Shown: positions 1 to 64,000 of the stretch, piece after piece | Layout of the letters: the number at the start of each line of letters is the position of its first letter | Numbering within the stretch: the stretch's first letter is position 1 | Source of the DNA: Arthrobacter caoxuetaonis | Lineage (GTDB): Bacteria > Actinomycetota > Actinomycetes > Actinomycetales > Micrococcaceae | Assembly: GCF_023921125.1 (NCBI RefSeq) | Contig: NZ_CP099466.1 | Span: 930,001 to 994,000 of the forward strand | Direction of reading: 5' to 3' | DNA: 64,000 bases | Program-made: the position numbers and the translations under genes | The notes under the pieces: generated by a model | Database searches by the model: none | Seen by the model: only the letters and a program-made list of their open reading frames with translations | Told to the model about the DNA's origin: nothing

Positions 1-1
1 G

Positions 2-1456
2 TTCGTGGCGTACGGAGAGTTCGAGGCGACCGGCAAATGGGGCGAAGAACCCATTTCCAGGTACACCCGGGCCAAACTGTTCTCGGAGCCCGGCAAGAAG
101 ACCGACGTCGCCATCCGGTTCTCCACCGTGATCGGCGGCCGGGATTCGTCTGAAGCCGCACGGGACCCGCGCGGGTTTGCGGTGAAGTTCTACACCGAAG
201 ACGGCAACTGGGACATGGTGGGCAACAACCTGGGAGTCTTCTTCATCCGTGACGCCATCAAGTTCCCTGACGTGATCCACTCCCTGAAGCCGGACCCCGT
301 CACCTTCCGCCAGGAGCCGGCCCGGATCTTCGACTTCATGTCGCAGACCCCTGAGTCCATGCACATGCTGGTTAACCTCTTCAGCCCGCGCGGCATCCCC
401 GCGGATTACCGGCACATGCAGGGATTTGGCGTGAACACCTACCGCTGGGTCAACGCCGATGGGGATTCCAAACTGGTCAAGTACCACTGGCTGCCGAAGC
501 AGGGTGTGAAGTCCCTGACCGAAGAGGACGCCGCCAACATCCAGGCCGGCGACCTCGGCCACGCCTCCAAGGACCTCTATGAGGCCATTGAACGCGGCGA
601 CTACCCGCAGTGGGACCTGTACGTGCAGCTGATGGATGACAACGACCATCCGGAACTGGACTTCGATCCGCTCGATGACACGAAGACCTGGCCTGAGCAG
701 GACTTCGTGCCCCGGCTGGTGGGTACCATGACGCTGAACCGGAACGTTTCCGACCACCACAATGAGAACGAACAGATCTCTTTCGGCACCGGTGTGCTGG
801 TGGACGGGCTGGAGTTCTCCGACGACAAGATGCTGGTGGGACGCACCTTCAGCTATTCGGATACCCAGCGCTACCGGGTGGGGCCGAACTACCTGCAGCT
901 GCCGGTCAACTCGGCCAAGAACGCCAAGGTTGCCACCAACCAGCGCGGCGGGCAGATGTCCTACGGCACGGACCTGGCCCCGGGCCAGAACCCGCACGTC
1001 AACTACGAACCCAGCATCACCGGCGGTGTGCAGGAGGCCCCGAAGCAGGGCCCGTCCGAGGTGGGGCCGGAGCTGAACGGGCGGCTGACCCGCGCCAGGC
1101 TTGAGCGCACCAATGACTATATGCAGGCCGGGCAGCGGTACCAGCTGATGGAGCAGTGGGAGAAGGACGACCTGGTCAAGAACTTCGTCGACAACATCTC
1201 CCAGGCCGCACGTCCCGTCCAGGAACGCATGCTCTGGCACTTCTATATGTGCGACGACGAACTCGGCGCGCGGGTTGGCGAAGGCCTGGGCATTGGGCTG
1301 GCTGAGGTCAAGGATCTGGGTCCGCTCCCCACCCAGACCCTGAGCGAGGAAGAGCTGGAACGCATGAAGAACCTCGGAGCCAACGGTCCGAGAAACGTCG
1401 AGGGCCTGACCATGACCCACTGCGTGCCGAATGAGCACGTGGTGGTCACCCGGTAA
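2..1456 (+). CDS. katA: Catalase, monofunctional haem type (5' end outside window)
   Basis: This is a haem catalase that converts hydrogen peroxide to water and oxygen in the cytoplasm. The reading frame is open at the left edge, so the N-terminal arm with the catalytic His lies outside the window. About 484 residues are visible. The distal Asn is in the GNNLGVFF stretch (about residue 75), and the proximal haem-ligand motif [12 protein letters not shown] is near residue 280, where the Tyr binds haem iron. The length and absence of a C-terminal flavodoxin-like domain fit a small-subunit (clade 3) catalase. A GTG at position 5 is in frame but is not the true start, because family members have a conserved segment before it. 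A hairpin follows the stop. The family call is firm; the gene symbol is by analogy. Confidence 0.95.
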
Positions 1457-1482
1457 CCCGCCAGGAACCAGGAAGACGGCGC

Positions 1483-1519
1483 GATGGCGGCGGAAGGCTT
1501 TATGCCTCCCGCCGCCGTC
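1483..1519. terminator. Hairpin between convergent catalase and SDR genes
   Basis: A stem of about 16 bp (GATGGCGGCGGAAGGC pairing with GCCTCCCGCCGCCGTC, with a few mismatches) sits between the catalase stop and the convergent SDR stop. There is little T-run, so it is a likely but not classical terminator serving both directions. Confidence 0.55.
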
Positions 1520-1531
1520 GGTGTTAATCCC

Positions 1532-2323
1532 TCAGTTCGGGGTGACGTACGCGCCGGAGATGCCGCCGTCGACCATAAAGGTGGAGGCCGTGATGAAGGA
1601 GGAGTCGTCGCTGGCGAGGAACGCCACAGCGCCGGCCAGTTCCTCCGGCTCGGCGAAGCGGCCCAGCGGTATGTGCACCAACCGGCGGGCAGCCCGCTCC
1701 GGATCCCTGGCGAACAGTTCCTGCAGCAGGGGAGTGTTCACCGGTCCGGGGCACAGGGCGTTGACCCGCACCCCCTGCCGCGCGAATTCGACGCCGAGTT
1801 CCCGGCTCATCGCCAGCACTCCGCCCTTGGAAGCGCTGTAGGAAATCTGTGAGGTAGCCGCGCCCATGACCGCCACGAAGGATGCCGTGTTGATGATGGA
1901 GCCCTTGCCCGCTTCCAGCATGTGCGGCAGGGCGTACTTGCAGCAGTAGAAGACAGAGGTCAGGTTGACCTCCTGCACTTTCCGCCACGCGTCGATTCCG
2001 GTGTCGAGGATCGAGGCGTCGTCCGGCGGGGAGATCCCGGCGTTGTTGAAGGCAATGTCCACCCGGCCGTGGGTCTCCCGGGTGATCGCGTAGAGGCGCT
2101 TGACGTCTTCTTCATTGGTGACGTCCACCGGAACGAACAGGCCTCCCACCTCATCGGCGGCAGCTTTCCCGGCGACCGGATCGATGTCCGCGACGACGAC
2201 GTGTGCGCCTTCGGCTGCCAGCCGGCGGGCGCTGGCGAGGCCAATCCCGCTGCCGCCCCCGGTGATGACGGCAGAACGTCCTTCGAGCCGGCGAGGGGGT
2301 GTGGATGAGACCGGATCCAGCAT
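1532..2323 (-). CDS. SDR-family NAD(P)-dependent alcohol dehydrogenase/oxidoreductase
   Basis: A 263-residue classical short-chain dehydrogenase. The cofactor motif GGGSGIG is at about residues 22-28, NNAG at about 92, and the catalytic YSASK at about 160, with the usual upstream Ser. An acidic residue after beta-2 (VVADID) suggests NAD rather than NADP. The ATG has a strong ribosome site (GGAGGAAACACC). It is the last gene of a run with aldehyde dehydrogenase, hydrolase, glutamine synthetase homologue and permease, 20 bp after the dehydrogenase. In this context I infer that it oxidises the hydroxyl of a gamma-glutamylated amino alcohol to the aldehyde. SDR specificity cannot be read from motifs; annotation pipelines would probably call it a 3-oxoacyl-ACP reductase-like protein. 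Confidence 0.85.
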   Translation of the reverse strand: MLDPVSSTPPRRLEGRSAVITGGGSGIGLASARRLAAEGAHVVVADIDPVAGKAAADEVGGLFVPVDVTNEEDVKRLYAITRETHGRVDIAFNNAGISPPDDASILDTGIDAWRKVQEVNLTSVFYCCKYALPHMLEAGKGSIINTASFVAVMGAATSQISYSASKGGVLAMSRELGVEFARQGVRVNALCPGPVNTPLLQELFARDPERAARRLVHIPLGRFAEPEELAGAVAFLASDDSSFITASTFMVDGGISGAYVTPN

Positions 2324-2343
2324 GGTGTTTCCTCCTTTGGCCG

Positions 2344-3699
2344 CTACCGGCCCGTCGCGATAAAGACGTTTTTGGTTTCCGTGAACGCATCCAGGGCGTC
2401 CGGGCCCAGTTCCCGGCCGAGCCCTGACTGCTTGAAGCCGCCAAACGGCGTCCAGTAGCGCACCGACGAGTGCGAGTTCACGGAGAGGTTTCCCGCCTCC
2501 ACCGCGCGGGCAGTCCGCAGGGCCCGGCCCAGGTCCCGGGTCCAGATGGATCCGGACAGCCCGTAGGCGGAGTCATTGGCGATGCGGACAGCGTCCTCCT
2601 CGTCCCGGAAGGGAACGACGGCGAGCACGGGGCCGAAGATCTCCTCCCGGAGGGCCCGGCTGTCCGGGGCAGGGGCGAGCACGGTAGGCGGGAACCAGAA
2701 TCCGGGGCCGGCCGGCGCCTTGCCCTGGAACACGACGTCGTCCTCCGCCACGTACCCGGCGACCCGGTCCCGCTGCGCTGCAGAAATCAGGGGACCCATG
2801 GCAGTATCCGCCTGCCGCGGATCGCCCACGGACAGCCCCGTGACATGGGGCTCGAGAAGCTCAAGGAAACGTTCGTACACCCCCTGCTGGACCAGGATCC
2901 TTGAACGGGCGCAGCAGTCCTGCCCGGCATTGTCGAACGCCCCGCCGGGGGCGGCGGCTGCTGCGGACTCGAGGTCGGCGTCGTCGTAGATGATGTTGGC
3001 GCTTTTGCCGCCCAGTTCCAGGGTGACCCGCTTCAGCTGCGCGGAGCACCCGGCCATGATTCCCCGGCCCACCTCGGTGGACCCGGTAAACACCACCTTG
3101 CGCACCGCTGGATGGGTCACAAAGCGCTCGCCGATGACCGATCCCTTGCCCGGAAGGACTTGGAATACGCCCTCGGGAAGGCCGGCCTCCAGTGCCAGCT
3201 CGGCCAGCCGCAGGGCCGTGAGCGGGGTCAGTTCGGCCGGTTTGAGGACCACGGTGTTGCCGGCAGCCAGCGCCGGAGCGAATCCCCAGCCCGCGATGGG
3301 CATGGGGAAGTTCCACGGCACGATTACTCCCACCACACCGAGGGGTTCATGGAAGGTGACATCGATGCCGCCGTCCACGGGAATCTGCGCGCCGGTGTGT
3401 CTCTCCGGGGCGCCGGCGTAGTAGTTCAGCACGTCCCGGACGTTGCCCGCTTCCCAGCGGGCGTTGGCCAGGGTATGCCCCGCGTTCGCCACTTCCAGGG
3501 CGGCGAGGTTTTCCACGTCGGCGTCCACGGCAGCGGCGAAGCGCCGCAGGAGCCGGGCGCGGTCTGAGGGGCCGGTGGCGCGCCAGGACACGAACGCCCG
3601 TGCGGCGGCCTCAATGGCGGCATCGGTTTCTGCCAGCCCCAGGGGAGCGACGGCGGTGATGACCTCCTCCGTGGCGGGATTCAGGATGGTGGTGCTCAC
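2344..3699 (-). CDS. Aldehyde dehydrogenase (ALDH superfamily)
   Basis: A 451-residue NAD(P)-dependent aldehyde dehydrogenase that oxidises an aldehyde to the carboxylate. The fold signatures are in order: PWNFP near residue 125, the Glu general base in LELGGKSANI near 230, the catalytic Cys in GQDCCARS near 263, and EIFGPV near 360. The Cys-Cys pair is slightly unusual; the first Cys is the expected nucleophile. I chose the GTG at 3699 because AAGGAG lies 6 bases before it and it overlaps the upstream hydrolase stop as GTGA. A longer in-frame ATG at 3780 would run deep into that gene. The likely substrate is gamma-glutamyl-aminoacetaldehyde or a gamma-glutamyl-aminobutyraldehyde, inferred from neighbours. 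Confidence 0.9.
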   Translation of the reverse strand: MSTTILNPATEEVITAVAPLGLAETDAAIEAAARAFVSWRATGPSDRARLLRRFAAAVDADVENLAALEVANAGHTLANARWEAGNVRDVLNYYAGAPERHTGAQIPVDGGIDVTFHEPLGVVGVIVPWNFPMPIAGWGFAPALAAGNTVVLKPAELTPLTALRLAELALEAGLPEGVFQVLPGKGSVIGERFVTHPAVRKVVFTGSTEVGRGIMAGCSAQLKRVTLELGGKSANIIYDDADLESAAAAAPGGAFDNAGQDCCARSRILVQQGVYERFLELLEPHVTGLSVGDPRQADTAMGPLISAAQRDRVAGYVAEDDVVFQGKAPAGPGFWFPPTVLAPAPDSRALREEIFGPVLAVVPFRDEEDAVRIANDSAYGLSGSIWTRDLGRALRTARAVEAGNLSVNSHSSVRYWTPFGGFKQSGLGRELGPDALDAFTETKNVFIATGR

Positions 3700-4517
3700 C
3701 GGCGTGCTCCTTGCGCAACAGGTGTCCGCATTGGGGTGCTGTCCCCGGTCCCGTCCTTTGCGGCGCGCCGTCTGGCGCACTCGGCCACGAACCCTTCGAA
3801 CAGCCGCAGGTCTTCCGGGTTCTGTTCGGGATGGAACTGCACGCCCAGGACCCAGTCCCGTCCCGGCAGTTCGACCGCCTCCACCGTCCCCTCGGGCGCT
3901 TCCGCGGTGATCCGCAGTCCGTGGCCGAGCTCGGCGATGCCCTGATGGTGGTAACAGGGGGCGCTCGCGGCCGGTCCCAGCAGGGACCGGATGATGCTGT
4001 CCGGCGCAGTGCTGAAAGTGACGTCGGCAAAGATCCCCGGCGTGGCCTGGTAGTCGACCTCCGGGCGGACGTCCGGCAGGTGCTGGATGAGTGTTCCGCC
4101 CAGGGCGACGTTCAAGATCTGCGCTCCCCGGCAGATGGCGAACAGGGGGAGGTCCCGATCCAGGGCAGCTTGGGTCAGGGCGAAGTCGTGGGAGTCCCGC
4201 AGCGGCTGGCTGACGGTTTTGGGGTGCGGGTCATGGCCGTAGGCAGCCGGGTCCACGTCGGTGCCGCCGGAGGTGACCAGACCGTCGAGCCCGTCCAGGA
4301 CGGCTGTCTCGGTTCCCAGCGGCGGAAGGAGGACCGGGCTGCCGCCCGCCGCGGTGACCGCCTCAACGTAGGTGCCCGGGACCAGTGCCGCACTGCCTTT
4401 CCATACTCCCCAGGCAGCCTGCTGGTAGTAGGTGGTGATGCCGATCAGCGGGCGCCTCGAAGCTGTACTTCGCAAGGCCGGGCGCTCGCCGCCGGGCTCA
4501 GAGCCGTTCAAAGCCAC
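3696..4517 (-). CDS. Gamma-glutamyl amide hydrolase, class I glutamine amidotransferase-like (PuuD family)
   Basis: A peptidase C26 / class I glutamine-amidotransferase-like hydrolase of about 273 residues. It cleaves gamma-glutamyl amides such as gamma-glutamyl-GABA, releasing glutamate. The nucleophile Cys is in FAICRGAQ, the acid/base pair is His and Glu in GVQFHPEQ, and the PuuD-type GGTDVDPAAYG and YHHQGI segments are present. The start is uncertain. GTG at 4517, preceded by GGGAG, overlaps the end of the glutamine synthetase homologue by 20 bases; a TTG at 4475 is the alternative. The very long frame reaching 4757 is a shadow of the upstream gene. It ends in a 4-base GTGA overlap with the aldehyde dehydrogenase, so the genes are translationally coupled. 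I infer it finishes the pathway by removing glutamate from the oxidised product. Confidence 0.85.
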   Translation of the reverse strand: MALNGSEPGGERPALRSTASRRPLIGITTYYQQAAWGVWKGSAALVPGTYVEAVTAAGGSPVLLPPLGTETAVLDGLDGLVTSGGTDVDPAAYGHDPHPKTVSQPLRDSHDFALTQAALDRDLPLFAICRGAQILNVALGGTLIQHLPDVRPEVDYQATPGIFADVTFSTAPDSIIRSLLGPAASAPCYHHQGIAELGHGLRITAEAPEGTVEAVELPGRDWVLGVQFHPEQNPEDLRLFEGFVAECARRRAAKDGTGDSTPMRTPVAQGARR

Positions 4518-5865
4518 GCTTGCGCTCCCAATCGGTGACGGCTCCGTCAAAGGCGGCCAGTTCGACGTCGGCCGCGTGAACGTAGTGGGTGACGACCTCG
4601 TCGCCGAAGGCCTTGCGGGCAATCTCGCTGCCCGCCAGCAGGTCCCGGGACGCCCGCAGGGTGGTGGGCAGCCGGTCGGCACCGGTGGTGTAGGCATTGC
4701 CTGCCGTGACCGGCTCCAGCGGCAGCCGGTTCTCCAGGCCGTGGATAGCCGCGGCAACCAGGGCAGCGGTCGCCAGGTAAGGGTTCAGGTCACCGCCGCC
4801 AACCCGGTTTTCGGTACGCATTCCGGCACCGTGCCCGACGACGCGGAGGGCGCAGCTGCGGTTGTCCAGGCCCCAGGCGATCGCCGTCGGCGCGAAGCTG
4901 CCTTCCACGAACCGCTTGTAGGAGTTCACGTTCGGTGCCAGGAAATAGGTGAGTTCCTTCAGCGCTGCCAGCTGGCCGGCGATGAACTGCTCCATGACCG
5001 GGCTGAAGCCGTGTTCGCTCATCCCCGGGAACACCGGTTCGCCGTCCAGGTCCCGGAGGCTGAAGTGGATGTGGCAGGAATTGCCTTCGCGTTCGTTGAA
5101 CTTCGCCATGAAGGTCAGGCTCTTGCCCTGCTGGTCGGCGATCTCCTTGGCTCCGGTCTTGTAGAAGGAGTGGTTGTCGCAGGTCCGCATCGCCTCGTCG
5201 AACCGGAACGTCACCTCCTGCTGGCCGAAGTTGCACTCGCCCTTGGAGGACTCCACCACCATCCCGGCACCTTCCATTCCGTTGCGGATGGCGCGCAGGA
5301 CGGGCTCCAGCCGGGAGGTGGCCAGCAGCGAGTAGTCCACGTTGTACCTGCTGGAGGCCTGCATGCCGGCGTACCCCCGGTCCCAGGCATCCGAGTAGCT
5401 GTGGTCGAAGAGGATGAACTCCAACTCGGTGCCGATGTAGGCGCGGTAGCCCAGTTCTTCCAGCCGGTCCAGCTGCCGGCGCAGGATCTGCCGGGGCGAG
5501 GGAGCCAGCGGAGACCCGTCGGTGCGCAGGACGTCGCACTGCACCATGGCTGTCCCGGGCAGCCAGGGCACCAGCCGCAGGGTGTCCATGTCCGGGCGCA
5601 TGACCAGATCGCCGTAGCCGTTTTCCCAGGAGGATGATTCGTAGCCCTCGATCGTGTTCATGTCCACGTCCACGGCGAGCAGGTAGTTGCAGCCTTCGGC
5701 GCCGTGGGGATACACGTCCTCGAGGAAGGACCTTGCACCGCAGCGTTTGCCCTGAAGCCGGCCCAAATGGTCGGTGATGGCCACGATCACGGTGTCGATG
5801 CTGCCCGCCGCGACAAGGTCGCGCAGTTCTTCGAGAGCCAGTCCGTTGGGGGATTGCTGCTTCAT
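4498..5865 (-). CDS. Glutamine synthetase homologue, probable gamma-glutamyl-amine ligase (PuuA/GlnA4 type)
   Basis: A 455-residue member of the glutamine synthetase superfamily. It is expected to join glutamate to an amine at the cost of ATP. The metal-binding ExE motif GTELEF is near residue 145, EVTF near 230, the glutamate/ATP-site stretch CHIHFSL near 273, and the R-E-N-R and GGDLNPYL block near 350. The adenylylation-site loop of canonical GlnA is not evident. Setting with a hydrolase, two dehydrogenases and an amine permease argues for catabolic gamma-glutamylation, not ammonia assimilation. The ATG at 5865 is chosen, with GGAG upstream; a GTG three codons earlier is possible. Related Streptomyces enzymes act on polyamines (GlnA3) or ethanolamine (GlnA4). 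The permease type favours ethanolamine here. Confidence 0.87.
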   Translation of the reverse strand: MKQQSPNGLALEELRDLVAAGSIDTVIVAITDHLGRLQGKRCGARSFLEDVYPHGAEGCNYLLAVDVDMNTIEGYESSSWENGYGDLVMRPDMDTLRLVPWLPGTAMVQCDVLRTDGSPLAPSPRQILRRQLDRLEELGYRAYIGTELEFILFDHSYSDAWDRGYAGMQASSRYNVDYSLLATSRLEPVLRAIRNGMEGAGMVVESSKGECNFGQQEVTFRFDEAMRTCDNHSFYKTGAKEIADQQGKSLTFMAKFNEREGNSCHIHFSLRDLDGEPVFPGMSEHGFSPVMEQFIAGQLAALKELTYFLAPNVNSYKRFVEGSFAPTAIAWGLDNRSCALRVVGHGAGMRTENRVGGGDLNPYLATAALVAAAIHGLENRLPLEPVTAGNAYTTGADRLPTTLRASRDLLAGSEIARKAFGDEVVTHYVHAADVELAAFDGAVTDWERKRGFERL

Positions 5866-5897
5866 GCTTTCCACACTCCGAGGTCGTAGTACCGGTC

Positions 5898-7331
5898 TTA
5901 CCTGATTTCCGATTCCGCCTGGTCGATCTGCGCAAACTCTTCTTCGGGTGCGCTGGCTACCAGGTGGTGCCGGCTATAGAACCAGAAGTAGGCCAGCGCC
6001 GCCACGAAAATCCCTGCGGTAATCGAGGCAGCCAGGACATCCACCACGAAGGTGGCGATGACGGCTACCACTGCAAGGAAGAGGGCGACGCCGGTCGTGA
6101 ACGCACCGCCGGGGGTGCGGTATCCGCGCGGCAGATCCGGTTCGCGGCGCCTCAGCACGATGTGCGAGAGGTTCAGCAGCACGTAGGAGACCGTGGCGCC
6201 GAAGACCGCAATGTTGATCAGCAGGCCGCCGTCGCGGGTAAACGCGGCGAGCAGGAAGCCAATGGTGCCGGGGACGATCAGGGCCATGTACGGAGTGCGC
6301 CATTTGGTGGTCAGGGACAGCCACCGGGGCAGGTATCCCGCCCGGGAGAGGGCGAAGAGCTGCCGGGAGTAGGCGTAGACGATCGAGAAGAAACTGGCGA
6401 CCAGGCCGGCAAGGCCGGCGTAGTTCACGAAGTCGGCCAGGAGCGTGTTGCCGCCGTAGGCGATGCGCAGTGCTTCCGGCAGCGGGTTGTCCGAGGTACT
6501 CATGGCTTCGGCACCGGCAGCTCCGGGCACCAGCACCAGCATCAGGGCACCGAAGACGAGCAGGAGAGCCATCGCAGCAATGATTCCGCGGGGCATGTCC
6601 CTCTTGGGATCGGCCGTCTCCTCGGCCGCAAGGGGGACACCTTCAATGGCCAGGAAGAACCAGATGCCGTAGACCAGTGCCGCCAGGACACCGGCAATGC
6701 CCATCGGGAGGAAGGAACTGGCCCCCGCGGCGTTGGAGGGAACGATGTCGAACAGGTTTGCGGCGTCGAACTTCGGGACCAGTCCCACCACCGTGGCGAC
6801 AAGCGCGAGGACTGCGACGGCGGTGATGACGAACATGAGTTTCAGGGCTTCACCGACGCCGCGCAGGTGAATGCCGATGAAGAGGGCATAGGTGACCAGG
6901 TAGACCGGCCAGGAGTTGGTGAGGCCGAAGAGTCCCAGGGCTTCTATGTAGCCGCCAATGAAGGTGGCGATGGCTGCGGGGGCCACGGCGTACTCGATCA
7001 GCACGGCCATGCCGGTGGCGAAGCCGCCAAGGGGGCCCAGCGCCCTGCGCGCGAAGCCATAGCCTGCTCCGGCTGTGGGGAGGGTGGAGGACAGCTCCGC
7101 TAGGCCGAAGACCATACAGGTGTACATGACGCCCATGAGCACAAAGGCGATCAGCAGTCCGCCCCAGCCTCCCTGCGCCAGTCCGAGGTTCCAGCCGGAG
7201 AAGTCTCCGGAGATCACGTAGGCCACGCCCAGGCCTGCCAGCAGGATCCAGCCTGCTGCGCCGCGTTTGAGCTGCCGGTGGCTCATGTAGTTTGCGTCGA
7301 CCTTGGTGTAGTCGACCCGGGATTTAGCCAT
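5898..7331 (-). CDS. eat: APC-family permease, ethanolamine permease type
   Basis: A 477-residue integral membrane transporter of the amino acid-polyamine-organocation superfamily with about 12 hydrophobic segments. The N-terminal stretch around WILLAGLGVAYVISGDFSGW and the later YSRQLFALSRAGYLP block match my recollection of the ethanolamine permease subfamily (TIGR00908), which imports ethanolamine. The ATG at 7331 has a good ribosome site (AGAAGGA, 7 nt upstream); an earlier in-frame start near 7409 lacks support. It is the first gene of the minus-strand cluster, 32 bp before the glutamine synthetase homologue, and shares a 213-bp promoter region with the divergent FadR-type regulator. Subfamily assignment is from sequence memory, not a profile search. 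Confidence 0.8.
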   Translation of the reverse strand: MAKSRVDYTKVDANYMSHRQLKRGAAGWILLAGLGVAYVISGDFSGWNLGLAQGGWGGLLIAFVLMGVMYTCMVFGLAELSSTLPTAGAGYGFARRALGPLGGFATGMAVLIEYAVAPAAIATFIGGYIEALGLFGLTNSWPVYLVTYALFIGIHLRGVGEALKLMFVITAVAVLALVATVVGLVPKFDAANLFDIVPSNAAGASSFLPMGIAGVLAALVYGIWFFLAIEGVPLAAEETADPKRDMPRGIIAAMALLLVFGALMLVLVPGAAGAEAMSTSDNPLPEALRIAYGGNTLLADFVNYAGLAGLVASFFSIVYAYSRQLFALSRAGYLPRWLSLTTKWRTPYMALIVPGTIGFLLAAFTRDGGLLINIAVFGATVSYVLLNLSHIVLRRREPDLPRGYRTPGGAFTTGVALFLAVVAVIATFVVDVLAASITAGIFVAALAYFWFYSRHHLVASAPEEEFAQIDQAESEIR

Positions 7332-7419
7332 GCCGTTGTCCTTCTCGGAGAGGGGGCCGGATGAAACGCAGGAAGAGGTGGAAGCGCGCTGTGCAGGATG
7401 GAGATGCAAAGGAATTGCA

Positions 7420-7439
7420 ATGGACTAATTTCAGTCCAT
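7420..7439. promoter_or_regulatory. Inverted repeat, probable GntR/FadR-type operator
   Basis: A perfect 7-bp inverted repeat, ATGGACT-aatttc-AGTCCAT, lies in the region between the permease and the divergent FadR-type gene. Its size and position fit an operator for that regulator. A degenerate related sequence (TTGGTCTGATTCCAT, from 7507) lies nearer the regulator start. Confidence 0.55.
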
Positions 7440-7532
7440 AGAGAATGTGGGGCCAGTCTGCTGTCAGCTCGTATGTTCCGTCAAGGGCTTTGGCGAAGAT
7501 ATTTCATTGGTCTGATTCCATCCATTTGAGGC

Positions 7533-7538
7533 TACGCT
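7533..7538 (+). promoter_or_regulatory. -10 box (TACGCT) for the FadR-type gene, leaderless
   Basis: TACGCT ends 6 nt before the ATG at 7545 and no Shine-Dalgarno sequence is present. This is the geometry of an mRNA that starts at the start codon. Confidence 0.45.
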
Positions 7539-7544
7539 TGCTGC

Positions 7545-8261
7545 ATGAACGACCCCAGCTTCGCTTCGGCAGGTCTTGCGCCGCGGCCCGCACGCCGGCG
7601 GAATGCCTTCGAAGAGACCGTCGAACGGCTGCTGCAGGGACTCAAGCTGGGGATTTATGCTGCCGGCACGCGGCTGCCGCCCGAACGGGAACTCGCGGCG
7701 CAGCTGGGCGTTTCCCGGGCGACGCTGCGGGACGCGCTCGCGGAACTTCAGGGCGCAGGCTACCTGCAGTCACGCCGGGGCCGGTACGGGGGCACCTTCG
7801 CCGCTACGGTGCTGCCGGGCACGGCTGCCCTTTCACAGGACAGCGACGCCGCCGATGTCCAGGACGTGCTGCTGTTCCGCAGGGTGGTGGAACCGGCTGC
7901 TGCACGGTTGGCTGCGGAGGCGACGCTGACCGCGGCGGCCAGGGCCCACCTGCTCTCGGCGCTCGCTGAGGTGGATGAAGCGAACACTGACACGTTCCGG
8001 CCCAAGGACTCCAGGTTCCACATTGCCGTGGCCGAGCTTTCGGGATCCGCCCGGCTTGTGGCAGCCGTTGCGGATGTCCGGGCGCAGACCAGCGACCTGC
8101 TGGACCGGATTCCGCTGCTCCAGACCAACCTGGACCATTCCCAGGCCCAGCACCGCGAACTTGCCGAGGCGATCCTCAGGGGTGACGCAGACGCAGCCGA
8201 GGCTGCCGCCGTCGCCCACTTGGAGGGGACCGAACGCCTGCTCCGCGGCTTCCTCACCTAG
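7545..8261 (+). CDS. FadR/GntR-family transcriptional regulator
   Basis: A 238-residue regulator. The GntR winged helix is at residues 20-88 (RLPPERELAAQLGVSRATLRDAL), followed by an all-helical FCD ligand-binding domain from about residue 95. The metal/ligand-type residues of FCD are visible as FHIAVAELSGS and, later, QHRELAEAI. It is divergent from the ethanolamine-type cluster and probably represses it until a pathway intermediate binds. The start codon lies 6 nt downstream of TACGCT, so its mRNA is probably leaderless. Stop at 8259-8261. The effector is not inferable from sequence. Confidence 0.88.
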   Translation: MNDPSFASAGLAPRPARRRNAFEETVERLLQGLKLGIYAAGTRLPPERELAAQLGVSRATLRDALAELQGAGYLQSRRGRYGGTFAATVLPGTAALSQDSDAADVQDVLLFRRVVEPAAARLAAEATLTAAARAHLLSALAEVDEANTDTFRPKDSRFHIAVAELSGSARLVAAVADVRAQTSDLLDRIPLLQTNLDHSQAQHRELAEAILRGDADAAEAAAVAHLEGTERLLRGFLT

Positions 8262-8305
8262 CGGCGTCCTGACCTGGCGGCAGCACCGGCGTCGCGCGTT
8301 AGTTC

Positions 8306-9934
8306 CTAGTTCTCCCAGGGTGCCTTGATGGGGAAGTACTTTTCCAGGAAGTCCGTCACTCGGTCGGTGCGTTCTTCGGCGGAGACTTCGGGGAAGGAGC
8401 CGTCGTTCAGGCAGAACAGGTCCTTGTTCCGCTTGGCCAGGAGATGGTCCATGGACTTCAGGCCCCGGTAGGACGTGGTGTCCACGTATTTCACCTTGGC
8501 GGTTTCCTGCGTGACCGCCCGGCCGGTCAGCAGCGCGTAGTAGTGGTAGAGCGAGTTGGTGACGGAGATGTTGTCCTTGGCACGGAACCTGCTGGCGGCT
8601 GTGGCGGCGAACTCCTCCGGAAACACAGCTTCCATTTCCACCAGGACACTTTTGCGCAGCGGAGCCGCGGTGTGTTCGAGGTGGCGGGTGGTGACCCTGC
8701 CGAAACGCTCCCACAGCAGCCGCCGGTTGACCCGGGCGGCGTTTTCGAAGCCGCTGCGCTCGGGATCGTTGGCGCCCAGTCCGATTCGGGTGCTGGCCTC
8801 GATGAACTTGGTGATGCCGCCGGGGGAGAAGAAAAGGTCCGGTCCCACCGGGCGGCCGAAGAACATGTCGTCGTTGGAATACAGGAAGTGTTCGGAGAGT
8901 CCGGGGATGTGCTGGAGCTGGGACTCAACGGCCTGCGAGTTGAAGGTGGGCAGCACGGAGGGGTCGCGGAAATGCTCCACGGCCGGCACGAACGTGACGG
9001 AGGGATGATCGGCCAGCCAGTCCGGGCGCGGGGAATCCGAGGCGATGAAAATACGCCGGATCCAGGGCGCGAACATGTACACCGAGCGCAGGGCGTACTT
9101 CAGTTCATTGATCTGCCGGTAGCGGGCCTCGTGGTCGTCGCCCTCGCCGACGACGGCGTTCTCCATCAAGGCAGCGCGCCGGGCCCGGTATTCGGGGGAG
9201 CTGCCGTCCACCCAGGAGAAGACCAGGTCGACGTCGAAGCGGATGTCCGTGGCATGGTCGGCGAACATGTTCTCGATGGTCGGCCAGGTCAGGCCGTGCT
9301 TGTCCACGCTGCCGCGCACTACTTCGGAGGAGGGCAGGGTCCGGCGGGTCAGCGAGTTTTCCACCGGAAGGGTGATTTCCTTCTCGCCGAGTTCCCAGAG
9401 TTCCACCTGCACTCCGGCTGAAGGCCCGAAGACGAGGTTCGTCCCGCTGGTTCCGCGGGGGCGGAAGATGCGGAAGATGCGGGTCTTTTCGTGCTGGGAC
9501 AGGTCTCCGTCTGCGATAAGCAGTGTGCGGGATTTTTCGGTGTCCACACTGCGGGAATAGAACGGTTCGTCGCGGCATGCGTTGACCAGGGCACGGCGCA
9601 GCTCCTCCCGGAGCCTGACATCGACGGCGACGACGGGACGCTCGTCGTTGCCGCGCACCAGCAGGTAGTCAAGGCCCGCGTCCTCCAGGACCCGGCGCAG
9701 GAAGAGGAGGTCCTCGACCATGGCCTGGTGCGGAGTGAGGCCGGTGTCCATCAGGGTCAGCCGGCCCTTGATCTTGGTGACGTTGGGGCGGTGCTCCACC
9801 CGTTCAATGACAGCCAGCGACGCTGTCTGCAGGTCTTCGGCTTCGAGGCCTTCTTCCGGGGTGCCGAAGTAGACGTCGTGCTCGGCAGTGATGTCGGTAA
9901 TGGGAGCCTCCGAAGTGTCGTGCCGCGGGGGCAC
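8306..9934 (-). CDS. Stealth-family sugar-phosphate transferase
   Basis: A 542-residue Stealth protein, a family of hexose-1-phosphate or N-acetylglucosamine-1-phosphate transferases used for phosphate-linked cell-surface polysaccharides. The first 180 residues are a less conserved extension. Conserved region 1 is DLVFSWVDGSSPEY (about 240), region 2 spans about 275-390 and includes RYRQINELKYALRS and FLYSNDDMFFG, and region 4 ends in YFPIKAPWEN at the C terminus. The GTG at 9934 is the listed start; no strong ribosome site is visible, so the exact start is uncertain. No glycosyltransferase or capsule-export gene is adjacent, so it may modify teichoic-acid-like or other wall glycans. Acceptor unknown. 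Confidence 0.85.
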   Translation of the reverse strand: MPPRHDTSEAPITDITAEHDVYFGTPEEGLEAEDLQTASLAVIERVEHRPNVTKIKGRLTLMDTGLTPHQAMVEDLLFLRRVLEDAGLDYLLVRGNDERPVVAVDVRLREELRRALVNACRDEPFYSRSVDTEKSRTLLIADGDLSQHEKTRIFRIFRPRGTSGTNLVFGPSAGVQVELWELGEKEITLPVENSLTRRTLPSSEVVRGSVDKHGLTWPTIENMFADHATDIRFDVDLVFSWVDGSSPEYRARRAALMENAVVGEGDDHEARYRQINELKYALRSVYMFAPWIRRIFIASDSPRPDWLADHPSVTFVPAVEHFRDPSVLPTFNSQAVESQLQHIPGLSEHFLYSNDDMFFGRPVGPDLFFSPGGITKFIEASTRIGLGANDPERSGFENAARVNRRLLWERFGRVTTRHLEHTAAPLRKSVLVEMEAVFPEEFAATAASRFRAKDNISVTNSLYHYYALLTGRAVTQETAKVKYVDTTSYRGLKSMDHLLAKRNKDLFCLNDGSFPEVSAEERTDRVTDFLEKYFPIKAPWEN

Positions 9935-10095
9935 ACGTGAATGGTGGAAGCGTGCGGCGCTGCACGGTGTCCGGTTCCGGGCTGATGCCGGGCCGGTTGG
10001 GGCCGATCGGATGCCGGGAACCGCGGAAACTATGGGCGGTGTTGCCGGGGATGCGTAGCATTGACTGGAGCACGCGGAAACTTCCGGGAGCCGAT

Positions 10096-10737
10096 GTGAA
10101 ATACCGTAACACCCTGTTTGCGGCAGTAATAATGGCCGGGCTTACTCTGTCCTCCTGCGCAGTGCCCCAGGAGAGCGAGGAGGAGCCCGTGACGTGGCGC
10201 TGGTACGAAGTTGATGCCGCTTCCCTGGAGTTTGAGCACCGCTCTGACTGGGCGGTGGAAGAGATCGACCCGATCGCCAATGATCCTGCCGGGGGTGTGT
10301 CGCTGGAGGTGCGCGACGGCGGCGGGCGGCTGATCGCCGGGCTGGATACCGGCGTCATTACTGACCTGGTCTGCACTCCAACGGGGCAGCCTCCTGCCTA
10401 TGTCGAGTATGACGCCCAGCCGATGCCCGAACTCGAGTCGGCCGGCGGCACGGAGCAGCGTTTTGTATACCGGTCGGTGTCTCCTGCTCCGGGTGCCGGC
10501 GCACAGGTGACGTATGCGGTGGTCAGCGGGCCGGTTCCGACTCCCGAGGCAGTTGCCTGCGGGCTTTTTGATTACTTTGACCTGACGGAATCTAGCGGTG
10601 GGCGGTTCTCCGGGGCGGTGCATGCTGATGAGGGGTCCAGCGTTGAGCAGCACCTGCAGAAAGCCGCGGCTTTTGAAAATTCCCAGGAGTTCCGGGACGT
10701 GAAGCGGATGCTGGTTTCGCTGCGGAATACTGACTGA
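10096..10737 (+). CDS. Putative lipoprotein of unknown function
   Basis: A 213-residue exported protein. I place the start at GTG 10096 because GGGAG lies 5 nt upstream and the protein then begins with a lipoprotein signal (KYR, a hydrophobic run, and lipobox LSSC near residue 20). A longer frame from 9937 adds non-conserved sequence. The mature part has no domain I recognise; two Cys (near residues 95 and 155) could form a disulfide. It is divergent from the Stealth gene and followed by two more exported-protein genes. Likely anchored to the outer face of the membrane. Confidence 0.7.
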   Translation: MKYRNTLFAAVIMAGLTLSSCAVPQESEEEPVTWRWYEVDAASLEFEHRSDWAVEEIDPIANDPAGGVSLEVRDGGGRLIAGLDTGVITDLVCTPTGQPPAYVEYDAQPMPELESAGGTEQRFVYRSVSPAPGAGAQVTYAVVSGPVPTPEAVACGLFDYFDLTESSGGRFSGAVHADEGSSVEQHLQKAAAFENSQEFRDVKRMLVSLRNTD

Positions 10738-10824
10738 TCCGGCGGCACGGCTGACCGGGCATTTTCGAGTTTTCTTACCATTTCGGTGGCTTCCTGTGGA
10801 TAAGTCACTATGCTTTGCGGCAGT

Positions 10825-10853
10825 TTGAGTAGCATCTACCGCACATTGGATAG
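10825..10853 (+). promoter_or_regulatory. Candidate promoter for the DUF6318 lipoprotein gene
   Basis: TTGAGT and GGATAG are separated by 17 bp, ending 18 nt before the ATG at 10872. The -10 is a weak match, so this is tentative. Confidence 0.3.
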
Positions 10854-10871
10854 CCAACCCGGGGGTTCTTG

Positions 10872-11525
10872 ATGTTCAGTCTCGCTGATCGACGCCGTGC
10901 TGCTGCGGTTTTCTTGTCCCTTGCCGGCGTTGCTGCGCTGTCAGCGTGCTCGGATTCGCCGGATCCCGGTGCCAATGCCGCGCAGTCTCCGAGTGCTTCG
11001 GCGAGCGAAACGGCGTCCAGCCCCTCTCCTTCTCCGTCTCCTTCCGCGACCTACAAGCCTGCTTCGGCGGACGGCCCCGCGGAGAACGTTCCTTTACCGG
11101 TGATGCCGGAGGAAGCGAAGGTTGAGTCCAAGGAAGGGCTGATCGCTTTCGCGCGGCACTGGTATGAAGTAGCGAACTATGCGTATCAAACAGGTGACGT
11201 CGAGCCGATGAAAGCGATAAGCGGACCGGATTGCACTGCGTGCAACGGAGTATATTCAGCACTAGAGCGATGGTACGAGGGGGACAAGTGGCTCGCGGGT
11301 TCCCTTATCGACATTGATTCCATCGCCTCCGAATACGCGCAGACGGAAACAGGTGAGCGACAGGCCTTGATCATGTTTGCCCAGGTCCCGATTCAGTCTT
11401 ATGGGCCGGAAGGCCTTATCGACACTACTGGAGAGGGCGATACATACGTTCAGCTCCTGAACGGGCGTTATGAAGATGGTTCCTGGATTGCCTACGACAT
11501 TGTGACAATGAAAAAACTGCCATGA
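10872..11525 (+). CDS. DUF6318-family lipoprotein
   Basis: A 217-residue lipoprotein. It has a basic N terminus, a hydrophobic run and lipobox LSAC at about residues 23-26, then a Ser/Pro/Ala-rich linker of about 35 residues containing repeated SPSPSP. The globular part begins near residue 65 with KPASADGPAENVPLP and contains two Cys in GPDCTACN; this matches the actinobacterial DUF6318 family, whose function is unknown. ATG 10872 is used; a TTG one codon earlier is less likely. The stop overlaps the next gene's ATG by 4 bases (ATGA), so the two are coupled. The globular half uses noticeably more A/T-ending codons than neighbouring genes. Confidence 0.78.
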   Translation: MFSLADRRRAAAVFLSLAGVAALSACSDSPDPGANAAQSPSASASETASSPSPSPSPSATYKPASADGPAENVPLPVMPEEAKVESKEGLIAFARHWYEVANYAYQTGDVEPMKAISGPDCTACNGVYSALERWYEGDKWLAGSLIDIDSIASEYAQTETGERQALIMFAQVPIQSYGPEGLIDTTGEGDTYVQLLNGRYEDGSWIAYDIVTMKKLP

Positions 11526-12409
11526 TCTCCGCGAGGCAAAGAGCGCTAAGAGGATTTATCTCCCTGGCACTTATGCCTCTAGTTCTTGCCGCAGGAAATG
11601 CTGAGGGCGAGCTTGGGGATGCCGGGACGGTCAGGGGCGAAGTTAATTATTATCAAGACCCCGTAAGTAAAGCTTGGTCGCATATTCAGGTTGGTCTGGC
11701 AGATGACCCTATGCAGTATCAGTTCGAACTGGCCTGCTTTGATGAGAGCAACGGTGATCTTGAGTGCCTGCGGATTTTCGGAATGTCTTGTGATTCTGGT
11801 CCTGACGGACGCTTGGTGTGGTGGATGACGGCGTTCAAGGGCGTACCTGAACCCGAATGGAAAAGGATTGGCTCCCAGCCGACCTGTATCTATTCGGAAG
11901 ACCCAGCTGCATTCCAGGAGCGATTGCGGGAGGAGGTCCTCACAGCTTTCCAGGAAGCTCCGATCGCCGCCGGTTCCATGGTTCTGCAGCCGAGCCCGCA
12001 CACACTTGTCGGCGCCCACACCAATGTCTATGTCGAGGCGAGCGGACAGGTCTTCGAGATGAATCTCTTGGGCCAGGAAGTCCGCATTGCGGTGGAGCCG
12101 ACGGAATACACCTTTGATTACGGTGACGGTTCGTCCTACGGCCCGGCAGCAGTTCCGGGAGGCCCGCTGCCTGAGTCCAGATGGGGTGAGCAGACAGCAA
12201 CGAGCCACGTCTATGGGCAGACCGGCGACTTCCCGGTGTTGGTGACGACCTTCTTCTCGGGAGAGTATTCGGTCAACGGAGGTCCTTTGATTCCGATTGA
12301 CGGACGCGCGGAGGTGACATCACCGGCACAGGTCCTCAGTGTCTGGCGGACCGAGTCCAGGAACGTTGCCGACAACTGCCTGGTCAATCCAACCGGGATT
12401 GGCTGCTGA
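11522..12409 (+). CDS. Secreted protein with PKD-like beta-sandwich region
   Basis: A 295-residue exported protein with an N-terminal hydrophobic signal (FISLALMPLVLAAG). Cysteines cluster in residues 70-90 (CFDESNGDLECL, then MSCDSG). The C-terminal third resembles a PKD domain: YTFDYGDGSS near residue 195, then TSHVYGQTGDFPV. PKD domains usually mediate extracellular binding. It is translationally coupled to the DUF6318 lipoprotein by an ATGA overlap, a pairing I believe recurs in Micrococcaceae. The 5' part (about 11630-11760) is less GC-rich than its surroundings. It converges on the MSMEG_6728 gene with only 2 bp between stops. Function unknown. Confidence 0.7.
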   Translation: MISARQRALRGFISLALMPLVLAAGNAEGELGDAGTVRGEVNYYQDPVSKAWSHIQVGLADDPMQYQFELACFDESNGDLECLRIFGMSCDSGPDGRLVWWMTAFKGVPEPEWKRIGSQPTCIYSEDPAAFQERLREEVLTAFQEAPIAAGSMVLQPSPHTLVGAHTNVYVEASGQVFEMNLLGQEVRIAVEPTEYTFDYGDGSSYGPAAVPGGPLPESRWGEQTATSHVYGQTGDFPVLVTTFFSGEYSVNGGPLIPIDGRAEVTSPAQVLSVWRTESRNVADNCLVNPTGIGC

Positions 12410-12411
12410 GT

Positions 12412-13263
12412 TCAGGCACCGGGCGGGTCTTGATGTTCAGGCCGCTGAGTCAGCCAGCAGGCAAATTGCCGGCCAGCCACCCCTGCCGGCGCTGGAACCG
12501 CAAAGAACGTCCGCGGGTCCTGAAGCAGCGCGGGATAAGAGAAGTCAGAACGCGTCACGCGTCCCGAGACGGAAACCTCCCGCCGGGCAGCATCATTGGT
12601 CAGGGTCGCCGGACCAACAGTGCCCAGCTCCAGCACTGACGGATCGGGGCCAAGCAAGGCCACCACATCGCCGTCGTCCGCCACATCCAGGAAGCGCTCC
12701 AGCTGCCGTCCGGCCTTGCCGGTCACCGGGGTTCCCCGGGCCGAAAGCATCGGCAACTCGATGGCCGGCCCCGAAGGCCCGCGGACCGGCCGGGCGACCC
12801 ACAACACGTTCCGCGTGGGTTCAGCCGGGAGCACCGGGGAGGCGGGCTCAGGCCAGACATACGGCAGCGCCCGCTCAGTATCGGGAAACAAAGGACCGTA
12901 AAAGTCATCGTCCTTGGCCAGCAGGTTCGACCGGTGGCTCTCGTGCAGGGCAGCATCTCCGAGCCACGGAGGCAGGGCAACATCGCCGCCGTCGGCCTCG
13001 GGAGCGAACTCCACCAGCTGCTTCCGGACCGTGTCGGCAAAGCCGCGGCCGGTCCAGGCATCCGTCATGGCCAGTCCGTAGGACGTCAAAGCCGGCACAT
13101 ACCCCATCCACATCCGCGTCACGGGATGGTTTTGCCAGCCGTAGTCGGGCACTGCCAGGGCCCGCAGGATCTGCAGGGCCTCCACCCGCTGTTTGCCCAG
13201 CCGCGGCGAATCCAGCACCTGGGCGCTGCGGGCGAAGCTCTCATAGGGGAGGAAAGTCTGCAT
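12412..13263 (-). CDS. MSMEG_6728-family protein (pyrimidine-dimer glycosylase-like N terminus)
   Basis: A 283-residue protein. The first 120 residues (MQTFLPYESFARSAQVLD, then RLGKQRVEALQIL and HPVTRMWMGY) match the MSMEG_6728 family, which is related to the Pyr_excise/pyrimidine dimer DNA glycosylase fold; a conserved positive patch here may contact DNA. The C-terminal half is poorly conserved and has no domain I know. It lies 27 bp downstream of the DUF1684 gene on the same strand, so they probably share a transcript. Enzymatic activity is not demonstrated for this branch to my knowledge. Confidence 0.72.
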   Translation of the reverse strand: MQTFLPYESFARSAQVLDSPRLGKQRVEALQILRALAVPDYGWQNHPVTRMWMGYVPALTSYGLAMTDAWTGRGFADTVRKQLVEFAPEADGGDVALPPWLGDAALHESHRSNLLAKDDDFYGPLFPDTERALPYVWPEPASPVLPAEPTRNVLWVARPVRGPSGPAIELPMLSARGTPVTGKAGRQLERFLDVADDGDVVALLGPDPSVLELGTVGPATLTNDAARREVSVSGRVTRSDFSYPALLQDPRTFFAVPAPAGVAGRQFACWLTQRPEHQDPPGA

Positions 13264-13290
13264 CAGGTCATTCCGAACGCTTCGGATCCG

Positions 13291-13920
13291 TCAGTACTCG
13301 GCATACAGCTCTCCGGCCAGCAGCGGAATGTCCACCCGGTTGTCCGGACCCGGCAGCGGGCACGCCCAGCGCTCGTCGTAGGCGCACGACGGGTTGTAGA
13401 GAAAATTGAAGTCCAGCACCAGCGAGTCTCCAGGCCCTTCCCCGAGATGTGCTCCCTTAATGGTGTCGAGCAGATACCGCCCGCCCCCGTAGGTGCCGCC
13501 GGGTGCCCCGGCCAAGCCATCCCGGACCGGAAGGAAGATCCCGCCTCCGTAGGTTTCCAGCCGCCAGACAGCCAGCCCGCCCACCGGCGTCGAAACGGTC
13601 CCGAGCCGCTCAAAGAAGACAGTGCCGTCGGTGCCGGTGGCAACTTCCATATGCTCGCCCGTTCCGTCGTCGTCAATCACTGCCTGGAAGCGGAGTTCCG
13701 GATCATAAGGTGCGACGCTGAGCCCTTCGAAGCGCGCCTTGGCCTCGTCTCCGATCGGTGAGGCGGGATGGGAGGCGAAGATCCGGTCCCGCTCGCGGCG
13801 CCACAAGGAATGGGCGGCCGACGGCGATTCCTCCTCCGCGGCCCGGCGCACCTGGTCATAAATGCCGAACATGTGTCGACGCCAGTCTGCGGTCCGGAGT
13901 GCCGAAGCGGGGGAAACCAT
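13291..13920 (-). CDS. DUF1684 domain-containing protein
   Basis: A 209-residue cytosolic protein of the DUF1684 family. The N-terminal DWRRH...LWRRERDRIFASHPASPI segment and the C-terminal YNPSCAYDERWACPLPG block (two Cys, near residue 185) are the family hallmarks. The start is the ATG at 13920, the normal place for this family; the longer frame to 14361 is antisense to the TSUP gene. TACGCT lies 6 nt upstream, so the mRNA is probably leaderless. Only 22 bp separate this start from the divergent TSUP start. The biochemical function of the family is unknown. Confidence 0.78.
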   Translation of the reverse strand: MVSPASALRTADWRRHMFGIYDQVRRAAEEESPSAAHSLWRRERDRIFASHPASPIGDEAKARFEGLSVAPYDPELRFQAVIDDDGTGEHMEVATGTDGTVFFERLGTVSTPVGGLAVWRLETYGGGIFLPVRDGLAGAPGGTYGGGRYLLDTIKGAHLGEGPGDSLVLDFNFLYNPSCAYDERWACPLPGPDNRVDIPLLAGELYAEY

Positions 13921-13926
13921 GAGCCC

Positions 13927-13932
13927 AGCGTA
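13927..13932 (-). promoter_or_regulatory. -10 box (TACGCT) for the DUF1684 gene, leaderless
   Basis: TACGCT on the minus strand ends 6 nt before the ATG at 13920. It overlaps by two bases the -10 box read in the other direction. Confidence 0.45.
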
Positions 13933-13936
13933 GTGT
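13931..13936 (+). promoter_or_regulatory. -10 box (TAGTGT) for the TSUP gene, leaderless
   Basis: TAGTGT ends 6 nt before the GTG at 13943, with no ribosome site between. Confidence 0.4.
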
Positions 13937-13942
13937 GTTCGG

Positions 13943-14695
13943 GTGACTATGGGACTTCTGATTGTGGTGCTGGCTTCGATCTTTGTGGGCGCGGTGGCCC
14001 AGAGGATTGCCGGCCTGGGCTTTGCCCTGCTGATTTCACCGTTCCTGGTCATCATCCTCGGCGCGCATGAGGGCGTGCTCATGGTCAACGTGTGCGGTTT
14101 GGTGTCGTCGCTGCTCATTATGTTCCGGGTCTGGAAGGACGTCGACTGGAGCATGTACCGCTGGCTGGCCATCCCCGCCGTTGCCGGCAGCATTCCCGCC
14201 TCGATCGCTGCGGTGTTCCTTCCCGCGGCTCCGATGGCCGTGATCGTTGGCGCTGTAGTCCTGGTGGCGTTGGGGGCATCACTTGTCCTGGCGCGCAATT
14301 CCGTGGTGGTCAAGGGAAATACAGCCAAGGCCGTGGCAGGGTTCGCGTCCGGGGTCACCAACGCCGTTGCGGGGGTGGGCGGTCCGGCCGTCAGCGCCTA
14401 TGCCGTGATGGCCCGCTGGCCGCAGCGGCCGTTTGCGGCCACGCTGCAGCCGTTCTTCGTGACCATCGCCGCTGTGACCCTGGCAGTGAAGCTCACCATG
14501 GATCCGTCGCAGATGCCCCCGTTCAGCTTCCTGGCGTGGGCGCTGATTGCCGCAATGATCGTCGGCGGGATCTACGCCGGGGAGCGGCTCCAGAAGCACC
14601 TTCGGGATGACCACGTACGGTTCGCGGTCATCGTCATCGCTTTTCTCGGAGCAGCGACGGCGATGGTCAAGGGAATCTTCGATCTGCTCGGGTAG
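13943..14695 (+). CDS. TSUP-family membrane transporter (TauE/SafE type)
   Basis: A 250-residue polytopic membrane protein with about eight hydrophobic segments and the repeated G-x-G-G-x-P-like pattern of the sulfite exporter/TSUP family (AGLGFALLISPFL near residue 25, GVGGPAVSAYAVM near 150). TSUP proteins export sulfite, sulfoacetate or related small anions; the substrate here is unknown. GTG 13943 is the first start and lies 6 nt after TAGTGT; an ATG two codons later is the alternative. Confidence 0.82.
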   Translation: MTMGLLIVVLASIFVGAVAQRIAGLGFALLISPFLVIILGAHEGVLMVNVCGLVSSLLIMFRVWKDVDWSMYRWLAIPAVAGSIPASIAAVFLPAAPMAVIVGAVVLVALGASLVLARNSVVVKGNTAKAVAGFASGVTNAVAGVGGPAVSAYAVMARWPQRPFAATLQPFFVTIAAVTLAVKLTMDPSQMPPFSFLAWALIAAMIVGGIYAGERLQKHLRDDHVRFAVIVIAFLGAATAMVKGIFDLLG

Positions 14696-14767
14696 AACCT
14701 GGCCGGCACCGACTCACGCCGGGCACCTGAGCCGTGCCGCCGGTCCCCAATGGCACGATAGAGAGCG

Positions 14768-16090
14768 ATGAAACTCTTTAAGCGCCCGAAAAAGCCGGGT
14801 GTGCTGCCCATGCCGCTGTGGCTGCAGGGAATGTTCGAACTGGGGCAGGCCGCTGTGCTCTCTGCCCTCGTCGTCATCCTGCCCCTGACCGGGGTCTGGG
14901 CCGCCAACGGGTTCTCCGACCGGGATTACGCGTCGCTGGCACGGCTGAGCGGACAGGCCTGGCTCCTGCTGCACGGAGTGCCGCTTACCCTGAGCCTGCC
15001 GGCTGGCACCATCGGCCCGGAAGAGAGCGCAGGGCTGCTGTCCCTCATCCCGCTCGGCCTGACCCTCATTCCGTTTTTCCTCTGCTGGAGGGCAGGACGC
15101 CGTCTGGCCCGGGCCTCCTACACCGATCAGCTGTGGCAGGCCCTGATCGGTGCCCTCGGGACATACGCCATGCTCGGAGTCGCCGCAGCCTACTTCTCCG
15201 CCAATGAGGACGTAAGCATCTCGCTCGTGGCAGGCGGACTCATCCCGCTTATCGCGGCCGGCCTGGGCGTCATCATCGGGGCCCGGCAGGAGGCCGGCTC
15301 CTGGGTCCGGCTGATCGGCGTTGACCTCACCGACTGGATCGCCCGCACCAGCCAGCATTCGCGCTGGGCCGGCTCCTATCTCTGGGCCGCGGTCCGTGCC
15401 GGAGCCGTGGGCGTCACCGCCGCGGTAAGCCTTTCTGCCCTGCTCCTGGTCGCAGCACTGGCCATGAACTGGACCCAGATGGCGGCGGTCTACCAGAGGC
15501 TCGACGCCGGAATCATCGGCGGCGTTGTCCTCACCGTCGGGCAGCTTGGCCTGCTTCCCAACCTCGTGGCCTGGACTCTTTCGTGGGCCTCAGGCGCGGG
15601 CTTCAGCCTCGGCACCGGAAGCACGATCAGCCCGCTGGAAACCACCGTGGGGCCTCTGCCCGCGCTTCCGGTGCTCGCAGCGCTCCCCGGCGGGCAGATG
15701 GAATTCGCCTACGCAGCCCTGCTGATCCCGGTTGCGGCAGGAGTCCTCGCCGGTTGGTGGTTCCTGCGGGAAGGGGAGAACCACTTCGATGAATGGCTCG
15801 CGATCAAGGTAGATGCACGCTGGTTCACAGCCACCGTTTCGACAGTGTGCCTCGGCGGCATCATCGGAATCGTCGCCGGGTTCTTTGCAGCTGGTGCTGC
15901 GCTTCTCTCGCGGGGCTCACTCGGTATCGGACGGTTCGTGGATGTGGGTCCCGATCCGCTGTGGACCGGAATCTGGATTGCGGCCGAGGTGGCTGTGGGC
16001 GCGGTCATCGGCTACGCGGCGGGCCCGTGGCTGGAGCGGGAGAAGTTCCGGCGCCCCGCATCGGACGCCCTCGGCAGCGCGCGAACCTAG
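14768..16090 (+). CDS. DUF6350-family membrane protein (PerM-like)
   Basis: A 440-residue integral membrane protein with about ten hydrophobic segments. The layout (basic N terminus, VWAANGFSDRDY, GLLSLIPLGLTLIPF, then FSLGTGSTISPLETTVGPLPALP near residue 285) matches the actinobacterial DUF6350 family, related to mycobacterial PerM, which has been linked to cell division and magnesium response. In many actinobacteria this gene sits just before purN and purH, as roughly here. The ATG at 14768 follows GAGAG. It converges on the next gene with 26 bp between stops. Confidence 0.8.
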   Translation: MKLFKRPKKPGVLPMPLWLQGMFELGQAAVLSALVVILPLTGVWAANGFSDRDYASLARLSGQAWLLLHGVPLTLSLPAGTIGPEESAGLLSLIPLGLTLIPFFLCWRAGRRLARASYTDQLWQALIGALGTYAMLGVAAAYFSANEDVSISLVAGGLIPLIAAGLGVIIGARQEAGSWVRLIGVDLTDWIARTSQHSRWAGSYLWAAVRAGAVGVTAAVSLSALLLVAALAMNWTQMAAVYQRLDAGIIGGVVLTVGQLGLLPNLVAWTLSWASGAGFSLGTGSTISPLETTVGPLPALPVLAALPGGQMEFAYAALLIPVAAGVLAGWWFLREGENHFDEWLAIKVDARWFTATVSTVCLGGIIGIVAGFFAAGAALLSRGSLGIGRFVDVGPDPLWTGIWIAAEVAVGAVIGYAAGPWLEREKFRRPASDALGSART

Positions 16091-16116
16091 GCGGTGCCGG
16101 GCGGGCAGCTGTGAGG

Positions 16117-16986
16117 CTAGCGCTCCGTCTCCGTCTCCGTTTCCCTCTCCCTCTCCCTCTCCTCTTTCCGGTGGTGGAGGAACGCCGTCATGATGTTCGA
16201 CCCGGCCATGGCAACCATATCCGCCACCGGCCTCATCGGCCGGGACGGACTGCCGAATCTGGTCTGGTGCAGGCGCAGGTGGATGATCAGCTCATGGAGG
16301 TCCGAGAGCTCGTAGTAGGTGTCGGACCGCGGTTCGCTCAGCGACGTGTTGAAGCGGAAGGCAACAGCTTCCAAGCGGCGGCGGAGCGTCCGTGTCCTGC
16401 GTGCGGACTCCGGCTCGAGGCCCTGGTCGGAAACGGGCGCCTGGGGGATGTCGTAGGTGCACCCGTGCTGGAGCTGATGGAGAGGCGGCCTCGCCTCGAG
16501 CGCAGCCCCCAGCCGTTCTGAGTAGCGCTCCTCGAGATGGTCCGTGCTCCAAAGCCCGGTACCGCCGCCATCAGGGGCCGCTTCCCAGAGCTGGGCGGAA
16601 GTGATGAGCGAGGTCAGGACGGCTCCGCGGCTTGTCGCAGTGCGCAGCGCTTCGCTGTCCGGCTCCGGGTTCCCCTGCCTGAGGGCCAGCAGGACCTGGA
16701 GCGCGGCGTGATAGCGGGCAAGGTGCAGGGAGCTGAGCGCATGGTCTACGGACTCGCTCAGGGTCAGTTCCCCTGCGGGAACCTCTCCGCTGGATTTCAG
16801 GGCCATGCCGATCAGTTCTGAGCAGGCCCTGAGCAGGTCCGGGATTTTTGCCTGGAGGACGGACTGGTCCGGGGCATACGCCAGGGCAATAAGGTCCGCC
16901 TCGACCGGCTCTGCCGTTTCGGCCAGCGGCACTCCGAACAGGCTCAGTCCATCAGCGCTCATGATCAGGTTCGTCCCCCAGCCCAT
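16117..16986 (-). CDS. Uncharacterised protein with Glu/Arg/Thr repeat tail
   Basis: A 289-residue soluble, mostly helical protein with no domain I recognise. The last 17 residues (RKEERERERETETETER) are charged dipeptide repeats encoded by six tandem copies of a hexanucleotide. ATG 16986 begins 4 bp after the stop of the upstream small membrane protein gene; a second ATG at 16962 is equally possible, as neither has a clear ribosome site. The two genes probably form one transcript. Function unknown. Confidence 0.6.
   Translation of the reverse strand: MGWGTNLIMSADGLSLFGVPLAETAEPVEADLIALAYAPDQSVLQAKIPDLLRACSELIGMALKSSGEVPAGELTLSESVDHALSSLHLARYHAALQVLLALRQGNPEPDSEALRTATSRGAVLTSLITSAQLWEAAPDGGGTGLWSTDHLEERYSERLGAALEARPPLHQLQHGCTYDIPQAPVSDQGLEPESARRTRTLRRRLEAVAFRFNTSLSEPRSDTYYELSDLHELIIHLRLHQTRFGSPSRPMRPVADMVAMAGSNIMTAFLHHRKEERERERETETETER
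16126..16161. repeat. In-frame hexanucleotide tandem repeat
   Basis: Six consecutive hexamers on the plus strand: CGTCTC, CGTCTC, CGTTTC, then CCTCTC three times. They encode the alternating Glu-Arg/Glu-Thr tail of the minus-strand gene. Because the unit is 6 bp, copy-number change would lengthen or shorten the tail without a frameshift. Confidence 0.85.
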
Positions 16987-16990
16987 CCGT

Positions 16991-17434
16991 TCAGGGCTGC
17001 GGCAGCATTCCGCCGAAACTCGTGTAGTCCTTGATGCAGCTTTCTGTAGCCTGAACGGTCAGCGCCGACTGCATGCACGCTTCATACCGGGCGGTCATCG
17101 GCCACAGCGCCACCATGGCCGCGAGGCCCAGCGTCATGAACGCCGTGGCGGCAAGGCCCATGGAAACAATGACGCGAAGCATGCGGTGCATTCCGTAGCG
17201 GACGATCTTCACCATGGTCATGATGCCAACCACCATGGCGGCAATGCCCAGGGCCAGGGGGAGGAGCTTCCACGGCAGGGCCAGTTCCGAGCTGAGCAGC
17301 ATGCCGGTGAGCAGTGCAATGAAGACCCACAGGTAGGACCGTGCCTCTTTGGACTGGGCTTCCGTAGGTTCCGGCTTGCGGGTTGCCGGTGGGAACGGCG
17401 GTCGCGCTTGCAATGGAGGGCCGTCGTTGTTCAT
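16991..17434 (-). CDS. Small membrane protein of unknown function
   Basis: A 147-residue protein with a Pro-rich cytosolic N terminus (about 30 residues), three hydrophobic segments (about 34-50, 55-78, 90-112) and a short tail with two Cys (MQSALTV preceded by EAC, then ESCIKDY), likely on the outer face. The ATG at 17434 lies 6 nt after TAGGCT on the minus strand, pointing to a leaderless mRNA, divergent from purN. No family is recognised. Confidence 0.65.
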   Translation of the reverse strand: MNNDGPPLQARPPFPPATRKPEPTEAQSKEARSYLWVFIALLTGMLLSSELALPWKLLPLALGIAAMVVGIMTMVKIVRYGMHRMLRVIVSMGLAATAFMTLGLAAMVALWPMTARYEACMQSALTVQATESCIKDYTSFGGMLPQP

Positions 17435-17440
17435 GGATTA

Positions 17441-17446
17441 AGCCTA
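17441..17446 (-). promoter_or_regulatory. -10 box (TAGGCT), leaderless
   Basis: TAGGCT on the minus strand ends 6 nt before the ATG at 17434. Confidence 0.45.
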
Positions 17447-17461
17447 GGCGACGCTTGCACT

Positions 17462-17467
17462 TAAGGT
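17462..17467 (+). promoter_or_regulatory. -10 box (TAAGGT) for purN, leaderless
   Basis: TAAGGT ends 6 nt before the purN ATG at 17474; no Shine-Dalgarno sequence is present. Confidence 0.45.
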
Positions 17468-17473
17468 TGACAC

Positions 17474-18052
17474 ATGCGAATTGTTGTTCTGGTTTCCGGT
17501 ACCGGCTCGAACCTGCAGGCCGTGCTCGACGCCGTTGCGGCGGGGGAGCTCGACGTCGAAATCTCAGCCGTCGGTGCGGACAGGAACGGAACCTACGGGG
17601 TCGAGCGCGCAGCCGCAGCTGGTTACGAGACCTTCGTGGTGAACTTCAAGGACTATCCCGTCCGGTCCGACTGGAACCGCGCACTGACCGACAAGGTCGC
17701 CTCTTATCAGCCCGACGTCGTGCTGTCTTCAGGATTCATGCGCATTGTTGACGAGCATTTCATCGACACCTTCGAAGGGCGGTACGTGAACACGCACCCG
17801 GCCCTGCTGCCGTCCTTCCCCGGAGCCCACGGCGTCCGCGACGCCCTGGCGTACGGCGTGAAGGTCACGGGCTGCACCGTCCACATTGCCGACGCCGGAG
17901 TCGATACCGGCCCGATCCTTGCCCAGGCGGCAGTCGAGGTGCTCGACGGCGATACCGAGGAAAGCCTGCATGAGCGGATCAAAGTGCAGGAGCGCCGGCT
18001 CCTGATCGAAACCCTGCGCAAGATCAGCAAGGACGGCCTGCCGCAGCCCTAG
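17474..18052 (+). CDS. purN: Phosphoribosylglycinamide formyltransferase
   Basis: The 192-residue GART enzyme of purine synthesis, which moves the formyl group from 10-formyl-tetrahydrofolate to glycinamide ribonucleotide. The phosphate-binding GTGSNLQA is at residues 9-16; the catalytic triad is Asn and His in VNTHPALLPSFPGAHG (about 105) and Asp in the DAGVDTGPILAQ block (about 143). Full length for the family. Upstream is DUF6350 and two unknown genes; downstream, purH is separated from it by an oppositely oriented MFS gene, so purN is transcribed alone from what looks like a leaderless promoter. Confidence 0.96.
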   Translation: MRIVVLVSGTGSNLQAVLDAVAAGELDVEISAVGADRNGTYGVERAAAAGYETFVVNFKDYPVRSDWNRALTDKVASYQPDVVLSSGFMRIVDEHFIDTFEGRYVNTHPALLPSFPGAHGVRDALAYGVKVTGCTVHIADAGVDTGPILAQAAVEVLDGDTEESLHERIKVQERRLLIETLRKISKDGLPQP

Positions 18053-18085
18053 CCCGGAGGCCAACCAGCACATCCGGGCCGGCCG

Positions 18086-19438
18086 CTAGTCGAGCGCCGC
18101 GCCGCGGGTTTCCGGTGAGAACCAGGCCATCCAGAGGACGGAGAGCAGCACCAGCACTCCAGCCAGGGCAAAGGACAGCGGCAGGCCCAGGTACGGCCAC
18201 AGCACCGAGACAAACAGCAGCGGCCCGAACCCGGCTCCCACGCGGGAGGCCGTCGAGGCCCAGCCAAAGCCGCTGGCGCGAACCTGGGTTGGATAGAGCT
18301 CGGACACGTAGGTGTAGAGCACCGGGATGGCCACCTGCACCACAAAACCGTAGATGAGCAGCCACGTTGTCGCCGCAGCGGGCACGTCCACCACCAGGGC
18401 AACGACCACCAGCGAAGCGGCGGCAGCCGGACCGGTGAGCGCCAGCAGCCACTTCCGGCCCACCCGCTCCACCAGCAGTGCAGCAGCAATGACGCCCAGC
18501 AGTCCCACGGCGGCCATGCCGGAGGTCGTCAGGAACGCCTTGTACTCGGCGTAGCCGGCATCCACCAGGATTTTGGGCATCCACTGCAGTGCCAGGTAGT
18601 AGACGAGCAGGATGGTAACAAACAGCGACCAGGCCGTGACCGTATTCTTCGGATTGGTCCGCCACACTTCGCCCAGCTGGCTGCCCATGGCCCGGAGGGA
18701 GAACTTCGGTGCCGCCTCCGCCTCGGGGAGCCGCCATTCCGTTTGTGTGCCGCCTGTGCGCTGGATCAGGTCGTTGATGACGGACCGGGCTTCGTCGGCG
18801 CGGCCCTTGCGGACCAGGAACAGCGGCGATTCCGGCACGGAACGCCGGACCCAGAAAACCAGCAGGGCCGGGGCCACCATGATGAGCATGGTCCACCGCC
18901 AGTCCGCGACGGTGGCCATGATGAACGCCGAGGTGACACCGCAGAGGGCAGCGCCCACCGGCCACCAGCCGTCCATCGCCGTCAGCACCCGCCCGCGCTG
19001 TTTCCGGGGAGTGAACTCGCCGACCAGCGCATAGTCCACCGGAACGCAGCCGCCCAGCCCAACCCCGGCCAGGAAACGGAAAACGCAGAACCAGGCGATG
19101 TCCGGCGCGAAGGCACCCAGCACCGTGAAGATCGAGAAGATCAGCAGCGTCGCCGTAAACGCCCGCTTGCGGCCGATGGCATCCGCAATGGAGCCCCACA
19201 GGAAGGCGCCGATCGCCATCCCCAGCAGGTTCGCCGTACCGATCCAGGCCGCCTGCGCAGGTACCAGGTCCCACTCCTTCGAGAGCAGCGGTATCAGGAC
19301 ACCGTTGAGGGTCACATCCCAGGCATCGAACATGAAGCCCAGCCCGCCAATGAGGAAGATCCGCCCCTGGACGCGCCAGCGCCAGGGAAGGTTTTGGACT
19401 ACCTCGTCACCCGTGGGCAGGGCATGCGTTGTCGTCAT
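18086..19438 (-). CDS. MFS transporter, sugar-porter/SV2-like
   Basis: A 450-residue major facilitator with 12 hydrophobic segments. The loop 2-3 motif GSIADAIGRKRAF is near residue 85 and its repeat VERVGRKWLLAL near 330; FLAGVGLGGCVPVDYALVGEF near 125 resembles the niacin/aromatic-acid and SV2-like porter group. The Asp in MFDAWDV (helix 1) is typical of organic-acid porters. It interrupts purN and purH on the opposite strand and has its own promoter region with a nested inverted repeat. The substrate is not inferable. Confidence 0.85.
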   Translation of the reverse strand: MTTTHALPTGDEVVQNLPWRWRVQGRIFLIGGLGFMFDAWDVTLNGVLIPLLSKEWDLVPAQAAWIGTANLLGMAIGAFLWGSIADAIGRKRAFTATLLIFSIFTVLGAFAPDIAWFCVFRFLAGVGLGGCVPVDYALVGEFTPRKQRGRVLTAMDGWWPVGAALCGVTSAFIMATVADWRWTMLIMVAPALLVFWVRRSVPESPLFLVRKGRADEARSVINDLIQRTGGTQTEWRLPEAEAAPKFSLRAMGSQLGEVWRTNPKNTVTAWSLFVTILLVYYLALQWMPKILVDAGYAEYKAFLTTSGMAAVGLLGVIAAALLVERVGRKWLLALTGPAAAASLVVVALVVDVPAAATTWLLIYGFVVQVAIPVLYTYVSELYPTQVRASGFGWASTASRVGAGFGPLLFVSVLWPYLGLPLSFALAGVLVLLSVLWMAWFSPETRGAALD

Positions 19439-19459
19439 GGGTGGCGCCTCTCAGAACCG

Positions 19460-19488
19460 AGTTATGGTCAGAAGTACAATAACTGACC
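19460..19488. promoter_or_regulatory. Nested inverted repeats upstream of the MFS gene
   Basis: Two interlocked inverted repeats, AGTTAT/ATAACT (19460-19465 and 19479-19484) and GGTCAG/CTGACC (19466-19471 and 19483-19488), lie 22-50 bp before the MFS start. They probably form an operator for a regulator encoded elsewhere. Confidence 0.4.
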
Positions 19489-19716
19489 CACACTCTACAA
19501 CGAACGACGCCGCCGCCGGACTCCGTCCCGTAATCTTTCGGTGCCTGGCGCAGGGGCGCCCGAAACCCCCGAAGCGGCCGGGTCAAAAGGGTGACGGCCC
19601 GGGCCGCGAGTATTACCTGCGGCCCTGTCCCGCGGGCAGCCAGCGCCTAAACTCGGAACTGGGCCGCCAGAAGGTCCGTGTGCATCGATTCGCCGATCAA
19701 AACTTGGAGTGACTCC

Positions 19717-21330
19717 GTGAGCAACACCCCCCTTGACCGTGTACCCATCCGCCGGGCCCTGATCTCGGTCTATGACAAGACCGGCCTGACGGAACTGGCT
19801 CAGGGCCTCTCCGCCGCGGGAGTCAGCATTGTCTCCACCGGTTCCACCGCAAAGCAGATCGCCGCAGCCGGCATCGAGGTCACCGAGGTTGCCGAAGTCA
19901 CCGGCTTCCAGGAGTGCCTGGACGGCCGCGTCAAGACGCTCCACCCGCGCGTGCACGCCGGCATCCTGGCAGACCGCCGGCGCCAGGACCACCGGGACCA
20001 GCTCGAGGAACTGGGCATCGAACCCTTCGACCTCGTGGTCGTGAACCTGTATCCCTTCGTCGAAACCGTGAAGTCTGGCGCTGCCCAGGACGACGTCGTC
20101 GAGCAGATCGACATTGGCGGCCCCTCCATGGTCCGCGCCGCTGCCAAAAACCACCCGTCAGTCGCCGTCGTCGTGGATCCGTCCAAGTACGCCGCTGTGA
20201 CCGCAGCCGCCGCTGAAGGCGGCTTTGACCTCAACGAACGACGCCGTCTGGCCGCCGAAGCGTTCGCCCACACCGCTGCGTATGACACGGCAGTGGCCAA
20301 GTGGACCGCCGCGCAGTTCGGTGACGGCACCGAAGCCGGGGCAACCTGGCCCGCGTATACCGGCATGGCACTGGAGCGCTCCGAGGTGCTGCGCTACGGC
20401 GAAAATCCGCACCAGGCTGCGGCGCTGTACGCAGACCAGGACTCCCTGCCCGGTGTGGCGCAGGCTGACCAGCTGCACGGCAAGGCCATGTCCTACAACA
20501 ACTACGTCGACGCCGATGCCGCCCTTCGCGCAGCGTTCGACTTTGAGGAACCGGCAGTCGCCGTCGTCAAGCACGCCAACCCGTGTGGTGTGGCCGTAGC
20601 CTCGCCCGGCGCCGAAGACCCAATCGCCAACGCCCACTTGAAGGCACATGCCTGCGATCCGGTGTCGGCCTACGGCGGAGTCATCGCCGCCAACCGCACC
20701 GTGACCGCCGGGATGGCGGAAACGGTGAAGGACATCTTCACCGAGGTAGTCATCGCCCCGGACTTCGACCCCGAAGCCGTGGAGATCCTCTCCCGCAAGA
20801 AGAACATCCGCCTGCTCACCCTGCCCGACGGCTACGGCCGCAACCCGCTGGAGTTCCGGCAGGTCTCCGGCGGCGTGCTGATGCAGCAGCCGGACACTGT
20901 TGAAGCCGAAGGTGATGACCCCGCGAACTGGACCCTGGCAGCCGGGGAACCCGCAGATGAGAAGACCCTCGCCGACCTCGCCTTCGCCTGGCGTGCGGTC
21001 CGTGCCGCCAAGTCCAACGCCATCCTGCTGGCCCGCGACGGCGCGTCCGTGGGCGTGGGCATGGGACAGGTGAACCGGGTGGATTCCTGCAAGCTCGCCG
21101 TGGAAAGGGCCAACACACTGGCGGGCAGTGACGACGAGCGTGCCCGCGGATCCGTGGCGGCCTCCGACGCGTTCTTCCCCTTCGCCGACGGACTGCAGAT
21201 CCTGCTCGACGCCGGCGTCCGCGCCGTCGTCCAGCCGGGCGGTTCCGTTCGGGATGAAGAAGTCATTGCTGCGGCCAACGCAGCGGGCGTGCCCATGTAC
21301 TTCACGGGCGCACGCCACTTCTTCCACTAG
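19717..21330 (+). CDS. purH: Bifunctional AICAR transformylase/IMP cyclohydrolase
   Basis: The 537-residue enzyme for the last two steps of IMP synthesis. The N-terminal cyclohydrolase (MGS-like) domain carries [10 protein letters not shown] near residue 40 and [13 protein letters not shown] near 70. The C-terminal transformylase domain has the catalytic Lys-His in [11 protein letters not shown] near 285 and [11 protein letters not shown] near 485. GTG 19717 follows GGAGTGA; an upstream in-frame ATG at 19678 lacks a ribosome site. It uses 10-formyl-THF, tying it to purN, purU, folD and glyA in this window. I see no riboswitch in its 278-bp upstream region. Confidence 0.96.
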
Positions 21331-21362
21331 GGCCTTCTGAACGCCACCTGACGATCGCCCCG

Positions 21363-21398
21363 CTGCGGGCTGCACGCATGACTACGTGTGGCCCGCAG
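21363..21398 (+). terminator. Hairpin after purH
   Basis: CTGCGGGC pairs with GCCCGCAG, with partial pairing of the inner TGCACG/CGTGTG. It lies 33 bp after the purH stop and is followed by only a short T-run (GTTTAG). Confidence 0.5.
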
Positions 21399-21512
21399 TT
21401 TAGGGAGCGCTTCAGCGCTGTGGCATAGTTGGACACAGAAACCAGACCCAAAAGCCGGGTCCCCGCATGTCTAAAGCCATGTCCGCGGACCCCCATTCCA
21501 CAAGGAGACCGT

Positions 21513-22733
21513 GTGGCTGACAAAATCAAGGTTGTGGGCTCTGTCGTAGAGCTCGACGGCGACGAGATGACGCGGATCATCTGGCAGTTCATCAAGGACC
21601 GCCTGATCAACCCCTACCTGGACGTTGACCTCAAGTACTACGACCTCTCGATCCAGAACCGTGACGCCACGGATGACCAGGTCACCATCGACGCAGCCAA
21701 CGCCATCAAGGAACACGGCGTAGGCGTCAAGTGCGCAACCATCACCCCCGATGAAGCCCGCGTTGAAGAATTCGGCCTGAAGAAGATGTGGGTTTCCCCG
21801 AACGGGACCATCCGCAACATCCTCGGCGGCGTCGTCTTCCGCGAACCGATCATCATCTCCAACATCCCGCGCCTGGTCCCGGGCTGGAACAAGCCGATCA
21901 TCATCGGCCGCCACGCCCACGGCGACCAGTACAAGGCCACCAACTTCAAGGTCCCCGGCGCCGGCACCCTGACGCTGACCTACACCCCGGCTGACGGCGG
22001 CGAAGAAATCAAGCAGACCGTTGTGACGTACCCCGAAGAGGGCGGCGTTGCCATGGGTATGTACAACTTCAACGAGTCCATCAAGGACTTCGCCCGGGCA
22101 TCCTTCGCCTACGGCCTGCAGCGGAACTACCCGGTGTACCTCTCCACGAAGAACACGATCCTGAAGGCCTACGACGGCCAGTTCAAGGATCTGTTCCAGG
22201 AAGTCTTCGACGCCGAGTTCAAGGACCAGTTCGAAGCAGCCGGCCTCACCTACGAGCACCGCCTGATCGATGACATGGTTGCCTCCGCGATGAAGTGGGA
22301 AGGCGGCTACGTCTGGGCCTGCAAGAACTACGACGGCGACGTCCAGTCCGACACCGTGGCACAGGGCTTCGGCTCGCTGGGCCTGATGACCTCCGTGCTG
22401 ATGACCCCGGACGGCAAGACCGTTGAGGCTGAAGCAGCACACGGCACCGTGACCCGCCACTACCGCCAGCACCAGCAGGGCAAGCCCACCTCCACGAACC
22501 CGATCGCCTCGATCTTCGCGTGGACCCGTGGCCTGATGCACCGCGGCAAGCTGGACAACACCCCCGAGGTCATCAACTTCGCCGAGACCCTTGAAGACGT
22601 CGTCATCAAGACGGTCGAATCCGGCAAGATGACCAAGGACCTGGCACTGCTGGTCGGACCCGAGCAGCCGTACCTGAGCACCGAAGAGTTCCTCGCCGCA
22701 CTGGATGACAACCTCAAGATGCGCCTGGGCTAA
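21513..22733 (+). CDS. icd: NADP-dependent isocitrate dehydrogenase (homodimeric, eukaryote-like type)
   Basis: A 406-residue isocitrate dehydrogenase that makes 2-oxoglutarate, CO2 and NADPH in the citric acid cycle. Length and motifs fit the type II homodimer, not the E. coli type or the monomeric type common in some actinobacteria: [12 protein letters not shown] at residues 12-23, [12 protein letters not shown] near 96, [11 protein letters not shown] near 134, and the NADP-binding [12 protein letters not shown] near 308. The GTG at 21513 follows AAGGAGACC; the longer frame from 21429 is upstream noise. A strong bidirectional terminator follows. Confidence 0.95.
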
Positions 22734-22765
22734 TACCCCGGTTTCTCAGTTAGACAGAGAACACA

Positions 22766-22799
22766 AAACAGCCCCGGTCCGAATGGACCGGGGCTGTTT
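22766..22799. terminator. Intrinsic terminator between convergent icd and hsp20
   Basis: A 15-bp perfect stem (AAACAGCCCCGGTCC and its complement) with loop GAAT, followed by T-rich sequence on both strands. It serves icd on the plus strand and the heat-shock gene on the minus strand. Confidence 0.9.
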
Positions 22800-22818
22800 C
22801 GTGTTTGAAGGTACCGGA

Positions 22819-23484
22819 CTAGGAACCGGAACCGGAGGAGCCTGAACCTGAACCTGAGCCTGAACCGGACCCTGAGGAACCGGAGCCGAAGGAACCTGAT
22901 CCTGATCCGCCGGACCCCATGCCGGAACCGGAACCGGAGCTGCCGGAACCCATCCCCGATCCGGAACCCGACCCCGAACCGGATCCTGAGGAGCCCATGC
23001 TGCCGGAGGACCCGCTTCCGGAAGAGCTGACGGAGGACAGCGACTCGGAGGAGGATTCTCCGCTGATGACGTTGCTGTCACCGCTGTACGAAGAGGACAC
23101 CTCGATCTTGCGGGACTTTGCCTTTTCGCTGACCGGGATGAAGACGCTGAGGACGCCGTTCTCGTACTTGGCGGAGATGCCCTCGGTATCGATGCCCTGG
23201 CCCAGGTTGAGCTGGCGCAGGAACGTCCCCGATTCCCGCTCACGGGTCAGCCACGTTGCCCCCTCGGGGACGTGGATCGTGCGCTCGGCACGTATGGTCA
23301 GCAGCTGGCCATCCACGTCGACGTCGACCGACCCCGGATCGATACCCGGAAGGTCGGCGTTCATGATGTAGTGGTCGCCCTCCCGGTACAGATCAATGGG
23401 CATCAGCCGCAGCCGCTGCCGCGGATCCAGGAGAGCGCCTGCCACACGGTCCAGTTCGCGGAAAGGATCGAATTTCATGGCCAT
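22819..23484 (-). CDS. Small heat-shock protein (Hsp20/alpha-crystallin) with Gly/Ser repeat tail
   Basis: A 221-residue protein. Residues 1-135 are an Hsp20 chaperone: FDPFRELDRVAGALLD at the N terminus and an alpha-crystallin domain from about 25 to 130 (DLPGIDPGSVDVDVDGQLLTI, later YENGVLSVFIPV). Such proteins bind unfolding proteins as oligomers. The usual short IXI-type tail is replaced by about 80 residues that are almost all Ser and Gly with a few Met, Phe and Glu. ATG 23484 is chosen because AAAAGGAG lies 9 nt upstream; in-frame starts up to 23526 precede that ribosome site. A hairpin sits just before the ribosome site. Confidence 0.88.
   Translation of the reverse strand: MAMKFDPFRELDRVAGALLDPRQRLRLMPIDLYREGDHYIMNADLPGIDPGSVDVDVDGQLLTIRAERTIHVPEGATWLTRERESGTFLRQLNLGQGIDTEGISAKYENGVLSVFIPVSEKAKSRKIEVSSSYSGDSNVISGESSSESLSSVSSSGSGSSGSMGSSGSGSGSGSGSGMGSGSSGSGSGMGSGGSGSGSFGSGSSGSGSGSGSGSGSSGSGS
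22822..23040. repeat. Degenerate 6-bp repeat encoding the Gly/Ser tail
   Basis: The plus strand here is a run of GGAACC/CCTGAA/GGATCC-like hexamers, the complement of alternating Ser and Gly codons in the Hsp20 gene. Units vary in sequence while the protein stays Ser-Gly, which suggests selection on the protein composition. Confidence 0.75.
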
Positions 23485-23501
23485 TCTCATCAACTCCTTT
23501 T

Positions 23502-23523
23502 CACCCGTCCCGCAGGGCGGGTG
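23502..23523 (-). promoter_or_regulatory. Stem-loop in the hsp20 leader
   Basis: On the mRNA, CACCCGCCC and GGGACGGGTG pair (9 bp with one bulge) immediately before the AAAAGGAG ribosome site. It does not cover the site itself. No HspR (HAIR) or CIRCE element is seen. Confidence 0.45.
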
Positions 23524-23633
23524 CATGTGTTTTTCACTGGCGAAAATGAATGAATAAACGAAGGGTCGATTACCGCTCCGGCACCAAGTGGAAATGCCGG
23601 TCCTTCCAGACTAGGCCGCGGGCACGCACAAAG

Positions 23634-25103
23634 TCAGTCCACCGGCCACAAATGGACTGGTTCGTTGCTGTGCATGTGGTGCCAGTAGCGCCGGGTCATC
23701 TCGGCAAGCGCCGATGCCCGGTCGAAGCCGGTTGCCTCGAGCTTGTTAAGGACGGAGACCTGCCAGGCCGCACCGTTCTGCTCGCTGCGGGCGCGCTCCC
23801 CGATGACCGAGAGGTAGCGCTCCACCAGCGCGTCGTCGACGCCGAGTTCGCGCAGCCCGTCTGCGGCCATGGGGACCAGGTGCCGGACCACCAGCTCGGC
23901 GACCGGGATGTCGCCGATGCCGGGCCAGTACACGGAGGCTTCCAAACCCAGCCGTGAGCAGGCGAGGAAGTTGTCCGTCGCCGTCTTGAAGGCCATCCGG
24001 GTCCACAGCGGACGGTCCGACGTGCGCAGGGTGTGCACCAGGCCGTAGAAGAAGGCCGCGTTGGCGGTCACGTCAAGGACTGTCGGTCCCGCCGGCAGGA
24101 CCCGGTTTTCCAGCCGCAGGTTCGGGGTGTGCGTCCCGGGATCATAGATCGGCCGGTTCCAGCGGTACACGGTGCCGTTGTGCAGCCGCAGTTCCGGCAG
24201 CAGCGGTGCGCCGGACTCCGTGGTTCCTGAACTGGAGGGGGATACCTCGGGCAGCAGCGCGGGGAAGTACCGGACGTTTTCCTCGAACAGGTCGAAGATG
24301 GATGTGATCCACCGTTCACCGAACCAGACCCGCGGCCGCACCCCCTGGTTGCGCATTTCCGGCGGACGCGTGTCGATGGCCTGCTTGAAGAGTTCGATCC
24401 TGGTTTCCTGCCACAGGACGTGCTCCATGAAGATGGGGGAGTTGGCGGCCAGCGCAACCTGCGGTCCTGCGATCAGCTGTGCCGCGTTCCATGCCGGAGC
24501 GAAATCGGAGGGGCTGACTTCAAGGTGCAGCTGCAGGGACGTGCACGCCGCTTCCGGTGCAATGTTCTTGGCATACTGCGTGAGCGTCTCCGCTCCCGTC
24601 AGGGACAGATGGACATCTTCGCCGCGTGCCTGCAGCACCGAGGTGTTCAGCGCGGCATAGCGGGCTCCGGAACTGAGCCAGGCATCGCCGTCGAGCACTG
24701 ACGGTGTCAGGGTGGGCAGGATGCCGACCATGAGGATGTTGGCTTCCGCCTTGGCCGCGAGTTCGTCGGCACGGTTGAGCTGGCGGCGCAGGCTTTCCTC
24801 GAGCTCCATCAGCCCCTGGCCGCGGATGGAGAGCGCAGGGTGGTTCATCTCGATGTTGAAAGCGCCCATCTCGGTCTGGAACGCAGGATCGGCGATCTCT
24901 GCCAGCACCGAGGTGTTCCGCAGGGCAGGAGTGAAGTCATCATTGGTCAGGTTTAGTTCCAGCTCCACACCGATGCTGGCGGTGTCGGCGAACTCTGCGG
25001 TGCCGAGGAATCCGGCAAACCTGTCAAGGTTCTCCAGCAGGCGTGCACGATACCTGGTCCGCTGTTCCCGGCTAAAGGACTTCGAGGTGACTTCTGCTCC
25101 CAT
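23634..25103 (-). CDS. Glutamate-cysteine ligase family protein (GCS2)
   Basis: A 489-residue ATP-dependent carboxylate-amine ligase of the GCS2 family. The hallmarks are SIGVELELNLTND near residue 45, FNIEMNHPAL near 88, LQLHLEVSP near 200 and RLENRVLPAGPTVLDV near 340. Relatives make gamma-glutamylcysteine or other gamma-glutamyl amides. Actinobacteria generally use mycothiol in place of glutathione, and no ergothioneine genes lie nearby, so the substrate is open. ATG 25103 lies 6 nt after TTATCT on the minus strand, so the mRNA is probably leaderless; the longer frame to 25250 is less likely. Confidence 0.82.
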   Translation of the reverse strand: MGAEVTSKSFSREQRTRYRARLLENLDRFAGFLGTAEFADTASIGVELELNLTNDDFTPALRNTSVLAEIADPAFQTEMGAFNIEMNHPALSIRGQGLMELEESLRRQLNRADELAAKAEANILMVGILPTLTPSVLDGDAWLSSGARYAALNTSVLQARGEDVHLSLTGAETLTQYAKNIAPEAACTSLQLHLEVSPSDFAPAWNAAQLIAGPQVALAANSPIFMEHVLWQETRIELFKQAIDTRPPEMRNQGVRPRVWFGERWITSIFDLFEENVRYFPALLPEVSPSSSGTTESGAPLLPELRLHNGTVYRWNRPIYDPGTHTPNLRLENRVLPAGPTVLDVTANAAFFYGLVHTLRTSDRPLWTRMAFKTATDNFLACSRLGLEASVYWPGIGDIPVAELVVRHLVPMAADGLRELGVDDALVERYLSVIGERARSEQNGAAWQVSVLNKLEATGFDRASALAEMTRRYWHHMHSNEPVHLWPVD

Positions 25104-25109
25104 GGTTGA

Positions 25110-25115
25110 AGATAA
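25110..25115 (-). promoter_or_regulatory. -10 box (TTATCT) for the GCS2 gene, leaderless
   Basis: TTATCT on the minus strand ends 6 nt before the ATG at 25103. Confidence 0.4.
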
Positions 25116-25261
25116 CCACGCGATGCGGGCTATGTATAGCACCCGGCACGGGCTCTTGCGGCAGTGATTGCCGCAGCCGGGAAGGGTGTTGCCCGCCGCA
25201 GGCTTGCGCCTAGGCTCGGGATTGGAACGGATCGGTTGGGCAGAGAGCAAGGAGACGCAGC

Positions 25262-25459
25262 ATGGAGATTGGAAAGCAGCAGATTATTGATTTCCTGAAA
25301 AACCGGGGGAGCGGCGACCAGGCCGGCGAAGCGGAATCCCAGCTGCCCGACAAGGTGGACACGGACAAGGATTCGGGCCTGCTCAGCAAGCTCGGAGTCA
25401 ATCCGCAGGACCTGATCGGCAAGTTCTCCGGAGGCCTCGGCGGGCTCCCAGGGGCCTAG
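25262..25459 (+). CDS. Small protein of unknown function (65 residues)
   Basis: A 65-residue soluble protein: an N-terminal helix (IGKQQIIDFLKNRG), an acidic middle and a Gly-rich end (FSGGLGGLPGA). The start has an excellent ribosome site (AAGGAG, 7 nt before ATG) and a perfect 12-bp terminator follows, so the gene is well framed despite its size. No domain recognised. Confidence 0.72.
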   Translation: MEIGKQQIIDFLKNRGSGDQAGEAESQLPDKVDTDKDSGLLSKLGVNPQDLIGKFSGGLGGLPGA

Positions 25460-25467
25460 AAAAGGAC

Positions 25468-25495
25468 GACGCCGGCGGAAGCATCCGCCGGCGTC
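25468..25495. terminator. Intrinsic terminator between convergent genes
   Basis: A perfect 12-bp stem GACGCCGGCGGA with loop AGCA lies between the small-protein stop and the stop of the convergent oxidoreductase. Confidence 0.8.
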
Positions 25496-25510
25496 GCCGC
25501 CTTGGCTGGC

Positions 25511-26635
25511 CTAGGCGGAACCCGGGACTTTGCTGAACGCATGCGAGGCGGCAGCCTGCAGGTCATCATTGGGGTACCGGACGCCGAGCTGAGCCCTGAC
25601 CTCATCAAAGAGCTGCATGGTCCGCAGGGAGTCAGCCAGCGGCATCGTAGGGCTTTCGGTCAGCCCTTCCTGGATGCAGCGGGTAACCTCCCGGAGCTCA
25701 TAGGTGTAGCCGTTGCCCACCTGCTGGAACCGTTCCACCCTGGTTTCGCCTTGGTGCTGCTGGATGTGCAGTTCCACGGGGTTGTGCACCGGCGCACCGG
25801 TGCGCACCCAGCCCTCGCTGCCCGAGATCACGGCGGTCCGCGGTCCGGAGGCCAGGAGTGAAGAGGTCAGCTGGGCAACGGCGCCGGAATCATAGCCAAG
25901 GTTCAGGGCGTTCTGGGTATCGACGCCGTCGCTGTTCAACGCTCCCATGGCATGGACACGCTGCGGGAAACCGAGCGCTCCCACGGCGATGGTCAGCGGG
26001 TACACCGTGAGGTCCAGCAGCGCGCCGCCGCCGGCCGCCGGATCCCAGAGCCGGCTGGCGGGGTCATAGGGTGCGGGGAAGCCCAGGTCCGCCTGGACCC
26101 AGTGGATGTCCCCGAGTTCGCCGCTGGCGAGGATTTCCCAGAGCCTGTTGATGCAGGGAAGGAACCGGGACCAAACCGCTTCCATCAGGAATACCCCGTG
26201 GCGGGAGGCCACCTCGATGAGGTCCGCCATTTCGGCGGCGTTGATCGTGATCGATTTCTCGCACAGGACATGCTTGCCGGCTTCGAGGGCTTCGCGGGTC
26301 AGCTCATAGTGCTGCGCGTGGGGTGAAGCGATATAAACGACGTCGACGTCCGGATCTTCGAAGAGCTGCTGGTAACCCTTGCCCCGGGCCTCGTCGTCGT
26401 AGTAGCTGGAGGCGAAACCGAACCGGTCCGCGAACTCCACTGCGGTAGCCTGCGAGCGGGAACTGACGGCCTGCAGGACAGCGTCTTCAAGGCGTGCAAT
26501 GTCTTCGGTGACACGCGCTGCGATGCGGCCGGTGGCCACAACGCCCCAGCGGAGGATTCGTCCGGTCGCCTGCACCGGGCTCGGCGCCCCTTGAAGGACG
26601 CACGGCGGTGTGCGGATAAACTGCGGGGCGCTCAT
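25511..26635 (-). CDS. Gfo/Idh/MocA-family oxidoreductase
   Basis: A 374-residue NAD(P)-dependent oxidoreductase acting on a sugar, sugar alcohol or related cyclic substrate. The Rossmann motif WGVVATGRIAARV is near residue 30, the cofactor-contact EKSITINAAEM (EKP-like) near 122, and the C-terminal alpha/beta substrate domain starts near 150. The first 27 residues before the Rossmann fold are longer than typical, so the true start may be internal. It lies downstream of a terminator that ends the sugar ABC operon, so it is a separate unit, though sugar catabolism is a plausible link. Confidence 0.85.
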   Translation of the reverse strand: MSAPQFIRTPPCVLQGAPSPVQATGRILRWGVVATGRIAARVTEDIARLEDAVLQAVSSRSQATAVEFADRFGFASSYYDDEARGKGYQQLFEDPDVDVVYIASPHAQHYELTREALEAGKHVLCEKSITINAAEMADLIEVASRHGVFLMEAVWSRFLPCINRLWEILASGELGDIHWVQADLGFPAPYDPASRLWDPAAGGGALLDLTVYPLTIAVGALGFPQRVHAMGALNSDGVDTQNALNLGYDSGAVAQLTSSLLASGPRTAVISGSEGWVRTGAPVHNPVELHIQQHQGETRVERFQQVGNGYTYELREVTRCIQEGLTESPTMPLADSLRTMQLFDEVRAQLGVRYPNDDLQAAASHAFSKVPGSA

Positions 26636-26773
26636 AATCCTCGGCTTTCGGTTGTAGCTTGGGCAACTAGTCTCTCGGCAATAGAACTACCTTATGGTCC
26701 GCGCCCTGTACTGCCCAGCCCCAACAGGAACTCCCGTTCCGGAGGGCGGCAGGAGGCAGGCGTGGACAGCGAA

Positions 26774-26808
26774 GCCCGGGTTGCTTTCCAAAGGAAAGCA
26801 GCCCGGGC
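26774..26808 (-). terminator. Terminator of the sugar ABC operon
   Basis: A 16-bp stem, GCCCGGGTTGCTTTCC against GGAAAGCAGCCCGGGC with one wobble and loop AAA, lies 20 bp beyond the binding-protein stop on the minus strand. Confidence 0.8.
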
Positions 26809-26828
26809 CTTGTGCTGATGAACTGGAG

Positions 26829-27911
26829 TTACTTGACCAGTTCGGCCAGCGTCGGATCGTTGGCGTAGGCCTCAGCAGCATTGTCCTTGGTGACAATCTG
26901 CGGCTCGAGGAGGTAAGCCGGAACAACCTTCACGCCGTTCTCGTAGGACTCGTCGTCGTTGATTTCCAGCTCTTCGCCGGCGCCGAGGCCCTTCACCATG
27001 TCGATGGTGTGGGCAACGAGGGCCCGGGTGTCCTTGTTGATGGTGGAGTACTGGACACCTTCCATGATGGACTTCACGGACTCAACTTCGGAATCCTGTC
27101 CGGTGACAACCGGAACCGGCTTGCCGGCAGCGGCAACGGAGGTCAGGATCGCGCGGGCCAGGGTGTCGTTGGGGGAGAGGACGCCGTCAAGCTCTTCCGA
27201 ACCGTAGGAACCCGAGAGCAGGGTGTCCATGCGCTTCTGGGCGTTCTCGGCCTTCCAGCCCTGGGTAACAGCCTGGTTGAATTCGGTCTGGCCGGACACA
27301 ACGTTCAGATTGCCGGCTTCAATTTCCGGCTTCAGGACGTCCATGGCACCGTCGAAGAAGACCTGGGCGTTGGCATCATCGGGGGAGCCGGCGAACAGCT
27401 CGATGTTCCACGGACCTTCGGGCTTGTTGGCCTTCATTCCGTCCAGCAGGGCCTGGCCCTGGAGCTGGCCGACCTGGAAGTTGTCGTAGGCGACGTAGTA
27501 GTCGACGTTCTCGGTGTTGGTCAGGAGGCGGTCGTAAGCGATGACGGTGATGCCGGCATCCTTGGCTTCTTGCAGCTGCGAGCCCAGCTGGGCGCCGTCG
27601 ATGGCACCAACAACGAGGACCTTGACACCGTTGGTGATCATGGAGCTGATCTGGTTCTGCTGCTCCGAGACACCGCCGTTGGCGAACTGGACCTGCGGCT
27701 CGTAGCCGGCTTCCTTCAGGCCGTCGTTGAACAGGCCTTCTGCGAGGACCCAGTTCTCCGAGGTCTTCTGGGGCAGTGCTACGCCGATTGCCGAGCCTTC
27801 TTCGAAACCTGCGGTTTCGCCCGAGGCGGACTCATCGGCCCGGCCGCAGGCGGACAGCGACAGTGCTGCCACCGTGGCGACGACGGCAAATGACTTTGCG
27901 ATTTTACGCAT
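26829..27911 (-). CDS. chvE: Multiple-sugar ABC transporter, sugar-binding lipoprotein (ChvE-like)
   Basis: A 360-residue exported sugar-binding protein. It has a signal peptide with lipobox LSAC near residue 19-22 and a periplasmic-binding-protein type 1 fold: IGVALPQKTSENWV near 43, YDRLLTNTENVDYY near 128, and VVTGQDSEVESVKSI near 265. The pattern is ChvE-like, a family that binds xylose, galactose, arabinose and glucose. It captures sugar for the permease and ATPase encoded just upstream. Unusually it is the last, not the first, gene of the operon. A ribosome site AGAAGGA precedes the ATG. Confidence 0.9.
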   Translation of the reverse strand: MRKIAKSFAVVATVAALSLSACGRADESASGETAGFEEGSAIGVALPQKTSENWVLAEGLFNDGLKEAGYEPQVQFANGGVSEQQNQISSMITNGVKVLVVGAIDGAQLGSQLQEAKDAGITVIAYDRLLTNTENVDYYVAYDNFQVGQLQGQALLDGMKANKPEGPWNIELFAGSPDDANAQVFFDGAMDVLKPEIEAGNLNVVSGQTEFNQAVTQGWKAENAQKRMDTLLSGSYGSEELDGVLSPNDTLARAILTSVAAAGKPVPVVTGQDSEVESVKSIMEGVQYSTINKDTRALVAHTIDMVKGLGAGEELEINDDESYENGVKVVPAYLLEPQIVTKDNAAEAYANDPTLAELVK

Positions 27912-27979
27912 GGTGTTCCTTCTCTAGATTGGTGGTGCGGGTGGTTCTTGGTGGTGCGGATCAAAGGGCCCGGTGGGGC

Positions 27980-29272
27980 TTAGGCATCCGTTCCGATGGT
28001 GGACTTGGTGCCGGTAGGCATTTCAGGCTTGGGATTGACCGGGGCCGGGACAGAGAGCTTGTCCTTGGGCCCGAAGTTCTTCATCATCATTCCGATGATG
28101 GAAGGTTTGCCCTGGCTCTTGTTGTAGACGTCCAGTGCCACGGCGACGAGCAGGACCATGCCCTTGATGATGGAGGTGAGGTCCGCGCCGATGCCCAGCA
28201 GCTGCAGGCCGTTGTTCAGGACGGCCATGACCAGGCCGCCGATGATCGAGCCGACGACGGTTCCGACGCCGCCGGAGACAGCGGCGCCGCCGATGAACAC
28301 GGCCGCGATGGCATCAAGTTCCCAGCCGGTGCCGTCGAACGGACCGGAGGCGGTGGAACGGGCCACGAAGATCATGCCGGCCAGGGCGGCCAGGATGGAC
28401 ATGTTCATCATGACCAGGAAGTTGACCTTCTTGCTCTGCACACCGGACAGCTCAGCTGCATGCAGGTTGCCGCCCACGGCGTAGACATGGCGGCCGATCA
28501 CGGTCTTCGTGGAGATGAACACATACAGGATGACCAGCACGGCCAGGATGATGCCCGAGACGGGGAAGGAAGTGCCGGGGCGTCCGGTGGAGAAGAGGTA
28601 CGTGGCGTAGAGGATGGCGGCTACCAGCAGCCCGGTCTTGGTCACGGCGACCCAGGCCGGGGGATTGACGGAGCCGATCTTCACCGTCTTGGCACGGCGG
28701 CGCATTTCCCCGACCACCACGACGGCGGCCAGCGCCAGGCCCAGGAGCAGGGTCAGGTTGTTGTAGCCGGTGTTCGGTCCAACTTCGGGCAGGTAGCCTG
28801 CGCCGATGAACTGGAATTCCTGCGGTACGGGAACGGTGTTGGACTTGCCGAAGTACTGGTTGGCGCCGCGGAAGATCAGCATGCCCGCAAGCGTCACGAT
28901 AAACGCCGGTATGCCCACGTAGGCCACCCAGAGACCCTGCCAGGCGCCGATGGCGGCACCGATCAGCAGGCCAAGCAGGATGCCGGCCCACCAGGGAATG
29001 CCCCAGTCCCGCATGGCCATTGCCACGAGGATGCCGGTGACGGCGGCGACTGATCCAACGGAGAGGTCAATGTGCCCGGCGATGATCACAAAGACCATGC
29101 CCACAGCAAGGATCAGGATGTAGGAGTTGCCGTTGAACAGGTTGATCATGTTCGTGGGCGTGAGGGTCTTGCCGCCGGTCAGCCACTGGAACAGGCCGAT
29201 CAGGACGACGAGGGCAAAGATCATGCCGAACTGGCGGCCGTTGCCGCTCAGGAGCTGTTTTATGGCTTTCAT
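27980..29272 (-). CDS. mmsB: Multiple-sugar ABC transporter, permease (MmsB/GguB type)
   Basis: A 430-residue inner-membrane permease with about ten hydrophobic segments and the family signature [15 protein letters not shown] near residue 66 and the ATPase-contact loop [14 protein letters not shown] near 325. It forms the channel for the sugar transporter. The start overlaps the ATPase stop by 4 bases (ATGA), giving coupled translation. The C-terminal 40 residues are a Pro/Lys-rich cytosolic tail. Confidence 0.9.
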
Positions 29273-30840
29273 GAGAGAGGTCCTTGGGTGGCGAGGTCGG
29301 AGGTGTGCTTGCCGGCGGAGGTCATGAGCCTCATCAGGTTTTCCTGGCTGGCGTCAGCCTTGGAAAGTTCGCCGGTGATCGCGCCTTCGAAAATGGTGTA
29401 GATGCGGTCGGAGAGACCCAGGAGTTCGGGAAGCTCCGAGGAGATCACGATCACGCCCTTGCCCTGGTTGGCCAGCTGCTGGATGATCCCGTAAATCTCG
29501 TATTTGGCGCCGACGTCGATCCCGCGGGTGGGCTCGTCGAGGATCAGCAGGTCCGGGTCGGTGAACATCCACTTCGCCAGGACTACCTTCTGCTGGTTTC
29601 CGCCGGAGAGCTTGGAAACGCCTTCGTCCACGGTGGGTGCCTTGGTCCGCAGGCTTCTGCGGTAGTCCTCGGCGTAGCGGTATTCGTCGTCCTGGTCGAT
29701 GACCAGGCCCTTGGTGATCTTCTTAAGGTTCGAGGCCACGGTGGTGGCCTTGATGTCATCAAGCAGGTTCAGGCCCAGGGTCTTGCGGTCCTCCGTCACG
29801 TAGGCGAGGCCGTTCCTGATGGCGTGCGGCACGGTCTTCAAGACGACTTCCCTGCCGTCCTTGATGATCTGGCCGGACATGAAGTTGCCGTAGGAACGGC
29901 CGAACAGGGACCGGGCCAGTTCGGTGCGCCCGGCACCCATGAGGCCGGCAAAACCGACAATCTCTCCGCGGCGGACGTGGAAGTTGGAGCCCTTGCAGAC
30001 CAGGCGGTCCGGCACCGTGGGGTGGCCCACGGTCCAGTCGCGGACTTCGAAGAACACCTCGCCGATGTTCGGCGTGTGGTCCGGGAAGCGGGATTCCAGC
30101 GAGCGGCCCACCATGCCCTTGATGATGCGGTCTTCGTCGGCACCGTCCGCTGCGACGTTGATCGTTTCGATCGACTTGCCGTCGCGGATGATGGTGATGG
30201 AGTCGGAAATCTGCTCAATCTCGTTGAGCTTGTGCGAAATCATGATGCAGCTGATGCCCTTGGACCGCAGGCCGGCCATCAGGTCGAGCAGGTGCTGGGA
30301 ATCGTTTTCGTTCAGGGCGGCGGTGGGCTCATCGAGGATGAGGAGCTTCACGCGCTTGCTGAGGGCTTTGGCGATTTCCACCAGCTGCTGCTTGCCCACG
30401 CCAATGTCCTTGATCGGCGTCGTCGGGTCTTCGGCCAGGCCCACGCGGGCCATCAGCTCGGAAGCCTCGAGGTTTGCCTTGTCCCAGTCGATCACGCCGA
30501 ACCGGCGGGGCTCGTTGCCCAGGAAGATGTTCTCCGCGATGGAAAGCTCGGGGATCAGCGCCAGTTCCTGGTGGATGATGACGATTCCGGCGGCTTCCGA
30601 GGAACGGATGTCCTTGAACTGGACTTCTTCGCCCTGGAAAATGATCTCGCCGGTGTAGGTCCCGTACGGGTAGACGCCCGAGAGTACCTTCATGAGGGTG
30701 GATTTGCCGGCGCCGTTTTCACCGCAAATGGCGTGGATCTCTCCGGCCTTTACCGTGATCGAAACGTCGGAAAGGGCTTTGACGCCCGGAAATTCCTTGG
30801 TGATGGAACGCATTTCCAGGATTGTGTGGTTATCCGGCAT
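29269..30840 (-). CDS. mmsA: Multiple-sugar ABC transporter, ATP-binding protein (MmsA/GguA type)
   Basis: A 523-residue protein with two tandem ABC ATPase domains. Domain 1 has Walker [13 protein letters not shown] near residue 40 and Walker [12 protein letters not shown] near 165. Domain 2 has a degenerate Walker A ([14 protein letters not shown] near 290), the signature LSGGNQQKV near 405 and [14 protein letters not shown]. This is the normal asymmetry of sugar importers of this class. ATG 30840 follows AGGGGA. It is the first gene of the operon; a 20-bp motif shared with the ROK gene lies 159 bp upstream. Confidence 0.9.
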
Positions 30841-30998
30841 CTGCGTATCCCCTGGCGTAGGGGCACTGGACGCTGCACAATCCAGTTGCCCGAGCTGCAA
30901 CTGCTGCTCGCATGAGTGCCTCCCGTTGTGACTTCTTTGTCTTGCTGCAGACCCGAAGATGGGTCGATAGAGAAGTAAACTCTCATTCCCTGCTTGTC

Positions 30999-31018
30999 GT
31001 CAAGTCTTGAACGCAAGA
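30999..31018. promoter_or_regulatory. ROK operator candidate, site 1 (sugar ABC operon)
   Basis: GTCAAGTCTTGAACGCAAGA. It matches site 2 at 17 of 20 positions and includes a perfect TCTTG/CAAGA inverted repeat. On the minus strand it contains TTGACG, a plausible -35 box for the mmsA operon, so a bound repressor would block the promoter. Confidence 0.6.
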
Positions 31019-31060
31019 GATGCAGGGCCGAAAAAACATACTTTGTAAATCAATTCACGG

Positions 31061-32269
31061 TCAGAGCACCGCTCCGGCCTGCGCCAGCACCAGGGAAGCT
31101 GCGCCCAGCGCTTCAGCGCGGTCGCCGAGCGAGGACATGGTGACCGTGGTGGTCTCGCCGATCAGGGGCACCGCATGGCGGAGGAGGCCGCGCCGGATCG
31201 GGTCCAGGAAGGTGTCGCCGAGCCCGGTCAGGGATCCGCCTACCACGATGACTTCAGGGTTCAGTGTGTTCGCAATGCCGGCAACCGCGCGGCCAACAGC
31301 CATTCCGGCGTCGTCCACTACACGCAGGGTGGCAGGGTCTCCGGCCGCGGCTTGGCGCATGATGTCGGCGGTGCTCACCGGCTCTGCGGCCGTGCGGCTC
31401 AGGAGGTCGATCATGGTGGAGGTGGAAGCGACCGTTTCCAGGCAGCCCCGGTTGCCGCAGCGGCAGACCAGGCCGTGGTCGGAGATGGTCGCGTGGCCGA
31501 TTTCCCCGGTGACCCCGACGTGCCCGTAGAACAGCGAGCCGTTGATGACCAGGCCCGCACCGATGCCCGAGGCGACCTTGACGAAGATGAGGTTTTCGCA
31601 GCCTCCGTGGGGGCCCCAGGTTACCTGTGCCAGGGCGCCGAGGTTGGCGTCATTGTCGAAAAACACCGGAACCCGCAGCCGCGCAGCCAGGTCCTCGCGC
31701 ATGTTCACGCCCACCCACTCCGGCAGGATGGCGCCGCGCACCACAGTTCCGGTGCGGCGGTCGATCGGCCCCGGAATGCCGACGCCGGCACCCAGTACCC
31801 GATGCCGTTCAACGCCGGCGTCTGCCAGGACCCGGTTGAAGAGTTCCCCGGCGGCGTCCATGCCCTCATCCGCCGTGTGCCCCAGCGGCAGCGAGATCGA
31901 GGCCTCTTCGAGGATCTGGTAGCCGAGGGTCGCCAGGACCACGCGGACGTGGCGCCGGCCGATGTCGATGCCGGCGGCTACGGCCCCGGTGTCGTTCAGC
32001 CGTACGGAGAGGGCCCGGCGGCCCGAACTGGTGGTCGGTTCGGTATTGACCAGCTGCGCCTGGCTCATCTCGCGGACGATGTTGGAGACGGTGGCATTGG
32101 AGAGTCCGGTGGTCCGGGAGAGTTCTGCCTGGGTTTGCGGCCCGCCCGTGAGCAGCGCCTCAAGCAGGCGCTGCTGGTTGCGGGCCCGCAGCGCGGTTTG
32201 GGAGCCTGGCTTGCTGCGGCGCCGGCCCGGTGTGGGCTCCGTCATCATTGTGGGTGATTGGGCAGACAT
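31061..32269 (-). CDS. ROK-family transcriptional repressor
   Basis: A 402-residue ROK regulator. An N-terminal MarR-like winged helix (RNQQRLLEALLTGG, then AELSRTTGLSNATVSNIV, residues 28-75) is joined to a sugar-kinase-like domain from about 95 with the zinc motif CRCGNRGCLE near 260. ROK repressors (XylR/NagC type) release DNA on binding a sugar or sugar phosphate. ATG 32269 is used; a longer frame reaches 32326 across its own operator candidate. It lies directly upstream of, and in the same direction as, the multiple-sugar importer, and both have the same motif in front. I infer that it represses both. Confidence 0.88.
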   Translation of the reverse strand: MSAQSPTMMTEPTPGRRRSKPGSQTALRARNQQRLLEALLTGGPQTQAELSRTTGLSNATVSNIVREMSQAQLVNTEPTTSSGRRALSVRLNDTGAVAAGIDIGRRHVRVVLATLGYQILEEASISLPLGHTADEGMDAAGELFNRVLADAGVERHRVLGAGVGIPGPIDRRTGTVVRGAILPEWVGVNMREDLAARLRVPVFFDNDANLGALAQVTWGPHGGCENLIFVKVASGIGAGLVINGSLFYGHVGVTGEIGHATISDHGLVCRCGNRGCLETVASTSTMIDLLSRTAAEPVSTADIMRQAAAGDPATLRVVDDAGMAVGRAVAGIANTLNPEVIVVGGSLTGLGDTFLDPIRRGLLRHAVPLIGETTTVTMSSLGDRAEALGAASLVLAQAGAVL

Positions 32270-32300
32270 AACGTTCAGCGTCCTACAGATGGATGTTGCC

Positions 32301-32320
32301 GTCAAGAAATGAACGCAAGA
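32301..32320. promoter_or_regulatory. ROK operator candidate, site 2 (ROK gene)
   Basis: GTCAAGAAATGAACGCAAGA, 31 bp upstream of the ROK start. It is the same orientation as site 1 and again contains TTGACG on the minus strand, consistent with autoregulation. Confidence 0.6.
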
Positions 32321-32354
32321 TGGCAAAGTGGCCTGTTGTTCTGAACGCAGCGGC

Positions 32355-32879
32355 TTACTCGGCGGTGATTGCCGCGCGGTGCTCGGCAGCCGTCTCCAGG
32401 TAATGCTCGGCGTTGCGGCGGACGTTCGCGAACTCTTCCTCGGTCAGCTCCCTGCGGACCTTGGCAGGCACCCCGGCAACCAGGGAACGTGGCGGGACCT
32501 GCGTGCCTTCCAGGACCAGGGCTCCGGCCGCGACCAGGGAGCCCGCCCCGATGACCGCGCCGTTCATCAGAGTGGCGCTCATGCCGATGAGGCAGTCATC
32601 CTCCACAGTGCAGCCATGGACGACGGCGTTGTGGCCGACGCTGACCCGCTCGCCAACCGTCGTGGGAAAGCCGGGATCTGCGTGAAGCACCACGTTGTCC
32701 TGAAGGTTGGTTCCCGCCCCGACCCGAATGGAATTGGAGTCTCCACGGACGCAGACGCCGTAGAACGCGCTGGAGCCGGGACCCATGTGGACATCGCCGA
32801 TCAGGGAGGCCGTCGGCGCCAGGAAGACGCTGGGATCGACATCGGGAGTCTTGCCGCGGAGGGGAATGATGTGAGCCAT
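32355..32879 (-). CDS. Gamma-carbonic anhydrase family protein
   Basis: A 174-residue left-handed beta-helix protein of hexapeptide repeats (GDVHMGPGSSAFYGVCVRGD, residues 28-47, then further turns). Zinc-ligand-type histidines are in VVLHADPG (about 66) and VGHNAVVHGC (about 83-90). It probably hydrates CO2 or is a ferripyochelin-binding/PaaY-like relative; catalytic activity varies in this family. Full length. ATG 32879 follows TACAGT by 6 nt, hence likely leaderless. Confidence 0.88.
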   Translation of the reverse strand: MAHIIPLRGKTPDVDPSVFLAPTASLIGDVHMGPGSSAFYGVCVRGDSNSIRVGAGTNLQDNVVLHADPGFPTTVGERVSVGHNAVVHGCTVEDDCLIGMSATLMNGAVIGAGSLVAAGALVLEGTQVPPRSLVAGVPAKVRRELTEEEFANVRRNAEHYLETAAEHRAAITAE

Positions 32880-32885
32880 GCGACA

Positions 32886-32891
32886 ACTGTA
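32886..32891 (-). promoter_or_regulatory. -10 box (TACAGT), leaderless
   Basis: TACAGT on the minus strand ends 6 nt before the ATG at 32879. Confidence 0.4.
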
Positions 32892-32920
32892 GCGGGCAGC
32901 CCGGATCCGGGCGGGGAGCC

Positions 32921-33823
32921 TTAGTTGAAGACGATGGTGCGGCGCCCGTCAAGCAGGACCCGGTGCTCAGCGTGCCACTGGACAGCCTTTGACAGGGTGC
33001 GTCCCTCCACCCCGGCACCGAGGGCGGCCAGCCGAGCCGCTGTCCGGGAGTGGTCCACGCGGATGACTTCCTGCTCGATGATCGGTCCCTCGTCCAGGTC
33101 CGAGGTCACATAGTGGGCGGTCGCCCCGATCAGTTTCACGCCCCGTGCGTGGGCCTGGTGGTACGGGCGCGCGCCTTTGAAGGAAGGAAGGAAGGAGTGG
33201 TGGATATTGATCGCCCGGCCGGAAAGCTCGCGGCACAGGCCGTCGCTGAGGATCTGCATGTACCGGGCCAGCACCACAAGCTCGATGTCCAGTTCCGACA
33301 TGAGGGCGCGCAGCGCCTCCTCAGCATCCTGCTTCGTGTCCGCGGTCACCGGGATGTGGTGGAAGGGCACGCCGTAGAACTCGGCCAGCCCGGCGAGGTC
33401 CGTGTGGTTGGAGACGATAGCCGGAATCTCGATCGGCAGGTTCCCGGCACGCTGCTGGAACAGCAGGTCATTGAGGCAGTGCCCGTCCTTTGAGGCCATG
33501 ATCAGCGTCCTCACCGGTACGCCGGCCTGATGCAGTTCGAAGTCCATGCCGAAGGCGTCTGCGACAGGCTCAATGCCGGCGCGGACAGACTCGTAGGTCT
33601 GCGGCGCCGTGAAGTCAACGCGCATAAAGAAGGAGCCGGAGTCCGGGCTGCCGTACTGCTGGGATTCGGTGATGTTGCCCTGGGCTGCTGCGAGGGCGCC
33701 GGAAACGGCATGCACGATTCCCGGACGGTCCGCACAGGAAAGCGTCAGGGTGAAGGAGGCTTCACCGGGTGTCGTGGCGGGCGGGTTGGATGCCGGGAAC
33801 CCGGCGGCTGCATGTTCGGTCAC
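32921..33823 (-). CDS. purU: Formyltetrahydrofolate deformylase
   Basis: A 300-residue enzyme that hydrolyses 10-formyl-THF to THF and formate, balancing one-carbon pools. An N-terminal ACT domain (residues 22-105; FTLTLSCADRPGIVHAVSGAL) senses amino acids such as Gly/Met in relatives. The C-terminal formyl-transferase fold has INIHHSFLPSFKGARPYHQA near 235 with catalytic Asn and His, and the Asp in DLDEGPIIEQ near 273. GTG 33823 lies 6 nt after TAACCT. It is divergent from the GNAT gene and 2 kb from glyA-folD. Confidence 0.95.
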   Translation of the reverse strand: MTEHAAAGFPASNPPATTPGEASFTLTLSCADRPGIVHAVSGALAAAQGNITESQQYGSPDSGSFFMRVDFTAPQTYESVRAGIEPVADAFGMDFELHQAGVPVRTLIMASKDGHCLNDLLFQQRAGNLPIEIPAIVSNHTDLAGLAEFYGVPFHHIPVTADTKQDAEEALRALMSELDIELVVLARYMQILSDGLCRELSGRAINIHHSFLPSFKGARPYHQAHARGVKLIGATAHYVTSDLDEGPIIEQEVIRVDHSRTAARLAALGAGVEGRTLSKAVQWHAEHRVLLDGRRTIVFN

Positions 33824-33829
33824 CCGAAC

Positions 33830-33835
33830 AGGTTA
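33830..33835 (-). promoter_or_regulatory. -10 box (TAACCT) for purU, leaderless
   Basis: TAACCT on the minus strand ends 6 nt before the GTG at 33823. Confidence 0.45.
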
Positions 33836-33855
33836 CCGCCCGCAGCGGGGAAGCC

Positions 33856-33861
33856 TAGGCT
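33856..33861 (+). promoter_or_regulatory. -10 box (TAGGCT) for the GNAT gene, leaderless
   Basis: TAGGCT ends 6 nt before the ATG at 33868. Confidence 0.45.
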
Positions 33862-33867
33862 GGAGCC

Positions 33868-34416
33868 ATGGACGTTACATTCGCCCCGCTCACCGACAAG
33901 GACGAGGAAGAGCTGGTCAAGTTCCTGACCACCAACCGTTTTCCCTTCCACCGGATAACGGCACCGTCAGAGGAACTGGTCCGAAGGCTGCTGCTGGAAG
34001 GCAGGTTCGAGTCCGACGGCGTGCGCACCTTCTGGGTTTTTGGCGGCAACCAGCGCCTGGGGCTGGTGATCCTGGAGGACCTGGCCGAAGAGTGCGCCGT
34101 CTTTGACCTGCGCCTGATCGAAGTGCACCGGGGAGAAGGCAAGGGAGTTCCCGTAGTCAAAGCGCTGACGGCCGAGGCTTTTACGCAGTACCCGCACCTG
34201 CGGCGGCTGGGAGGAAAGATGCGGGAAGACAACATCGCCATGCGCAAGACGCTCCTTCGCTCCGGGTTCGTCAAGGAAGCCCACATCCGCGAAGGGTGGC
34301 CGCTTCCCGACGGGAACCGCATCGCATCGGTGACCTACAGCAGGCTGCGCTCGGACTGGGAGGCCGGCACTGTCACCGGCTTCGTCTGGGAAGAGATCCC
34401 GGCCGGCACCGCCTGA
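33868..34416 (+). CDS. GNAT-family N-acetyltransferase-like protein
   Basis: A 182-residue protein with GNAT features: FWVFGGNQRLGLVILEDL as the central strands, RLIEVHRGEGKGVPVVKALTAEAF as the acetyl-CoA pyrophosphate loop region, and REDNIAMRKTLLRSGFVKEA as the C-terminal Asn-x-x-Ala/Met-x-x-x-hydrophobic block. This resembles RimL-type acetyltransferases. The R-x-x-G-x-G/A loop is degenerate (HRGEGKG), so acetyl-CoA binding is likely but not certain. Substrate unknown. Monocistronic; the ZTP riboswitch of glyA begins about 50 bp after its stop. Confidence 0.72.
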   Translation: MDVTFAPLTDKDEEELVKFLTTNRFPFHRITAPSEELVRRLLLEGRFESDGVRTFWVFGGNQRLGLVILEDLAEECAVFDLRLIEVHRGEGKGVPVVKALTAEAFTQYPHLRRLGGKMREDNIAMRKTLLRSGFVKEAHIREGWPLPDGNRIASVTYSRLRSDWEAGTVTGFVWEEIPAGTA

Positions 34417-34465
34417 CGCCGCAAGTCCCTGCGCACCCCTGCGCACCACGGCCCACGCTAGACTG

Positions 34466-34548
34466 GGGAGCGTCGCGACTGGCGTTGGGTGGGTAACCAC
34501 CAGGGAGCGGCACAAGCAAGTCCAACCACGGATCGCACGCCTGGGCCA
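34466..34548 (+). ncRNA. ZTP (pfl) riboswitch upstream of glyA
   Basis: The conserved parts of the pfl motif are present in order: GCGACTGGCG (34475-34484), GGGTAACCACCAGGGAGCG (34491-34509), a variable linker, and the 3' half CGCCTGGGC (34538-34546), which pairs back into the first domain. The pfl class senses ZTP/ZMP, which accumulate when 10-formyl-THF is short, and turns on folate and purine genes. Its position 92 bp before glyA fits. The expression platform is unclear: a CCCGG/CCGGG-rich stretch at 34575-34602 could form a terminator-like stem. Confidence 0.9.
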
Positions 34549-34640
34549 TGGTCACGTTGTCATCTGTTTGTCATGCCCGGAACCCGGGGGTGCCCGGCAG
34601 GTAGCCTGACCTATAGAACACCCTTCCCCAGGAGATCCAC

Positions 34641-35924
34641 GTGAGACTATCCACCCAGCCCGTCACCAATGCGCCCCTCTCCGAGGTAGACCCGGAGATT
34701 GCAGCCGTGCTCGACGGAGAACTGGCCCGCCAGCGCAACACGCTGGAAATGATCGCATCAGAGAACTTTGCCCCGCGCGCCGTCCTGGAAGCGCAGGGAT
34801 CCGTCCTCACCAACAAGTACGCCGAGGGTTATCCCGGACGCCGTTACTACGGCGGCTGTGAGCAGGTCGACGTGGCGGAAAACCTTGCGATCGAACGGGT
34901 CAAGGCCCTGTTCGGTGCTGAGTTCGCCAACGTCCAGCCGCACTCCGGCGCCCAGGCCAACGCAGCTGCACTGTCTGCGCTGATCAAGCCCGGAGACAAG
35001 ATCATGGGCCTGAATCTCGCCCACGGCGGGCACCTGACGCACGGCATGAAGCTGAACTTCTCCGGCAAGCTCTATGAGGTTGCCGCGTACGGCGTCGATG
35101 ACAAGACCTACCGGGTCGACATGGATAAGGTGCGGGAGCAGGCCCTTGCCGAGCGCCCGCAGGTCATCATTGCCGGCTGGTCCGCCTACCCGCGCCAGCT
35201 GGACTTCGCTGCCTTCCGCTCCATCGCCGACGAAGTCGGTGCCTACCTGTGGACCGACATGGCCCACTTCGCCGGCCTTGTCGCCGCCGGACTGCATCCG
35301 ACCCCCGTCCCGCATTCCGACGTCGTCACCTCCACCGTGCACAAGACCCTCGCCGGTCCGCGCTCGGGCGTGATCCTCGCCAAGGAAGAGTTCGGCAAGA
35401 AGATCAACTCCAGCGTGTTCCCGGGCCAGCAGGGCGGACCCCTGATGCACGTCATTGCAGCCAAGGCCGTGGCCTTCAAGGTTGCCGGTTCCGAGGAATT
35501 CCGCGAACGCCAGGAACGTGTCCTTGAGGGCGCCCGGATCGTCGCCGAACGCCTCAGCGCCCCGGACGTCGCCGAGCACGGAGTTTCGGTCCTGACCGGA
35601 GGCACGGACGTCCACCTGATCCTGGTGGACCTGCGCAATTCCGAACTGGACGGCAAGCAGGCCGAAGACCTGCTGCACTCCGTTGGCATCACGGTCAACC
35701 GCAACTCCATTCCGTTCGACCCCCGCCCGCCGATGGTCACCTCCGGCCTGCGGATCGGTACCCCGGCGCTGGCAACCCGCGGCTTCGGCGCAGCGGAGTT
35801 CACCGAGGTTGCGGACATCATTGCCACCGCGCTGAAGCCGGCACCGGACACCGAAGCGCTGTCCCGCCGCGTCTCGGCCCTGGCAGATAACTTCCCGCTC
35901 TACCCCGGACAGGAGCAGTGGTAA
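34641..35924 (+). CDS. glyA: Serine hydroxymethyltransferase
   Basis: A 427-residue PLP enzyme that interconverts serine and glycine, charging THF to 5,10-methylene-THF. Landmarks: [11 protein letters not shown] near residue 35, [15 protein letters not shown] near 58, and the PLP lysine in [13 protein letters not shown] near 235. GTG 34641 follows AGGAG by 7 nt. It is controlled by the ZTP riboswitch and followed within a few bases by folD, forming a one-carbon operon. Confidence 0.97.
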
Positions 35925-35926
35925 TC

Positions 35927-36883
35927 GTGGAAAAGGGTACAAATATGGAGGGCCCGGTGGAGGAAGAAACCACGCAGGCGCCGCAGACCGCCCGGAAGCT
36001 GGACGGGATCCAGGCGGCCAAGGACATCAAGGAAGAGCTTGCCCAGCGGATCCAGGTCCTGAAGGACGAGCACGGCATCACCCCGGGACTTGCCACCGTC
36101 CTGGTGGGAGACGACCCGGCGAGCCACTCCTATGTGGGCGGCAAGCACAAGGACTGCGCGCAGGTGGGAATCAATTCCATCCGCCGCGACCTGCCGGAGG
36201 ACATCACCCAGGAAGAGCTCGAGAAGGCCATCGACGAGCTGAACGAGGATCCGGCCGTCACGGGTTACATCGTGCAGCTGCCGCTGCCGAAGCACCTGGA
36301 CACCAACGCCATCCTGGAACGCATCGCTCCGGAGAAGGATGCCGACGGGCTGCATCCGGTGAACCTGGGCCGGCTGGTGCTCAACGTGTCCGACGCAATG
36401 ACGTCTCCGCTGCCCTGTACTCCGCACGGAATCGTGCAGCTGCTGGTCCGCAACGGGATCGCGCTGACCGGCAAGAACGTGCTGGTCATCGGACGCGGCG
36501 TGACCGTCGGCCGCCCGCTGGGACTGCTGCTCACCCGCCGGCCGATAAACGCTACGGTCACCCTGGCCCACACCGGCACGGTAAACCTGCCCGAACTCCT
36601 TGCCGAGGCCGACGTCGTTGTGGCCGCGGCCGGATTCCCGGGGATGGTCAAGGCCGCTGAACTGAAGCCCGGAGCGATTGTCCTGGACGTCGGCGTCACG
36701 CGGATCACCGATCCGGAAACCGGGAAGACCACGCTCAGCGGAGATGTCGAAAAGGATGCAGCCGCGGTGGCTTCCTGGATCTCGCCCAACCCCGGCGGCG
36801 TCGGGCCGATGACCCGGGCCATGCTGCTCGCCAACGTTGTTGAGGCAGCCGAACGCCGCGTGGGAATCCTGCCGGGCGCCTAA
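35927..36883 (+). CDS. folD: Methylene-THF dehydrogenase/methenyl-THF cyclohydrolase
   Basis: A bifunctional enzyme (about 318 residues) that converts 5,10-methylene-THF to 10-formyl-THF with NADP. The catalytic Lys is in [10 protein letters not shown] near residue 68, [12 protein letters not shown] near 160 is the P-C-T-P-x-G signature, and the Rossmann loop is [12 protein letters not shown] near 190. Start choices: GTG 35918 overlapping glyA, GTG 35927 (AGGAG 10 nt upstream) or ATG 35945 (AAGGG 7 nt upstream). I use 35927; the conserved domain starts later in all cases. The N-terminal 25 residues are a Glu/Thr-rich extension. Confidence 0.94.
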
Positions 36884-36916
36884 CCGCGGTCCCGGCAACG
36901 GGCTGGATTTCCGTTT

Positions 36917-36949
36917 GAAGGCCTGTGCGCGCCGGATGCACAGGCCTTC
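36917..36949 (+). terminator. Hairpin terminator after folD
   Basis: A perfect 12-bp stem GAAGGCCTGTGC with a 9-nt loop lies 33 bp after the folD stop. There is no clear T-run. Confidence 0.65.
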
Positions 36950-36960
36950 GGCGTCTGCAC

Positions 36961-36966
36961 TATGCT
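36961..36966 (+). promoter_or_regulatory. -10 box (TATGCT) for the ABC exporter, leaderless
   Basis: TATGCT ends 6 nt before the GTG at 36973, in a region with no ribosome site. Confidence 0.5.
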
Positions 36967-36972
36967 GTCCGG

Positions 36973-37941
36973 GTGCCCCAGATCACCTCGTCAGCCAGCC
37001 CCATAGCGGACAGCCTGCAGGACATCGTCATTTCGGCGTCCGGCCTGACCAAGTCATACGGCGATTTCACCGCCGTTGACGGCATCAGCTTCGACGTTCC
37101 GGCGGGGGAGGCGTTCGGCCTGCTGGGCCCCAACGGTGCCGGCAAGTCAACGACCATGAAGATGATCGGCGGCGTCTCCAAGCGCACCTCCGGTGACCTG
37201 CGGATCATGGGGCTGGACCCTGACCGCAACGGCCCCGAAGTCAGGGCCCACCTCGGTGTGGTTCCGCAGCAGGACAACCTGGATGAGGATCTCCGGGTGC
37301 GGGACAACCTCCTGGCTTACGGGCGGTACTTCGGGCTGCCCAAGAGCTACCTTCAGCCCAAGGCAGACGAACTGCTGGAGTTCGCGCAGCTCACCGACAA
37401 AGCCAGGGCACGGGTGGACGACCTGTCCGGCGGTATGAAGCGCAGGCTCACCATCGCCCGGTCCCTGATCAACGATCCCAAGATCCTGCTGCTGGATGAG
37501 CCGACCACGGGCCTGGATCCGCAGGCACGGCACATCCTGTGGGACCGGCTCTTCCGGCTCAAGGAAGCCGGAGTCACCCTCATCCTCACCACCCACTACA
37601 TGGATGAAGCCGAACAGCTCTGTGACCGGCTGATTGTCGTGGACAAGGGCACCATCATGGCCGAAGGCTCTCCGGCAGCCCTGATCCGCAACCACTCCTC
37701 CCGCGAAGTCGTCGAGCTGCGCTTCGGCTCGGAACGGAACACCACGGTCGCCTCCGAGCTGGACGGTATCGGTGAGCGCATCGAGACGCTGCCAGACCGG
37801 GTGCTGATCTACGCCGAGGACGGCGAGGCTGCCCTTGAAGCCGTCACCGGCCGCGGCCTGCGGCCAATCACGTCCCTGGTCCGCCGCTCTTCGCTGGAGG
37901 ACGTCTTCCTCCGGCTGACCGGCAGGAGCCTCGTTGACTGA
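36973..37941 (+). CDS. ABC-2 exporter, ATP-binding protein (NodI/DrrA type)
   Basis: A 322-residue ABC ATPase. Walker A LLGPNGAGKSTTMK is near residue 55, signature LSGGMKRRLTIARS near 152, Walker B ILLLDEPTTGLD near 173, and the H-loop His in TTHYMDEAEQ near 208. The pattern matches drug or lipo-oligosaccharide exporters of the DrrA/NodI class. GTG 36973 follows TATGCT by 6 nt; the upstream frame from 36925 crosses the folD terminator. Two permease genes follow with overlaps (8 and 4 bases), forming an operon that faces a two-component system. Confidence 0.9.
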   Translation: MPQITSSASPIADSLQDIVISASGLTKSYGDFTAVDGISFDVPAGEAFGLLGPNGAGKSTTMKMIGGVSKRTSGDLRIMGLDPDRNGPEVRAHLGVVPQQDNLDEDLRVRDNLLAYGRYFGLPKSYLQPKADELLEFAQLTDKARARVDDLSGGMKRRLTIARSLINDPKILLLDEPTTGLDPQARHILWDRLFRLKEAGVTLILTTHYMDEAEQLCDRLIVVDKGTIMAEGSPAALIRNHSSREVVELRFGSERNTTVASELDGIGERIETLPDRVLIYAEDGEAALEAVTGRGLRPITSLVRRSSLEDVFLRLTGRSLVD

Positions 37942-38806
37942 GCAGCAAACCCATGCCGTCCTGGGCCTGCGGTCACCGCTGACGCCGGAGGAAGCTGCCC
38001 GCCGCGCACGCCGGTTCGGCCCGGTCTACTACGCCGAGCACTGGCTGCGCCGCATGCGCGGCTACGGCTGGACAGTCCTGGTCACCGCCGTCGGCACCCC
38101 GCTGGTCTACCTGTTTGGCATGGGCGTGGGCCTGGCCACCCTGGTGGATACGGGAACCAACGCAGCGTTCGACGCCGGGAACGGCGCGTCCGTCTCCTAC
38201 CTGATGTTCGTTGCGCCGGCACTCCTGGCAACCGCGGCGATCATGGTGTCCGCCGAGGAGAACACCTACACGGTGATGTCCGGCTTCAAATGGCGGCGCA
38301 CCTACTACGGACCCAACGCCTCGCCGCTGTCCAGCGGCCAGCTCGTGGACGGCCATGCCCTTGGACTGGGCGTGCGGCTGCTCATCACCTGCGGCGCCTA
38401 TTTCATCTTCCTGCTGCTCTTCGGAGCGGTGGGGAATCCGGGAACCGCGTGGCTGATGATCCTCACAGCGATCCTGGGCGGGCTCGCGTTCGGCCTGCCG
38501 CTGATGGCCTACAGCGCTTCCATCCAGGACGACCGCGGGCAGTTCGCCATGGTGCAGCGTTTCATCGTGATGCCGCTCTTCCTCTTCTCGGGGACCTTCT
38601 TTCCGCTGGACACCCTGCCGCTGGTCATCCGCTGGATCGGCTGGATTTCGCCCCTCTGGCACGCGACGGAACTGGGCCGGATGTTCAGCTACGGGATCAC
38701 CGAGCCGGTCTGGCTGACGGTCGTGCACGGTGCGTACCTGCTGGTGCTGGCGGTGGCCGGCTGGCTGCTCGCCCGGCGCATCTTTACGGGAAGGCTCGGC
38801 GCATGA
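37934..38806 (+). CDS. ABC-2 exporter, permease 1
   Basis: A 290-residue ABC-2 type permease with six hydrophobic segments (VLVTAVGTPLVYLFGMGVGLA near residue 48; FSGTFFPLDTLPLVIRWIGWISP near 215). TTG 37934 has AGGAG 5 nt upstream and overlaps the ATPase end by 8 bases. It resembles NodJ-like permeases and probably pairs with permease 2 as a heterodimer. Confidence 0.87.
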   Translation: MTEQQTHAVLGLRSPLTPEEAARRARRFGPVYYAEHWLRRMRGYGWTVLVTAVGTPLVYLFGMGVGLATLVDTGTNAAFDAGNGASVSYLMFVAPALLATAAIMVSAEENTYTVMSGFKWRRTYYGPNASPLSSGQLVDGHALGLGVRLLITCGAYFIFLLLFGAVGNPGTAWLMILTAILGGLAFGLPLMAYSASIQDDRGQFAMVQRFIVMPLFLFSGTFFPLDTLPLVIRWIGWISPLWHATELGRMFSYGITEPVWLTVVHGAYLLVLAVAGWLLARRIFTGRLGA

Positions 38807-39636
38807 GCGCGCAGGCAACCAACCGTGCGGGCATCCTCGAACCGCAGCAGCGGATCCTGGGTTCCCTCTACGCCCGAAACATCCGTGCGGTCTTTGCCCG
38901 CGGGCTGAAGGCCACCTGGGGAAGCAACTGGTCGATTATGATCAGCGGCTTCGTCGAACCGGTCCTGTACCTGCTGGCTATGGGAATCGGCCTCGGCTCG
39001 CTGATTGGAACCGTGGCCGGGCCGGGCGGCGAACAGATTAGCTACGCCGCGTACATCGCTCCGGCCCTGCTGGCCGTTTCCGCGATGAACGGCGCGATCT
39101 ACGACTCCACCATGAACGTGTTCTTCAAGCTGAACTTCGCGCGGCTTTACGAGGGCATGCTGGCCACATCCCTCGGACCGCTGGACGTGGCGCTGGGGGA
39201 GATCCTGCTCGCCCTGCTGCGCGGCGCCATGTACGCGACCGGCTTCACGGCCGTCATGGCTGCCATGGGCCTGGTCAGTTCACCCGCGGCCCTGCTGATG
39301 ATTCCGGCCGCCGTCGTGGTGGCCTTCGGTTTCGCCTCCATCGGCATGGCCATCACCAGCTACATGAAGACCTTCCAGCAGCTGGACTGGATCAGCTTCG
39401 TGATGCTGCCGATGTTCCTGTTTTCCGCGACGTTCTATCCGCTGAGCGTCTACCCGCAGGCTGTGCAGTGGCTGATCCAGGCGCTGCCGCTGTGGCACGG
39501 TGTGGAAATGCTGCGCCAGATCAGCGCAGGCGCACTGTCCCTGGCCACCGCGGGACACCTGCTCTACTTCGTGGTGATGATCGGTTTTGGCCTGGTCATC
39601 ACGACCCGGCGCCTGGAAGCACTCTTCCTGAAATAG
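38803..39636 (+). CDS. ABC-2 exporter, permease 2
   Basis: A 277-residue ABC-2 permease with six hydrophobic segments (MISGFVEPVLYLLAMGIGLG near residue 45; FSATFYPLSVYPQAVQWLIQ near 205). The ATG overlaps the stop of permease 1 as ATGA. Paralogous to permease 1 and of NodJ/DrrB type. The longer upstream frame belongs to the overlapping gene. It converges on the response-regulator gene 46 bp away. Confidence 0.88.
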   Translation: MSAQATNRAGILEPQQRILGSLYARNIRAVFARGLKATWGSNWSIMISGFVEPVLYLLAMGIGLGSLIGTVAGPGGEQISYAAYIAPALLAVSAMNGAIYDSTMNVFFKLNFARLYEGMLATSLGPLDVALGEILLALLRGAMYATGFTAVMAAMGLVSSPAALLMIPAAVVVAFGFASIGMAITSYMKTFQQLDWISFVMLPMFLFSATFYPLSVYPQAVQWLIQALPLWHGVEMLRQISAGALSLATAGHLLYFVVMIGFGLVITTRRLEALFLK

Positions 39637-39682
39637 CGGTTGCGGAGGTGTCCCTGTGGTCTGGCTCCCGGCGCTGCCAAGG

Positions 39683-40348
39683 TCAGGCCGTGCGGACACG
39701 CGCGGCAAGCGCTGCCTGCAGCCGGGACTCGACTCCCAGCTTGGCCAGTACGCGGGACACATGGGTCTTCACCGTGGTTTCCGAGATGCCCAGTTTGCGC
39801 GCGATCCGGACGTTGCTCAGGCCCTCCGCCAGGCAATCCAGGACTTCCACTTCACGGGCAGTCAGCTCCGGCTCCGGGAACTGCTCCTTCGCCGGAGGGG
39901 AAGCCTCCGCGGCATCTTTCCGGCCGGAGACAAAGGCGTCCACCAGCCGCCCGGCGACCTCCGGGGCAATCACGGTGCCGCCTTCGTGTACCCGGCGCAG
40001 CGCCGTCGTGATTTCCGCCGGTTCAGCCGTCTTGAGCAGGAAGCCTGCGGCACCGGCGGAGAGGACGCCGAACAAATAGGAATCGTGGTCGAAGGTAGTC
40101 AGCGCCACGACCTTTGAGATTCCGGCACCGGCAATTGCCGCGGTCGCCTGAACGCCGTCCATAACCGGCATCCTCAGGTCCATCAGGACAACGTCCGGGG
40201 CCAGCGCCTGCGCCATGCGCACGGCTGTGGCGCCGTCGGCCGCCTCGCCGACCACCGCGAATCCGGGCTCGGTTTCCAGGACCATGCGTATGCCCAGCCG
40301 GATCGCGGCATGGTCATCCGCCAGCAGTACCCGAATGTCCCCGCTCAT
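39683..40348 (-). CDS. Response regulator, NarL/LuxR family
   Basis: A 221-residue two-component regulator. The receiver domain (residues 1-120) has the acidic pocket DDH near 11, phospho-acceptor Asp in LMDLRMP near 55, and Lys in LLKTAEP near 105. The C-terminal LuxR helix-turn-helix is LTAREVEVLDCLAEGLSNVR near 157. The start overlaps the kinase stop by 4 bases. It is convergent with the ABC exporter, a possible target. Confidence 0.93.
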   Translation of the reverse strand: MSGDIRVLLADDHAAIRLGIRMVLETEPGFAVVGEAADGATAVRMAQALAPDVVLMDLRMPVMDGVQATAAIAGAGISKVVALTTFDHDSYLFGVLSAGAAGFLLKTAEPAEITTALRRVHEGGTVIAPEVAGRLVDAFVSGRKDAAEASPPAKEQFPEPELTAREVEVLDCLAEGLSNVRIARKLGISETTVKTHVSRVLAKLGVESRLQAALAARVRTA

Positions 40349-41619
40349 ACCTTTGTTCCTTCTGTGCCGATGTTTCCCTGGCCGGGCAGAGGTTCCGGCA
40401 GCTGTGATCCGTCTGCCGGGAGGGTCGCCTCAACCGTCCAGCCTCTGCCTGATGCTGCGGGTCCGGCCCAGGCGCGGCCGCCAAGCTGCCCGGCACGTGC
40501 CAGCATGCTCGGTACCCCGGTCCCCGTTCCGGCGAGGGCGGGGGAGCCGGCCGACCGGCCGGGGTGGCTGCCGCCGTCGTCCTGCACCACCAGGCGGATG
40601 CCGCCGGGAGCACGCTCGAGCAGCATACGCACCCTGGCGCCGTCCGTATGGCGGGCCGCGTTCACCAGCGCCTCCACCGCTATCCGGTAGACCGCAGCCT
40701 GCAACGGCGAAGGCAGTTCCTCCGGACGGTCCAGCCGGTTGGACCAGCTGACCTCCATTCCTGCTGCCCGGTGCCCGTCGACGACGGCGTCCAGGTCCAA
40801 CACGCTGCCGGCCAGGGGCCGGGGGACACCGCTGCTGAGCGTTCGGATCATCCCGTTGAGCTCCTCCAGGCCTTTTACGCTCTCCCGGCGCACATGCCCC
40901 AGGACCTCCACCGGCAGGCTGCTGCCGGCGGGACTGCGCAGCGCAGCGCCGGACTGCAGGGCGATCGCGGAGAGCCGCGAGGACAGCACATCGTGAAGTT
41001 CCCTCGCCATGTCCTGCCGTTCGGCGGCCAGTGCCAGTTCATGTTCCCGGGCAGCGAGCCGTTCCTGGTCACGGGCGGCAGAACGGATCGCGGCCGCCCG
41101 TGCACTTTCGCTCTCCGCAAGCTGGGCAGCCTTGCGCAGGTTGGAGGCCCATTCAGCCGGGAGGAGCAGCACCATGCCGGTCAGCAGGATCACTGTGACG
41201 CCGTCGCGCAGGTCCCCGGTCAGTGCCCATGCAGCAGCGCCTGAAGCCCCGCAGAGCACCAGGACACTGACTTCCGCAGCACGGGCGGCCCGGGCGGAGC
41301 CGAACAGCACCAGCGAGAAGACCGCCTCAAAAGCCAGGAACAACCCGGCCGCGCTGTTCGCCAGCACCAGTGCAACCGCCGCCGCGAAGCAGACAGTCAC
41401 CATTACGGCAGTCTGCCTGCGGCGCAGCAGGACCGCGGCACAGCCGATCACGGTCAGGGCCGGCCACCACGGCGCCAGCCCCGGTACCAGCGGAGAACCG
41501 GTGGCAGTGAGGTCCAGGGAATGCAGCAGCCAGGCCAGGGCGGCATAGCCGACGGCGAGCAGGGCGTCTTCGCGCTGGATCCGGCGGGCAGGGGAGGGCC
41601 TGTCCCAGGAGTAGTTCAT
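40345..41619 (-). CDS. Sensor histidine kinase (HisKA_3 type)
   Basis: A 424-residue membrane kinase. The first 165 residues hold about five or six hydrophobic segments with short loops, so it senses within the membrane. The phospho-acceptor His is in ELHDVLSSRLSAIALQ near 212. The HATPase domain has N-box VEALVNAARHTDG near 310 and a G-box VQDDGGSHPG near 338. It pairs with the downstream regulator. Organisation matches LiaS/DesK-type cell-envelope sensors; the stimulus is unknown. Confidence 0.9.
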   Translation of the reverse strand: MNYSWDRPSPARRIQREDALLAVGYAALAWLLHSLDLTATGSPLVPGLAPWWPALTVIGCAAVLLRRRQTAVMVTVCFAAAVALVLANSAAGLFLAFEAVFSLVLFGSARAARAAEVSVLVLCGASGAAAWALTGDLRDGVTVILLTGMVLLLPAEWASNLRKAAQLAESESARAAAIRSAARDQERLAAREHELALAAERQDMARELHDVLSSRLSAIALQSGAALRSPAGSSLPVEVLGHVRRESVKGLEELNGMIRTLSSGVPRPLAGSVLDLDAVVDGHRAAGMEVSWSNRLDRPEELPSPLQAAVYRIAVEALVNAARHTDGARVRMLLERAPGGIRLVVQDDGGSHPGRSAGSPALAGTGTGVPSMLARAGQLGGRAWAGPAASGRGWTVEATLPADGSQLPEPLPGQGNIGTEGTKV

Positions 41620-41745
41620 CCCTCCATCCTGACGCGGGCACCCGGCGCGGCCAAGCGGGATCGCCCTGCCATGGCACCAAAGGATGACGGCAACTGCAAC
41701 GAAGGCCGGATCCGCGCACGCCCCCGGCGCGGAAGAGTGGGGGCC

Positions 41746-42606
41746 ATGACGCCGGAAACCCTTCTTCAGCTGGGCATACTTGCCCTGATAGACAGCACCA
41801 GCATCGGCACACTGGTCATACCGGTGTGGCTTCTGCTGCGCCGGGATGCCGGAAAGACCACGGGAAAGGTGGCAGCCTATCTTGCGGCTGTGGGCGTGTT
41901 CTATTTCCTCGCAGGGATAGTGCTGCTCTCCGGCGCGGGCGGACTGGGGCGGATTCTGGGCGGAGGAGCGGGCGCACTGCTGGAGACCCCAGCCGTGCAG
42001 ACGGTGATGGTTGCCGCAGGGGCGGGCATGCTTCTCTGGTCTTTCAAAGACACCGGCAGCAAAGGGAACAGTCCCGCGGCCCCGGTTGCGGCGTCGGGAA
42101 ATGGCCGCGCCGATATTCCCGGCAGTGTTCCCGGCAGCGTTCCAGATGCCGGAACCACCCAGCCGGACAGTGCCCGCGTATCCGCCGCAGCCCGGCGCTC
42201 GCAGGCGGCAGAAAACCGCTGGCAGTCCCGGATCGGCAAGGCCCTGGACTCCAGGGGAGGACTACTGGGACTCGCCCTGCTTGCCGGAGTGCTGGAGCTG
42301 CCCACCATGCTGCCGTACCTGGCCGCTGTGGGACTGGTGACCGCGTCAGGAACGGGGTGGTCCGCCTCAGCCGGGATCCTGCTGGCCTACTGCGCAGTGA
42401 TGCTGCTGCCGGCCCTGCTCCTGCTTCTCTCCCGTTGGCTTCTCGGCAGGCACCTGGACGGACCGCTGGAGCGGCTGCGCGCCTGGCTCACCAAGGCCTC
42501 GGGGGAAGCGGCGCTCTGGATTGTGGGAATCGTGGGGTTCCTGCTGTTGCGGGCAGGGCTCGCTGGGCTCTTCCCCGGTGCATCATGGAACCCCTTCGGC
42601 GGCTAG
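41746..42606 (+). CDS. GAP-family membrane protein
   Basis: A 286-residue polytopic membrane protein of the GAP (Sap/GPL-export) family. The N-terminal QLGILALIDSTSIGTLVIPVW stretch and the internal repeat LLGLALLAGVLELPTMLPYLA near residue 180 are typical. The two halves are joined by a Gly/Ser/Pro-rich cytosolic loop (about 100-160). Mycobacterial relatives help move glycopeptidolipids; the cargo here is unknown. ATG 41746 is used; GTG 41737 is possible. Confidence 0.78.
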   Translation: MTPETLLQLGILALIDSTSIGTLVIPVWLLLRRDAGKTTGKVAAYLAAVGVFYFLAGIVLLSGAGGLGRILGGGAGALLETPAVQTVMVAAGAGMLLWSFKDTGSKGNSPAAPVAASGNGRADIPGSVPGSVPDAGTTQPDSARVSAAARRSQAAENRWQSRIGKALDSRGGLLGLALLAGVLELPTMLPYLAAVGLVTASGTGWSASAGILLAYCAVMLLPALLLLLSRWLLGRHLDGPLERLRAWLTKASGEAALWIVGIVGFLLLRAGLAGLFPGASWNPFGG

Positions 42607-42615
42607 GGCCTTTCC

Positions 42616-43143
42616 TCAGTCCCGGGAATCCAGGTCAGCCAGGACCGTACGGAACACCTGGGCAACGGGATCGCTGAACAGGACGAACTCCACGGTCTCG
42701 ATTCCGTTGCCGGGATGCTCCCTGACGGTCCGCAGCCCGATTTCTGCCACGTCACGGGCGTCCCAGCCATAGACACCCGCGCTGATGGCGGGGAACGCCA
42801 CACTCGACGCACCAAGCGAGACCGCCGTCTGGAGGCTGTTGGCGAACGCGGCCCGCAGCAGCTCCGGGTCGGTCTGCCCCGCCCGGGCGTTCGGGCCCAC
42901 AGTGTGGATGACCCAGCGCGCCGGTAATCCAAAGCCCTCGGTCGCGACGGCCTCGCCTACGGGCAGCCCGCCAGGGTAGGTTTCCTCGCGCAGCTTCCGG
43001 CACGCTTCCAGCAGTTCCGGGCCGGCGGCGCGGTGGATGGCGCCGTCGACTCCTCCTCCGCCCAAAAGCGAGGAATTAGCCGCGTTGACCACGGCTTGCA
43101 CGTTACGACGCGTAATGTCTCCGGTGACCAGCGCTATCTCCAT
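42616..43143 (-). CDS. Macrodomain protein, probable O-acetyl-ADP-ribose deacetylase
   Basis: A 175-residue single macrodomain (MacroD/YmdB type). ADP-ribose-binding landmarks are VTGDITRRNVQAVVNAAN at residues 6-23, LLGGGGVDGAIHRAAGP near 27-43, and the phosphate loop ISAGVYGWDA near 122. It would remove O-acetyl or ADP-ribosyl groups from proteins or nucleic acids. Converges on the GAP-family gene with 9 bp between stops. Longer upstream frames are shadows. Confidence 0.9.
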   Translation of the reverse strand: MEIALVTGDITRRNVQAVVNAANSSLLGGGGVDGAIHRAAGPELLEACRKLREETYPGGLPVGEAVATEGFGLPARWVIHTVGPNARAGQTDPELLRAAFANSLQTAVSLGASSVAFPAISAGVYGWDARDVAEIGLRTVREHPGNGIETVEFVLFSDPVAQVFRTVLADLDSRD

Positions 43144-43279
43144 CGCCCCAGCCTTCCAGCACGGACCGGTCCCGGGCAACAGCTCCCTGGAGGCATGCAC
43201 CCCGTTCCCCCGCGCGAGGGCGTTTTCGCCGTAGGGGTAAGCGGGCGGAGCACGCGGGAAAATTTGAGAGAATAATGCC

Positions 43280-43792
43280 ATGCAGTCCATCCGTAACGGC
43301 CAGACGCCGTCAGCATCCAGCCCCGGCAGGGGAATCAGCCGCAAGATGGCCACCATCGGCACCACAGTGATGGTGTTTGTGTTCATCGTTGCCGTCATCT
43401 TCGCTGCCAATGAGAACGACGTCGTTGGCTGGCTGGTGGTGATCATCTCCCTGGGGTGGCTGCTCCTGTTCGCCTTCGTGGTCTTCAGCATCCGCGGCGC
43501 CGCACGCAAGGCCGGTGCCAAGATCGCCGAAGCCCAGGACTCGCTGAACCGTGCCGCAGGCGGCGCGCCTTCAGTACAGGTGATGGACGAGGCCACGACC
43601 ATCCGCGACCAGAAGCTGGACCACAGCTTCAAGATCATCCAGGTCCAGTCCAAGGTGATCCGCGACAACCTCGGCAGTGATTCCGACCAAGTGGCACGCG
43701 CGCTCGAGACCATTGAAATCACCGCGCACAATGCCCGGGGAATGATGAAGAAGGACGACAGCGGCCCGGTAGAGGGCACCCTGGTCGACTGA
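43280..43792 (+). CDS. Small membrane protein of unknown function
   Basis: A 170-residue protein with two adjacent transmembrane segments (about 24-43 and 49-69) and a helical cytosolic tail of about 100 residues (QDSLNRAAGG, later HSFKIIQVQSKVIRDNLG) that may form a coiled coil. No domain recognised. It is transcribed toward xthA, 90 bp downstream. Confidence 0.68.
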   Translation: MQSIRNGQTPSASSPGRGISRKMATIGTTVMVFVFIVAVIFAANENDVVGWLVVIISLGWLLLFAFVVFSIRGAARKAGAKIAEAQDSLNRAAGGAPSVQVMDEATTIRDQKLDHSFKIIQVQSKVIRDNLGSDSDQVARALETIEITAHNARGMMKKDDSGPVEGTLVD

Positions 43793-43869
43793 TCCGCAGG
43801 CACGGAGCACCCGGTGCGCGCCTGTCCCAGGCGGCGCCGGCCCAGATGAACCCAGAGGCTACTGGAGGG

Positions 43870-43875
43870 TAAGGT
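43870..43875 (+). promoter_or_regulatory. -10 box (TAAGGT) for xthA, leaderless
   Basis: TAAGGT ends 7 nt before the GTG at 43883. Confidence 0.4.
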
Positions 43876-43882
43876 TATTGGC

Positions 43883-45758
<1,876 letters not shown>

Positions 45759-45763
45759 GGCTT

Positions 45764-46345
45764 ATGGGATACACGAACTCGCCTGTCCAAACTTCACCCG
45801 GCGCAGCCAGCGGCGGCGATAGGCGGGCGCCCGAAAGCGCCTGCTGGGTGGGGATCGTCATTCCCGTGCCGGAACCGATCGCCTCGGAGCTCCGCAGGGC
45901 GCGGGCTTCCTTCGGTGATCCCATGGCCTCGGTCATTCCGGCGCACATCACGCTGGTGACCACCACCCCGGCTTCGGACTGGCCTTCGGCCCTGCAGCAC
46001 GTCCGCCAGGTCACTGCGGAGCAGGCACCCTTCAAGGTGACGCTGCGCGGTGCGGCATCCTTCCGTCCCGTCACGCCCGTGGTCTACCTGCAGGTCGCTG
46101 ACGGCTTCGAGGAGTGCTCACGCCTGCACCAGCAGCTGCAGAGCGGTCCGCTGGACCACCAGATGCCCTACCCCTACCACCCGCACGTCACGGTGGCGCA
46201 CGATGTCAGTGAAGCAAGCATGGACGACGCCGTCAGCACGCTCCGGGATTATGAGGCAAGCTTCACTGTCGGACACATCGGGGTCTTCGAGCATGATCCG
46301 CAGGGCCTGTGGGTCCTGCGGGAAGAAATGGTCCTGCGGGGCTAG
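45764..46345 (+). CDS. 2'-5' RNA ligase-family protein (2H phosphoesterase)
   Basis: A 193-residue 2H phosphoesterase. The two HxT/Sx motifs are AHITLV near residue 65 and PHVTVA near 145, which form the two-histidine active site for cyclic or 2'-5' phosphodiesters. It may act in RNA or nucleotide-derivative processing; the real substrate is unknown. Its stop overlaps the convergent hydrolase stop by 4 bases. Confidence 0.85.
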   Translation: MGYTNSPVQTSPGAASGGDRRAPESACWVGIVIPVPEPIASELRRARASFGDPMASVIPAHITLVTTTPASDWPSALQHVRQVTAEQAPFKVTLRGAASFRPVTPVVYLQVADGFEECSRLHQQLQSGPLDHQMPYPYHPHVTVAHDVSEASMDDAVSTLRDYEASFTVGHIGVFEHDPQGLWVLREEMVLRG

Positions 46346-47133
46346 CTTCCGGAACCGGCTCGCTCACGTGCCTGCCGGAGGTAGATGCCGGACCAGGCGG
46401 CGATGATATCCGCCGCCCGTGTGGTCTGTTCCCGTTCCGGCATGAGGTGCTGGGCCCCTTCCAGGGAGATGAAGCTGCGCGGATGCCGTGCCGTCCGGAA
46501 GATCTCGGAGGCGTTGTCGATTCCCACGGTGCCGTCAGTGGGGGAGTGCATGATCAGCAGGGGCATGTCCAGGGAGGCGATGCACCCGGCCAGGTCGTGC
46601 CGGTGCAGGTCCTGAACCAGCTCATGCCGAATGGTCAGGGTCCGCCCGCCCACTTCGACGTCGGCCTGTCCCTGGGCAGCGATGTTCTCCAGCTCGTCCT
46701 CGAAGAGGTGGGCAACATGGGACGGCCGGAACGGCGCGGCGATCGTCACAACCGCCGCCAGCCCGGACAGGTCGGGCGCGGCGGACAGCGCGGCGGCTCC
46801 TCCGAGCGAGTGGCCAATGAGCAGTGCGGGCGAACGGCCCGTTGAGCGCATGAAGTCGAACGCGTTGTGCAGGTCGGCAACCTTGGTGCTGAAAGACCCG
46901 TCCTCCCAGTTGCCGGTCGAACGGCCCAGCCCTGCAGCGTCATAGCGAAGCACGCCTATGCCATATTCCGAGAGGACCTTGGAGATCCTGGACGCGGCGG
47001 CACTGTTCTTGCCCAGGGCAAAGCCATGGCAGAAAACGGCCCAGCCCAGGGGATCCCCGTCAGGGATATCCAGCGTGCCGGCCAGTGTGGTCCCGTTGGT
47101 TCCGGGGAAGGAAACGGATTCAAACTCAGGCAT
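46342..47133 (-). CDS. Alpha/beta hydrolase
   Basis: A 263-residue serine hydrolase. The oxyanion stretch is FCHGFALGKN near residue 35, the nucleophile elbow is IGHSLGGAA near 100, an acidic residue is in HSPTDGTVG near 197, and the His is in EGAQHLMPE near 227. It resembles acyl-hydrolases with a short lid. ATG 47133 lies 6 nt after TAGGGT, so the mRNA is probably leaderless. Substrate unknown. Confidence 0.88.
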   Translation of the reverse strand: MPEFESVSFPGTNGTTLAGTLDIPDGDPLGWAVFCHGFALGKNSAAASRISKVLSEYGIGVLRYDAAGLGRSTGNWEDGSFSTKVADLHNAFDFMRSTGRSPALLIGHSLGGAAALSAAPDLSGLAAVVTIAAPFRPSHVAHLFEDELENIAAQGQADVEVGGRTLTIRHELVQDLHRHDLAGCIASLDMPLLIMHSPTDGTVGIDNASEIFRTARHPRSFISLEGAQHLMPEREQTTRAADIIAAWSGIYLRQARERAGSGS

Positions 47134-47139
47134 GGCCCA

Positions 47140-47145
47140 ACCCTA
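47140..47145 (-). promoter_or_regulatory. -10 box (TAGGGT), leaderless
   Basis: TAGGGT on the minus strand ends 6 nt before the ATG at 47133. Confidence 0.4.
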
Positions 47146-47198
47146 TCTGCTGCTGCGCAGGCGTGCCCGGGGGACGCCTGCGCACTGAACGCATGCAA

Positions 47199-47241
47199 AA
47201 GGCGGCGGGCCCCCGGAAAGATCCGGAAGGCCCGCCGCCTT
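47199..47241 (-). terminator. Intrinsic terminator of the sdh operon
   Basis: A 13-bp stem (AAGGCGGCGGGCC and its complement) with further partial pairing in the loop, followed on the minus strand by TTTTGC. It lies 19 bp after the sdhB stop. Confidence 0.85.
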
Positions 47242-47259
47242 GTGGCAGTCTGCCCTGAA

Positions 47260-48036
47260 CTAGATGGAGCGGTTCAGGATGGCCTGCTTGACCTCTGAAA
47301 TCGCCTTGGTGACCTGGATGCCGCGGGGGCATGCTTCCGAGCAGTTGAAGGTGGTGCGGCAGCGCCACACGCCTTCCTTGTCGTTCAGGATTTCCAGGCG
47401 CATGTCTCCGGCGTCGTCACGCGAGTCGAAGATAAAGCGGTGGGCGTTCACGATTGCTGCCGGGCCGAAGTACTGTCCATCGGTCCAGAACACGGGGCAG
47501 GAGGAGGTGCAGGCGGCGCAGAGGATGCACTTGGTCGTGTCGTCGAAACGCTCACGGTCCTCGGCCGACTGCAGACGCTCCTTGGCCGGCTCGTGGCCCT
47601 TGGTGATGAGGAACGGCATGATCTCGCGGTAGGACTGGAAGAACGGCTCCATGTCCACGATCAGGTCCTTCTCCACCGGCAGGCCCTTGATGGGCTCAAC
47701 CAGGATGGGCTTGGACGTATCCAGGTCCTTCAGCAGCGTCTTGCAGGCAAGGCGGTTGCGGCCGTTGATGCGCATGGCATCGGAACCGCAGACGCCGTGG
47801 GCGCAGGAGCGGCGGAAGGACACGGAACCGTCATGCTCCCACTTGACCTTGTGCAGGGCATCGAGCACGCGGTCGGTGCCGTACATGGTCAGTGTCCACT
47901 CATCCCAGTGAGCCTCGTCGGAGACCTCGGGGTTGTAGCGGCGCACCTTCAGCGTGATGTCGAAGGAGGGGATCTCACCGGCCGTGGATTCGGCAAGGTC
48001 AATCTTCGAGGCCGGCTCAGCGACTTCCGTTGTCAT
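47260..48036 (-). CDS. sdhB: Succinate dehydrogenase iron-sulfur subunit
   Basis: A 258-residue electron-transfer subunit. The [2Fe-2S] cluster ligands are in RRSCAHGVCGSDAM and LACKTLL (residues 75-105). The [4Fe-4S] and [3Fe-4S] ligands are in CILCAACTSSCPV near 172 and CRTTFNCSEACPRGI near 220. Its ATG overlaps the sdhA stop by one base (TAATG). Last gene of sdhCDAB, followed by an intrinsic terminator. Confidence 0.97.
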   Translation of the reverse strand: MTTEVAEPASKIDLAESTAGEIPSFDITLKVRRYNPEVSDEAHWDEWTLTMYGTDRVLDALHKVKWEHDGSVSFRRSCAHGVCGSDAMRINGRNRLACKTLLKDLDTSKPILVEPIKGLPVEKDLIVDMEPFFQSYREIMPFLITKGHEPAKERLQSAEDRERFDDTTKCILCAACTSSCPVFWTDGQYFGPAAIVNAHRFIFDSRDDAGDMRLEILNDKEGVWRCRTTFNCSEACPRGIQVTKAISEVKQAILNRSI

Positions 48037-49802
48037 TAGTACTTCCTCACCATCGGCTCGTAGCGCGTGAAAATAACCGGCTTGGTATCGAGCCGGATGC
48101 CTGCAGTGTGCTCGGCGTTGTCCGCTTCATCGACCTTGTAGGCCATGGAGTGCAGCATGAACTTCTCGTCGTCGCGCTCCGGGAAGTCCTCGCGGAAGTG
48201 GCCGCCGCGCGACTCTTCACGGTGCAGGGCCGCTACCGACATGACCTTGGCCAGTTCCAGCAGGAACCCAAGTTCAACGGCTTCCAGCAGGTCAAGGTTG
48301 AAGCGCTTGCCCTTGTCCTGGACGTTGATCTTCTTGTAGCGCTCTTCCAGATCTGCAATGTCGGAGAGGGTCTGGTTGATCGTCTCGGCCGTGCGGAACA
48401 CCTGCATGTTGGCATCCATGGTGTTCTGCAGGTCGCGGCGGATTTCGGAGACACGCTCGGTGCCTTCGGAATTGCGCACGATGTCGAGCAGGGCCACGGT
48501 GTCAGCTTCCGGGTTCTCCGGCAGGTCGACGAAGTCGGCCTGCAGCGCGTACTCGGCGGCGTAGATGCCCGCACGCTTGCCGAACACGTTGATGTCCAGC
48601 AGCGAGTTGGTGCCCAGGCGGTTCGAGCCGTGGACGGACACGCAGGCCACCTCGCCGGCAGCGTACAGGCCGGGAATCACGGTGTCGTTGTCCTGCAGGA
48701 CTTCGGCCTTGATGTTGGTCGGAATGCCGCCCATGACGTAGTGCGCAGTCGGGAAGACGGGCACAGGCTCGGTGTACGGTTCCACGCCAAGGTAGGTACG
48801 GGCGAACTCGGTGATGTCCGGGAGCTTGGCATCGATGTGAGCCGGCTCCAGGTGCGTCAGGTCGAGCAGGACGTAGTCCTTGTTCGGTCCGCAGCCGCGG
48901 CCTTCACGGACTTCGTTGGCCATGGAGCGGGCCACGATGTCACGCGGGGCAAGGTCCTTGATGGTGGGGGCGTAGCGCTCCATGAAGCGCTCACCCTCGG
49001 AGTTGCGCAGGATCGCGCCTTCGCCGCGGGCTGCTTCGGAAAGCAGGATGCCCAGGCCGGCGAGGCCGGTCGGGTGGAACTGGATGAACTCCATGTCCTC
49101 CAGCGGGATGCCCTTGCGGAATGCGATGCCCATGCCATCACCGGTCAGCGTGTGCGCGTTGGACGTGGTCTTGTAGACCTTGCCGGCGCCGCCGGAGGCG
49201 AACACCACGGACTTGGCCTGGAAGACGTGCAGTTCGCCGGTGGCGAGGTCATAGGAGACGACGCCGGCCGTGCGCTTCTGGCCGAAGCTGTCCGTCACCG
49301 TCAGCAGGTCCAGCACGTAGTACTCGTTGTAGAACTCAACGTTGTGCTTGACGCAGTTTTGGTAGAGCGTCTGGAGGATCATGTGGCCGGTGCGGTCCGC
49401 GGCGTAGCAGGCACGGCGGACCGGAGCCTTGCCGTGGTCGCGGGTGTGGCCGCCGAACCGGCGCTGGTCAATCCGGCCTTCCGGCGTGCGGTTGAAGGGC
49501 AGGCCCATCTTTTCCAGGTCAAGCACGGCGTCGATGGCTTCCTTGGCCATGACCTCCGCGGCGTCCTGGTCAACCAGGTAGTCGCCGCCCTTGACCGTGT
49601 CAAAGGTGTGCCATTCCCAGTTGTCTTCTTCTACGTTGGCCAGTGCTGCGCACATGCCGCCCTGCGCTGCTCCGGTGTGGGAACGCGTGGGGTACAGCTT
49701 GGTCAGTACCGCCGTCCGCGCGCGCTGTCCGGATTCGATGGCGGCACGCATACCGGCGCCGCCGGCGCCGACAATGACGACGTCGTACTTATGGACCTGC
49801 AT
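48036..49802 (-). CDS. sdhA: Succinate dehydrogenase flavoprotein subunit
   Basis: A 588-residue FAD subunit that oxidises succinate to fumarate. The dinucleotide motif is [11 protein letters not shown] near residue 12, the covalent-FAD His is in [11 protein letters not shown] near 42, and active-site HPTG is near 242 and ARGEGA near 258. Full length. It lies 64 bp after sdhD. A large open frame on the opposite strand over the same region is a shadow of this gene. Confidence 0.97.
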
Positions 49803-49866
49803 ACCAGATGCTCTTTCTGTTGAAACTGTGTGTAGCTCTTAGGGAGTTGCTGCGGTTGCTGCCGGG

Positions 49867-50334
49867 CTAGGGTGCCGGGCAGAAGGACGGCAGCTGGTCC
49901 AGAGTCGCGTTGGCCGGGCACGGATCGAAGGTGAAGATCACCAGGGTGCCGAGAACGATGATGACGACGGTGGCGGAGTACAGGACTGTCTTGAGCCACA
50001 TGCGGGTGGAGTTCTTGTCCGCGTAGTCATTGATGATCGTGCGCACACCGTTGGTGCCGTGAAGCATTGCCAGCCACAGCATGACCAGGTCCCAGACCTG
50101 CCACAGGGGCGAGGCCCATTTGCCGGCAACGAAACCGAAGTCGATGGCGTGGATACCGTCACCGAGCATCAGGTTCATAAAGAGGTGAGTGAAGATCAGG
50201 ACGACGAGCAGTGCACCGGAGATGCGCATGAAGAGCCATGCGATCATCTCGAAGTTTCCCTTGCCCGAACCGTTGCGCGTGTACTTCGGGGCGATGCGTC
50301 CGGCCCGGGGGGCCTCAATTGAAGGAGTGCTCAT
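49867..50334 (-). CDS. sdhD: Succinate dehydrogenase membrane anchor subunit
   Basis: A 155-residue hydrophobic anchor with three transmembrane helices (about 40-62, 82-105, 122-142). A haem-ligand-type His is in LIFTHLFMNLML near 55 and the HGTNGVRTIINDY motif near 95 is typical of actinobacterial SdhD. The C terminus has two Cys (FDPC and SFCPAP). It starts 3 bp after the sdhC stop. Confidence 0.93.
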   Translation of the reverse strand: MSTPSIEAPRAGRIAPKYTRNGSGKGNFEMIAWLFMRISGALLVVLIFTHLFMNLMLGDGIHAIDFGFVAGKWASPLWQVWDLVMLWLAMLHGTNGVRTIINDYADKNSTRMWLKTVLYSATVVIIVLGTLVIFTFDPCPANATLDQLPSFCPAP

Positions 50335-50337
50335 GGC

Positions 50338-50718
50338 TTAGTGACCCCCGAAAACGATGGGAAGGTGGCGGATGGAGAAACCGATCATGGTCACGAGCCA
50401 CAGACCGACTACGCCCCACAGCATCTGGCGCTGGTACTTGGGACCCTTCTTCCAGAAGTCGATAAGAATCACCCGGAGGCCGTTGAAGGCGTGGAACACG
50501 ATGGCGGCGACGAGGCCGAGCTCACCGAGGCCCATGATGGGGTTCTTGTACGCTCCGATGACCACGTTGTAAGCCTCGGGCGACACACGCACCAATGAGG
50601 TATCCAGGACGTGGACCAAAAGGAAGAAGAAGATCACCACGCCAGTAATCCGATGGGCGACCCAGGACCACTGGCCTTCGCGGCCGCGGTAAAGCGTACC
50701 TGCTGGTAACTTCGACAC
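50338..50718 (-). CDS. sdhC: Succinate dehydrogenase cytochrome b556 subunit
   Basis: A 126-residue cytochrome subunit with three helices. The family motif is WSWVAHRITGVVIFFFLLVHVLD near residues 20-42 and the second His is in VFHAFNGLRVILID near 85. GTG 50718 follows GGAGGAAAAT; the longer frame to 50790 is unlikely. First gene of the operon, divergent from manC. Confidence 0.94.
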   Translation of the reverse strand: MSKLPAGTLYRGREGQWSWVAHRITGVVIFFFLLVHVLDTSLVRVSPEAYNVVIGAYKNPIMGLGELGLVAAIVFHAFNGLRVILIDFWKKGPKYQRQMLWGVVGLWLVTMIGFSIRHLPIVFGGH

Positions 50719-50814
50719 TGAATTTTCCTCCCTGCATCGCAGCGGCGCTAGCGCGTCTTCCACGCAGTGATGACGCCGGTGCGAGAGCACTTATAGGCTC
50801 AAGCATAATCTAGG

Positions 50815-50831
50815 TCCCGGTGAGACCGGGA
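50815..50831. promoter_or_regulatory. Inverted repeat in the sdhC-manC intergenic region
   Basis: TCCCGGT-gag-ACCGGGA, a perfect 7-bp inverted repeat about 100 bp upstream of sdhC. Possible operator; no known consensus is matched. Confidence 0.3.
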
Positions 50832-50931
50832 TCAATTTAGGTTCCCCTACGGTGTGACCTGGCTTACACTGCGGCGCCCGGGGGTGTGTGCCAGGGCAGC
50901 CTGCTGCCGGGGCTTTAGGGGACCGGTCAGC

Positions 50932-50937
50932 TAACCT
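50932..50937 (+). promoter_or_regulatory. -10 box (TAACCT) for manC, leaderless
   Basis: TAACCT ends 8 nt before the ATG at 50946 and no ribosome site is present. Confidence 0.4.
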
Positions 50938-50945
50938 TGGCACTG

Positions 50946-52097
50946 ATGAGTACTGAAATGACAAATGTGAACCCGGGCGCGGCACCGGACGCCGAAGTTT
51001 TCGACCGCTTTTACGGTGTGATTCCAGCAGGTGGGGTGGGAACCAGGCTCTGGCCGCTTTCCCGCGCCGCCGCTCCAAAGTTCCTGCATGACCTGACGGG
51101 TTCGGGCTCCACCTTGATCCGTGCCACCTACGACCGCCTGGCTCCGCTCAGCGATGACCGCGTGATGGTCGTGACCGGAACTCTCCACCGAGCCGCCGTG
51201 CTGGCGCAGCTGCCGGAGATCCAGCACGAGAACCTGGTGCTGGAGAGCGAACCCAAGGATTCCGCCGCCGCCATCGGGCTGGCTGCCGCCATCCTCTACC
51301 AGCGCGATCCCTCGATCATCATGGGCTCGTTCGCCGCCGACCAGGTGATTACGCCCGTGGAGGTCTTCCAGGAGACAGTGCGGGAAGCGATCCACACTGC
51401 GGCCCAGGGCTATATCGTCACCATCGGCATCCATCCGACGCACCCGTCCACCGGATTCGGCTACATCAAAGCGGGCGAAGCGCTGGCGATCGACGGAGCG
51501 CCCAGCGCACACGCCGTCGTCGAATTCGTGGAGAAGCCCTCCGAGGACACGGCCCGCAGCTACCTGCGCAGCGGCAACTACAGCTGGAACGCCGGTATGT
51601 TCGTTGCCCCCGTGGCACTGATGCTGAAGCACCTCCTGGAGAACGAGCCTGAGCTGCACGCAGGGCTCATGGAAATCGCAGAAGCCTGGGATACGGAAAA
51701 CCGCCGCGAGACAGTGCTGCGGATCTGGCCCACCCTGCCCAAGATCGCCATCGACTACGCCGTTGCGGAGCCCGCTGCCGCTGCCGGCGACGTGGCGATG
51801 ATCCCCGGAATCTTCAGCTGGGACGACGTGGGGGACTTCGCCGCGATCGGCCGGCTGAATCCCGCCGAGGAAAACAGCGAGCTGACCGTGCTGGGAGAGG
51901 GCGCCCGCGTCTATTCCGAGAACGCCTCAGGCATCGTCGTCTCCGATACCAAGCGGGTTATCGCCCTGATCGGAATCGAAGACGTCGTGATTGTGGACAC
52001 GCCGGATGCACTGCTGGTGACCACCAAGGACCATGCCCAGGAAGTAAAGAAGGCCGTGGAGCACCTGAAAGCCAGCGGAGACACCGACGTACTTTAG
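50946..52097 (+). CDS. manC: Mannose-1-phosphate guanylyltransferase
   Basis: A 383-residue nucleotidyltransferase that makes GDP-mannose for glycans and phosphatidylinositol mannosides. The signature IPAGGVGTRLWPLSR is near residue 25, FAADQVI near 132 and FVEKPSED near 198. It lacks the C-terminal isomerase domain of bifunctional enzymes. ATG 50946 is favoured; TTG 50937 and ATG 50958 are alternatives. The protein could support the mannosylated envelope of this group. Confidence 0.92.
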   Translation: MSTEMTNVNPGAAPDAEVFDRFYGVIPAGGVGTRLWPLSRAAAPKFLHDLTGSGSTLIRATYDRLAPLSDDRVMVVTGTLHRAAVLAQLPEIQHENLVLESEPKDSAAAIGLAAAILYQRDPSIIMGSFAADQVITPVEVFQETVREAIHTAAQGYIVTIGIHPTHPSTGFGYIKAGEALAIDGAPSAHAVVEFVEKPSEDTARSYLRSGNYSWNAGMFVAPVALMLKHLLENEPELHAGLMEIAEAWDTENRRETVLRIWPTLPKIAIDYAVAEPAAAAGDVAMIPGIFSWDDVGDFAAIGRLNPAEENSELTVLGEGARVYSENASGIVVSDTKRVIALIGIEDVVIVDTPDALLVTTKDHAQEVKKAVEHLKASGDTDVL

Positions 52098-52169
52098 GGC
52101 ACGCTTAGCGCAATTGGCATGTGGAAAGTCTTAATGCCGGCCGTTTCCCGCAAGCCAGAGCAGGTTGGC

Positions 52170-52175
52170 TAATCT
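52170..52175 (+). promoter_or_regulatory. -10 box (TAATCT) for the M20 amidohydrolase gene, leaderless
   Basis: TAATCT ends 7 nt before GTG 52183. It lies inside the longer frame that would begin at TTG 52165, which argues for the later start. Confidence 0.4.
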
Positions 52176-52182
52176 GGAAGAT

Positions 52183-53388
52183 GTGCAGACGACCCCACTA
52201 AGCAGTTCACCCGTTCCTTCGATCCGGGGAAGTGTTGCGCCGATTCTCAGCGATCTCATCGAGTTCCGGCGGGACCTGCACTCGCATCCGGAACTCTCGC
52301 ACAAGGAATTCCGCACCACCGACCGGATTATCGAAGCGCTGGAGGGCGCCGGCCTGCAGCCCAAGCGGCTGGAGAACACGGGAGCCTACGTTGACATTGG
52401 TGACGGCCCGGTCCGCCTGGCGCTGCGGGCCGACATCGATGCGCTCCCGGTCCTGGAAGAGACCGGTCTGCCCTATGCCTCGGTAAATACCGGGATTGCG
52501 CATGCCTGCGGTCATGACATCCACACCACGGTGATGGTGGGAGCGGCGAAAGTCCTGGCCCGGCTGGAAACCCAGGGCTCACTGGGCGGGCGGATCCGGG
52601 TCATCTTCCAGCCGGCCGAGGAAGTGATGCCGGGCGGGGCGCTCTCCGTCATCGAGCAGGGCATCCTCGAGGGAGTGCCGCGCATCCTGGCGCTGCACTG
52701 CGACCCGAGGGTCGACGTCGGCCAGGTCGGTACCCGTATTGGTGCCATCACCTCGGCATCAGACACGATCCGGATCGAACTCTCCGGGCAGGGCGGCCAC
52801 ACCTCCCGTCCGCATCTGACCCAGGACCTGGTCTTTGCGCTGGGCCAGATTGCAGTCGGCGTCCCGGCGGTGCTCTCCCGCAGGATTGATGTCCGCAGCG
52901 GAGTCTCCGTGGTCTGGGGGCAGATCCACGCAGGCTCGGCACCCAATGCGATCCCGGGCCACGGGTTCATGGCGGGGACCATGCGCTGCCTCGACGCCGA
53001 AGCCTGGCACGCGGCAGGAAAGCTGCTCGACGACGTCGTGCGGGAAATTGCCGCGCCCTACGGAGTCCAGGTGTCCCTGGAACACACCCGCGGCGTGCCG
53101 CCGGTCATCAACGCCGAAGCTGAGACAGGGCTCATTGAGGCGTCTGCCCGGGCTGAACTGGGTGAAGATTCAGTGGTCCTGACGCCGCAGTCCATGGGCG
53201 GCGAGGATTTCGCCTGGATGACGCAGGAAGTCCCCGGAGCCATGATGCGCCTTGGTACCCGTACCCCGGGAGGGGAAACCTACGACCTGCACCGCGGGGA
53301 CTACAACCCTGATGAACTCTCCATCAGCTGCGGCGTTTCGGTCATGGCCGCGGCGGCAGTGCGTGCGGCCCGGGGCCTGCGGCACTAG
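52183..53388 (+). CDS. M20-family amidohydrolase
   Basis: A 401-residue metal-dependent amidohydrolase (M20D; IAA-amino acid/hippurate hydrolase-like). Landmarks: RRDLHSHPELSHKE near residue 33, the Cys-His metal motif HACGHDIHTT near 110, the general base in QPAEEVMPGG near 145, and GGEDFAWM near 343. It hydrolyses N-acyl amino acids or related amides; the substrate is unknown. GTG 52183 is chosen from the promoter position; TTG 52165 is the longer option. Confidence 0.87.
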   Translation: MQTTPLSSSPVPSIRGSVAPILSDLIEFRRDLHSHPELSHKEFRTTDRIIEALEGAGLQPKRLENTGAYVDIGDGPVRLALRADIDALPVLEETGLPYASVNTGIAHACGHDIHTTVMVGAAKVLARLETQGSLGGRIRVIFQPAEEVMPGGALSVIEQGILEGVPRILALHCDPRVDVGQVGTRIGAITSASDTIRIELSGQGGHTSRPHLTQDLVFALGQIAVGVPAVLSRRIDVRSGVSVVWGQIHAGSAPNAIPGHGFMAGTMRCLDAEAWHAAGKLLDDVVREIAAPYGVQVSLEHTRGVPPVINAEAETGLIEASARAELGEDSVVLTPQSMGGEDFAWMTQEVPGAMMRLGTRTPGGETYDLHRGDYNPDELSISCGVSVMAAAAVRAARGLRH

Positions 53389-53433
53389 GCAATGCCCGGT
53401 CCGGCAGCCCTTCAGCAGGCCGTTATTGATAAC

Positions 53434-53451
53434 AACATGTAAACAAATGTT
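53434..53451. promoter_or_regulatory. Inverted repeat upstream of the nucleoside importer
   Basis: AACAT-gtaaacaa-ATGTT lies 171 bp before the BMP lipoprotein start in a locally AT-rich patch. It is a candidate operator for the importer operon. Confidence 0.3.
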
Positions 53452-53621
53452 CCCCGAGTCACGATTCTGCCTTCCCAAGGGCCGATGTGCCGCTAAGGTT
53501 AGGTCTTGCTGCGCTCATGAGGTAAGGGGCGCACACCACGCGCCTGCGCGAAAGGCCATTCGCACCGAACGGCTGTGCTGCAGACTTCTCGGGTGGATCC
53601 CATTTCTTTTCTGGAGGAACA

Positions 53622-54740
53622 TTGAAGAATTTCCCGCGCAGCTTTAAGCGCAATGCCGGTGTATCCGCCGCCATGCTGGGCGCGTCCGCGCTTCTGCTGG
53701 CCGGCTGCGGTGCAGCTCCGGAGGAAGACACCGCCTCTTCCGATGCCGCCAGCGGCAGCGCAAGCAGCGACTTCCTGGCCTGCATGGTTTCCGACTCCGG
53801 TGGATTCGATGACCGCTCGTTCAACCAGTCCGGCTTTGAGGGCCTGAAGGCTGCAGAAACCGACCTCGGCATTCAGATCAAGACCGCTGAGTCCCAGTCG
53901 GAGACCGACTTCGGACCGAACCTGGATTCCATGGTCGTCCAGAACGGCTGTGACATCACGGTCACCGTCGGCTTCCTCCTGGCCGACGCCACCCAGGAAG
54001 TGGCAGCAGCCAACCCTGACAGCCACTTCGCCATCATCGATGACAACTCCATCGAGCTGGATAACGTCAAGCCGATCATCTACGACACGGCCCAGGCTGC
54101 CTTCCTCGCCGGCTATGTAGCTGCCGGGACGTCCGAGACGGGCAAGGTCGCCACCTACGGCGGCATCAACATCCCGACCGTGACCATCTTCATGGACGGC
54201 TTCGCTGACGGCGTTGCCTACTACAACGAAGAGAACGGCGCCAACGTCGAGGTCCTCGGCTGGAACAAGGCCGAGCAGACCGGTTCCTTCATCGGTGACT
54301 TCACCAACACCGGTGCCGGCAAGACCACCACCGAAAACTTCATCAACGAAGGCGCTGACATCATCATGCCGGTTGCCGGTCCGGTTGGTACCGGCACCCT
54401 CGATGCAGTTGTCGAAGCCAACGCAGGCGGCGGCAACAACAAGGTCATCTGGGTCGACTCCGACGGCTTCGAGACTGCCGGCAACGGCAAGGAGTTCATC
54501 CTGACCTCCGTCATGAAGCTCATGGGCGAGGCCGTTGAAGAGGTCATCTCCACCGACGTGGACGGCAACTTCGACTCCACCCCGTACATCGGCACCCTGG
54601 AGAACGGCGGCGTTACCCTGGCTCCGTACCACGACCAGGAAGACGCTGTTCCGGCCGATGTCAAGACTGCCGTTGACGAAATCAAGCAGAAGATCATCGA
54701 CGGCGAAATCACCGTAGAATCCGCAGCCAGCCCCAAGTAA
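53622..54740 (+). CDS. BMP-family nucleoside-binding lipoprotein
   Basis: A 372-residue substrate-binding lipoprotein of the basic-membrane-protein (BMP/Med) family, relatives of which capture purine and pyrimidine nucleosides. It has a signal peptide with lipobox LAGC near residue 29, a Ser/Ala-rich linker, then DSGGFDDRSFNQSGFEGL near 68, characteristic of BMP, and GWNKAEQTGSF near 222. TTG 53622 has a strong GGAGG 4 nt upstream. The operon continues with an ATPase, two permeases, cdd and deoA, after a hairpin that may reduce downstream transcription. Confidence 0.92.
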   Translation: MKNFPRSFKRNAGVSAAMLGASALLLAGCGAAPEEDTASSDAASGSASSDFLACMVSDSGGFDDRSFNQSGFEGLKAAETDLGIQIKTAESQSETDFGPNLDSMVVQNGCDITVTVGFLLADATQEVAAANPDSHFAIIDDNSIELDNVKPIIYDTAQAAFLAGYVAAGTSETGKVATYGGINIPTVTIFMDGFADGVAYYNEENGANVEVLGWNKAEQTGSFIGDFTNTGAGKTTTENFINEGADIIMPVAGPVGTGTLDAVVEANAGGGNNKVIWVDSDGFETAGNGKEFILTSVMKLMGEAVEEVISTDVDGNFDSTPYIGTLENGGVTLAPYHDQEDAVPADVKTAVDEIKQKIIDGEITVESAASPK

Positions 54741-54759
54741 CAGGGGCAGGCAGCTTCCA

Positions 54760-54806
54760 GAACCGCCGTTCGTCCGGATGTACAGCAGCCGGGCGGACGG
54801 CGGTTC
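54760..54806 (+). terminator. Hairpin between the binding protein and ATPase genes
   Basis: An 18-bp stem with a few wobble pairs (GAACCGCCGTTCGTCCGG against CCGGGCGGACGGCGGTTC) followed by GTTCTGTTCC. It probably makes the abundant binding protein from a shorter, more frequent transcript. Confidence 0.7.
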
Positions 54807-54875
54807 GTTCTGTTCCGGGTAACCTTCCAACTGGGGGTACCCAAACACTTAGACACAAACAGATTGGTTGGGGTT

Positions 54876-56420
54876 GTGAAACTCGAACTCAAAGGCATCA
54901 CCAAGCGCTTCGGCACCTTGGTTGCCAACGACCACATTGACCTGGTCATCGAGCCGGGACAGGTACACAGCCTTCTCGGTGAAAACGGGGCGGGCAAGTC
55001 AACGCTGATGAACGTCCTGTACGGCCTTTATGAACCGACAGAGGGCGAAATCCTGATCAACGGCAAACCCGTTGTCTTCTCAGGCCCGGGTGATGCCATG
55101 GCTGCCGGAATCGGCATGGTGCACCAGCACTTCATGCTGGTACCCGTCTTTACCGTCGCCGAGAATGTCGCCCTGGGCAATGAGAGCACCAAGGTCGCCG
55201 GTGCCCTCAACCTGGACACCACCCGTGCCCGCATCCGCGAGATTTCAAACCAGTACGGGTTCGACGTCGACCCGGACGCCGTGGTCGAGGACCTGCCGGT
55301 TGGCGTGCAGCAGCGCGTGGAGATCATCAAGGCACTGATCCGGGACGCCGAAGTCCTGATCCTCGATGAGCCCACCGCCGTGCTCACTCCGCGCGAGACC
55401 GACGAACTGCTGGCGATCATGCGCCAGCTGTGCGACGACGGCAAATCCGTGGTGTTCATTTCCCACAAACTGCGCGAAGTCAAAGCCGTCTCCGATGTCA
55501 TTACGGTGATCCGGCGCGGCAAGGTCGTCGGCGATGCCGCGCCCGGCGCGTCCACTACGGAGCTGGCCTCCATGATGGTTGGCCGCTCTGTCAGCCTCAA
55601 CCTGCAGAAGGAACCGGCGCAGCCGGGAGCAGCCACCTTCCAGGTCCGCGATCTGGTGGTGCTTTCCGACACCGGCCAGGCAGTGGTAGACCATCTGAGC
55701 TTCGAGATCTGCAAGGGTGAGATCCTCGCCATTGCCGGTGTCCAGGGCAACGGCCAGACCGAACTGACCGAGGCCATCATGGGCCTGCAGGAGCACGTGA
55801 CGGGCTCGATCCAGCTGGACGGCGAAGAACTGGTGGGCAAGCGGGTCGCCCAGATCATCGACGCAGGCGTGGGCTTCGTGCCCGAGGACCGCAGCGTGGA
55901 CGGGCTGGTCGGGCCCTTCACCGTGGCGGAGAACCTGGTCCTGAACCGCTACAACAAGGCTCCCTTCGCCAAGGGACTGTCCATGCGTCCTGCGGTGGTG
56001 GCGGCCAACGCTGCGGAAAAGATCGACGAGTTCGATATCCGTACGCAGTCAGCCGAAGCCGCCGCCGGGACACTGTCCGGCGGCAACCAGCAGAAGGTTG
56101 TCATGGCGCGGGAGCTTTCACGCCCGCTGTCGCTGTTCATCGCCTCCCAGCCGACGCGCGGCGTCGATGTGGGGTCCATCGAGTTCCTGCACAAGCGCAT
56201 CATTGCCGAGCGCGACGGCGGAACGCCGGTCATGATCGTCTCCACCGAACTGGACGAAGTCCTGGAGCTGGCAGACCGGATCGCCGTGCTGTACAGCGGC
56301 AAGCTCATGGGCATTGTCCCGAGCAACACCTCGCGCGATGTCCTGGGCCTGATGATGGCAGGCATGCGCGCCGAAGACGCACTTTCGCAGCAGAGCGAGA
56401 ACGAGGGAGGGGCGCAGTGA
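54876..56420 (+). CDS. Nucleoside ABC importer, ATP-binding protein
   Basis: A 514-residue protein with two ABC domains, as in BMP-dependent nucleoside importers. Domain 1: Walker [13 protein letters not shown] near residue 37, Q-loop VHQHFMLVP, Walker [12 protein letters not shown] near 160. Domain 2: Walker A is degenerate ([12 protein letters not shown] near 290), signature [14 protein letters not shown] near 395. GTG 54876 is used for lack of a better start; its ribosome site is weak. It overlaps the next gene by 4 bases. Confidence 0.92.
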
Positions 56421-57784
56421 GCCCGGAAGAAGCACACAGGCAGCAGGGCGATCCAGCCCACCGGAAAGAGGAGGCGGCAGCTGAAGAAACCCGCCTGCTG
56501 ACCTCTGCCGAGACCGCGGGCGGAGCAATGCCGCCACCCGCAGTGCCGGTGCCGGCCTCCGAACTCCGTCCCGAGGAAGCCCAGGAGTCCCTCCTGCGCC
56601 GCATCGTGACCGGGAACGCCCTGGTCTCCGTCCTGTCCGTGCTGATGGCACTGGTCGTGGGCGGCCTGCTGATTGCCCTGACCGACGAGGACGTTGCGAA
56701 GGCATCGGCCTACTTCTTCTCCCGGCCGTCGGACCTGTTCGCCGCGGCCTGGTCAGCAGCTTCGGGAGCCTACGTTGCCCTCTTCCAGGGATCGGTCTTC
56801 AATAACGAGGCCGAAACCTTCTCCCGGATGATCTACCCGCTGACCCAGACGCTGACGGTGGCGACTCCGCTGATCTGCGCCGGACTCGGCGTCGCACTGG
56901 CGTTCCGCGCCGGGCTGTTCAACATCGGTGCGCAGGGCCAGATCATCATCGGAGCAACCCTGGCGGCCTGGGTTGGCTTTACCTGGCACCTGCCGGTAGG
57001 CCTGCACCTGCTGCTCGTTGTGATTGCCGGTGCGCTTGGCGGTGCCATCTGGGGCGGCATAGCGGGCCTGCTCAAGGCCCGAACCGGCGCGCACGAGGTC
57101 ATCGTGACCATCATGCTGAACTACATCGCGATCCAGCTGGTGCTCTTCCTGCTCACCACGCCCGGATTCCAGCGCCCGGGCTCCACCAACCCGATCAGCC
57201 CGCAGGTGGATGATTCCGCCATGTTCCCGCCCCTGCTGGGCAGCGGATTCCGCCTCCACTGGGGTTTCATCATGGCCATTGCCGCCACGGTCTTCATCTG
57301 GTGGCTGCTGAACCGCTCCACGGTCGGCTTTGAGCTTCGCGCCGTTGGTGCGAACCCCGCTGCAGCCCGGAACGCAGGCATCAACACGACCAAGGGCTAC
57401 GTGATCGTGATGCTGATCGCCGGTGCGCTTGCCGGCCTTGCCGGCGTTGCACAGGTCTCCGGCACCGAGCGCGTCCTGACCTCCGGTGTTGCGGCCAGCT
57501 TTGGCTTCGACGCCATCACAGTCGCACTCCTGGGACGTTCCACCCCGTGGGGCACCTTTGCCGCCGGCCTGCTCTTCGGCGCCTTCCGTGCCGGAGGCGT
57601 CACGATGCAGACCAGTACGGGAACCAACATCGACATTGTGCTGGTGGTCCAGTCACTGATCGTCCTCTTCATTGCCGCGCCGCCGCTGGTCCGGTCCATC
57701 TTCAGGATCCCGCCGCCCGGGGCGTTCAAGACGTCCGGCAAGCGCACGACCAAAAACGCCGATGCAGGGCAAGGAGCATCATGA
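56417..57784 (+). CDS. Nucleoside ABC importer, permease 1
   Basis: A 455-residue permease. The first 60 residues are a hydrophilic, Glu/Ala/Pro-rich extension; then about ten hydrophobic segments follow, with [18 protein letters not shown] near 165 and the conserved [20 protein letters not shown] near 312 that couples to the ATPase. GTG 56417 overlaps the ATPase stop. Related to NupB/RnsC-type nucleoside permeases. Confidence 0.9.
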
Positions 57785-59070
57785 GCACCGCAACAACTCT
57801 TTCCCCGGCCGGCCAGCCGGCAGACGTCCAGATCATCCGCAGCTGGAAAACACCCATCCTGCTCGGCATCCTCGCCCTGATTGGCTTCATCGTCTTTGGG
57901 CTCGGAGCGCCGTCCACTGACGTGACCTTCCGGTTGACGGAGGGGGACTCAGCGTTCCCGCTGCCAGACGTCGTGGTCTCCGCTCCGGTCCTCGGGTGGA
58001 TCGCTTCCGTGGTCCTGCTGGCCTCGGCAGCGTATGCGTTTGTCCTGGTCAGCCGCTACCAGCACATCCCAGGATGGCTGATTGCCGTGTTCGCGGTGTT
58101 CTTCGTCGCTGCATTCCTTACCTGGGCGGTGGGCAGTGCCCGCAGCCCCAGCGTCGCGCTCTACGGCCTGCTGGCAGGTTCCTTCGTCCTTGCGTTCCCG
58201 CTGATCTTCGGTTCGCTGTCCGGCGTGCTGTGTGAACGCTCGGGTGTGGTGAACATTGCGATCGAAGGCCAGCTGCTCTTCGGCGCCTTTGCCGCTGCGG
58301 TGGCAGGCTCGCTCTCACGCAACGCCTTTGTGGGCCTGTTCGCGGCAGCCATTGCCGGCGTGCTGGTCTCGCTGGTCCTCGCCGTGTTCAGCATCAAATA
58401 CATCGTGAACCAGGTGATCGTCGGCGTCGTGCTGAACGTGCTGGTGTCCGGCCTGACCGGATTCCTCTTCTCCACCGTGCTGAGCGCCGACTCCGCGAAG
58501 TGGAACTCGCCGCCCCGCCTGGAGTCGATTCCCATCCCGCTGCTGTCCGACATTCCGATCCTGGGCCCGATCCTCTTCGACCAGTCCATCATCGGCTACC
58601 TGATGTACGTGGCCGTGGCCGCCGTCTACTTCGGCCTTTTCCATACCAAGTGGGGCCTGCGCACCCGTGCCGTGGGCGAGCACCCCAAGGCTGCAGACAC
58701 CCTGGGCGTGAACGTGAACCGGACCCGCTTCTGGAACGTCCTGCTGGCAGGTGCCGTGGCCGGAGTCGGCGGTGCGTTCTTCACCCTCGTATCGGTGTCC
58801 TCCTTCAACCGGGACATGACGTCCGGCCAGGGCTACATCGCTCTTGCTGCGCTGATCCTGGGCCGCTGGAACCCGATCGGCGCACTGTTCGCGGCACTGC
58901 TGTTCGGCTTCGCGTCGAACCTGCAGTCGGTGCTGAGCCTCCTGGGCACACCCGTCCCGAACCAGTTCCTGGCCATGCTGCCCTACGTGGTGACCATCTT
59001 CGCCGTCGCCGGCGTGGTAGGTAAGTCCCGGGGACCGGCAGCAAGCGGCATACCGTACATCAAGGGCTGA
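57781..59070 (+). CDS. Nucleoside ABC importer, permease 2
   Basis: A 429-residue permease with about ten to twelve hydrophobic segments. CERSGVVNIAIEGQLLFGAF near 150 and VGEHPKAADTLGVNVNRTRF near 300 are the permease signatures. The ATG overlaps the stop of permease 1 (ATGA). Compared with permease 1 it has extra N-terminal hydrophobic segments. Related to NupC/RnsD. Confidence 0.91.
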   Translation: MSTATTLSPAGQPADVQIIRSWKTPILLGILALIGFIVFGLGAPSTDVTFRLTEGDSAFPLPDVVVSAPVLGWIASVVLLASAAYAFVLVSRYQHIPGWLIAVFAVFFVAAFLTWAVGSARSPSVALYGLLAGSFVLAFPLIFGSLSGVLCERSGVVNIAIEGQLLFGAFAAAVAGSLSRNAFVGLFAAAIAGVLVSLVLAVFSIKYIVNQVIVGVVLNVLVSGLTGFLFSTVLSADSAKWNSPPRLESIPIPLLSDIPILGPILFDQSIIGYLMYVAVAAVYFGLFHTKWGLRTRAVGEHPKAADTLGVNVNRTRFWNVLLAGAVAGVGGAFFTLVSVSSFNRDMTSGQGYIALAALILGRWNPIGALFAALLFGFASNLQSVLSLLGTPVPNQFLAMLPYVVTIFAVAGVVGKSRGPAASGIPYIKG

Positions 59071-59089
59071 GAAGCCCGAAAGGAAAACA

Positions 59090-59524
59090 ATGAATGCAGA
59101 AGCAGGCATCCCTGCCCACGCACCGGCCGACGTCGACTGGGCCGTCCTACAGGACGCTGCCCGCGAGGCCATGGCCCACGCCTATGTTCCGTACTCCCGT
59201 TATCCGGTGGGTGCCGCGGCATTGACCGACGACGGCCGGATCGTCTCGGGCTGCAACATCGAGAACGCTTCCTACGGCCTGACGCTGTGTGCCGAGTGCT
59301 CCATGATCAGCCAGCTCAACATGACCGGCGGAGGCCGCCTGGTGGCCTTCACCTGTGTAGACGGCCAGGGCCAGACCCTGATGCCGTGCGGCCGCTGCCG
59401 CCAGCTGCTGTACGAATTCCGTGCCCCGGGCATGCAGCTGCTGACCGTAAGCGGAATCAGGACCATGGATGAAGTGCTGCCGGACGCCTTCGGGCCGCAG
59501 CACCTGGAAGAGGCAGGCAAATGA
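59090..59524 (+). CDS. cdd: Cytidine deaminase
   Basis: A 144-residue homotetrameric-type deaminase that converts (deoxy)cytidine to (deoxy)uridine. Zinc ligands and the catalytic Glu are in TLCAECSMI near residue 65 and PCGRCRQLL near 101. It follows the permease by 19 bp and overlaps deoA by 4 bases, so imported pyrimidine nucleosides are processed at once. Ribosome site AAAGGAAA. Confidence 0.95.
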   Translation: MNAEAGIPAHAPADVDWAVLQDAAREAMAHAYVPYSRYPVGAAALTDDGRIVSGCNIENASYGLTLCAECSMISQLNMTGGGRLVAFTCVDGQGQTLMPCGRCRQLLYEFRAPGMQLLTVSGIRTMDEVLPDAFGPQHLEEAGK

Positions 59525-60807
59525 GTTCCGAGAAGTTCGACACCGTAGACATCATCCGGACCAAGCGGGACCGGGGAACACTCTCCCCGGAACAGATCGA
59601 CTGGACGATCGACGCCTACACCCGCGGCGCCATTGCCGATGAGCAGATGGCGGCCCTGAACATGGCGATCCTGCTCAACGGCATGAACCGGGAGGAAATC
59701 TCCCGCTGGACCGCAGCCATGATTGCCTCGGGGGAGCGGATGGACTTCTCTTCCCTGGGCAAACCGACCTCGGACAAGCACTCCACCGGCGGCGTGGGGG
59801 ACAAGATCACCTTGCCGCTGGCTCCGCTGGTAGCGGTCTTCGGGGTTGCCGTTCCGCAGCTCTCCGGCCGCGGCCTGGGCCACACCGGCGGAACGCTGGA
59901 TAAGCTCGAAGCCATTCCCGGCTGGCGTGCCGCCCTAAGCAACGACGAAATGATGGCACAGCTGGCCGACGTGGGCGCCGTGATCTGCGCAGCCGGTGCC
60001 GGGCTGGCACCTGCGGACAAGAAGCTCTATGCACTGCGCGACGTCACGGGAACGGTTGAAGCCATTCCGCTGATCGCGTCCTCGATCATGAGCAAGAAGA
60101 TCGCCGAAGGCACCGGGTCGCTGGTGCTGGACGTCAAGGTCGGCTCCGGCGCCTTCATGAAGAACCTGGACGACGCCCGGGAACTGGCCCGCACCATGGT
60201 CACACTCGGTAAAGATGCAGGCGTGAACACCGTGGCCTTGCTCACGAACATGGCCACGCCGCTGGGCCTTACCGCTGGCAACGCCATCGAGGTGGAGGAA
60301 TCGGTGGAGGTCCTCGCCGGCGGCGGCCCGTCCGACGTCGTCGAACTGACGGTGGCACTGGCGCGTGAAATGCTCACCGCTGCCGGGCAGCCCGACGCCG
60401 ATCCCGAGGCCGCGCTGAAGGACGGGCGTGCCATGGACGTCTGGCGCCGGATGATCAAGGCGCAGGGCGGCGACCCGGATGCTGCCCTTCCGGTGGCCAA
60501 GGAGTCCGAGACGATCCTGGCATCGGCTGACGGAGTGCTCACGGAGCTCGATGCCCTTGCCGTCGGCGTCGCAGCCTGGCGGCTCGGTGCCGGCCGGGCC
60601 CGGAAGGAAGACGCGGTCCAGCTCGGAGCCGGAGTGCGGCTGCACGCCAAGCCCGGTGACACGGTCAAGGCCGGGACGCCGCTGATGACCCTGCTGACGG
60701 ACACCCCGGAGAAGTTCGACCGGGCCAAGGAAGTGCTGGCGGACGCCGCCACGATTTCCCCGGCCGCCGGTGCCGTCGCACCGCTGATCCTCGACCGGAT
60801 CAGCTAG
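59521..60807 (+). CDS. deoA: Thymidine phosphorylase
   Basis: A 428-residue pyrimidine-nucleoside phosphorylase that releases base and (deoxy)ribose-1-phosphate. The family signature SGRGLGHTGGTLDKLE lies near residue 118 and the phosphate site KHSTGGVGDKITLPLA near 85; the C-terminal lobe has the barrel-sandwich motif near 385. Starts in an ATGA overlap with cdd. It is the last gene of the importer operon, followed by a 56-bp palindrome. Confidence 0.95.
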   Translation: MSSEKFDTVDIIRTKRDRGTLSPEQIDWTIDAYTRGAIADEQMAALNMAILLNGMNREEISRWTAAMIASGERMDFSSLGKPTSDKHSTGGVGDKITLPLAPLVAVFGVAVPQLSGRGLGHTGGTLDKLEAIPGWRAALSNDEMMAQLADVGAVICAAGAGLAPADKKLYALRDVTGTVEAIPLIASSIMSKKIAEGTGSLVLDVKVGSGAFMKNLDDARELARTMVTLGKDAGVNTVALLTNMATPLGLTAGNAIEVEESVEVLAGGGPSDVVELTVALAREMLTAAGQPDADPEAALKDGRAMDVWRRMIKAQGGDPDAALPVAKESETILASADGVLTELDALAVGVAAWRLGAGRARKEDAVQLGAGVRLHAKPGDTVKAGTPLMTLLTDTPEKFDRAKEVLADAATISPAAGAVAPLILDRIS

Positions 60808-60826
60808 GTCCCGCACCTGCCCTCAC

Positions 60827-60882
60827 CGAGATGACAGAAACTGCCCGTATGAGCTCTCATACGGGCAGTTTCTGCTATCTCG
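60827..60882. repeat. 56-bp near-perfect palindrome after deoA
   Basis: A 19-bp perfect stem (CAGAAACTGCCCGTATGAG and its complement) around a 2-nt centre, extended on both sides by CGAGAT/ATCTCG with one 2-nt mismatch. It may be the deoA terminator, but there is no T-run on either side, and it is longer and more symmetrical than the other terminators here. It could be a REP-like element. Confidence 0.85.
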
Positions 60883-61007
60883 AGGGGGAAGGAGGGAGAA
60901 AGAGCCTCCGGGTTTCCAACGGGACCTTTAGGGGGTCCTGCGCAGTTCCTCAGGGGAACTCCGGGGTCATACCCGATCGCGGGCACCCTTTCGGAAGTGG
61001 CATCGTT

Positions 61008-61025
61008 GTAGATACAGATATCTAC
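61008..61025. promoter_or_regulatory. Inverted repeat just upstream of dedA
   Basis: GTAGATA-caga-TATCTAC, 17 bp before the TTG start and directly ahead of the GAGGAG ribosome site. It could be an operator overlapping the -10 region. Confidence 0.4.
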
Positions 61026-61042
61026 CCGAGGAGTGCCGCCCA

Positions 61043-61708
61043 TTGGACGTTCTTAACGCCGTAATGGACAACATCAACGAATTCGTCCTGGCCTACTCAG
61101 GGGATCCCTGGGTCTATTTGGTGCTCTTCGCCTGTTGCCTGCTGGACGGATTCTTTCCCCCCATCCCCAGCGAATCACTCGTGGTCGGGCTGGCCGCACT
61201 CGTGTTCCTGGACGGCGGACCGAACGTCTGGCTGATCGCCGTCTCAGCCGCAGCCGGCGCCTTCATCGGCGATAACATCGCCTACGCCCTGGGCCGGACA
61301 CTGCGCGCTGACAGGTTCGGCTGGATGCGCGGGCCACGGATGCAGCGTGGCTTCGTGTGGGCAGGACGTGAGTTAGAGAAACGGGCTGTGTCCCTGATCC
61401 TGATCGCACGGTTCATCCCCGTGGGCCGGGTGGTGGTGAACCTGACCGCAGGAGCCACCCGCTTCCCGCGGCGGATGTTCGTGGCACTGACGGGCATGTC
61501 AGCGATTCTGTGGGCGGCCTACTCCGTGGCCATCGGCGCCCTCGCGGGGGCCTGGTTCAAGGAGAACCACCTGCTCGCCGTCGTCGTGGCCGTCGCCGTC
61601 GCGCTGGTCCTGGGCCTGATCATCGACCGGATCATCGCCAAACTCCGCGGACCGACTCCTATCCGCACCAGCCAGCCGCTGGAAGAGAGCGTCAGCTCCG
61701 AGCCTTAA
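61043..61708 (+). CDS. DedA-family membrane protein
   Basis: A 221-residue membrane protein. The family signatures are FFPPIPSESLVV near residue 37, GAFIGDNIAYALGR near 75, and RFIPVGRVVVNLTAGATRFP near 120, which contains the R-F-x-P-x-x-R motif of the VTT fold. DedA proteins are proposed to flip undecaprenyl phosphate or phospholipids and to help proton-motive-force and drug tolerance. TTG 61043 has GAGGAG 9 nt upstream. Confidence 0.9.
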   Translation: MDVLNAVMDNINEFVLAYSGDPWVYLVLFACCLLDGFFPPIPSESLVVGLAALVFLDGGPNVWLIAVSAAAGAFIGDNIAYALGRTLRADRFGWMRGPRMQRGFVWAGRELEKRAVSLILIARFIPVGRVVVNLTAGATRFPRRMFVALTGMSAILWAAYSVAIGALAGAWFKENHLLAVVVAVAVALVLGLIIDRIIAKLRGPTPIRTSQPLEESVSSEP

Positions 61709-61729
61709 GCGCGCCCGGTAACCCTCACG

Positions 61730-61735
61730 TAGAGT
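61730..61735 (+). promoter_or_regulatory. -10 box (TAGAGT) for add, leaderless
   Basis: TAGAGT ends 6 nt before the GTG at 61742. Confidence 0.4.
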
Positions 61736-61741
61736 TGGCAT

Positions 61742-62893
61742 GTGACTGAGCCCATGACGAATCCCGCTGCCCTTTCCTCCTTCGACATCCGCGTGCTGCC
61801 CAAGGTTTCCCTCCACGACCACCTCGACGGCGGACTGCGCCCGGGAACGATCGTGGAGCTTGCCGAGGCCGCAGGCCACACCCTGCCGTCCACCGACCCC
61901 GTCGCCCTGGGGGAGTGGTTCCGTGAATCGGCGAACTCCGGCTCGCTGGTCCGCTACCTGGAAACCTTCGACCACACCATCGCGGTCATGCAGACCCGTG
62001 AGGGCCTTACCCGGGTTGCCCGCGAGTTCGTTGAAGACCTGGTGGAGGACGGCGTGGTCTACGCCGAAGTCCGCTGGGCGCCCGAGCAGCACCTGCGCGG
62101 CGGACTCAGCCTGGACGAGGCCGTTGAAGCTGTGCAGGCCGGCCTGGAGGAAGGCGTCGCCGATGCCGAAGCCAATGGACACCTGATCCAGGCAGGCCAG
62201 CTCATCACCGCCATGCGGCACGGCGACCGCGGCATGGAGATTGCCGAACTCGCTGTCCGCCACCGGGACCGCGGCGCCGTGGGCTTTGACATTGCCGGAG
62301 CCGAGGACGGCTTCCCGCCGTCGCGCTTCAAGGATGCCTTCACCTACCTCGCCGAGCAGATGTTTCCTGTGACTGTCCACGCCGGCGAAGCCGCGGGCGT
62401 GGAGAGCATCGTGGACGCCCTGGTCCACGGCCGGGCACTTCGCCTGGGCCACGGCGTGCGGATCGCCGAGGACATTGAAGTCGACTTCGAAGATGAGGCC
62501 GCGCCCGACGCCGGGGACGACACTTCCGTGGGCATGGTCACCCTGGGCGACGTGGCAGGCTGGGTCCGGGACCGGGGAATCCCTCTGGAAATCTGCCCTT
62601 CCTCGAACCTGCAGACCGGCGCCGTGGAATCCTTCGGCGAAGACATCGAGTCGCATCCGATCGACCTGCTCTACCAGACCGGCTTCATCGTGACGGTGAA
62701 CACAGATAACCGCCTGATGAGCGGTGTCAGCCTGACGGACGAGTTCGAACTACTGGTCGAGACCTTCGATTACGATCTGGACGACATCCTGGAGCTGACC
62801 ATGAACGCCGTCAACGCTGCGTTCCTGCCGCTGGAAGAGCGTGCAGTCCTGGCCGGGTACATCACCGAAGGATTCAACCGCGCCCGTGGCTAG
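61742..62893 (+). CDS. add: Adenosine deaminase
   Basis: A 383-residue zinc enzyme that converts (deoxy)adenosine to (deoxy)inosine. Metal His pair is in VSLHDHLDGG near residue 22, a third His and the catalytic Glu are in VTVHAGEAAG near 210, and a metal Asp is in VNTDNRLMSG near 320, as in other actinobacterial enzymes. GTG 61742 lies 6 nt after TAGAGT. It complements the upstream importer, cdd and deoA. mazG overlaps its end by 8 bases. Confidence 0.94.
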   Translation: MTEPMTNPAALSSFDIRVLPKVSLHDHLDGGLRPGTIVELAEAAGHTLPSTDPVALGEWFRESANSGSLVRYLETFDHTIAVMQTREGLTRVAREFVEDLVEDGVVYAEVRWAPEQHLRGGLSLDEAVEAVQAGLEEGVADAEANGHLIQAGQLITAMRHGDRGMEIAELAVRHRDRGAVGFDIAGAEDGFPPSRFKDAFTYLAEQMFPVTVHAGEAAGVESIVDALVHGRALRLGHGVRIAEDIEVDFEDEAAPDAGDDTSVGMVTLGDVAGWVRDRGIPLEICPSSNLQTGAVESFGEDIESHPIDLLYQTGFIVTVNTDNRLMSGVSLTDEFELLVETFDYDLDDILELTMNAVNAAFLPLEERAVLAGYITEGFNRARG

Positions 62894-63578
62894 CGAAGCA
62901 TCCGGGAACGGTGACCTGGGGCAGGCGTTCGCCCGCCTGGCCCAGGTCATCGCCCTGCTGCGCGAACGCTGTCCCTGGACCGGTGCGCTGACCCACGAGT
63001 CGCTCCTGGAATACCTGCTCGAGGAAGCCTACGAAGTCATCGAGGCGGTGGAAACCGGCCACACCGGGGCAGCGGATGCCGCTGAACTGAGCGGCGAACT
63101 CGGGGACGTCCTGTTCCAGGTGCTGCTGCATGCCCGGCTCCAGGAGGAAGCCGGCCATTTCTCCATTGCCGACGTCGTCGAATCGCTTACCCGGAAAATG
63201 ATCCGGCGCAATCCCCACGTCTTCAAGGCCGACGGCACACTGACGGAGGCAACCACTGAGGACCAGACGGAAATTGAGCGTGCCTGGGATGCCGTGAAGA
63301 AGACCGAGAAGCCCCACCGGGCCAGCCCGTTCGACGGTATTCCGGCTTCCCTCCCGGCCCTCGCCCTGGCCGCGAAAGCGCAGTCCAGGGCCCGCAGGGC
63401 CGGTCTGTCCGTTCCCGCGGCGGACGCAACAGTACCTGCCTGGGACGGCGAAGAGGAACTCGGCGGGCTGCTGTTCGAAACGGTGCGCCAGGCCACTGAA
63501 CGCGGCCTCGATCCCGAAGCCGCCCTGCGTGCGGCTGTCCGCCGTTTTACGGCTGCGGCGCCTCCCGTTACTGAATGA
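62886..63578 (+). CDS. mazG: MazG-family nucleotide pyrophosphohydrolase
   Basis: A 230-residue protein with one MazG domain in the N-terminal half that hydrolyses (d)NTPs to (d)NMP and pyrophosphate, cleaning aberrant nucleotides. The metal-binding E-E-x-x-E pattern is LLEEAYEVIEA near residue 40 and GELGDVLFQVLLHARLQEE near 70. The C-terminal part is poorly conserved. GTG 62886 overlaps the end of add; the longer frame from 62841 is inside that gene. Confidence 0.9.
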   Translation: MASEASGNGDLGQAFARLAQVIALLRERCPWTGALTHESLLEYLLEEAYEVIEAVETGHTGAADAAELSGELGDVLFQVLLHARLQEEAGHFSIADVVESLTRKMIRRNPHVFKADGTLTEATTEDQTEIERAWDAVKKTEKPHRASPFDGIPASLPALALAAKAQSRARRAGLSVPAADATVPAWDGEEELGGLLFETVRQATERGLDPEAALRAAVRRFTAAAPPVTE

Positions 63579-63615
63579 CGCCCCCGGTCCTTACTACGGG
63601 CCGGGATTCCACTAG

Positions 63616-64000
<385 letters not shown>

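Follow-up and report, generated by a model that had tools for sequence, protein, structure and literature searches.

The stretch of DNA that we analyzed (the window; 64,000 nucleotides) covers positions 930001 to 994000 of contig 1 of the 3.93-Mb Arthrobacter caoxuetaonis genome. An earlier note on this DNA had described six genes at 1532-8261, encoding a permease, a glutamine synthetase (GS) homologue, a hydrolase, an aldehyde dehydrogenase (ALDH), an SDR dehydrogenase, and a divergent FadR-type regulator. All six were found there as described, and the first five lie on the minus strand in that order. The permease gene (5898-7331, ATG start) encodes an APC family protein. It scored 520.5 bits against the ethanolamine permease model TIGR00908 (cut-off 381.75), passing the check that the note had proposed, and it is the only one of 13 TIGR00908 matches in the genome to exceed the cut-off. 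The GS homologue (PF00120, 318.5 bits) occupies 4498-5874 from a GTG start or 4498-5865 from an ATG start and is of the GlnA4 type, a predicted gamma-glutamylethanolamide synthetase. It is followed by a peptidase C26/PuuD-like hydrolase (3696 to ~4517; PF07722, 194 bits), in which the ICRGAQ region is present. This is a predicted gamma-glutamylglycine amidohydrolase and the counterpart of SCO1615. The hydrolase start is uncertain and without an ATG; the candidates are 4517, 4511, and 4475, and the first two overlap the end of the GS gene.

The ALDH (2344-3699; PF00171, 530 bits) is the SCO1612 counterpart and a predicted gamma-glutamylacetaldehyde dehydrogenase. Its GTG start and the stop codon of the hydrolase gene overlap in a GTGA. 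Together with the possible overlap between the hydrolase and GS genes, this suggests that the genes are on one transcript. The SDR (1532-2323; NF004713, 494.7 bits, cut-off 404) has the motifs GGGSGIG at 22 and YSASKG at 162 and is the SCO1611 counterpart, a predicted gamma-glutamylethanolamide dehydrogenase. Its public name is "3-oxoacyl-ACP reductase," and our analysis suggests that this name is misleading. A catalase gene adjoins the SDR gene in the window. On the plus strand, the divergent gene at 7545-8261 encodes a GntR/FCD regulator (PF00392 and PF07729), a predicted repressor and the counterpart of EpuRI.

We aligned the GS homologue with other members of its family. It has F327 in place of the flap Glu327 of GS and E263 in place of Asn264, which are two marks of GlnA4, and the same Phe/Glu pair is present in all three aligned Streptomyces rows. 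There are three GS-family genes in the genome, and the other two retain the flap Glu. An NCBIfam scan assigned the GS homologue to no amine ligase. It was below the cut-offs of the GlnA (type I) model TIGR00653 (221.4 versus 429.15 bits), the type III GS model TIGR03105 (223.8 versus 469.6 bits), and the gamma-glutamylputrescine synthetase model (180 bits, cut-off 650). Its nearest named relatives are from Arthrobacter (A. gengyunqii, 89%), and the closest solved structures are 5dm3 (Chromohalobacter salexigens Csal_0679) and 11zs, at 40 to 47% identity. A structure model had a mean pLDDT of 78.4, with values below 50 at 1-7, 63-87, 257-266, and 449-458. Because this confidence is modest, we base no statement about substrate fit on the model.

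For comparison with Streptomyces, a printed S. coelicolor glnA4 primer was used as a pattern over a genome collection, and 25 stretches matched. Sixteen of these carry the ligase and ALDH (15 titled Streptomyces and one titled "Actinobacteria bacterium OV320"). In the other nine, a search at E ≤ 1e-10 showed none of the six genes, and we took these to be chance matches. We tested six primers for SCO1612, SCO1613, and SCO1614 on the Streptomyces coelicoflavus locus. All matched with 0 or 1 mismatches (0 for both SCO1613 primers), and the ligase from this locus stood in for SCO1613 in the orthology comparison. Identities between the window and S. coelicoflavus proteins were 77% over 252 amino acids for the SDR, 68% over 450 for the ALDH, 61% over 447 for the GS homologue, 51% over 235 for the regulator, and 41% for the hydrolase. 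No permease was detected at the S. coelicoflavus locus, nor in any of the 16 stand-in loci when 8 kb of each was searched. Across these 16 loci the ligases were 60 to 63% identical to the GS homologue of the window, and the hydrolase was the least conserved part (41 to 47% in the 14 that show it). SDR, ALDH, hydrolase, and an EpuRI-type regulator are clustered with the ligase in the window, as expected for the GlnA4-type pathway.

We searched 59 genomes (A. caoxuetaonis itself, 28 others of the genus, and 30 beyond it) for the ligase at E ≤ 1e-100. It was found in 13: A. caoxuetaonis, 7 of the 28 (making 8 of 29 genus genomes), and 5 of the 30. GS, ALDH, SDR, and hydrolase genes occurred together in all 12 of the relatives' loci that were fetched. 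Therefore, the gene set is not a chance association. The six-gene order of the window is kept in all seven other carriers of the genus. In one of these (L056), the reading frames of several genes are interrupted, by error or decay. In the five loci beyond the genus, the regulator is beside the ligase in three, and a permease related to that of the window was found in one (67%, truncated by the end of the stretch). One relative (L059) has a different APC permease preceding the regulator, and another (L058) has a urea-transporter-family gene upstream. The permease link is therefore not universal. Class-wide, the ligase was found at E ≤ 1e-150 in 132 of 296 sampled genomes, an indication that this route is not confined to Streptomyces. 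We examined the 30 best-scoring class-wide loci, own included, with a flank of ~1.5 kb, a limit that hides many neighbors. Within it were 30 ALDH, 19 hydrolase, 14 regulator, and 8 SDR genes, and 14 permease matches (5 at 71% or more, own included, 8 at 40 to 44%, and one at 26%).

The gap between the permease and regulator genes contains a 20-bp palindrome, found by pattern search at 7420-7439 (ATGGACTGAAATTAGTCCAT in the minus-strand reading), that we predict to be the operator for the regulator. A search allowing up to 3 mismatches gave this single site in the window (0.00 expected from window shuffles) and no further site in the rest of the genome, where a reversed-pattern control gave 0. 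All eight ligase-bearing genomes of the genus have a copy with up to 2 mismatches before the permease. Of the 59 genomes, six have a copy with no more than 1 mismatch, in each only before the permease, and six more have a copy with 2 mismatches; one of the latter copies (in G005) is beside an operon relic. At up to 3 mismatches there was a match in 38 of the 59, but the reversed control also matched in many, so this level is background. Streptomyces GlnA4 clusters do not share the Arthrobacter palindrome: the best matches in 15 gaps between regulator and ligase genes (14 from Streptomyces and one from OV320) had 7 to 9 mismatches of 18. The pattern was drawn from genomes of the genus, which in part guarantees that it is present in them, whereas its absence elsewhere is informative. 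Gel shifts with S. coelicolor EpuRI were positive for eight promoter regions, including those of glnA4 and epuRI, and the genes that it controls are called mono- and polyamine-associated (PMC8998196). Some of the eight regions belong to polyamine-associated genes, so regulators of this family are not linked exclusively to ethanolamine.

We also looked at the same site in the 21 genomes of the genus without the ligase, by fetching 4.6-kb loci and seeking the six proteins in all 21 and DNA-level matches in 8. In all 21, the genes for the catalase and the Stealth-type protein, which are the two flanking genes of the operon, are within ~1.5 kb of each other. All seven other carriers have the Stealth gene beside the cluster, and the catalase was seen in five; there was no catalase in the >1.1 kb beyond the SDR gene in L050 and L051. 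Operon relics were found in 3 of the 21. Two of these (L117 and L118) have a lone hydrolase, 74 to 76% identical to that of the window, and in L117 it is preceded by a palindrome copy with 2 mismatches and a stretch resembling the first part of the permease gene. An unreadable stretch in L117 may hide a regulator gene. In the third (L101), what remains is 57 bp of the SDR gene and 32 bp of the regulator gene. Three other ligase-less loci have a distant hydrolase in the gap (35 to 38% identical). The shared flanks and the relics fit an operon that occupied a single site early in the history of the genus and was lost more than once, and some lineages may have gained it. The palindrome before the permease and these signs of a one-site operon with losses in the genus appear to be newly described.

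The gene set and its order, the orthology, the active-site marks, and the palindrome are features of the DNA itself. Together they make it very probable that the locus is the Arthrobacter orthologue of the GlnA4 ethanolamine-utilization cluster, with a route to glycine. The earlier note had proposed import, gamma-glutamylation, and oxidation from alcohol to aldehyde to acid, followed by release of glutamate and glycine, and orthology with the glnA4 cluster makes this the best reading. Ethanolamine, the predicted substrate in A. caoxuetaonis, would enter via the TIGR00908 permease and be joined to glutamate by the GlnA4-type ligase, using ATP. SDR and ALDH would then convert gamma-glutamylethanolamide to gamma-glutamylacetaldehyde and gamma-glutamylglycine, and the C26 hydrolase would free glycine and recycle glutamate. 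These SDR, ALDH, and hydrolase steps are predicted ones in Arthrobacter and Streptomyces alike. The EpuRI-type repressor would act on the palindrome before the permease, and ethanolamine or one of its products would lift the repression. The genome encodes the glycine decarboxylase P-protein, and a serine hydroxymethyltransferase gene is in the window at 34641-35924, which would be ordinary outlets for the glycine made. The same note had also put this route in the place of EutBC, and the genome indeed has 0 matches to EutB (PF06751) and EutC (PF05985), both of which were detected in the E. coli control.

Some variations on this reading deserve mention. The hydrolase, and perhaps the whole operon, might not be limited to ethanolamine but handle a wider range of glutamylated amino alcohols or peptides, and a lone hydrolase might be retained after pathway loss for salvage of gamma-glutamyl peptides. 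We consider these two ideas, taken together, to be unlikely. Alternatively, the operon might serve one or a range of other small amino alcohols (e.g., alaninol, isopropanolamine, or 3-aminopropanol). SDR and ALDH would suit any primary amino alcohol, and the NCBIfam models do not specify a substrate for the GS homologue, SDR, or ALDH. However, the permease exceeds the ethanolamine permease cut-off, and the relative L058 has a choline/ethanolamine-kinase-like gene two before the ligase. Furthermore, the orthologous S. coelicolor ligase is reported to be specific for ethanolamine among the compounds tested, and the best solved homologue, Csal_0679, is from a species with predicted ethanolamine glutamylation (PMC6529630). 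This makes a different amino alcohol quite improbable.

A pathway for putrescine (Puu-type) or another polyamine could be imagined because the hydrolase is PuuD-like (PF07722) and the ALDH resembles the aminobutyraldehyde dehydrogenase and PuuC models, although below their cut-offs. FAD oxidases encoded elsewhere could in principle supply the oxidase. The cluster itself has none: as the earlier note had said, there is no match to the DAO domain (PF01266) in 1532-8261. Elsewhere in the genome there are 46, the best 8 of which we scanned over their matched stretches. Among these 8, one is an L-2-hydroxyglutarate oxidase (over the cut-off), one is like glycerol-3-phosphate dehydrogenase (below the cut-off), and three had no model match at E ≤ 1e-15. 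The remaining three (L005, L006, and L007) are of the aminophosphonate/pipecolate-oxidase kind, far below the cut-offs, and remained so when their whole open frames were rescanned (190 to 222 versus 632.8 bits). The L006 oxidase has an aminobutyraldehyde-dehydrogenase-like neighbor (below the cut-off) and the L007 oxidase an aminotransferase (over the cut-off). The neighbor of the L005 oxidase had no match at E ≤ 1e-30, and part of L005 resembles ALDH (43% over 259 amino acids). There are probably separate amine-catabolic genes in this genome. Because the genome has no second palindrome copy even when 3 mismatches are allowed, and hence none at the FAD oxidase genes, the palindrome gives no sign of shared control with the oxidases.

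In the operon, the SDR occupies the place of the oxidase, which the note had taken to point to a hydroxyl-bearing substrate. In the loci of all 12 relatives, the gaps between neighboring ligase, hydrolase, ALDH, and SDR genes are at most 120 bp by match coordinates and leave no room for an oxidase. The ligase is also far below the gamma-glutamylputrescine synthetase cut-off. A Puu-type pathway is therefore very improbable. It is hardly credible that the GS homologue, in spite of its PF00120 family membership, is an ordinary ammonia-assimilating glutamine synthetase that is beside amine genes by chance, because it has Phe for the flap Glu that the other two GS-family proteins keep and Glu for Asn264, and ALDH adjoins the ligase in all 30 of the best-scoring class-wide loci. 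With models below cut-off, an SDR for the oxidase, and Phe at the flap, we dropped both of these readings.

Several known systems share the logic of the GlnA4 route. The E. coli Puu pathway glutamylates, oxidizes, and hydrolyzes putrescine. A PuuD-like hydrolase is common to both, but E. coli has the FAD oxidase PuuB where Arthrobacter has the SDR. In C. salexigens, Csal_0679 (5dm3), the solved homologue of the window ligase, presumably belongs to the predicted ethanolamine glutamylation route of that species. We take ethanolamine uptake there to be by a TRAP transporter, in contrast to the APC permease of Arthrobacter. The C. salexigens route was predicted by others (cited in PMC6529630), and a review names ethanolamine as a TRAP ligand in a passage that gives no species. 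In the marine Phaeobacter sp. MED193, the ligase, alcohol step, aldehyde step, and gamma-glutamylglycine amidohydrolase are raised on phosphatidylethanolamine (PMC10132767). The enzyme kinds are the same, but Phaeobacter has the TRAP transporter EtoVWX and an RpiR regulator where Arthrobacter has an APC permease and a GntR/FCD regulator.

The closest comparison is with the Streptomyces GlnA4 cluster (SCO1610-SCO1615 and EpuRI). It is described as containing genes for a membrane protein, SDR, ALDH, GlnA4, a regulator, a putative ethanolamine transporter, and a glutamine amidotransferase (Krysenko et al. 2019, PMC6529630). In S. coelicolor, the GlnA4 ligase activity and the repressor role were shown experimentally, and the growth effect of one permease was tested; the later reactions, by which SDR, ALDH, and an amidohydrolase would yield glycine and glutamate, were proposed and called predicted (PMC6529630). 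A review restates this pathway (PMC9397018). Passages naming Arthrobacter in the literature on ethanolamine and glutamylation are without this operon, and we found no literature pairing PRK06057 with ethanolamine. The earlier note had suggested that an operon with its own permease and SDR would extend the known system. However, the same gene set and route are already described in PMC6529630, so this claim of novelty fails. SDR, ALDH, a GlnA4-type ligase, an amidotransferase/hydrolase, and a divergent EpuRI-type regulator are common to both, and several Streptomyces clusters include a putative ethanolamine permease, as in Arthrobacter (PMC6529630). The differences are in arrangement. The Arthrobacter operon is permease-first and on one strand, whereas in the fetched Streptomyces loci the regulator is directly before the ligase and the hydrolase is in the opposite direction. 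Also, the gene beside the SDR is the catalase in Arthrobacter but the orf1 membrane protein in the Streptomyces figure (PMC6529630). Therefore, the operon is a well-preserved but ordinary case of a known gene set, and its compact permease-containing version is a candidate place to settle the SDR, ALDH, and hydrolase steps.

The short-chain dehydrogenase/reductase (SDR) of the operon (1532-2323 of the window) matches the NCBIfam profile NF004713, which is named '3-oxoacyl-ACP reductase', and its public relatives bear the same name. Its genomic context suggests that it is a gamma-glutamylethanolamide dehydrogenase rather than a 3-oxoacyl-ACP reductase.

Outside the window, the same genome encodes FAD oxidases of the aminophosphonate/pipecolate-oxidase type at three loci (L005, L006, and L007). 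One of them adjoins an aminobutyraldehyde-dehydrogenase-like gene, and another adjoins an aminotransferase gene. These oxidases probably belong to separate amine catabolism.

In two related genomes that do not have the ligase (loci L117 and L118), a single C26 hydrolase gene lies between the catalase gene and the Stealth-type gene. Apparently, the other operon genes were lost there and the hydrolase was left behind. The Stealth-type protein that adjoins the cluster in the window (8306-9934) has regions CR1 to CR4. Among its homologues in the genus genomes without the ligase, 9 of 21 have one TAG within the matched stretch.

Elsewhere in the window, a gene for a protein with formyltransferase and ACT domains adjoins a serine hydroxymethyltransferase gene and a folD-type gene (32921-36883), and this one-carbon set could be a sink for glycine. 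The window also encodes a 283-residue protein (12412-13263) whose N-terminal part, residues 1-79, is a pyrimidine-dimer DNA glycosylase domain, and a 443-residue protein (42616-43947) with a macro domain at residues 287-403 as its sole Pfam match at E <= 1e-5.

In a more distant relative (L058:1284-6322), the ligase gene is preceded by genes for a regulator of the GntR/UTRA type, a member of the urea transporter family, a product with no Pfam match, and two proteins that resemble choline/ethanolamine kinase and allantoate amidohydrolase, respectively. Possibly, this set represents another uptake system or source feeding the same route. In a further relative, an APC permease of another family (L059:9241-10770; TIGR00907-like, below the cut-off) immediately precedes the regulator.
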